Assembly (NCBI GenBank): GCA_913057795.1
Contig: CAJXOD010000013.1
Location: forward strand, 1-34,713
Length of the DNA: 34,713 nucleotides
From: an uncultured Aquiluna sp.
GTDB taxonomy: Bacteria > Actinomycetota > Actinomycetes > Actinomycetales > Microbacteriaceae
Direction of reading: 5' to 3'
The notes beneath the pieces were generated by a model, which was not told the origin of the DNA, did not search any database, and saw only the letters and a program-made list of their open reading frames with translations. Positions 1 to 34,713 of the stretch are shown here, piece after piece. The translations under genes and the position numbers were made by a program. Each line of letters starts with the position of its first letter. Position 1 is the stretch's first letter.

Positions 1-27
1 CGTCATATGCAAGGTCTACCCGAAAGC

Positions 28-62
28 GAACAAGCCCGCCAGAATCACTAGCGGGCTTGTTC
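28..62 (-). terminator. Terminator of the S10-spc-alpha cluster
   Basis: A perfect 12-bp inverted repeat (arms 28-39 and 51-62, 11-nt loop) lies 22 bases beyond the rplQ stop codon. The stem is GC-rich at its loop end, and a loose T-rich stretch follows on the minus strand. It is the first clear intrinsic terminator seen downstream of rpsJ, so it probably ends the whole ribosomal-protein transcript. Confidence 0.8.
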
Positions 63-83
63 ATGTCAATCTTCTTCGTGGCT

Positions 84-680
84 CTAAGCCTTTGGCTCTT
101 CAGCCTCTTCGGCTGGAGCTTCGGTACCCTCTGCTGCCGCAGCGGCAGGGGTTTCTTCGGCTGGAACTTCGGTCACTTCGGCCACGGCTGCTTCGGCTAC
201 TGGGGCCTCGGCTACTTGCTCAACAACTTCTTCAACAACCTCTTCGGTAACTGGCTCAGCTACTGCATTGGTTGCTACGTTGTTGACTGGCTTTGACTTG
301 GAAGTCTTTGGCTTGGGCTGTACCTGCTCCAACACAAGCTCGATGACCGCCATAGGGGCGTTGTCGCCCTTACGGAAGCCAAGCTTGGTGATGCGGGTGT
401 AACCGCCCTCACGGTCAGCAACTAGAGGCGCGATCTCGGTGAAGAGCTCGTGGACAATGTTCTTGTCCGTGATCTGTCGCATGACTCGCCTTCTAGCCGC
501 CAGGTCTCCGCGCTTTGCGAACGAAACCAAACGCTCGGCAACCGGACGCAGGCGCTTGGCCTTGGTCTCAGTTGTAACGATTCGCTTGTGCATGAACAGT
601 GAGGTGGCCATGTTACGAAGCATCAATCGCTCGTGGGCAGGTCCGCCTCCTAGGCGTGGTCCCTTAGTTGGTGTAGGCAT
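84..680 (-). CDS. rplQ: 50S ribosomal protein L17 with acidic C-terminal tail
   Basis: Residues 1-118 are a standard L17, opening [13 protein letters not shown] with the conserved [13 protein letters not shown] stretch. L17 sits near the exit-tunnel side of the large subunit. Residues 119-198 are an 80-residue extension, first Lys/Pro/Ser-rich, then dominated by Val, Ala and Glu and strongly acidic, which makes the protein much longer than the usual 115-130 residues. The ATG is preceded by AAGGAG six bases upstream. It is the last gene of the cluster, 25 bases after rpoA, as in most bacteria. The core call is certain; the tail function is unknown. Confidence 0.97.
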
Positions 681-705
681 TTGTTTCTCCTTGTATTTCT
701 AAAGG

Positions 706-1695
706 TTAGATCTGGTCTTCGTCGAAGCCGCCACCGAAGTAAGCGGAATCAAAACCCGGGACGGCGTCCTTGAACTTCAGCCCAAGCTCAGTGAGCTTAT
801 CGCGTACTTCATCAACGGACTTGGAGCCGAAGTTGCGAATGTTCATCAACTGGTCTTCGCTCAAAGCAATTAGCTCTAGAACGGTGTTGATTCCCTCGCG
901 CTTAAGGCAGTTGTAAGAACGAACGGTTAGGTCCAGGTCTTCAATTGGAGTGCTTAGTTCATTGGAAGCGGCTATTTCTACCGGTGCTGGGCCAATTTCA
1001 ATTCCTTCGGCCTCATCGTTTAGTTCCTTGGCTAGGCCAAACAACTCAACCAATGTCGAACCGGCGGAAGCAACTGCATCGCGCGGCTCAACCGACTGCT
1101 TGGTCTCCACGTCAACAATTAGCTTGTCAAAGTTAGTGAACTCACCGGCACGAGTAGCCTCGACGCGGTAAGACACCTTTAGCACTGGGCTGTAGATGGA
1201 GTCAACTGGGATTACTCCGGCTTCGGCATCTGGATTGCGGTTTTGAGATGCCTGAACATAGCCGCGACCGCGCTCAATGATGAACTCGATCTCTAGCTTG
1301 CCCTTGGCGTTCAAAGTCGCAAGTACTAGCTCTGGGTTGTGAACTTCGACACCGGCAGGGACCTGAATGTCCGCGGCGGTTACTGGGCCTGCAGCACTCT
1401 TGGTCAAGTGAGCAACTACCGGAGCGTCGTGCTCTGAGGAAACCACTAGGTTCTTGATGTTAAGAATTACCTCAACAACGTCCTCCTTGACACCCGCGAT
1501 TGTTGAAAACTCGTGGCTGACACCTTGGATGCGAATGTTTGTTACAGCTGCACCTGGAATCGAGCTAAGCAAGGTGCGTCGCATCGAGTTACCGAGGGTG
1601 TAGCCGAAACCTGGCTCTAGCGGATCCAAAATGAATCGTGAACGGTTTGGACCTAGAACTTCTTCGTGCAATGTGGGGCGCTGTGCAATTAGCAC
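706..1695 (-). CDS. rpoA: DNA-directed RNA polymerase subunit alpha
   Basis: Alpha dimerises to nucleate polymerase assembly, and its C-terminal domain binds UP elements and activators. The 329 residues match the family length. The N-terminal domain (about 1-230) contains the conserved [18 protein letters not shown] segment. The C-terminal domain (about 250-315) contains [16 protein letters not shown] and [15 protein letters not shown], the helix-hairpin-helix DNA-binding face. The start is GTG with AAAGGA seven bases upstream. The gene follows rpsK directly, without the rpsD that sits between them in many bacteria. A 7-bp hairpin lies just upstream of its ribosome-binding site. Confidence 0.99.
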
Positions 1696-1713
1696 TATTG
1701 GTTCCTTTCATCT

Positions 1714-1735
1714 GAACATCCACTATTTGATGTTC
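1714..1735 (-). promoter_or_regulatory. Stem-loop in the rpoA leader
   Basis: A perfect 7-bp inverted repeat (GAACATC / GATGTTC) with an 8-nt loop lies in the 95-nt rpsK-rpoA gap, a few bases upstream of the rpoA ribosome-binding site. No T-run follows, so it is not an obvious terminator. It could modulate rpoA translation or protect a processed mRNA end; this is inference. Confidence 0.45.
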
Positions 1736-1790
1736 GTCATGGAAACACTCAGGCGGGCACCTGTGTGCGTGAGGCGTTAGATTTTTTTAG

Positions 1791-2195
1791 TTATACGCGG
1801 CGACGCTTTGGCGGGCGGCAACCGTTGTGAGCCTGTGGGGTCACATCACTAATTGAGCCAACCTCCAAGCCGGCGGCCTGCAGCGAACGAATTGCTGTCT
1901 CTCGTCCAGAGCCGGGGCCCTTCACGAAAACATCAACCTTGCGGATGCCGTGTTCTTGCGCCTTGCGGGCGGCCGATTCAGCTGCCATTTGGGCTGCAAA
2001 AGGGGTTGACTTACGTGAACCCTTGAAGCCAACATCTCCAGAAGACGACCAAGAGATAACTGCTCCGGTTAGGTCGGTGATGGTGATGATGGTGTTGTTG
2101 AAGGTCGAGCGGATGTGCGCCTGACCTACTGGAATATTTTTCTTGTCCTTGCGACGAGGCTTACGTGCTGCCGCGGATGCTTTAGGGGCTGCCAT
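1791..2195 (-). CDS. rpsK: 30S ribosomal protein S11
   Basis: S11 forms part of the small-subunit platform near the mRNA exit. The 134 residues include the diagnostic [15 protein letters not shown] and [20 protein letters not shown] stretches and the basic C-terminus CRPPKRRRV. The N-terminus (about 20 residues) is Ala/Lys-rich, as in other actinobacteria. ATG is preceded by AGGAG eight bases upstream. It lies 30 bases after rpsM and before rpoA. Confidence 0.99.
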
Positions 2196-2225
2196 GTGAT
2201 TTTCTCCTAGATCCTTGAGCCGCGA

Positions 2226-2603
2226 CTAGCGGGCTGCCTTCTTCTTGCCTGCTACGGTGCGCTTTGGACCCTTGCGTGTTCTTGCGTTGGTCTTGGTGCG
2301 CTGTCCGCGGACCGGAAGGCCCTTACGGTGACGAATTCCTTCGTATGAGCCGATCTCAACCTTGCGGCGAATGTCTGCTGCAACTTCACGGCGAAGGTCA
2401 CCCTCAACCTTGAAGTTCTGATCAATGTTGTCGCGAAGTGCGATCAACTGATCATCGGTCAAGTCTTTAACTCTTATGTCTTCTGAGATGTTGGTGGCCG
2501 TCAGAATCTCGCGTGAACGAGTTGGGCCAATGCCATAGATGTAGGTAAGGGAAATCAACACTCGCTTATCGCGAGGGATGTCCACTCCGGAGATACGTGC
2601 CAT
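2226..2603 (-). CDS. rpsM: 30S ribosomal protein S13
   Basis: S13 sits in the small-subunit head and contacts the P-site tRNA and the large subunit. The 125 residues begin [14 protein letters not shown], carry the [13 protein letters not shown] helix-hairpin-helix, and end with the basic extension [21 protein letters not shown]. The ATG has only a weak AAAG-type ribosome-binding site. Upstream lies a long hairpin (2623-2674), in the position where the E. coli alpha-operon leader is bound by S4. Confidence 0.99.
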
Positions 2604-2622
2604 TATTTGTCTTTCGTTTTTT

Positions 2623-2674
2623 TGAAGGTCTGGGACAGCTCCATCTCAACTTGGCAAGTTGAGCCCCGGCCTTC
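2623..2674 (-). promoter_or_regulatory. Long hairpin upstream of rpsM (alpha-operon leader position)
   Basis: The rpmJ-rpsM gap (133 nt) contains an inner near-perfect palindrome (2645-2663, CTCAACTTG-G-CAAGTTGAG) enclosed by outer arms 2623-2633 and 2664-2674. The outer arms can form about nine of eleven pairs, including GAAGG/CCTTC. On the transcript this is one roughly 52-nt stem with an internal bulge, 19 nt before the rpsM start. There is no terminator-like T-run directly after it. It is likely an RNA regulatory or processing element. Confidence 0.6.
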
Positions 2675-2736
2675 AAACCGAGGGTTAGCTTTCGCTTGGT
2701 GCTGGCTTTTACTATTTAGTTTTTAGCTGGGGCTTG

Positions 2737-2850
2737 TTAGCCCTGGCGCTGCTTGTGACGAGGGTTCTCGCAAATAACCATCACGTTTCCGTGACGACGA
2801 ATGACCTTGCACTTATCGCAGATCTTCTTGACGCTTGGATTAACCTTCAT
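2737..2850 (-). CDS. rpmJ: 50S ribosomal protein L36, zinc-ribbon form
   Basis: This 37-residue protein opens [19 protein letters not shown] and ends [10 protein letters not shown]. Cys11, Cys14, Cys27 and His32 form the C-x2-C-x12-C-x4-H zinc site of the C+ form, so this copy needs zinc, unlike the Cys-free paralogues used in zinc starvation. L36 is a small late-assembling large-subunit protein. It sits between infA (11 bases upstream) and rpsM, its usual place. The ribosome-binding site is weak and purine-rich (AGAAAG). Confidence 0.97.
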
Positions 2851-2861
2851 GCTTTTTCTTT

Positions 2862-3083
2862 CTACTTGTAGCGGTAAATTATGCGGCCGCGAGTCAGATC
2901 GTATGTCGACAGCTCAACTATCACGCGGTCTCCGGGGAGAATGCGGATATAGTGCTGACGCATCTTTCCCGAGATGTGGGCTAAAACTAGGTGGGCGTTG
3001 GTTAGCTCCACCCGGAACATTGCGTTGGGTAGGGCTTCAACGACCGATCCCTCGATCTCGATAACGCCATCTTTGTTGGCCAT
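2862..3083 (-). CDS. infA: Translation initiation factor IF-1
   Basis: IF-1 occupies the A site of the 30S subunit during initiation. The 73 residues are a single OB fold of normal length: [20 protein letters not shown], then [20 protein letters not shown] and [21 protein letters not shown]. No strong ribosome-binding site precedes the ATG. The 125-nt gap after map could hold a secondary promoter, but I see no convincing one. The map-infA-rpmJ-rpsM order is the standard actinobacterial arrangement. Confidence 0.98.
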
Positions 3084-3208
3084 GCACTCACTTAATCACT
3101 ACTGGTTTAGCGTTACGAACGCGCAAAAACTATCCACAAATCGCAAAGGTTTTCACGCAGAAACGCCAAGTCGTAATTCTAAGGGGTTTTCGCCACGAAA
3201 GCTAGTGG

Positions 3209-4033
3209 CTAATCCAGAGAGACGGGGGCAATCCCAAAGGGCTTTAGACCTTCGGCACCACCATCGACTGCTGTCAGAACCCAAATACCACCGTCATGAA
3301 CCGCAACGGAGTGCTCCCAGTGAGCCCCGTCCGAATTATCGGTTGTGGCTACACCCCAGTCATCATCGAGAACAAAGGTGTTTTGGTCACCGGAAGTAAT
3401 CATCGGTTCGATCGCGACGCAAAGCCCAGACTGCACCTTCGGTCCAGCATCACGGACTCGATAATTGAATACAGCCGGATCTTCATGCATCGATCGCCCG
3501 ATACCGTGGCCGACGTACTGCTCTAAAATCCCGTAGGACCCCTCGCCAAGGACGTAATCCTGAACCGCGACTCCGACTTCATTTAGCTTCTTTGCAGTGG
3601 CCAGGGCAGCTATCCCAGCCCAGAGAGAACCCTCACACACATCCGAGAGTTGCTGGCGCCTTAGAGCCCGCTCACCGGTTGCACCCGGCACCACCATCGA
3701 AAAGGCACTGTCGCCATTCCAGCCGTCAATTTCGGCCCCGCAGTCAATTGAAACCAAATCACCGGCTTCCAAAACAAGATTGGACGGTATTCCGTGGACC
3801 ACGGTCGAATTTACAGACGCGCATACGGTGTGCGAATACCCAGGCACCAGCTGAAAGTTTGGAACTCCCCCGCCGGCGCGAATAGTTTTTTCCGCTATTT
3901 CATCAAGTTCAAGGGTCGTCACGCCTGGCCTAATGGCGGCCTTGACGCTCGCAAGGGCCTTGGCAGTGAGCAGGCCTGCCGCTCGCATTTTTAGAATCTG
4001 GTCCGGCGTTTTTAGCTCGTAACTTTTACGCAT
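3209..4033 (-). CDS. map: Methionine aminopeptidase, type I
   Basis: This enzyme removes the initiator methionine from new proteins using a dinuclear metal site. Counting from the ATG at 4033 (274 residues), Asp97 (VSIDCGAEIDG) and Asp108 (WNGDSAF) are two metal ligands. The HGIGRSMHEDP, IEPMI and HWEHSVAV stretches supply the His and Glu ligands. No N-terminal zinc/SH3 extension is present. An in-frame GTG two codons upstream (4039) is an alternative start, but neither has a good ribosome-binding site. It overlaps the 3' end of adk, which implies translational coupling. Confidence 0.96.
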   Translation of the reverse strand: MRKSYELKTPDQILKMRAAGLLTAKALASVKAAIRPGVTTLELDEIAEKTIRAGGGVPNFQLVPGYSHTVCASVNSTVVHGIPSNLVLEAGDLVSIDCGAEIDGWNGDSAFSMVVPGATGERALRRQQLSDVCEGSLWAGIAALATAKKLNEVGVAVQDYVLGEGSYGILEQYVGHGIGRSMHEDPAVFNYRVRDAGPKVQSGLCVAIEPMITSGDQNTFVLDDDWGVATTDNSDGAHWEHSVAVHDGGIWVLTAVDGGAEGLKPFGIAPVSLD

Positions 4034-4613
4034 CTTCACTTAGGCCGCGGGCATTCAAGACCTCGGAAATTCGAGCAGTGACGACATTGACCTCGCCAAG
4101 CCCATCCACCTTTGCAACTAGCGAACGCGATGCGTAGACATCAATCAGGGGTGCAGTTTGCTGCTCGTAAATTGTCTGGCGTTTACGAATAACCTCAGGG
4201 GTATCATCGGTGCGACCCTGCTGTTCAGCTCTGTTCGCAAGCCTGGAAACCAGTTCTTCCCTGTCGGCCGTTAGCTGAACGACTACATCCAGTTTCGTAC
4301 CGCTCTGGGCCAAAAACTCGTCTAGTTTTTCAACCTGATCGAGGGTTCTTGGATAACCGTCTAGCAAAAAGCCATTTAGAACATCCGACTGGGACAATCG
4401 ATCTTTCACCAACGCGTTGGTCAGAGAGTCAGGCACGTATTCGCCACGATCCATGTAACCCTTAGCCTCAACGCCAAGAGGAGTCTCATCCGCGACGTTT
4501 TTACGAAAAATGTCACCCGTTGAGATTGCAGGTATCGAGTAACGAGTTGCAAGGAGCGCCGCCTGAGTCCCCTTGCCGGCACCCGGGGGGCCGATCAAAA
4601 GGATGCCGATCAC
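4026..4613 (-). CDS. adk: Adenylate kinase, short-LID form
   Basis: The enzyme catalyses ATP + AMP to 2 ADP in the cytoplasm. Residues 8-16 are the P-loop GPPGAGKGT. STGDIFRKN is the AMP-binding segment and FLLDGYPRTLDQ the conserved core. The LID is reduced to a short loop around AEQQGRTDDTPEV, giving 195 residues rather than the 210-220 of long-LID enzymes, and no zinc-binding cysteines are present. The start is GTG, sharing a four-base GTGA overlap with the secY stop, so translation is probably coupled. Confidence 0.97.
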   Translation of the reverse strand: MIGILLIGPPGAGKGTQAALLATRYSIPAISTGDIFRKNVADETPLGVEAKGYMDRGEYVPDSLTNALVKDRLSQSDVLNGFLLDGYPRTLDQVEKLDEFLAQSGTKLDVVVQLTADREELVSRLANRAEQQGRTDDTPEVIRKRQTIYEQQTAPLIDVYASRSLVAKVDGLGEVNVVTARISEVLNARGLSEDA

Positions 4614-5926
4614 TTGAGGAGGCCCTCGTAGTTTCGTTGCTGCATCTGAGCACTGATTTGCTTCACAGTGTCCAGACCAACACCAACGATGATCAAGATC
4701 GATGTTCCTCCGAATGGGAAGTTTTGATTGGTTCCAATAGCAGTGAATGCAACCAACGGAATTAGCGCGATCAAACCGAGGTAGATAGCGCCCGGGAAAG
4801 TGATGCGGCTGATCACATACTGCAAGTACTCAGTGGTCGGACGACCAGCCCGAATACCAGGTATGAATCCGCCGTAGCGCTTCATGTTGTCGCTAATTTC
4901 CTCTGGGTTCAAGGTAATAGCAACGTAGAAATAAGTGAACCCGACGATCAGCAAGAAGTACATTGCCATGTACAGCGGGTTGTCTCCGGAGGTTAGGTAA
5001 GTGGAGATAAAACGAACCCAAGGAGAGACCTGACCGGTTGTTGCATCCGGCTGGTTGAACTGAGCCAATAGTGCCGGCAAATAAAGCATTGAAGAGGCGA
5101 AGATAACCGGGATAACTCCAGCGGTGTTTACCTTCACTGGAATATAGGTTGCCTGACCACCGTAGGCCTTGCGGCCAACCATGCGCTTTGCGTACTGAAC
5201 AGGAATCCGTCGTTGCGATTGCTCCACAAGAACAACTAGTCCCACCACGATAAATCCGACCGCCATAACCATGACGAAGATCTCGATGCTTCTGGTCTGC
5301 AGAATCTGAAGCAAGCTGGATGGGAAGGTTGAAGCGATTGAGGTGAAGATCAAAAGCGACATGCCGTTTCCAACGCCGCGCTCGGTGATGAGCTCACCGA
5401 TCCACATAATCAAACCGGTTCCGGCTGTCATTGTCATCACCATCAATGTGATGGAAAGCGGCCCGGTATCAACCAGAATCGGAAGAGTACAATCGGCTCC
5501 GAACAGTGCGCCCTGTCTGGCAACAGTAACCAAAGTGGTTGCCTGGAGTAGTCCAAGAGCGATTGTTAGGTAACGGGTGTACTGCGTAAGTTTTGCCTGG
5601 CCAGAAGGCCCTTCTTTGTGAAGGGTCTCAAAGCGAGGAATTACAACTCGGAGCAACTGGGTAATAATCGAAGCCGTAATGTACGGCATGATTCCCAGGG
5701 CAAAGATGGAAAGCTGCAAGAGCGCTCCACCGGAAAACAGGTTCACTAGTTCATAGAGCCCAGAAGTCGACTGGCTCTGTGCGAGACATTGCTGAACATT
5801 CGAATAATCAACGTTCGGGGCTGGAATGAACGAGCCCAATCGGAAGATTGCAATCATGCCGAGCGTAAACGCCAGCTTGTTACGCAGATCCGGAGTACGG
5901 AATGCGCGAGCTATTGCACTAAACAA
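4610..5926 (-). CDS. secY: Protein translocase subunit SecY
   Basis: SecY is the ten-helix channel of the SecYEG translocon in the cytoplasmic membrane. The 438 residues are of normal length and start FSAIARAFRTPDLRNKLAFTL. Other conserved parts are the plug/TM2 segment FSGGALLQLSIFALGIMPYI, the cytoplasmic loop RRIPVQYAKRMVGRKAYGGQ and FTYFYVAITLNPEEISDNMK before the PGIRAGRPT loop. The start codon is TTG, with an AGGGGAG stretch about 11 bases upstream. It follows rplO and precedes adk, the usual spc-operon order. Confidence 0.98.
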   Translation of the reverse strand: MFSAIARAFRTPDLRNKLAFTLGMIAIFRLGSFIPAPNVDYSNVQQCLAQSQSTSGLYELVNLFSGGALLQLSIFALGIMPYITASIITQLLRVVIPRFETLHKEGPSGQAKLTQYTRYLTIALGLLQATTLVTVARQGALFGADCTLPILVDTGPLSITLMVMTMTAGTGLIMWIGELITERGVGNGMSLLIFTSIASTFPSSLLQILQTRSIEIFVMVMAVGFIVVGLVVLVEQSQRRIPVQYAKRMVGRKAYGGQATYIPVKVNTAGVIPVIFASSMLYLPALLAQFNQPDATTGQVSPWVRFISTYLTSGDNPLYMAMYFLLIVGFTYFYVAITLNPEEISDNMKRYGGFIPGIRAGRPTTEYLQYVISRITFPGAIYLGLIALIPLVAFTAIGTNQNFPFGGTSILIIVGVGLDTVKQISAQMQQRNYEGLLK

Positions 5927-5950
5927 AAGTGAACCTACTCCCCTAGATGA

Positions 5951-6649
5951 TTAGGCGTTGACGCTGCCGCCGGCAGCTTCAATCTTGGTCTTTGCTGACT
6001 CGGAAACCTTGTCAACACTAATTTCTAGCTTAACCGAGAGGTCGCCGTTGCCTAGAACCTTGACTGGCTTGTTCTTACGAACAGCGCCCTTGGCCACTAG
6101 ATCTGGAATTGTCACAGCTCCACCCTTTGGATAAAGCTCAGTTAGCTTCTCGAGGTTTACAACCTGGTATTCCACGCGGAATGGATTCTTGAATCCACGT
6201 AGCTTCGGTGTGCGCATAACTAGGTTCACGCCACCACCTTCAAAGCCCAGACGAGTAGTTGTGCGAGCACCGGTACCCTTGGTACCTCTACCTGCAGTCT
6301 TACCCTTTGAACCCTCACCAAGACCCTTACGAGTCTTGTCCTTCTTGGCACCCTTTGCAGGGCGAAGGTGGTGAAGACGCAAGATCTGAGACTTCTCAAT
6401 CTTTTCAGCTGGCTTCTTCTTTGACTTGGCTACCGCTGGCTTTGCAGCAGCGACAACCGGAGCCTTTTCAACAGCTGGCTTTGCAGCAGCATCTGCCTTC
6501 GGTGCGGCAGCCTTAGTTGCTGGCTTTGCAGCAGCCTTTGGCGCGGCAGCTTTCGGTGCGGCAGCCTTAGTTGCTGGCTTTGCAGCAGCCTTGGTAGCTG
6601 GCTTTGCAGCGGCTGGCTTTGCAGCGGCTGGCTTCTTCTCTTCAGCCAT
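5951..6649 (-). CDS. rplO: 50S ribosomal protein L15 with long Ala/Lys/Pro N-terminal tail
   Basis: The L15 core starts near residue 88 ([19 protein letters not shown], then [19 protein letters not shown]) and runs to the C-terminus. Before it lies an 87-residue extension built of repeated AAAKPATKA and AAAPKA units, strongly basic and resembling the tails of actinobacterial HupB or histone H1. The total is 232 residues against about 145-150 normally. The tail DNA is internally repetitive (about 6425-6640). The ATG immediately follows the rpmD stop. L15 is a late large-subunit assembly protein; whether the tail is retained or functional is unknown. Confidence 0.96.
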
Positions 6650-6835
6650 TTAGTCGATCTCCTCAACTTTAACGAGGTGGGCAACAGTGTTTACGAGGCC
6701 GCGATTGGACTTAGTGTCCTCGCGTACCACGATGTCACCGATGCGCTTCAGTCCCAGGGTGCGAAGTGAATCGCGCTGGTTTTGCTTTCCACCGTTTGAA
6801 CTTTTCAATTGGGTCACTTTGAGACGAGCAGCCAT
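6650..6835 (-). CDS. rpmD: 50S ribosomal protein L30
   Basis: This 61-residue protein has the family stretch [20 protein letters not shown] followed by [36 protein letters not shown]30 is a small peripheral large-subunit protein. Its ATG overlaps the rpsE stop by one base (TAATG), and its stop abuts the rplO start, so the three genes are tightly coupled. Confidence 0.98.
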
Positions 6836-7557
6836 TAGACACCAGCCTTTTCAGTCTTTTCAGTCTTGTCAGTCTTTGCTGGCAACAGACGTGCTGGAGC
6901 TACCTCGGCAAGAGTCTTGCCACGTCGTGCTGCCACGGCGGCTGGTTCCTCTAGCTGACGCAACGCCTGGACGGTTGCATGCACAATGTTTAGTGTGTTG
7001 GAAGATCCGAGCGACTTCGAAAGTACGTCGTGGACTCCGGCGCACTCCAAAACGGCACGAACTGGACCACCGGCGATAACACCGGTACCTTCAGACGCTG
7101 GACGCAGTAGAACAACACCGGCTGCAGCCTCGCCCTGGACAGGGTGAGGAATTGTTGAGCCAGCACGTGGAACGCGGAAGAAGTTCTTCTTCGCATCCTC
7201 GACGCCCTTGGCAATTGCAGCTGGAACTTCTTTGGCCTTACCGTAACCAACACCAACGGTTCCATCGCCATCTCCGACCACGACAAGTGCGGTGAAGGAG
7301 AAACGACGACCACCCTTGACCACCTTGGAAACACGGTTGATTGTCACAACACGCTCCAAGAACTGGCTCTTAGGCTCTTCGCGCTCACGACGGTCGTTCT
7401 TTGGTCCACGATCACGTGAACCACGACGCTGCTCGCGCTCGTTCGGGTCGACAGTAGTTATTGGTGCCTCAGTGATTACTGCGGCATCGGTAGCTGCTGG
7501 AGTTTCGGTAGTTGCGGTAGCTTCAGCCACTGGCACTTCCTTCTTTTCTTCGCTCAA
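6835..7557 (-). CDS. rpsE: 30S ribosomal protein S5 with N-terminal extension
   Basis: S5 helps set decoding accuracy and forms part of the mRNA entry. The core starts near residue 65 ([20 protein letters not shown]) and contains [18 protein letters not shown] and [27 protein letters not shown]. The first 64 residues are an extension: an acidic Thr/Ala/Glu part, then an Arg-rich charged part. The start is TTG, inside a four-base TTGA overlap with the rplR stop, with GGAAGGA eight bases upstream. The Lys/Thr C-terminus is also low complexity. Confidence 0.97.
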
Positions 7558-7925
7558 AGCACTAGTCCTTCCTCGCGAGCCGCAGCAGCAACAGCTGCGA
7601 CGCGGCCTGCATAGCGGTTACCACCGCGGTCAAAGACCACTTCGGAAACGCCGGCCTTCTTGGCACGCTCAGCAATTAGCTTGCCTACCATTGTGGCCTT
7701 GTCGGTCTTGGTGCCGGCTACTACGCGCATATCCGCTTCCATTGTCGATGCCGAGGCGAGGGTCTGACCCACGCCGTCATCAACCAGCTGGACGAACAGG
7801 TGACGCGCTGAGCGCGTGACAACTAGACGAGGACGCATTGCAGTGCCCTCGATCTTCTTGCGCAGGCGAACGTGACGACGGCCACGAGCGGCTGACTTTG
7901 ACTTGCCTCTAATTCCTAGAGCCAT
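7554..7925 (-). CDS. rplR: 50S ribosomal protein L18
   Basis: L18 binds 5S rRNA with L5. The 123 residues include [35 protein letters not shown] and the C-terminal [21 protein letters not shown] motif. Two bases separate it from rplF, and it overlaps rpsE by four bases. Confidence 0.98.
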
Positions 7926-7927
7926 GA

Positions 7928-8464
7928 TTACTTACCAGCCTTTCCAGCCTTGCGACGGACTCGCTCGCCTTCGTAACGAACTCCCTTGCCCTTATAAGGC
8001 TCAGGCTTACGAAGCTTGCGAATGTTAGCTGCCATCTCTCCGACAGCCTGCTTGTCGATTCCCGACACGATGATCTTGGTGTTTCCTTCGACTACCAACG
8101 TGATGCCCTCCGGAGGAGTTACAAGCACTGGGTGGCTGAAGCCAAGAGACATTTCCACGGTCGTACCCTTGAGCGCCGCACGATAACCAGTTCCAACGAT
8201 CTCGAGTGCTTTGGTGAAGCCCTCAGAAACGCCGTGAACATTGTTAGCAATTAGCGAACGAGTTAGTCCGTGAAGTGACTTTGAAACTGCCTCGTCATCT
8301 GGACGAGCAACAATAACGCTGCCATCTTCTTGTGAAACAGTGATTGGTTTAGAAACGGTGAGCTTTAGCTCGCCCTTTGGGCCCTTGACTGCAACATCCT
8401 GACCGTTGATTTCAACGGTCACGCCTGCTGGCAGTGGAATGGGTAGTTTTCCAATTCTCGACAT
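7928..8464 (-). CDS. rplF: 50S ribosomal protein L6
   Basis: L6 stabilises the base of the L7/L12 stalk near the factor-binding centre. The 178 residues start [21 protein letters not shown] and contain [10 protein letters not shown], the repeat domain [24 protein letters not shown], and the C-terminal [20 protein letters not shown] signature. Length and domain order are normal. It sits between rpsH and rplR. Confidence 0.99.
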
Positions 8465-8470
8465 TATTGC

Positions 8471-8869
8471 TTACCAGACGTAGGCGAGGACTTCCCCACC
8501 CACTCCCTTCTTTGAAGCCTGGCGGTCAGTTAGAAGACCGCTAGAGGTGGACAGGATTGCAACGCCCAAGCCGCCAAGCACCTTGGGTAGCTCGGTGGAC
8601 TTTGCGTAAACGCGAAGACCTGGCTTGGATACACGCTTGATACCAACGATGCTGGTCTCGCGATTTGGGCCGTACTTCATGGTGATGTGCATGGTCTTAC
8701 CGACCTTTGCATCCTCAACCGTGTAAGAAGCAATGTATCCCTCTGACTTCAAGATCTCAGCGATTGTTCCTTTTAGTTTGGAAAAAGGAACGTTCAGTGA
8801 TTCGTGGTGTGCCATGTTCGCATTGCGCAGCCGGGTCAGAAAGTCTGCTACCGGATCTGTCATTGTCAT
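8471..8869 (-). CDS. rpsH: 30S ribosomal protein S8
   Basis: S8 binds the central domain of 16S rRNA and in E. coli represses the spc operon. The 132 residues contain [27 protein letters not shown] and the C-terminal [26 protein letters not shown]. An ATG two codons downstream (8863) is an equally good start. rpsN, which often precedes rpsH, is missing: the 69-nt gap to rplE is too short to hold it. Confidence 0.98.
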
Positions 8870-8900
8870 AATGTGTCTGCTTTCTCGAAGCGGTTTCCAA

Positions 8901-8915
8901 GTGCTTTACAAGCAC
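8901..8915 (-). promoter_or_regulatory. Small hairpin in the rplE-rpsH gap
   Basis: A perfect 6-bp inverted repeat (GTGCTT / AAGCAC) with a 3-nt loop lies in the 69-nt gap where rpsN is usually found. The role is unknown; an S8-type autoregulatory site or an mRNA processing site are possibilities by position only. Confidence 0.35.
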
Positions 8916-8938
8916 AGGGACCTACCTCAATCGTGTTT

Positions 8939-9514
8939 TTAGGCCTGGAACGGGAAACCGAGCGCCTTGAGAAGCGCGCGACCCTCGTCGTCAGATTTTG
9001 CTGTCGTTACAACTGTGATGTCCATACCGCGGACGTGGTCAATCTTGTCGATGTCAATTTCGTGGAACATTGACTGCTCGGCTAGACCAAATGTGTAGTT
9101 TCCGTTGCCATCGAACTGCTTTGGCGAAAGTCCACGGAAGTCACGAATACGAGGAAGTGAAAGTGAAAGCAAGCGGTCTAGGAACTCCCACATGCGGTCG
9201 CCACGCAAAGTAACGTGGGCGCCAATTGGCTGACCCTCACGAAGCTTGAACTGCGCGATTGACTTCTTTGCAATGTTGACCTGAGGCTTCTGCCCAGTAA
9301 TCGCAATTAGGTCGCGAATCGCTCCCTCAATCAGCTTGCCGTCTCTGGCAGCTTGACCAACACCCATGTTTACAACGATCTTGGTCAGACCAGGAACCTG
9401 CATTGGGTTGGTGAAGGAGAACTCTTCGGTCAGAGTCTTCACGATCTCGGTGCGGTACTGAAGTTTTAGACGAGGAGTGGTCTCGGCGCCTGCTTTTTTA
9501 TATCCGGTTGCCAT
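8939..9514 (-). CDS. rplE: 50S ribosomal protein L5
   Basis: L5 binds 5S rRNA and contacts the P-site tRNA. The 191 residues include [42 protein letters not shown] and [23 protein letters not shown], all classic L5 stretches. The ATG overlaps the rplX stop by one base (TAATG). Confidence 0.99.
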
Positions 9515-9864
9515 TAGAACTCCTTCCCACTCTTCTTAGCGATGCGAACCTTGGTGGTGACACCCTCTTTTGAAGTGGTTATCTTGAAGCCAACCTTGGA
9601 AGGCTTCTTGGTGCTTGGGTCTACCAAAGCCACGTTTGAGATGTGGATCGGAGCTTCCTGAGATTCGATTCCACCGGTCTTGCCACCACGCTCGGACTGA
9701 CCGATGCGGTTGTGCTTCTTGACCATGTTTACACCCTCAACGATGACCTTATTGGTCTCCTTGATGACCTTCAGAACTAGGCCCTGCTTGCCGCGGTAAC
9801 CACCGCGCTCTTGCTTGCCTCCAGTGATGACCTCAACGAGATCGCCTTTTTTAATTTTTGCCAT
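9514..9864 (-). CDS. rplX: 50S ribosomal protein L24
   Basis: L24 is an assembly initiator located near the exit tunnel. The 116 residues start with the KOW motif region ([27 protein letters not shown]) and contain [20 protein letters not shown] and [17 protein letters not shown]. It begins 3 bases after the rplN stop and overlaps rplE by one base. Confidence 0.98.
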
Positions 9865-9867
9865 AAT

Positions 9868-10236
9868 TTACACAACCTCCGGTGCTAGCGAGATGATCTT
9901 CATAAAACGCTTTTCACGAAGCTCGCGACCAATTGGCCCAAAAATACGGGTTCCACGAGGTTCGCCGTCAGCTTTGATGATGACCGCCGCGTTCTCGTCG
10001 AACTTCACATAAGAACCATCTGCACGCCTAGTTTCCTTGACGGTGCGAACGATAACCGCTCTTACGACTTCACCTTTTTTGACGTTTCCGCCTGGGATGG
10101 CGTCCTTGACTGAGGCGACGATAGTGTCACCAATACCCGCGTAACGACGGGTGGAACCACCCAGTACGCGAATTGTCAGGAGCTCCTTGGCGCCCGAGTT
10201 ATCGGCCACCTTGACCCTGGATTCTTGCTGTAGCAC
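9868..10236 (-). CDS. rplN: 50S ribosomal protein L14
   Basis: L14 lies at the subunit interface and is the first gene of the classical spc operon. The 122 residues match the family exactly in length: [38 protein letters not shown] and [20 protein letters not shown]. The start is GTG with AAGGAG seven bases upstream. An 8-bp hairpin (10257-10280) lies just upstream, at the S10/spc boundary. Confidence 0.99.
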
Positions 10237-10256
10237 TTTTTTTCTCCTTGCTTAGT

Positions 10257-10280
10257 GAATAACGATTCCGACCGTTATTC
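10257..10280 (-). promoter_or_regulatory. Stem-loop at the S10/spc operon boundary
   Basis: A perfect 8-bp inverted repeat (GAATAACG / CGTTATTC) with an 8-nt loop fills much of the 54-nt rpsQ-rplN gap. It is AT-rich and no T-run follows on the minus strand, so it is a weak candidate for termination. Regulation, mRNA processing or 3'-end protection are more likely. Confidence 0.5.
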
Positions 10281-10290
10281 GCGGGGTGTG

Positions 10291-10704
10291 TTACTTAGCC
10301 TTTTCGAGGATCTCGACTAGGCGCCAGTTCTTTGTTGCCGAAATCGGGCGAGTCTCGTCAATTACCACGAGGTCACCAATGCCGGCGCTGTTTGTTTCGT
10401 CGTGTGCCTTGACCTTCTTGGACACGCGAAGCACCTTGCCGTAAAGCGGGTGCTTCTTGCGGTCTTCTAGCAAGACAACGATGGTCTTATCCATCTTGTC
10501 CGAAACTACGTAGCCCTGACGTGACTTGCGGTAGCCGCGGGTCACTTCCTTTACTACCTTCGGGGTCTTAGCTTTCTTTGGCTTAGACGCCTTAGGGGCC
10601 GCACTAGCCGCTGGCTTTACTGCTGCTTTCGCAGCAGGCTTTGCAGCAGCTTTGGTGGCTGGCTTAGCTGCAGCTTTCGCTGCTGGCTTGGTTTCTTCTG
10701 CCAT
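10291..10704 (-). CDS. rpsQ: 30S ribosomal protein S17 with Ala/Lys/Pro N-terminal tail
   Basis: The S17 core begins near residue 55 ([19 protein letters not shown]) and contains [22 protein letters not shown] and [21 protein letters not shown]. It is preceded by about 55 residues of AAAKPA / TKAAAKPA repeats, closely resembling the tail of L15 encoded 4 kb away, giving 137 residues rather than 80-95. S17 binds the 5' domain of 16S rRNA. The ATG has AGGAGG upstream, inside the rpmC 3' end, two bases after the rpmC stop. Confidence 0.97.
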
Positions 10705-10706
10705 TT

Positions 10707-11006
10707 TTATGCCTCCTCTGTCTTGGCTGCAGCCTCTTCAACGGCTGGCTTCTTCTTGGTAGCAGCCTTTGCAGGTGCTGGAACCGGAACCGCACGAATA
10801 CCCAGCTCACGCTCACGCATGATTGTGTAAATGCGAGAAACATCGCGCTTAACCGCTCTTACTCGACCATGGGCATCTAGCTGGCCGGTAGCCGACTGGA
10901 AGCGCAGGTTGAATAGCTCTTCCTTGGCCTTACGAAGCTCTTCTACCAGAACCGAAGATTCGATCTTGTCGAGATCCTGTGGGGATAGGTTTTTTGAACC
11001 AATCAT
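10707..11006 (-). CDS. rpmC: 50S ribosomal protein L29 with C-terminal extension
   Basis: The helical-hairpin core (residues 1-72) contains [24 protein letters not shown] and [18 protein letters not shown]. About 25 extra residues of Pro/Ala/Lys then Glu/Ala follow. L29 sits by the tunnel exit next to L23 and takes part in the docking site for nascent-chain factors. The ATG overlaps the rplP stop (TAATG). Confidence 0.97.
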
Positions 11007-11425
11007 TATGCGTCACCTTCTTCACGCTTGATGATGCGAGCCTTCAGCGGGAGCTTGTGGATCGCACGGGTTAGAGCCTCTTTGGCAATTTCGTCTGTTA
11101 CACCGCTCAGCTCAAAGAGCACGCGGCCGGGCTTCACGTTTACTACCCACCACTCAGGAGAACCCTTACCGGAACCCATTCGGGTTTCAGCTGGCTTCTT
11201 GGTTAGGGAGCGATCAGGGAACACGTTGATCCAGACTTTTCCACCACGCTTGATGTGGCGAGTCATAGCAATACGCGCTGCCTCAATCTGACGGTTGGTT
11301 AGGTATGCAGACGTTGTCGCCTGAATACCCCATTCACCGAACGAGACCTTAGTTCCACCTGTTGCATGGCCGCGACGTTTCGGGCTGTGCTGCTTACGGT
11401 GCTTAACTTTTCTAGGAATCAGCAT
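11006..11425 (-). CDS. rplP: 50S ribosomal protein L16
   Basis: L16 helps position the A-site tRNA. The 139 residues are typical: [43 protein letters not shown] and [25 protein letters not shown]. Both ends share TAATG junctions, with the rpsC stop upstream and the rpmC start downstream. Confidence 0.99.
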
Positions 11426-12186
11426 TATTTGGCTTCACTTCCTGCTGCTAGCGGAGCAGCGTCACCCTGACGAGGGCCACGACGGCCAGCACCAGGTGCA
11501 CCCTGGCGCGGACCACGCTGAGTAGCTTGCTGTGCAGCAAGCTCACGTGCGGTCATGTCGCCCTTGTAGATCCAGACCTTTACACCGATTCGACCGAATG
11601 TGGTCTTGGCCTCGTAGAAGCCATAGTCGATGTTTGAACGAAGAGTATGTAGTGGTACTCGACCTTCGCGGTAGAACTCACTACGAGACATTTCTGCCCC
11701 GCCCAAGCGGCCAGAACACTGGATTCTGATGCCCTTGGCACCGGAACGGAGTGCTCCTTGAATTCCCTTACGCATTGCACGACGGAAGGCAACACGAGCA
11801 GCTAGTTGCTCTGCAACGCCCTGCGCGACAAGCTGTGCGTCAGATTCTGGGTTCTTAACCTCGAGGATGTTTAGCAAAACCTGCTTGCTAGTTAGCTTCT
11901 CGAGCTCGGTGCGAAGAGTTTCTGCCTCTGCGCCACGACGGCCGATTACCAAACCTGGACGAGCTGCGAAGATGTCAACGCGGACTCGGTCACGGGTGCG
12001 CTCTAGCTCGATGCGGCTGATGCCGGCACGATCCAGCTTGTCCTGAAGGTATGCACGGATCTTGACGTCCTCGACCACGTAGTCGGCGTAGCGCTGACCC
12101 TTCTTGGTGGAGTCCGCGAACCAGCGTGAGCGGTGCTCGGTGGTGATTCCCAGGCGGAAGCCGTAGGGATTGACTTTTTGACCCAT
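11425..12186 (-). CDS. rpsC: 30S ribosomal protein S3
   Basis: S3 forms the mRNA entry pore and has helicase-related function. The 253 residues begin [20 protein letters not shown], and the KH domain contains [20 protein letters not shown]. The C-terminal domain has [31 protein letters not shown] and VKVWIYKGD. The last 35-40 residues are Gly/Arg/Ala-rich and unstructured, as in other actinobacteria. It lies two bases after rplV. Confidence 0.99.
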
Positions 12187-12188
12187 GA

Positions 12189-12560
12189 CTACTTACCTGC
12201 CTTTGCAAACTCGTCTGGAGTAGATACAACCACTGTGATGTGGCTGGTGCGCTTGTTGATTCGGAATGCTCGGCCCTGGGCACGAGGACGGAACCTTTTC
12301 AGGGTCACTCCCTCGTCGACAAAAGCCTTGGAGATGATTAGGTCATCAACATCCACAATTGCGCCGGCGGCCTCGCCCTTTACTTGGGCGTTGGCGACTG
12401 CTGAGGCGACTAACTTGTAGATCGGCTCAGATGCTGATTGTGGAGCAAACTTCAAAATACCCAATGCCTCGGTGGCTTGCTTGCCACGAATCAGGTTGAC
12501 TACACGTCTGGCCTTCATTGGGGTCACGCGGATGTTACGCAGCTTGGCGATCGCTTCCAT
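12189..12560 (-). CDS. rplV: 50S ribosomal protein L22
   Basis: L22 lines the nascent peptide tunnel. The 123 residues include [45 protein letters not shown] and the tunnel hairpin end [23 protein letters not shown]. The usual hairpin residues are present, with no visible macrolide-type deletion. ATG is preceded by AAGGAA. There is a 31-nt gap after rpsS. Confidence 0.98.
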
Positions 12561-12591
12561 CGTTATTCCTTCTTTTCCTAGGCGCCCCGGC

Positions 12592-12873
12592 TTAGCCGCG
12601 GCGACCCTTCTTGTCGTCCTTCACGTGACCACGGAAGGTTCGGGTAGGTGCAAATTCTCCAAGCTTGTGCCCAACCATGTTCTCGGTTACGAAAACTGGA
12701 ATGTGCTTGCGGCCATCGTGGACGGCAATGGTGTGTCCCAGCATTGCTGGAACAATCATTGAGCGACGTGACCAAGTCTTGATTACGTTCTTGCTGGAAG
12801 CCTCGTTCTGAACTCGCACCTTTTTCATTAGGTGCTCGTCTACGAAGGGGCCCTTCTTCAAACTTCTTGGCAT
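12592..12873 (-). CDS. rpsS: 30S ribosomal protein S19
   Basis: S19 sits in the 30S head with S13. The 93 residues are standard: [43 protein letters not shown] and [21 protein letters not shown]. It is 11 bases downstream of rplB. Confidence 0.99.
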
Positions 12874-12884
12874 CTAAAGATCTC

Positions 12885-13718
12885 CTACTTCTTGCCGGCG
12901 TAACGACGACGAACGATTTGCTTGTCTGATGGAAGGTTTGGCTTACGTGTGCGGCCCTCTTTTTGGCCCCAAGGTGTAACTGGGTGACGTCCACCGGAAG
13001 TCTTACCCTCACCACCACCGTGTGGGTGATCCACTGGGTTCATGGCAACACCACGAACTGTTGGGCGAACACCCTTCCAGCGCTTACGTCCTGCCTTACC
13101 CCAGTTGATGTTTGACTGCTCGGCGTTGCCGACCTCACCAATGGTTGCCCGGCAGCGTGAATCAACGTTGCGGATTTCACCGGATGGCAATCTCAGCTGA
13201 GCGTTGTCGCCTTCCTTGGCAACCAATCGAACCGAAGCACCCGCTGAACGAGCCATCTTGGCTCCTCCGCCTGGCTTTAGCTCAATAGCGTGGATAACAG
13301 TTCCCACTGGGATGTTCTTGAGAGGCAAGTTGTTGCCCGGCTTGATGTCGGCCTGTGCGCCCTGCTCGATGGCATCGCCCTGGTTTAGCTTGTTAGGAGC
13401 AATGATGTAACGCTTGGTGCCATCGATGTAGTGCAACAACGCAATGCGAGCGGTGCGGTTCGGGTCATACTCAATGTGAGCAACCTTGGCCGGTACACCG
13501 TCTTTGTCATGACGACGGAAGTCGATAACGCGGTACTGACGCTTGTGTCCGCCACCGATGTGGCGAGTGGTGATGCGACCGTTTGAGTTACGTCCACCAG
13601 TCTTAGGAAGAGGTCGCAAAAGCGACTTCTCTGGAGTGGAGCGAGTCAGCTCAGCAAAGTCTGCAACTGATGAGCCGCGGCGACCAGGAGTCGTTGGCTT
13701 GTACTTACGAATGCCCAT
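12885..13718 (-). CDS. rplB: 50S ribosomal protein L2
   Basis: L2 is needed for subunit association and peptidyl transferase function. The 277 residues start [21 protein letters not shown]. They contain [20 protein letters not shown], the RNA-binding core, and the C-terminal [29 protein letters not shown], which includes the functionally important His of the DHPHGGG loop. Length is normal. Confidence 0.99.
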
Positions 13719-13729
13719 GAGTTATCCCC

Positions 13730-14029
13730 TTAACCGATGTAGGTAAAGATGTCGATGGAACCCGACTTCAAGGAGACAATGGCGCGCTTGGTGTCCTTGC
13801 GCTTACCCATGCCGAAGCGAGTTTTGCGGGTCTTGCCCACGCGGTTTAGTGTGTTGATTGAATCAACCTTCACACTAAAAATTTCCTCAATGGCCTGCTT
13901 GATCTCGGTCTTGTTAGAGCGAGTGTCGACCTCGAAGGTGTACTTACCCTCATCAATTAGCGCATAAGACTTCTCCGAAATGATCGGCTTAATGATTATG
14001 TCGCGCGGGTTTTTCTTGATGTCGGTCAT
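13730..14029 (-). CDS. rplW: 50S ribosomal protein L23
   Basis: L23 is at the tunnel exit and is the docking protein for trigger factor and SRP. The 99 residues contain [49 protein letters not shown] and [13 protein letters not shown]. It lies between rplD (2 bases) and rplB (11 bases). Confidence 0.98.
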
Positions 14030-14031
14030 GT

Positions 14032-14685
14032 TTATGCCTCCTCGATAACATCTGAAACAACAACGGCGGATTCAACGAACGATGCCATTGCGGCCGCAGT
14101 GAAAACGAGGTCCTCGGCGTGCAGGACGTCATACGCATTCAGCTGATCAGCTGGAATAACGTGAACGGACGGCAAGTTTCGAAGTGACTTGTAGGAAAGC
14201 TCGTCCTCACGACTCAAAACAACCAAGATGTTTCTCGAGGTTGCAACCTGAGCTAGGAAGCTAGCAGCTGCCTTGGTCGAAGGAGCATCGCCAATCGCAA
14301 ACTGGTCAATAACGTGAATGCGACCATTTCTTGCGCGGTCTGAAAGCGCTCCACGAAGGGCTGCGGCAATCATCTTTTTAGGGGTGCGCTGTGAGTAGTC
14401 ACGAGGCTTTGGACCGTGAATAATTCCACCACCGCGGTGCTGAGGCATACGGATCGATCCCTGACGGGCGCGACCGGTTCCCTTTTGCTTGAACGGCTTA
14501 CGTCCAGAACCAGAGACCTCGCCACGACGAAGTGTCGACTGTGTTCCCTGGCGAGCGGCTGCAAGCTGGGCAACAACTACCTGGTGAATCAGTGGAACAT
14601 TGGTCTGAACATCAAATATTGATCCAGGAAGGTCCACAGAACCGGACTTCTTACCCTTTACGTCAATTAGGTCAACTGTAGGCAT
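14032..14685 (-). CDS. rplD: 50S ribosomal protein L4
   Basis: L4 lines the exit tunnel and in gamma-proteobacteria represses the S10 operon. The 217 residues include [38 protein letters not shown] (the tunnel loop, at about 47-84) and [26 protein letters not shown]. The ATG overlaps the rplC stop by one base (TAATG). Confidence 0.98.
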
Positions 14686-15341
14686 TAGTCAGTCTCCTTT
14701 ACTGCGTTACGAACGAATACCAACTGGCCCTTAGGACCTGGTACTGCACCCTTTATCAACAGCAGACCCTTTTCAAGGTCAACGCCGTGGAGAGTGAGGT
14801 TCAATGTGGTTACTCGATCTGTTCCCATACGTCCAGGCATCTTCTTGCCCTTAAGAACTCGGGATGGAGTAGTACCGGCTCCAACGGAACCAGGCTTACG
14901 GTGATTCTTGTGCGCACCGTGGCTGGCGTGGATACCGGAGAAGCCGTGACGCTTCATAACACCGGCAAAACCTTTACCTTTGCTGGTTCCAACAACGTCC
15001 AGCTTCGAACCAACTTCAAAGATGTCAACGCCGATGGACTGGCCGACGGTGTAGGTGTCAGTGTCAGCTGTTCGGATCTCGGCTAGGAAGCGACGAGGAG
15101 TTGAACCGGCCTTGGCGAAGTGGCCAGTCGTAGGCTTATCTACTTTGCGAGGTTCGATTGCGCCGTACGCAAGCTGAATTGCTGCGTAGCCGTCTTTTTC
15201 TAAATTCTTGATTTGAGTGATGACGTTCTCGCCAGCCTCAACGACCGTGATCGGAACAAGCTTGTTGTCCGCGTCCCAGCCCTGTGTCATGCCAAGCTTC
15301 TTGCCCAGCAGTCCCTTTACGGTTCTAGTATTTACAGTCAT
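14685..15341 (-). CDS. rplC: 50S ribosomal protein L3
   Basis: L3 is an early assembly protein close to the peptidyl transferase centre. I start it at the ATG at 15341 ([20 protein letters not shown], 218 residues). A longer open frame begins at 15377, but it would overlap rpsJ, whereas the chosen ATG has AAGGA about eight bases upstream and lies 10 bases after the rpsJ stop. Diagnostic stretches are [32 protein letters not shown] and [15 protein letters not shown]. Confidence 0.98.
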
Positions 15342-15351
15342 TTCGCAATCC

Positions 15352-15660
15352 TTAGAGCTTGATCTCGATGTTGACATCTGCTGGGAGGTCCAGGCGCATC
15401 AGCGAATCGACCGCTTTAGGAGTCGGGTCGATGATGTCAATGAGACGCTTGTGGGTACGCATCTCAAAGTGCTCACGGCTGTCCTTGTACTTGTGAGGCG
15501 ATTGGATAACCGTCACAATGTTTTTCTCGGTAGGAAGTGGTACTGGACCAACTACCTTGGCTCCGGCGCGTATGACTGTGTCGACGATTTTGCTCGCCGA
15601 CGCGTCGATGACCTCGTGGTCATACGACTTGAGTCGAATGCGGATCTTGTTAGCCGCCAT
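15352..15660 (-). CDS. rpsJ: 30S ribosomal protein S10
   Basis: S10 lies in the 30S head and is shared with the NusB antitermination complex. The 102 residues are canonical: [66 protein letters not shown]. The ATG has GGAAGG eight bases upstream. It is the first gene of the S10 operon. A 6-bp hairpin ends 23 bases before the start, and a 401-nt region precedes it. Confidence 0.99.
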
Positions 15661-15682
15661 GATGACTGCCTTCCGTATCTAG

Positions 15683-15698
15683 GTGACCTATCGGTCAC
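15683..15698 (-). promoter_or_regulatory. Hairpin in the rpsJ leader
   Basis: A perfect 6-bp inverted repeat (GTGACC / GGTCAC) with a 4-nt TATC loop lies 22 bases upstream of the rpsJ ATG. It could regulate S10 translation or be a DNA operator; there is no direct evidence for either. Confidence 0.4.
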
Positions 15699-15770
15699 AG
15701 AGTTTTACAGCCAATTCATCTGCGAGAACGCAAACTTCATTGCTGCCGTGATGCTGATGCACTGTTTTTA

Positions 15771-15793
15771 TGTCAACGCCCTATCACTAGGGC
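15771..15793 (-). promoter_or_regulatory. TTGACA box abutting a 6-bp dyad (candidate S10 promoter/operator)
   Basis: On the minus strand a perfect dyad (GCCCTA / TAGGGC, 4-nt spacer, 15778-15793) is followed after one base by an exact TTGACA (15771-15776). The hexamer at 17 bases is CATCAC, which is not a -10 box. This is therefore either a weak activator-dependent promoter or a coincidental match. Position upstream of rpsJ makes it worth keeping. Confidence 0.3.
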
Positions 15794-16020
15794 TCTGTCC
15801 AAGAAAGTCGGTCTCTGTTCTCGCGATAAAACTCGCGATAAACCGAGGAGAAGATCTCAGATAAGTTTTTTTGGCTCTTAGCTGCGGAAGGCCCAGTTTC
15901 CTGTGCACAAATCCGGCAGTGGTTCACGCACAAGGCGCAAATACTCACGAACTCGTCAATCTTGCCACAGTTCAGGGGGTCGGTGCAAGTTAAATCGCCT
16001 AAAGAATTACCGAAACCCAA
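15787..16020 (-). CDS. Doubtful small Cys-rich ORF
   Basis: A 77-codon frame opens with TTG and has six cysteines, including the cluster CALCVNHCRIC at about residues 28-38. The Cys spacing loosely recalls four-helix-bundle copper-binding (DUF326-type) proteins, but the rest does not match, and the C-terminal half is charged (VYREFYRENRDR). There is no ribosome-binding site or leaderless -10 box at the start. The tandem DNA repeat encodes YREFYRE. It may be non-coding leader sequence or a gene remnant. I do not recognise it. Confidence 0.2.
   Translation of the reverse strand: MGFGNSLGDLTCTDPLNCGKIDEFVSICALCVNHCRICAQETGPSAAKSQKNLSEIFSSVYREFYRENRDRLSWTEP
15820..15842. repeat. Tandem direct repeat with palindromic cores
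   Basis: The 11-bp unit CTCGCGATAAA occurs twice at 12-bp spacing, and each copy contains the palindrome TCGCGA. It lies in the untranslated region upstream of the S10 operon. Tandem palindromes near one helical turn apart can be regulator sites; no known regulator is identified. Confidence 0.5.
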
Positions 16021-16061
16021 TGCGGAGATGTTTAGTGAGGTAAAACTGACTTTCGGTTGAT

Positions 16062-16937
16062 CTATCTGGGTTTCAGGTTGATGTTTGGCAGATCAGGTGC
16101 CGGTATCCAGCCGCCCACATTGTCCTCAAATGACCCGAACCTAGCCTCTCGCTTGTTCCACTGCGATCGGGCCGTTGCGATGTCCTCATGTGTGCGCCCA
16201 ATAAAGTTCCACCACATCAAAATTTTCTCTTGCAACGGCTCTCCGCCCAAAAGCATCATCGTGGCGGCTTTTGAAACAATAACCTCGAGCTCAGACTCGC
16301 CAACTTCGAAGTAGTGAAGCGATGAGGTCTCCATCCCTTGACCGGCGACAACCACTTCCCCCGCTACCAACATCAACCCATGCTCCATTCCCGCATCCAC
16401 GGGAATCTTGTGCGTGCCTGGTTCAAGCACTAGCTCGACGCCCAACAATGGAGTAAATGTTTTTGCCATGGAGGCATGGCCCATGAACTCGCCAACTAAG
16501 ACTGTTGCCCTAAGGCCCTGCATCTCAAGACGGGGCAGTTGCTCAATGTGTTCAAAGAATGGATCTATGTCTAAGGACTGCTTCGGAAGAGCAACCCAGA
16601 GCTGAACTCCGTGAAACCATTTTGCGCCCTCCATAGACAACTCGCTGTGAGAAATACCCTTGCCTGCGGTCATCAAGTTCACCTGACCCGGTGTAATCAG
16701 CTGAACTGAGCCGACGCTGTCGCGGTGCTCGATACGCCCCTCAAATAGCCAGGTTACTGTTTGCAATCCAGAGTGTGGGTGGGCAGCAACGACCATTGGT
16801 TTGGTTTGCTCGGTTGGGCCAAAGTGATCTATGAAACACCAGGCCCCGATGGTCTTGAGCCTTGCGTGCGGAATGGTCCTGCTGATTTCAATGCTGGTGC
16901 GCGTGGTGAGCTTCACTCGGCGAGGTTCTATGCGCAT
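16062..16937 (-). CDS. Pirin family protein
   Basis: This is a cupin-fold, metal-binding protein of the pirin family; bacterial members include quercetinase-like enzymes and redox-linked regulators. Of the 291 residues, His53 and His55 (AAHPHSGLQTVTWLFEG), His97 and Glu99 (GKGISHSELS) are the expected metal ligands. The N-terminal cupin is well conserved; the second (about 165-270) is more divergent and has no ligand set. A TAGGCT box ends six bases before the ATG and no ribosome-binding site fits, so the mRNA is probably leaderless. It is placed between tuf and rpsJ, after the tuf terminator. The substrate is unknown. Confidence 0.9.
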   Translation of the reverse strand: MRIEPRRVKLTTRTSIEISRTIPHARLKTIGAWCFIDHFGPTEQTKPMVVAAHPHSGLQTVTWLFEGRIEHRDSVGSVQLITPGQVNLMTAGKGISHSELSMEGAKWFHGVQLWVALPKQSLDIDPFFEHIEQLPRLEMQGLRATVLVGEFMGHASMAKTFTPLLGVELVLEPGTHKIPVDAGMEHGLMLVAGEVVVAGQGMETSSLHYFEVGESELEVIVSKAATMMLLGGEPLQEKILMWWNFIGRTHEDIATARSQWNKREARFGSFEDNVGGWIPAPDLPNINLKPR

Positions 16938-16943
16938 CCACCA

Positions 16944-16949
16944 AGCCTA
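16944..16949 (-). promoter_or_regulatory. -10 box of the pirin gene (leaderless)
   Basis: TAGGCT (TANNNT) on the minus strand ends 6 bases before the ATG, so transcription would begin at or next to the start codon. There is no recognisable -35 box. The same hexamer precedes tadA and ftsE. Confidence 0.5.
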
Positions 16950-16972
16950 AGCACTTTCTGATCTCGTTAACC

Positions 16973-17004
16973 ACAAAACCCCCCGGTTTCCCGAGGGGTT
17001 TTGT
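16973..17004 (-). terminator. Terminator after tuf
   Basis: A perfect 10-bp inverted repeat (ACAAAACCCC / GGGGTTTTGT, 12-nt loop containing GGTTTCC) lies 14 bases after the tuf stop. On the minus strand the second arm ends in TTTTGT, so it can act as a rho-independent terminator of the str operon. It separates tuf from the pirin promoter. Confidence 0.8.
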
Positions 17005-17018
17005 AAGAGTTTCTTTTA

Positions 17019-18209
17019 TTACTTGGTGACCTTTGTAACGGTACCGGCACCTACAGTGCGGCCACCCTCACGGATCGCGAAACGTAGTCCCTCTTCCATC
17101 GCGATTGGCTGGATTAGCTCCACGCCCATCTCGGTGGTGTCGCCAGGCATAACCATTTCGGTACCAGCTGGCAAGGTGATAACACCAGTTACGTCAGTGG
17201 TACGGAAGTAGAACTGCGGACGGTAGTTCGCGTAGAACGGGTTGTGACGGCCACCCTCATCCTTAGCAAGGATGTAGACGTTGGCGTCGAAGTTGGTGTG
17301 AGGCGTGATCGAACCTGGCTTACAGACAACCTGGCCTCGCTCTACATCCTCGCGCTTGGTACCACGCAATAGAAGTCCAACGTTCTCGCCAGCCTCCGCG
17401 TAGTCAAGTAGCTTGCGGAACATTTCGATTCCGGTAACTGTGGTCTTCTGCTTGTCGCGGATACCAACGATTTCGACTTCGTCGTTTACGTTTACAGTTC
17501 CGCGCTCGACCTTACCGGTGATAACGGTTCCACGACCAGTGATAGTGAACACGTCCTCGACAGGCATTAGGAATGCCTTGTCGATGTCGCGCTTTGGCTC
17601 TGGAATGTGTGCGTCACAAGCCTTGATTAGCTCGTAAACCTTCTCGGCCCAAACTGGGTCACCCTCAAGTGCCTTTAGAGCTGATACCTGGACAACTGGT
17701 GCGTCGTCGCCTGGGAACTCGTACTTGGAAAGAAGTTCGCGAACTTCAACCTCTACAAGCTCAAGAATTTCAGAATCGTCGACCATGTCGGACTTGTTTA
17801 GGGCAACAACGATGTAAGGAACTCCAACCTGACGAGCAAGAAGCACGTGCTCCTTGGTCTGAGGCATTGGTCCATCAGTTGCAGCAACAACCAAGATTGC
17901 GCCGTCCATCTGGGCAGCTCCGGTAATCATGTTCTTGATGTAGTCAGCGTGACCCGGTGCGTCTACGTGAGCGTAGTGACGCACGTCGGTCTGGTACTCA
18001 ACGTGTGAGATGTTGATAGTAATACCGCGCTGCTTCTCCTCTGGGGAGTTGTCGATCTGATCGAACGCATAGCTTGTGTTCTGATCAGGGAACTTGTCGT
18101 GCAGTACTTTTGTAATTGCCGCAGTCAGAGTGGTCTTACCGTGGTCAACGTGACCAATGGTTCCGATGTTGACGTGCGGCTTTGTGCGCTCGAATTTCGC
18201 CTTAGCCAT
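17019..18209 (-). CDS. tuf: Elongation factor Tu
   Basis: EF-Tu is the GTPase that delivers aminoacyl-tRNA to the ribosome. The 396 residues are standard: P-loop GHVDHGKT (19-26), switch [25 protein letters not shown], and the guanine-recognition motif NKSD (usually NKxD). The C-terminal barrels contain [13 protein letters not shown] and [24 protein letters not shown] follows AGGAGG by seven bases. The 102-nt gap after fusA suggests an additional own promoter. A strong terminator follows. Confidence 0.99.
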
Positions 18210-18268
18210 TTTGGGTCCTCCTGATGGATCCGTAGTAAATCATCGACCGGTGGGCCGACTCTGATTGG

Positions 18269-18295
18269 GTTTTACAGAATTTCTATCTTAGTCAA
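18269..18295 (-). promoter_or_regulatory. Weak candidate promoter upstream of tuf
   Basis: TTGACT (18290-18295) is followed after a short 15-base spacer by TAAAAC (18269-18274) in the 102-nt fusA-tuf gap. The -35 box is good, but the spacing and the -10 box are poor. An internal tuf promoter is common in bacteria, hence the entry. Confidence 0.25.
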
Positions 18296-18311
18296 GTTTA
18301 AGTAGTTTTTA

Positions 18312-20414
18312 CTACTCGCCTTTGGCCTTCTGTACGATTTCGTCAGCAACTGCCTTCGGAACCTCTGCGTAATTCTCGAACGTCATTGAGTAGACGGCTC
18401 GACCAGAGGTCTTCGAACGAAGGTCACCAACGTAACCAAACATCTCCGAAAGTGGCACTAGGGCGCGAATAACTTTCACGCCTGTCGCTTCTTCCATCGA
18501 CTGTATCTGCCCGCGTCGTGAGTTTAGGTCTCCGATTACGTCTCCCATATATTCCTCTGGGGTACGAACTTCGACTGCCATCAACGGCTCGAGTAGAACT
18601 GGGTCTGCCAATCGAGCGGCCTCTTTAAAGACCATCGATCCGGCAAGCTTAAACGCCATTTCTGACGAGTCAACATCGTGGTAAGCACCATCTAGCAAGG
18701 TGGCCTTCACTCCAACGACTGGGTATCCCGCTAGCACACCGGACTGCATTGCGTCCTTCATGCCGGCATCAACCGACGGAATGTACTCGCGTGGCACGCG
18801 ACCACCGGTTACGGCGTCTACGAATTCATAAATGGTGTCGCCCTCAACAACTAGAGGCTCAAGCTTGATCTGCACCTTCGCGAACTGACCCGAACCACCG
18901 GTCTGCTTCTTGTGTGTGTAGTCGTGCTTTAGAACCGTGCGACGGATTGTCTCGCGGTACGCAACCTGCGGCTTACCGACGTTGGCTTCAACACCGAACT
19001 CACGGCGCATGCGGTCAACCAGAATGTCCAAGTGAAGCTCGCCCATTCCAGAAATAATCGTCTGGCCAGTATCGATGTCGTTCACAACTCGGAATGTTGG
19101 GTCTTCTTCAGCAAGCTTCTGAATAGCAATTCCAAGCTTTTCCTGGTCTGACTTTGTCTTTGGCTCAATGGCCACGGAGATAACTGGCTCCGGGAAGGTC
19201 ATCGACTCCAACACAATCTGGTTGTCCAAATCGCACAAAGTATCACCGGTTGTGGTGTCCTTCAGGCCAATGGCTGCATAGATGTGGCCAGCGGTGACAC
19301 CGCTGATAGGAATTTCCTTGTTGGCGTGCATCTGGAAAACTTTTCCGATGCGCTCTTTGCGTCCCTTTGTAGAGTTCGCAACAGCGTCGCCAGCGTTAGC
19401 TTTTCCAGAGTAAACCCGGATGTAGGTCAAACGACCAAAGAATGGGTGCGTAACAACCTTGAACGCAAGGGCCGCAAAAGGCTCATTGACGTCAGGCTTA
19501 CGAGTGATTCGCTTTTCCTCGTCGCGAGGATCTCCACCCTCGACGCTTGCAACATCAAGTGGGGATGGAAGGTAATCCAAGACAGCATCCAGCATTGGCT
19601 GAACACCCTTGTTCTTGAAAGCGGAACCGCAAAGAATCGGGTAAGCAGCGCTGTTGACAGTCAGCTTACGAATTGCCTCTTTGATTTCCGCAACAGTCAT
19701 CTCTGTGCCGTTGAAGTACTTCTCCATTAGCTCGTCAGAAGTGTCGGCAACGGCCTCGATTAGCTGAGCGCGGTACTCATCGGCCTTGGCCTGCATGTTC
19801 TCTGGAATCGGTTCGATTTCATACTTCGTGCCCATTTCGACGTCTCCACGCCAGGTTAGCGCGCGCATCTCAACTAGGTCGATAACACCTTCGAACTCAT
19901 TTTCGGCTCCGATTGGAAGCTGAATTACTAATGGCTTGGCACCTAGTCGATCAATAATGGTTTTCACGGTGAAGTAGAAATCAGCACCCAACTTGTCCAT
20001 CTTGTTCACAAAACAAATACGTGGAACGTTGTACTTGTCAGCCTGACGCCAAACGGTCTCGGACTGAGGCTCCACGCCTTCCTTACCGTCGAAAACAGCA
20101 ACGGCACCGTCTAGGACACGCAACGAACGCTCCACCTCAACGGTGAAGTCGACGTGACCGGGGGTGTCGATGATGTTGATCTGGTTGTCTTTCCAGAAAC
20201 AGGTTGTCGCAGCAGAGGTGATAGTGATTCCACGCTCTTGCTCTTGCTCCATCCAGTCCATCTGAGATGCACCATCGTGAGTTTCACCGATCTTGTGAGT
20301 GATGCCTGTGTAGAACAGGATTCGCTCAGTCGCGGTTGTCTTACCGGCGTCAATGTGCGCCATGATGCCGATGTTACGAACCTTGTTCAGGTCAGTGAGC
20401 ACGTCTTGTGCCAC
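18312..20414 (-). CDS. fusA: Elongation factor G
   Basis: EF-G is the GTPase that drives ribosomal translocation and, with RRF, recycling. The 700 residues match the family. The G domain has AHIDAGKT (19-26), [21 protein letters not shown] and NKMDKLGAD. Domain IV contains [18 protein letters not shown] and [18 protein letters not shown], and domain V ends [16 protein letters not shown]. The start is GTG with GGAGG five bases upstream. It follows rpsG by 84 nt within the str operon. Confidence 0.99.
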
Positions 20415-20498
20415 GGTTGCCTCCGAAGAAATTTATTGACTAGGGGTTTGATGCTTGTGCCACCGAGGATCAAGACCCTCGATGCCAGTATTTGGTTT

Positions 20499-20969
20499 TT
20501 ACCAGCGGTAGTGAGCGAAGGCCTTGTTGGCCTCAGCCATCTTGTGAGTGTCCTCGCGACGCTTCACAGCGGCACCAAGGCCGTTAGAAGCATCAAGAAT
20601 TTCATTCATCAGACGCTCGGTCATGGTCTTTTCGCGACGTTGCTTCGCAAACTGAACCAACCAACGCATAGCCAAGGTGTTAGCACGGTGGCTCTTAACC
20701 TCGATTGGCACCTGGTAAGTCGAGCCACCAACACGGCGAGAACGTACCTCGACTGTTGGGCGGACGTTGTCCAGAGCCTTCTTTAGAAGAACCACTGGGT
20801 CGTCGCCGGTCTTGACGTTGGTGCCTTCTAGGGCACCGTAAACGATTTTTTCTGCAATTGACTTCTTACCGTCAAGCAAAATCTTGTTTACTAATTGCGA
20901 CACAACTGGGGAACCGTAAACCGGATCCATAGCGACTGGGCGCTTAGCTACTGGGCCTTTACGAGGCAT
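20499..20969 (-). CDS. rpsG: 30S ribosomal protein S7
   Basis: S7 nucleates assembly of the 30S head and contacts the E-site tRNA. The 156 residues are standard: [65 protein letters not shown] and the C-terminal [14 protein letters not shown]. The ATG overlaps the rpsL stop by one base (TAATG). Confidence 0.99.
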
Positions 20970-21340
20970 TACTTACCCTTCTTTGCGCCGTAGAGACTAC
21001 GAGCCTGCTTACGGTCTTTCACTGCCTGAGTGTCCAGGGCACCACGAATGATCTTGTAACGAACACCGGGTAGGTCCTTCACGCGGCCACCACGGATAAG
21101 CACCATCGAGTGCTCCTGAAGGTTGTGACCTTCGCCCGGAATGTACGCGGTTACCTCGGTACCGTTTGACAGCTTGACACGTGCCACCTTGCGAAGCGCA
21201 GAGTTCGGCTTCTTTGGGGTGGTGGTGTACACACGGGTGCATACACCGCGCTGCTGCGGGTTAGCCTTTAGGGCTGGAGCCTTGGTCTTGGTGACCTTTG
21301 GGCTGCGTCCCTTGCGAACCAACTGCTGAATTGTTGGCAC
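20969..21340 (-). CDS. rpsL: 30S ribosomal protein S12
   Basis: S12 monitors decoding at the A site. I start it at GTG 21340 ([11 protein letters not shown], 123 residues), which has AGGAG five bases upstream. A longer frame from 21442 would add 34 non-homologous residues lying over the leader. [13 protein letters not shown] and [11 protein letters not shown] carry the wild-type Lys residues whose replacement gives streptomycin resistance, so the allele looks sensitive. It is the first gene of the str operon, behind its own promoter. Confidence 0.98.
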
Positions 21341-21459
21341 TTGTTCTCCTCGTTCATTAATCTTTGGCGCGCCAGAACGGCGCTTTATAACCAAAGGTTT
21401 TGGCCGTGTTCTCGAACATTCACGAGAGCTGGCCTGATACATGCAGTTGCATGACCAGC
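21341..21459 (-). promoter_or_regulatory. Structured rpsL leader
   Basis: About 115-120 untranslated nucleotides separate the predicted start of transcription from the rpsL GTG. They contain the palindrome CATGCA-GT-TGCATG (21440-21453), framed by GCTGG / CCAGC (21428-21459), and a GC-rich 5-bp hairpin GCGCC / GGCGC (21369-21383). A leader this long contrasts with the leaderless genes nearby and could support feedback control of the str operon by a ribosomal protein. No known motif is recognised. Confidence 0.5.
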
Positions 21460-21463
21460 CCTA

Positions 21464-21493
21464 AGCATACCCGTAGCCCGTGAGAACGGTCAA
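21464..21493 (-). promoter_or_regulatory. Promoter of the str operon
   Basis: TTGACC (21488-21493) and TATGCT (21464-21469) are separated by 18 bases on the minus strand: a near-consensus -35 and a TANNNT -10 typical of actinobacterial housekeeping sigma. It lies just after the rpoC stop and drives rpsL-rpsG-fusA, and probably tuf. Confidence 0.75.
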
Positions 21494-21514
21494 ATGGTTT
21501 TTTAGTTGTCTTGG

Positions 21515-24500
21515 TTACTTCTCATCGATTGCAAATGGATCCGAAACACTCAAGCTGAGCTCCTGCGAATCTAGATCGGTTGGGTCGTAACCCTGGTCCG
21601 ACCAGATTCGGTTTGGATAGCGCTCGGCTTTCGCCTCTTCTGTTCCATCTACTTCGAAGTTGCGGTAAGCCAATAGTCCAGTTCCAGCTGGAATTAGCTT
21701 TCCGATGATCACGTTTTCCTTTAGACCCACAAGCCTGTCCTCACGGCGATCTAGCGCCGCTTGGGTTAGGACTCGAGTGGTCTCCTGGAAGGATGCCGCA
21801 GATAGCCAAGACTGAGCAGCAAGTGAAGCACGGGTCATACCCATTACCTCTTGACGAGCACTGGCGGGACGATTGCCCTGCGCAACTGCCTGACGGTTCT
21901 TGCCTGCAAAGCTCTGGCGATCGATGATCTCACCTGGAAGCATGTTGGTGTCTCCAGAGTCGATTACGGTCACCTTGTTCAACATCTGACGGACAATTAC
22001 CTCAAGGTGCTTGTCGTGCAGCGGAACGCCCTGTGAGCCATAAATGGCCTGAACACCGCGAATGATTTCCGCAGCCGCTTCACGCGAACCACGAATCATC
22101 AAAACCTCGTGTGGAATTGGAGTTCCATCGACCAAGTAATCTCCGGCGTCAACCATGTCACCCTTTTGAACCACTAGGTCGCCGACTGAGGCAACGATTG
22201 TGATCGGAAGGTAAGGACTTAGCTTCTTGAAGGTCTTCGATGCAGTACGGCTGAAGCTGTACTGAGTCGCAAGCGCCTCAGCTTCCTTCTCGGCCTTCTC
22301 GCCCTGTGGGCGAACGTAGACTTCGAAGCTCTTGGTTCCGGTTAGGGAAACCTTCTCAACGATGTCCACTTGACCGGCCCAGAATGCCATAACAGCAACC
22401 TTGCCAGCTTGACGCCATCCAACACGAGCTTCTAGAAGGTCAGTAACACCGTTCAGACCCTGCGTGATGTCATAGGAAATCAGACGCTCAACACGAACCT
22501 TCTGGCCACCAATTGACTTCAGAATGGTCTGCTTCTTGGCGCTCGATGCGGCTCCTCCGGTGTGGAAGGTACGCATTGTTAGCTGAGTACCAGGCTCACC
22601 GATTGACTGAGCGGCGATGATTCCAATTGCCTCACCCACAGTCACCTTTTGGTTTGTGGCGAGCGAAACACCGTAGCAAGCCGCGCAGATACCGAATTCA
22701 GCCTCACAAGTTAGAACGGAGCGAACAGTTATTGTTTCAACTCCGGCTTCCTTGATTCGTCTTGCCGCAGAGTGATCAATGTTCACACCGGCAGGAAGAA
22801 GAACTGTTTTTCCCTGCTTGACGTCAACAAGATTCGTACGACCAACGATTGAAAGCTCAACCTGCTCTTGATCCAGAAGATCCTTGTCCAGACCCTTGGT
22901 GGTTCCACAGTCCTCAATCTGAATGATGACATCCTGTGCCACGTCGACCAAACGACGGGTTAGGTAACCCGCTGCAGCAGTCTTCATGGCGGTGTCAGCG
23001 TTACCCTTACGGGCTCCAGTTGCGTTAATGAAGTACTCGTGAGGGGTTAGACCCAATAGGTAGTTACCCTTCACTGGCATCGGAGCAAAGTCACCCGATG
23101 AGGTTGCAACCGGCCCACGCATACCCATGATGGAACGAATCTGTAGCCAGTTACCTCTGGCGCCAGATGTGACCATCTTGTAGATCGCATTGTCGGTCGG
23201 GATCGATTCGCGCAGTAGCTGCTCGATTTCGGCAGTCTCCTTGAACCAAAGTGCTCCAAGCTCATCTCGACGCTCCAGGTCTGACTTCAGACCATTGTCG
23301 AATGCTTCCTGAATCTTGGTGTGAGCCTTCTCGGCCTTGACGATCCTGGAGGCTCGCTCCTTGTCGAAGGTGCCCTTCGGGTCAAAGTTGGCATCAGAGA
23401 TAGCCATCGAAACGCCGGCACGTGTTGCCCAGTGGAATCCAGCATCCTTCAAGGCGTCAAGGGAAAGTGCAACCTCAGTGCGGCTGAAGAGCTCGACCAA
23501 GTCAGAAACAATCTGGCCTAGCTCTTTTTTGCCGACTTGCATCTCCACGAATGGATATGAAAGAGGAAGCGTCTCGTTGAATAGCGCACGACCAAATGTG
23601 GTCTCGCGCAATTCACCCTCGATGCGAATTCGAACCTTGGCGCCTAGATCGAGGCCGCCAATGTCAAAGGCCATCTGGGCCTCTCCCATTGAGGTGAAGG
23701 CTAGGCCCTCACCAGTGCCGCCAGGAACTTCAGCGGTTAGGTGGAAGAGCCCAATGATCATGTCCTGGGTAGGTGTAGCAACCGGACGTCCGTCCGATGG
23801 CTTCAGAATGTTGTTCGAAGCAAGCATCAAGATGCGGGCCTCAGCCTGCGCCTCAACTGACAGAGGAAGGTGAACAGCCATCTGGTCACCGTCGAAGTCG
23901 GCGTTGAAGGCCGCACAAACAAGCGGGTGAAGCTGAATAGCCTTGCCCTCAACCAGTTGTGGCTCGAATGCCTGGATTCCCAAACGGTGCAAGGTAGGTG
24001 CGCGGTTTAGTAGCACTGGACGCTCACGAATAACTTCCTCGAGAACTCCCCAGACCTGTGGTCGGCTTCTTTCAACCATGCGCTTAGCGCTCTTGATGTT
24101 CTGAGCAAGGCCCATGTCAACAAGACGCTTCATTACATATGGCTTGAATAGCTCAAGGGCCATCAGCTTTGGAAGTCCACACTGGTGAAGCTTCAACTGC
24201 GGTCCAACCACGATTACGGAACGGCCAGAGTAATCAACTCGCTTACCCAGAAGGTTCTGACGGAAACGACCCTGCTTACCCTTTAGAAGGTCAGACAGTG
24301 ACTTCAGTGCACGGTTACCGGTTCCGGTAACAGCGCGACCGCGGCGACCGTTGTCAAACAGTGCGTCAACGGCTTCCTGAAGCATGCGCTTCTCGTTGTT
24401 CAAAATGGTCTTTGGAACAGCGCCTAGATCAACGAATCGCTTTAGACGGTTGTTACGGTTGATCACCCTGCGGTACAGGTCGTTTAGATCGCTGGTCGCG

Positions 24501-25693
24501 AAGCGGCCACCGTCTAGCTGAACCATTGGGCGAATCTCCGGAGGTAGTACCGGAAGAACCGATAGAACCATGGAAGTTGGAGGAGTGCCGGACTGAGCGA
24601 AGCTGTTTACAACCTTCAGGCGCTTGATGGCCTGAGTCTGCTTAGAGCCCTTGGTGGTTGCAATCTCGGCGCGCAATTCTGCAGCTGCGCCCTCAAGATC
24701 GAATGCAGCCAATACCTGCAGTACTGCCTCGGCACCGATTGAAGTTATTACGTAGTCGGAGAAGTAGTAATCGAAGTAGTCAAAGACCACGTCGTTTGGC
24801 ATTAGCTGGCCGACTTCCGCCGTTAGGAACATGCGCCATGCCAACTGCTCCTTGTGAAGGTTTGCCGGACGCTCTAGACGGGCGTACTCGCGGACAATCT
24901 TGTCCACCTTCTTTTTGATGTCGGCAATCAATTTCTTGATTTTCTTGGCCTCATCGGTGGTGCGAACAACGGTGTCGTCCTGCTCTTCGTCAGACATCTG
25001 AGCTAAGGTTCGGACGGACCAGAATGCATCCGCATCCTTTTCCTCTGAGTCAATTAGCTGCTCCAGGCTCTTGGAGAACTGCTTCTCGATCCAACGAGGT
25101 GCCTCCCAGAACTTGTTGGAGATCTGCATTACCAAGCCAAGTTCGCGCATTGCAGCGATCTCTTCGCCGGCTGCGGCCTCAAACTCTTCTTCACGAGCAT
25201 CGATCAGAGCGCGAATACGGGTTACGTACTCGTCACGGACTAGGTCATACTCTGCGGTTCGCATCTCGTGGTCAATATCCATGACACGGTAAGCGGCAAA
25301 GTAAATGATCTTCTCTAGGTCTTTTGGTGCCATGTTCAATAGGTAACCCAGACGAGATGGAACACCCTTGAAATACCAGATGTGAGTTACAGGAGCGGCT
25401 AGCTCGATGTGACCCATGCGCTCACGACGAACCGAGGACTTTGTTACCTCTACGCCACAACGCTCACAGACAATTCCCTTGAAGCGAACTCGCTTGTACT
25501 TACCGCAAGAGCACTCCCAGTCCTTGGTTGGACCAAAGATCTTCTCGCAGAATAGGCCATCTTTTTCCGGCTTTAGAGTTCGGTAGTTGATGGTCTCAGG
25601 CTTCTTGACTTCACCTGATGACCAAGAGCGGATTTCCTCCGAGGTGGCAAGACCTACCCGGAGAGCACTGAAGTTTTCTACTTTCACAGACAT
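21515..25693 (-). CDS. rpoC: DNA-directed RNA polymerase subunit beta-prime
   Basis: Beta-prime is the catalytic-cleft subunit. Of 1392 residues, NADFDGDQM (597-605) chelates the catalytic magnesium. Cys61, 63, 76 and 79 form the N-terminal zinc ribbon, and Cys929, 996, 1003 and 1006 the second zinc site. The bridge helix to trigger loop region runs to [11 protein letters not shown] (1037-1047). Unusually, about 24 residues are inserted at 1051-1074 before DITQGL. The following segment (1081-1165) also departs from the normal LPRVxELFEARxPKG pattern. It is roughly 80-100 residues longer than typical actinobacterial RpoC. The start is ATG, 35 bases after rpoB. Confidence 0.98.
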
Positions 25694-25728
25694 ATGTTTA
25701 TTTCCTTCTGAAAATTCGAGATTCGGAA

Positions 25729-28700
25729 TTACTGGTAGGTGTTGAAGTCGGAGTCAGATGACAACTGCTCGTTGCGGCTCAGGTTGATGCCTAGTTCCTC
25801 AGCGGCGCGGTCGTTTTCAAACGCCTCGTCCTTCAAAACAACTACTTGGCCCTTGTTGTCGATTACCTCGACGTTTAGGCCCAGTGACTGCATTTCCTTT
25901 GCGAGTACTCGGAAGGACTCGGGGATACCAGGTGCCTGAATGTTCTCGCCCTTGACGATTGCCTCGTAGGTTCGAACACGGCCGGCGATGTCGTCCGACT
26001 TGATAGTCAATAGCTCCTGGAGAGTGTGCGCTGCGCCATAAGCCTGCAGTGCCCAAACTTCCATCTCACCGAATCGCTGTCCACCGAACTGAGCCTTACC
26101 ACCAAGTGGCTGCTGAGTAATCATGGAGTAAGGACCGGTGGAACGAGCGTGAATCTTGTCATCAACCAAGTGGTGCAGCTTCAACATGTACTTCACGCCA
26201 ACAGCAATTGGCATTGGGTAAGGCTCGCCGGAGCGGCCATCGAAGAGGTTAGCTTTACCACTGCCATCGATTAGGCGGTTGCCGTCTCGGTTTGGCAAAG
26301 TGTGATCTAGAAGACCCGCAACCTGGTTCTTGGTCGCGCCGTCGAATACCGGCGTGGCGACCTTAGTTCCAGCTGGAGCGCTGAAGAGGTCCTTAGACAT
26401 CTCATCTGCCCACTTAGCAACTCCGGAAACGTCCCAGCCCTGGCGGCAAACCCAACCAAGGTGTGATTCCAGAACCTGACCGAAGTTCATTCGACCAGGA
26501 ATACCCAGTGGGTTCAATACGATGTCAACCGGAGTTCCATCTTCCATGAACGGCATGTCCTCGACGGGCAAGATTTTAGCAATAACACCCTTGTTGCCGT
26601 GTCGTCCAGCAAGCTTGTCACCCTCGGTGATCTTTCGCTTCTGGGCGATGTAAACGACTACACGCTTGTTGACGCCAGCACCGAGCTCGTCGCCCTCTTC
26701 AGCGTCAAATACCTTGACACCAATGATGGTTCCCTGCTCACCGTGTGGCACCTTCAAAGATGTGTCTCGAACTTCACGCGATTTCTCGTTGAAGATCGCA
26801 CGCAATAGTCGCTCCTCGGCTGAAAGCTCAGTCTCACCCTTAGGCGTGACTTTTCCAACCAGGATGTCTCCCGGGCGAACTTCGGCTCCGATTCGAATAA
26901 TTCCACTCGCATCTAGCTGAGCAAGAGCTTCAACTGAGATGTTTGGGAGGTCAGAAGTAATTTCTTCGGCACCAAGCTTGGTGTCTCTGGCATCAACTTC
27001 GTACTCTTCGATGTGGATTGAAGAAAGGGTGTCGTTCTTTACTAGCTCCTGGCTCAGGATGATAGCGTCCTCGAAGTTGTAACCTTCCCACGGCATGAAT
27101 GCCACGAGCAGGTTCTTTCCAAGTGCTAGCTCACCATTCTCAGTGGATGGGCCGTCAGCCAAAACATCACCCTTTTCAACCCGCTGGCCGATTTCGATAA
27201 TCGCCTTCTGGTTGATTGCGGTGCCCTGGTTCGAGCGGTCAAACTTGCGAAGTGTGTAGTTTGAACGTGACCCATCGTCGTTCATCACAACGATCTGGTC
27301 AGCGTCGATTTCTTCCACAACACCGGCTAGCTCATTGATCAAAACCGCACCGGAGTCAATCGCCGCTAGGCGCTCCATGCCGGTTCCAACAAATGGGCTT
27401 TCTGCCTCTAGAAGAGGAACAGCTTGACGTTGCATGTTCGCACCCATCAAAGCACGTGACGAATCATCGTGCTCAAGGAATGGAATCAACGAAGTTGAAA
27501 CGCTGGCCAACTGTCGAGGGGAAATGTCGATGTAATCGACGTCCTCGGCCGCAACCTCAACCATGTCTCCACGGAAACGAGCAAAGGCACGTGGTCCAAC
27601 CAAAGTTCCATCAGCATTCAAAGGAGTATCGGCTCCGGCAATAACCTTGCCCTCTTCTGCAGAGGCGTCAAGGTAATCAACCTTCTTGCCGACCTTGTTG
27701 TCCTTCACCAAACGGTAAGGAGTTTCAATGAAGCCAAAAGCGTTGATCTTGCTGAAAGCGGTTAGTGATCCGATGAGACCAATGTTCGGGCCTTCTGGAG
27801 TCTCAACAGGACACATACGTCCATAGTGAGAAGGGTGAACGTCACGGACCTCCATTTGGGCACGCTCACGAGCGATACCTCCCGGTCCAAGTGCTGACAA
27901 GCGACGCTTGTGAGCAAGACCGGCCAATGGGTTGTTCTGATCCATAAACTGCGAAAGCTGGCTGGCACCAAAGAACTCTTTGATCGCCGAAACAACTGGG
28001 CGTAGGTTAATAAGCGTCTGCGGGGTGATCGCTTCAATGTCCTGAGTGGACATACGTTCGCGAACAACACGCTCCATGCGGCTCAGGCCGATTCGAACCT
28101 GGTTCTGAATCAACTCACCAACCGAACGAATACGACGGTTAGAGAAATCGTCGATGTCATCCGAACTAACAACTAGGTTGACCTTCTTGCCAGCCATCTT
28201 CACGTTGAACTCAGCTCGCTGAGTGTTTGAAGAAACGTTATTGGCCAGAGTTAGGTCGAATAGCAACAGATACTTCAAGGTTGCAACGATGTCCTCGTTG
28301 GTCAAAGTTGTGGTGTCTGCAGCCTGGTTAATGTTCAGCTTGCGGTTTAGCTTGTAACGTCCAACCTTCGCCAAGTTGTAACGCTTGCCCTCGAAGTAGG
28401 TTGAACGCAACCAAGCCTCGGCAACTTCAGCACCGGCAGCTTCGCCTCGCACCTTGCGGTAGACCTCGCGAAGTGCGTCTTCCTTGGTAAGGATTCCGTT
28501 TGGGAAAACCTTTGACTCGTCATATTCAAGCGTGCGCTCGATGATGTCATCGTCGTAGCTAATACCCAGTGGGCTTGCAAGTGCTGCAGCCTTAATGTCT
28601 GAGAACTCAGCGCGAATTTCTTCCTTGGAAAAACCAAGAGCCTTCAAAAAGATAGTTGCCGAAACCTTGGTCTTGCGGTCGACCTGCACCTGCAAGATTG

Positions 28701-29352
28701 GCTTACCGAACCTAGCGGCTGGCTTACGCTCGTCCTTGACCCACTCGGTCAAAAACTCTAGGTAAGAACCACGGCTTGGGATGATCTGGGCCTTGTTGTT
28801 TCGAACGTCAAGGTTTCCAGTGGTGTTGGTAGACACGGAGAAATAAACACCTGGGGAACGAACTAGCTGAGAAACAACAACTCGCTCGGTTCCGTTAATA
28901 ATGAATGTGCCCTTGCCGGTCATAACTGGGAAGTCACCCATGAACACGGTCTGGCTCTTGATTTCACCGGTCAGATAGTTGGTGAACTCAGCTTTTATAT
29001 AAAGCGGCTTGGTGTAGCTCTTGCCCTTTTCCTTGCACTGATCAGGAGTGTAGGTCGGGTCGAACAGCATTGGCTCTGAGAAAGAAAGCCCCATTTTTGC
29101 ATCTTGAGCAGCGTTTGAGCTGTCCTCGATTGGGCTGATTTCTTCAAAGACTTCATCCAGACCGGTCCTAGCATCCTTGCCAGCGATTTCACGCCATGCA
29201 GGGTTGCCTACCAACTGATCAAAGCTCTCCGTCTGAAGGGAAAGTAGATCTGGTATCTCTATCGGGTCTGGGTGCTTTGCGAATGTTGGTCGCATTGCTT
29301 CGCGAGAGTTTTTTGCGGACTTGATGGAACTAGCGTTTTTCGCAGCAGCCAA
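25729..29352 (-). CDS. rpoB: DNA-directed RNA polymerase subunit beta
   Basis: Beta forms the other half of the polymerase claw. The 1207 residues are normal for actinobacteria. The rifampicin pocket (about 462-489) reads [17 protein letters not shown] then [13 protein letters not shown]. The key Asp471, His481 and Ser486 are the sensitive residues, while the residue before His is Ala rather than Thr. [13 protein letters not shown] and [11 protein letters not shown] are the nucleotide-contact stretches. The start is TTG, with AGGGG eight bases upstream. Two candidate promoters lie in the 235-nt gap upstream. Confidence 0.99.
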
Positions 29353-29388
29353 AGTTAATACCCCTAGGGTTCTCGTAATTTAGGCGGA

Positions 29389-29417
29389 AATTTACATTCC
29401 TACACCAATGACGCCAA
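29389..29417 (-). promoter_or_regulatory. Proximal rpoB promoter candidate
   Basis: TTGGCG (29412-29417) and TAAATT (29389-29394) have the ideal 17-base spacer on the minus strand. Transcription would begin near 29382, giving a leader of about 30 nt that contains the AGGGG ribosome-binding site. Confidence 0.55.
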
Positions 29418-29482
29418 CATATGCATCACGCCAAAAAAACCGCTATTTATCTTCAAGGCATGGGTTAGGGAAGTAAGTCTCA

Positions 29483-29512
29483 AGTCTAAGGGGTGCATAG
29501 TGTGGCACGCAA
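29483..29512 (-). promoter_or_regulatory. Distal rpoB promoter candidate
   Basis: TTGCGT (29507-29512) and TAGACT (29483-29488) are separated by 18 bases. The -35 is only half-consensus. Two promoters for rpoBC are common; this one would give a leader of about 120 nt. Confidence 0.35.
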
Positions 29513-29547
29513 CTTAAAAGTACGCAGCATAGTTATAAATGTGTGAT

Positions 29548-29579
29548 GTTTTTGAGTTTTAGCTAGAAACCACAAAAAC
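29548..29579 (-). terminator. Possible weak terminator after ftsX
   Basis: An imperfect 13-bp inverted repeat (11 of 13 positions pair; outer arms GTTTTTG / CAAAAAC) lies 9 bases beyond the ftsX stop. It is AT-rich and lacks a GC-rich stem, so termination would be inefficient. It may instead be chance in AT-rich intergenic DNA. Confidence 0.3.
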
Positions 29580-29587
29580 GCCACTTT

Positions 29588-30502
29588 TTAGACTCTGACG
29601 TGCCGATAAGTCGACACCGCAGCAGCCAAGGTTGCAATCAGCGCACCGACTCCCAGCACGAAAGGCGCAATCGTAAAGACATCGTCGATGCCAACGAAGC
29701 TAGTAAACGCCAGCTGCGTGGAAAGAAGATCTGTCACGAAGTATTGAGTCCCAAAGGCCACCGTCGCGATAGCTAAACCGCCACCCACAAGGGCCGCCAA
29801 CAGGCCTTCGAGAATAAACGGCAGCTGAATTGACAAGCTGGAAGCACCGACCAGACGCATAATTGCGATTTCTCGCCTTCTGGAAAAGGCACTGAGCCGA
29901 ATTGTGGTTGTGGTCAACAGGGCCGCGCTAAAAAGCATTATTGCCGCCACCCCGCCAACGGCCAAAGAGGAAATGTTTAGAAAGGTAATAATTTGGTCCA
30001 AATAGCCGCGCTGATCTCTGACCTCGGCAACCCCTGGCTGATTATTAAAGGCTTCAACAATCAACTCAGTCCTATCTGGGTTTATTAGGTTTACCCAAAA
30101 AGCCTCGTTTAGCTGTTCCGGCAGCAGATACTGAGCTGCGGATAAGTCTTCTGATTCGGCCAAAAATCTGTCAAAAGCATCCTGCTGAGATTCGAAGTAA
30201 AACGCTTCAATGTGAGGCGTCAAGGCCTGACTGTCTAAAGATGCCTCCACGGCAGCAACTTGACCCGCTGTTGCCACTCCGGCTGGGCACTGTTCTTCTG
30301 GCGAAAAGTCCGAGCATAGATAAATCGCAATCTGAGCCCGGTCGTACCAATAATCTTTCATGTTGCCAACCTGCAGCTGCAGCAGCGCTGCAACCGAAAC
30401 AAAGCTCAGAGAAACAAAAGTGACCAAAATTATTGACACAATCATCGAGAAATTGCCGCGAATCCCCGACCACATTTCCGAAAGAATTAGCCCCACCTTC
30501 AT
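29588..30502 (-). CDS. ftsX: Cell-division protein FtsX
   Basis: FtsX is the membrane partner of FtsE. The complex transmits ATP hydrolysis to periplasmic peptidoglycan hydrolases (RipC-type in mycobacteria). The 304 residues show four membrane helices (about 21-43, 178-200, 226-250, 277-297) and a large extracytoplasmic loop (45-175) with Cys63 and Cys72, which may pair. FSRRREIAIMRLVGASSLSIQLPFILEG is the conserved FtsX-like core. Its ATG overlaps the ftsE stop in ATGA. Confidence 0.97.
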   Translation of the reverse strand: MKVGLILSEMWSGIRGNFSMIVSIILVTFVSLSFVSVAALLQLQVGNMKDYWYDRAQIAIYLCSDFSPEEQCPAGVATAGQVAAVEASLDSQALTPHIEAFYFESQQDAFDRFLAESEDLSAAQYLLPEQLNEAFWVNLINPDRTELIVEAFNNQPGVAEVRDQRGYLDQIITFLNISSLAVGGVAAIMLFSAALLTTTTIRLSAFSRRREIAIMRLVGASSLSIQLPFILEGLLAALVGGGLAIATVAFGTQYFVTDLLSTQLAFTSFVGIDDVFTIAPFVLGVGALIATLAAAVSTYRHVRV

Positions 30503-31239
30503 AGCTTTTCCTCGAAGTCCCTAGGCTCTGGGATTATCGGCATCGGCTCAGAAGGAATTTCTTTGTAGCTTGCGGTCTGCGCGTCTCGGATTATTACACC
30601 TGCGCTTATCTCCACAACTCGCTTTTGCATCCGGTCCACAATATTCCTGTCATGGGTAGCCATGACGATTGTGGTGCCGGAAAGATTGATGCGTTCGAGC
30701 AAGTTCATGATCTCATTGCTTGATACCGGGTCTAGGTTTCCAGTTGGCTCATCGGCCAGCAACACCTCGGGACGATTCACAACCGCTCTAGCAATTGCCA
30801 CTCGCTGTTGCTCACCTCCGGAGAGTGCCGAGGGCAAGGAGTTCGATTTATGATCAAGGCCGACTAGCCGGAGAACATCCGGAACTGCAGTCTCGATAAA
30901 CGCCTTTGGCTTTCCGATTACTTGCAGCGCAAAGGCGATGTTTTGATAAACCGTTTTATTTGTGAGCAACCTGAAATCCTGGAAGACGACCCCGAGCTGG
31001 CGCCTAAATTGTGGCACTCGTCTTGCCGGAATCCTAAACAGGTTCTCCCCCAAAACCAAGACGTTTCCGCTGTCAGGCCTTTCTTCACGAAGCATCATGC
31101 GCAATAGCGATGACTTGCCAGACCCGGAAGCCCCGACCAAAAACACAAACTCGCCACGCTGTATGTCTAGAGACACCTCGCGAAGTGCTGGCTCATCGGC
31201 GCCTCGGTAGGTCTTGGTAATTTCTTCAAGTCTTATCAT
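30499..31239 (-). CDS. ftsE: Cell-division ATP-binding protein FtsE
   Basis: FtsE is the ABC ATPase of the FtsEX complex at the divisome. The 246 residues contain Walker A GASGSGKSSLL (about 37-47), signature LSGGEQQRVAIARAVVNRPEVLLADEPTGNLDP including Walker B, and the H-loop MATHDRNIV. The C-terminus has about 20 extra residues (PSEPMPIIPEPRDFEEKL). A TAGGCT -10 box ends nine bases before the ATG and there is no ribosome-binding site, so the leader is at most a few nucleotides. Neither prfB nor smpB, the frequent neighbours, is present. Confidence 0.97.
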   Translation of the reverse strand: MIRLEEITKTYRGADEPALREVSLDIQRGEFVFLVGASGSGKSSLLRMMLREERPDSGNVLVLGENLFRIPARRVPQFRRQLGVVFQDFRLLTNKTVYQNIAFALQVIGKPKAFIETAVPDVLRLVGLDHKSNSLPSALSGGEQQRVAIARAVVNRPEVLLADEPTGNLDPVSSNEIMNLLERINLSGTTIVMATHDRNIVDRMQKRVVEISAGVIIRDAQTASYKEIPSEPMPIIPEPRDFEEKL

Positions 31240-31248
31240 TTCAACAAG

Positions 31249-31254
31249 AGCCTA
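31249..31254 (-). promoter_or_regulatory. -10 box of ftsEX (near-leaderless)
   Basis: TAGGCT on the minus strand ends 9 bases upstream of the ftsE ATG, so transcription would start 0-3 bases before it. No clear -35 is seen. The hexamer is identical to that before tadA and the pirin gene. Confidence 0.45.
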
Positions 31255-31319
31255 GATAGGCATTGGCAGCAAATGCCGCAGGCGCTTGGGGTTGTCGCTA
31301 ATTATTCTTCAAACAAACA

Positions 31320-31409
31320 TGGCGGTGACGGTGGGATTTGAACCCACGGTGGACTTTCACCCACACAACTTTTCGAGAGTTGCACCTTCGGCCGCTCGGA
31401 CACGTCACC
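31320..31409 (-). tRNA. tRNA-Ser (anticodon CGA)
   Basis: The 90-nt gene has a 7-bp acceptor (GGTGACG / CGTCACC), an anticodon stem CAACT / AGTTG with loop CTCGAAA (anticodon CGA at 31373-31375, reading UCG), a class II variable arm (GTGG...CCAC) and a T arm GTGGG-TTCAAAT-CCCAC. The discriminator is G, as required by SerRS, and CCA is encoded. It follows tadA, a common actinobacterial order. Confidence 0.97.
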
Positions 31410-31416
31410 GTGGGAA

Positions 31417-31422
31417 AGCTTA
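31417..31422 (-). promoter_or_regulatory. -10 box of tRNA-Ser
   Basis: TAAGCT (TANNNT) on the minus strand ends 7 bases before the first nucleotide of the mature tRNA. By the spacing seen at neighbouring genes, transcription would begin at tRNA position 1. There is no good -35. Confidence 0.4.
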
Positions 31423-31489
31423 GCAACACTCGGGCCATGGATCGAAGCTTGAAAAATAACGTGAGAGCAAAGCAAAAATAAGTTTTCGC

Positions 31490-31933
31490 CTAGCGCCTGG
31501 CTTCGAAAAATTCTTTTAGGACTTTGGCGCACTCATTAGCCAACACCTCGGGAATCACCTCAACCGGGTTGCCAAGCCTGCTGTCTCTTAGAACATCGTA
31601 GATAGAGCCCGCCGCCCCAACGCGCTCATCCCATGCCCCGAAGACAACCCTTGGAATCCTGGCTGCAACGATTGCTCCGGCACACATCACGCACGGCTCA
31701 AGCGTGACGATGAGCGTGCAGTCATCTAGTCTCCAAGAGTTCAATTTCTTTGCGGCAGTTCGAATGACCTCAATCTCAGCGTGCGAGGTTGGGTCCTTTA
31801 GCTGCTCTCTCAGATTGTGAGCGATTGCGACGACGTTGCGATTGCCATCTATTAGCACAGCACCGACCGGGACTTCGTCGCCGGAAAGCTTGGCTTGTTC
31901 AAGTGCAAGGTGCATCAAAGCTTCAAACTCCAT
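31490..31933 (-). CDS. tadA: tRNA-specific adenosine deaminase
   Basis: TadA converts A34 to inosine in tRNA-Arg(ACG), enabling wobble decoding. Counting from ATG 31933 (147 residues), His51 and Glu53 (HAE), with Cys81 and Cys84 (PCVMC), form the zinc-dependent deaminase site; VPVGAVLI and [13 protein letters not shown] are conserved. The frame is open to 31984, but the extra 17 residues are not family-like and would run into upp. A TAGGCT box ends 7 bases before the chosen ATG, with no ribosome-binding site, which supports a leaderless start here. Confidence 0.95.
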
Positions 31934-31948
31934 AGTCTTGAGCCTATG
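31931..31948. promoter_or_regulatory. Interlocked divergent leaderless promoters of tadA and upp
   Basis: The 18-bp sequence CATAGTCTTGAGCCTATG has a start codon at each end: tadA ATG on minus (31933-31931) and upp ATG on plus (31946-31948). Plus carries TAGTCT (31933-31938) exactly 7 bases before the upp ATG. Minus carries TAGGCT (31946-31941) exactly 7 bases before the tadA ATG. The first base of each -10 box pairs with the first base of the opposite start codon. Neither gene has a ribosome-binding site. Confidence 0.65.
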
Positions 31949-32593
31949 CGACTTCATGTAGCGAATCACCCATTGATTACTCACAAGCTCACCGTGCTAA
32001 GAGACAAGCGCACGCCGAGCCCTCAGTTCCGACAACTGGTCGAAGAACTCGTGACCCTCCTTGCCTACGAGGCCACTAGAGACATCCGAGTTCAAGAGGT
32101 TGAGATTGAGACTCCGGTGCAAAAAACCACGGGGTTGAAAATTTCCAACCCCAAGCCACTCATCGTGCCTGTTCTTCGAGCGGGCCTCGGCATGCTCGAG
32201 GGAATGGTTAAGTTACTGCCTAGTGCTGAGGTTGGCTTTCTTGGGATCAAGCGCAACGAAGAAACTCTCGAGCCTTATACCTATGCCAATCGTCTGCCAG
32301 ATGACCTACAAAATCGCCAGGTTTTCATAATCGACCCGATGCTTGCCACCGGGGGCACACTAAATGACTCCATCGATTACATCTTTGAGCGCGGCGCAGT
32401 CTCCGCAACCTGCGTCTGTCTCCTCGGTGCACCCGAAGGTGTTGAAAACGTGAGAGCACACCTACTAGCCAATTGGCCTGATCGTGAAGTTGACGTGGTT
32501 CTTGGAGCTCTCGATGAAAAACTAGATGAGCGCGGATATATCGTGCCCGGCCTAGGAGATGCCGGAGACCGGCTCTACGGAATAGCTCAGTAG
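31946..32593 (+). CDS. upp: Uracil phosphoribosyltransferase
   Basis: The enzyme makes UMP from uracil and PRPP in pyrimidine salvage. The 215 residues start [20 protein letters not shown]. They include [14 protein letters not shown], the PRPP-binding loop [11 protein letters not shown] (128-138) and the uracil-binding C-terminus [16 protein letters not shown] start at ATG 31946; a frame open to 31895 would overlap tadA and adds non-family residues. It is predicted to be leaderless. The stop lies 2 bases from the stop of the convergent sigma-factor gene. Confidence 0.97.
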
Positions 32594-32595
32594 TT

Positions 32596-34059
32596 TTAGC
32601 GAGAAACCGTCATTGAGGCTTTGACCGGGTTTCCTTTGGAATCCAGGCTCAACTTCACGGTTGAAATAGCATTGGCTAGCGGAGACTGGTCGAACACGTT
32701 CCCATTCTCATCAACAACCCAGAAATCGCTGGCCCTCAGGACAATTTCGTGGCCGTCAGCGATTGGGGTGGTCTCCACGGAGGAGATTTCAGCGACTGCG
32801 TAGTAACGCTTTCCGTCAACCCACATTTGATAAACAGAATTGAAAACTGTCCTGTTGGCAAAATCCATGTCTAAAAACGCAGAGATGCCGGTGCCACCGA
32901 AGATCTCGATTGAGCTCCCGCGGAAACCTGCCGATAGAAAGTCAGAAGAAGCGTAAGAGTTTGTGTAGTAACCAGCCTGAGGAACATTCGTGGCCAAAAT
33001 TGTTGCCACAGACGCCTCGTCAAAAATTGGTTCCGGTCCACTTGCCACAACCGTGGTTGCCTCTGCGGCATTTGGCGCTCGGGCTGGACCTTGAGTTTGC
33101 GATTCGCTCACCGTCTGAGTGGAGGCAACGTCGATTGCATCCGTTGACTCAACCGGAAGCTCAGCAGGCGCAGCGCTCGCGGCTGGTACCTCAACGGCTT
33201 CTGTCGCACTTACCTCACCCGCTGAACCCAGGGATAAGGCCTCAGCGCTTTCAGACGGTGCGCTCGCAACCTGATTGGTTGTGGTCTGGTTTATGTTCGG
33301 CAACACTCCAAGTGAAACTGCCATTACCAACAGAAACGCTCCTGCAGCAGCAACGTACTTACCAGACTCGGCCGCCGCTTTCCTAGCGGCAACCGACAAA
33401 ATTTGCCCGGCTGACATGCCAGCGGTTTCTACCTCGCCAATGAGGGCCTTCTTGAATGCCGATCGCGCTCGGAATAGCAGTTGCCTGGTCGCGTTTTCGC
33501 TCAGCCCGAGTTGTTCTGCAACGGCGTCAGTTGATTTTTCCTCGTAAATCGACGCGATCAATACTTCGCGCTGTCGCGGCTGAAGCTTTGCAAGAGCCAT
33601 CGAAACAATGGCTGCATCGTCCGCTCGCTCCATCTCCAAGGACATCTCCGGGCTGTTTGCAGCTATTTCCGGCTGATCATCTAATGGCGCAATGCTCACG
33701 CGAGAATTAATGCGGATGACATCCAGACTCAAAAGCCTGGTTTTCCACTTCAAAAACTTTAAGACCCCAACTTCGGAATCTAATTCTGGCAGTGTTGTCA
33801 TCAAGTACAAGAATGCGTCCTGGACTACCTCTTCAACCTGGGATGGGTTTACTAGGTAGCGACGAGCGTGCCTCTCAAGGTGAGGGCGAAACCTGACATA
33901 AATACTGGCGAAATCGGCGGCAGACCAATCTTTCAAAACCGCTGGAGTCAAGGAGTCGGCTAGGTGCTCTCTATATTCGGGTGCACCAAATTCCTCGTCC
34001 GACTCTTTATCAAGCAGTCGTTCGAGTGGATCCTCTAGAAAATCCTCAGAATTAGCCAT
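32596..34059 (-). CDS. ECF-type sigma factor fused to a membrane anchor and extracytoplasmic domain
   Basis: Numbered from ATG 34059 (487 residues). Residues 49-119 resemble sigma region 2 (FASIYVRFRPHLERHARRYL, VEEVVQDAFLYL). Residues 150-206 are sigma region 4 with a helix-turn-helix (LQPRQREVLIASIYEEKSTD, VAEQLGLSENATRQLLFRAR). One hydrophobic helix spans about 235-254. A Ser/Ala/Glu/Thr linker (256-344) and a beta-rich C-terminal domain (345-487) of unknown family follow. The likely topology has sigma in the cytoplasm and the C-terminus outside. I suggest a one-protein sigma/anti-sigma sensor. TATATT ends 7 bases before the ATG; a GTG start at 34077 is less likely. Confidence 0.85.
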   Translation of the reverse strand: MANSEDFLEDPLERLLDKESDEEFGAPEYREHLADSLTPAVLKDWSAADFASIYVRFRPHLERHARRYLVNPSQVEEVVQDAFLYLMTTLPELDSEVGVLKFLKWKTRLLSLDVIRINSRVSIAPLDDQPEIAANSPEMSLEMERADDAAIVSMALAKLQPRQREVLIASIYEEKSTDAVAEQLGLSENATRQLLFRARSAFKKALIGEVETAGMSAGQILSVAARKAAAESGKYVAAAGAFLLVMAVSLGVLPNINQTTTNQVASAPSESAEALSLGSAGEVSATEAVEVPAASAAPAELPVESTDAIDVASTQTVSESQTQGPARAPNAAEATTVVASGPEPIFDEASVATILATNVPQAGYYTNSYASSDFLSAGFRGSSIEIFGGTGISAFLDMDFANRTVFNSVYQMWVDGKRYYAVAEISSVETTPIADGHEIVLRASDFWVVDENGNVFDQSPLANAISTVKLSLDSKGNPVKASMTVSR

Positions 34060-34066
34060 CAGTTTC

Positions 34067-34095
34067 AATATACGCACTATGTCAAGAGTTGTTAC
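34067..34095 (-). promoter_or_regulatory. Promoter of the membrane sigma-factor gene (leaderless)
   Basis: On the minus strand GTAACA (34090-34095) and TATATT (34067-34072) have a 17-base spacer. The -10 ends exactly 7 bases before ATG 34059, so transcription should start at the A of the ATG. Confidence 0.55.
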
Positions 34096-34119
34096 GCATA
34101 TTTTTTATCTCGCGAACAC

Positions 34120-34125
34120 TAAACT
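34120..34125 (+). promoter_or_regulatory. -10 box upstream of the nucleotide-sugar dehydrogenase gene
   Basis: TAAACT (TANNNT) ends 10 bases before the ATG at 34136, giving a leader of 0-3 nucleotides. No ribosome-binding site and no clear -35 are seen. Confidence 0.4.
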
Positions 34126-34135
34126 CCTTCTCACA

Positions 34136-34713
34136 ATGAAGATTTCAGTCATCGGGCTTGGCTATCTTGGAACAACCCACGCGGTTGCCATGGCACAGCT
34201 TGGCCATAACGTAATCGGAATCGAGCCCGATTCCTCCAGGGTTCAAGCGCTGAAGGCTGGAAATTTGCCCTTCTTCGAGCCCGGATTAGAAGATGCCCTG
34301 AGGCAGGCAATTTCCTCGGGAAAAATCAGCTTTCAATCACACCACGATGACCTCAGTGCAGCAAGCGACATCCACTTCATTTGCGTTGGAACACCTCAAA
34401 TTTCTGGACAGCAGTCCGCCGACACTTCTTATGTCTTTGCCGCCGCCGGCCAGCTTGCAGCCGTGCTGAAGCCTTCGAGTCTGGTGGTTGGCAAGTCGAC
34501 TGTGCCGGTTGGCACCGCCAGACACCTGATCACGAAAATGCAAGAAGTTTCAGGATTCGTCCCAAGGCTTTGCTGGAACCCGGAGTTCCTTCGAGAAGGA
34601 ACCGCCCTTGCAGACTCGATGTTGCCGGACCGAATAGTTATCGGTAGCGATGACCCTGAATACAATCACGCCCTGAAGGGTTGCTACCAAACCATGATTG
34701 ATCAGGGCATTCC
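34136..34713 (+). CDS. UDP-glucose/GDP-mannose dehydrogenase family protein (5' part)
   Basis: The first 192 residues are present and the gene runs off the window. They start MKISVIGLGYLGTTHAVAMA, with the Rossmann motif GLGYLG (7-12) for NAD. They also contain FFEPGLEDAL, ADTSYV, STVPVGT and WNPEFLREGTALAD, all typical of UDP-glucose 6-dehydrogenase, which oxidises UDP-glucose to UDP-glucuronate for surface polysaccharide. The catalytic cysteine lies beyond the edge, so the substrate (UDP-glucose, GDP-mannose or UDP-ManNAc) is not fixed, though the NPEFLREG stretch favours UDP-glucose. It is divergent from the sigma-factor gene. Confidence 0.9.
   Translation, partial: MKISVIGLGYLGTTHAVAMAQLGHNVIGIEPDSSRVQALKAGNLPFFEPGLEDALRQAISSGKISFQSHHDDLSAASDIHFICVGTPQISGQQSADTSYVFAAAGQLAAVLKPSSLVVGKSTVPVGTARHLITKMQEVSGFVPRLCWNPEFLREGTALADSMLPDRIVIGSDDPEYNHALKGCYQTMIDQGI

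Follow-up and report, generated by a model that had tools for sequence, protein, structure and literature searches.

A predicted bidirectional promoter with two leaderless starts in the 18 bp at the tadA-upp junction of Aquiluna

How can two divergent genes be transcribed and translated when only 12 bases lie between their start codons? The question is posed by tadA and upp in the 34,713-nt stretch of DNA analyzed here (the window), where the tadA ATG occupies 31933-31931 on the minus strand, the upp ATG 31946-31948 on the plus strand, and 31934-31945 are all that separates them (Table 1). The nearest named relatives of this upp are those of Aquiluna. A first-pass annotation had reported the 12-base separation and a TANNNT box 7 bases before each ATG, and direct reading of both strands of CATAGTCTTGAGCCTATG confirms the two observations, the spacing being exactly 7 bases in either direction. 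The boxes do not overlap. Each strand of this short stretch carries a -10 element, as expected of a bidirectional promoter. The annotation had also placed the TA of each box within the opposite start codon; this is true of the T, but the A is intergenic. Its statement that neither gene can have a normal leader was too strong, as the opposite gene could accommodate one (upstream of 31933, the frame of tadA is open as far as a GTG at 31984).

Table 1. Features at the tadA-upp junction, in window coordinates
Feature	Position	Strand	Basis
18-bp interlocked element CATAGTCTTGAGCCTATG	31931..31948		Two start codons and two -10 boxes; read directly
upp, uracil phosphoribosyltransferase, 215 aa	31946..32593	+	ORF; Pfam PF14681, E 9e-66
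Predicted upp -10 box TAGTCT	31933..31938	+	7 bases before ATG; TANNNT kept across relatives
Predicted upp transcription start (A of ATG)	31946	+	Inferred from box spacing
tadA, tRNA adenosine deaminase type protein, 147 aa	31490..31933	-	ORF; Pfam deaminase families
Predicted tadA -10 box TAGGCT	31941..31946	-	7 bases before ATG; conserved in genus
Predicted tadA transcription start (A of ATG), 13 bp from upp start	31933	-	Inferred from box spacing

The arrangement is rare by chance. The pattern CATANNNTNNANNNTATG matches once in the window, against a mean of 0.02 in shuffled sequences (at least one match in 2 of 100 shuffles), and the tadA-upp junction is its single match in the whole 1.33-Mb draft genome. 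A simple scan for sigma-70 promoters, based on -35 and -10 hexamers, yielded no match between 31400 and 32700.

Taking all the evidence below together, we think it likely that the 18 bp act as a bidirectional housekeeping promoter from which both mRNAs are leaderless in Aquiluna. RNA polymerase on the plus-strand TAGTCT would begin transcription of upp with the A of the start codon, RNA polymerase on the minus-strand TAGGCT would do the same for tadA, and each leaderless mRNA would be translated from its 5'-terminal AUG. Two promoters would fit into 18 bp because each TA has a double use: it opens one -10 box and, read on the complementary strand, supplies positions -1 and +1 of the start facing that box. 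Judging from this geometry, polymerase bound in one direction should exclude polymerase bound in the other.

Several elements of this arrangement have precedents. Bacterial bidirectional promoters are defined by a distance of 7-25 bp between the two transcription starts, with 18 bp the commonest spacing (PMC10268837), and have near-symmetric -10 sequences on the two strands (Warman et al. 2021, as described in PMC10268837 and PMC12825309). The tadA-upp junction shares the symmetry, and its predicted starts, 13 bp apart, are within that range. It differs from the commonest arrangement of 18 bp with coinciding positions -7 and -11 (optional in the definition), which is absent here; instead, the boxes are separate, the TA of each is base-paired to the -1/+1 of the other promoter, and each predicted start coincides with a start codon. 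Basal transcription at five tested bidirectional promoters of Escherichia coli was too low for competition, which arose only when one side was strongly activated (PMC12825309).

The second precedent concerns leaderless genes, whose TANNNT box in Actinobacteria lies some 12 bp ahead of the start codon (Zheng 2011, PMC3160421; Cortes 2013, PMC3898074). Box sequence and spacing at tadA-upp are the same, but the relevant passages of these two papers contain no case of two such promoters interlocked in 18 bp. The passages on Mycobacterium tuberculosis do include closely juxtaposed divergent promoters and a divergent leaderless pair, prpD (Rv1130)/Rv1129c (PMC3898074), which resembles tadA-upp in having leaderless starts on both sides and differs in that no shared 17-18 bp element is described for it there. 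Among the literature matches listed, none describes a 12-13 bp arrangement in which the two promoters have TA in common and each transcription start falls on a start codon.

For upp, the case for a leaderless start is broad. TANNNT with a gap of 6 or 7 precedes the gene in 80 of 80 named relatives (79 before the start of one, L044, was re-anchored by hand) and in 89 of 90 genomes representing 81 other Microbacteriaceae genera. A conserved TANNNT 6-7 bases before the start codon is what marks leaderless actinobacterial genes, and the best reading of these counts is that upp is leaderless almost throughout the family.

For tadA, we turn to the genus sample of 22 genomes, 16 of which have upp, 10 of them with tadA head-to-head. 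Alignment of the junction across close relatives, which the first-pass annotation had suggested as a check on its proposal, did not show the loss of the motif that it had named as a refutation: CATANNNTNNANNNTATG is present at the junction in all 10 genomes that keep the pair, and in each of them the tadA ATG is 12 bases from upp. The tadA-side box is found in none of the six genus genomes that have upp but lack tadA within 200 bp. The pattern occurs elsewhere in an eleventh genome of the genus (G008), and its reversed control in 1 of 22. All six box bases are identical in the 10 genomes (A31941, T31945, and A31946 on the tadA side), two of them being start-codon bases as well, and pairwise identity at the remaining 8 spacer positions is 83%, compared with 39% at 31 fourfold sites of upp; we conclude that the spacer is under selection. 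The mark of leaderless genes given above for upp, a conserved TANNNT 6-7 bases before the start, is found for tadA in 10 of 10 genus pairs, and also in L035 and L067 from the wider comparison.

In 381 kb of a congener with 288 first ATGs, TANNNT precedes 30 with a gap of 6 and 12 with a gap of 7 (about 1.5 and 1.3 expected), and 0-4 at each of the other offsets. Leaderless genes are probably common in the genus, with a signature that matches the published actinobacterial one. Candidate boxes (gap 5-9) stand before possible starts on both sides in 12 of 60 divergent pairs of the congener; these pairs are 12 to 158 bases apart, and tadA-upp is the tightest.

Beyond the genus, the element depends on the position of tadA. 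An opposite-strand box before upp, defined as A at -5, T at -1, and A at +1, is present in 73 of the 90 genomes from other genera of the family; in two sets of leaderless-like genes at large, the same second box is found at 2 of 50 and at 2 of 12, and it is found in 0 of 40 genomes outside the family (tadA being adjacent in 2 of those 40). We sorted 106 genomes (family plus genus) by the state of tadA, using a script with simple rules for Shine-Dalgarno (SD) words and start choice. The opposite box accompanies 56 of 64 SD-led tadA genes and 8 of 9 that are adjacent with an unclear start, but only 3 of 8 that have a box of their own elsewhere and 1 of 10 junctions where tadA is not adjacent (SD-led vs. 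the last two classes combined, p 3e-7 in a Fisher test uncorrected for kinship). The interlocked class, which requires the box by definition, has it in 15 of 15. The second box therefore goes with a head-to-head tadA that lacks another box of its own, the exceptions being the 8 SD-led junctions without it and the 3 own-box genes with it. On the best single-gene tree (family plus genus), 9 disjoint pairs follow this association, 0-1 go against it, and 3-4 show no difference; restriction to well-supported branches leaves 5 independent pairs only, for which a sign test fell short of significance (median p 0.5).

These distributions suggest where the doubly leaderless state fits in. In most of the family, upp would be leaderless and tadA would have an SD leader, whereas Aquiluna and some other genera would have the start codon of tadA directly on the transcription start, which is predicted 12 or 13 bp from the upp start on the opposite strand. 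The tadA ATG is 11-12 bases from upp in Aquiluna and in L035, L067, L233, L241, L287, L296, and L302 (the last with unequal spacers, 6 and 7), and in all of these tadA would be leaderless as well. The chosen starts of the 64 SD-led tadA genes are 24-156 bases from upp, and none of these junctions has an SD-preceded start candidate at 13-23 bases, a zero that fits the model, although the letters of the promoter in themselves account for part of it. Parsimony on the single-gene tree requires 8 changes of the interlocked state, so that repeated gain or loss of this state is probable. The simplest account would be that the bidirectional promoter is old in Microbacteriaceae. The two interlocked leaderless promoters proposed at the outset are accordingly well supported by comparison, but as what looks like a special state of a family-wide two-box element.

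One feature of the family alignment complicates this interpretation. The middle three bases of the tadA-side box are also conserved (e.g., in 31, 37, and 35 of 43 genomes of the gap-6 group), and the stretch may consequently serve upp, for example as a discriminator. It could then be that only upp is leaderless, that tadA is expressed from a promoter within upp on an mRNA with a leader, its translation beginning at 31933 or at an in-frame start upstream, and that the opposite box is a by-product of the conserved discriminator. The open tadA frame reaching GTG 31984 would permit this. However, the in-frame ATG located 12 bases into upp is replaced by GTG in L024 and is missing in L025, while L020-L025 and L035 all have the ATG at 12 bp, and the opposite box tracks the position of tadA. 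We consider this alternative improbable.

A tadA mRNA beginning at 31933 might instead be translated from Met7 (31915), giving an 18-nt leader. The genus sequences that were read contain Met7, and an SD-like four-base word falls within the 16 bases scanned before it in L020-L023, but in L020-L022 that word is GGAG, about 12 nt from the ATG, there is none in L024, L025, or L035, and all 10 genomes with the pair retain the ATG at 31933; we regard a Met7 start as very unlikely.

The bidirectional promoter does not appear to be confined to tadA and upp. A 12-bp form of the pattern occurs in 186 of 398 family genomes (control 60) and an 11-bp form in 169 of 398 (control 26), counts that include the tadA-upp sites and controls that were counted by hand. 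The two forms differ by one central base, so that a single indel shifts both spacers together, and each occurs at three gene pairs, tadA-upp and two other conserved head-to-head pairs at which the forms are found in different genera. In several genera, a Peptidase_M24 (methionine aminopeptidase-like) gene is head-to-head with an ORF of 57-65 aa across an interlocked 11- or 12-bp junction (L125-L131, L153-L156, and L186); Pfam was run on sampled members, and a scan of the small ORF from one member returned no family. In two genera, genes for a chorismate-binding enzyme and a class IV aminotransferase, which we take to be pabB and pabC, face each other across a junction of the same two forms (L116-L124, L174-L176, and L179; Pfam again on sampled members). 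A further aminotransferase pair (L113, L114) was left out as doubtful because of a long extra N-terminus.

These pairs also bear on the near-palindrome at the junction. That it serves a dimeric regulator of tadA and upp as operator, as the almost perfect palindrome CATAGGCT-TG-AGCCTATG of congeners G005, G007, and G015 might suggest, is the least probable of the alternatives, since the symmetry follows from two facing boxes and the other gene pairs with the same geometry have the box and start-codon bases in common but not the palindrome letters. Nor did we find anything that would support the regulatory link between tRNA inosine modification and uracil salvage that the first-pass annotation had drawn from mutual exclusion of RNA polymerase; the same kind of module lies between other gene pairs.

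Recurrence is best judged from recognizable gene pairs, as ORF length proved unspecific. Reading frames of at least 50 codons extend both ways from 19 of 23 newly read 12-bp loci and 9 of 30 11-bp loci, but plain CAT-N-ATG control sites also pass this test: 400 kb of family DNA gave 13 of 45 (11 bp) and 6 of 13 (12 bp), and the congener gave 6 of 94 and 2 of 28, respectively; two-sided ORF length was consequently abandoned as proof of a true divergent pair. Nor was there class-wide enrichment of CATANNNTN{0,3}ANNNTATG (72 of 197 genomes vs. 66 of 197 for the reversed, hand-counted control), and we therefore make no claim beyond Microbacteriaceae. Abutting boxes without a shared TA (CATTANNNTN{0,1}ANNNTAATG) were found in 0 of 199 family genomes (control 1), although this pattern has two more fixed bases, so that few chance matches are expected and their absence is weak evidence.

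Given these results, we see about an even chance that the bidirectional promoters of Microbacteriaceae include a distinct class, the two starts lying 12-13 bp from each other and the TA of each -10 box forming the opposite -1/+1 TA, in which a central one-base change shifts both spacers and which, where both starts are ATG, becomes a complete divergent expression unit of 17-18 bp, a state reached at several unrelated housekeeping gene pairs. If so, 17-18 bp with two promoters and two start codons would be near the smallest possible unit of this kind, and leaderless translation would be what allows promoters and coding starts to be packed together. The family would offer a natural series for one gene, tadA, from an SD leader to no leader, and the element, in which single bases have several duties, would be a clean place for testing polymerase competition.

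Some features of the surrounding sequence may be recorded here. Within upp, on the tadA strand, there is a terminator-like hairpin with a T-run (window 32153-32130, minus strand), which is not conserved in the genus. A second contig ends in a repeat of the final 32 codons of upp, identical at the protein level (100%; G000:C23:21283-21378, L018), perhaps owing to assembly overlap or a duplicated contig end. A tRNA-Ser gene (anticodon CGA; window 31320-31409, minus strand) is located about 80 bases downstream of tadA. On the other side, a 493-aa ORF (window 32596-34077, minus strand) looks, from its translation judged by eye, like a sigma factor of the extracytoplasmic-function type, with what appears to be a C-terminal membrane segment and tail.
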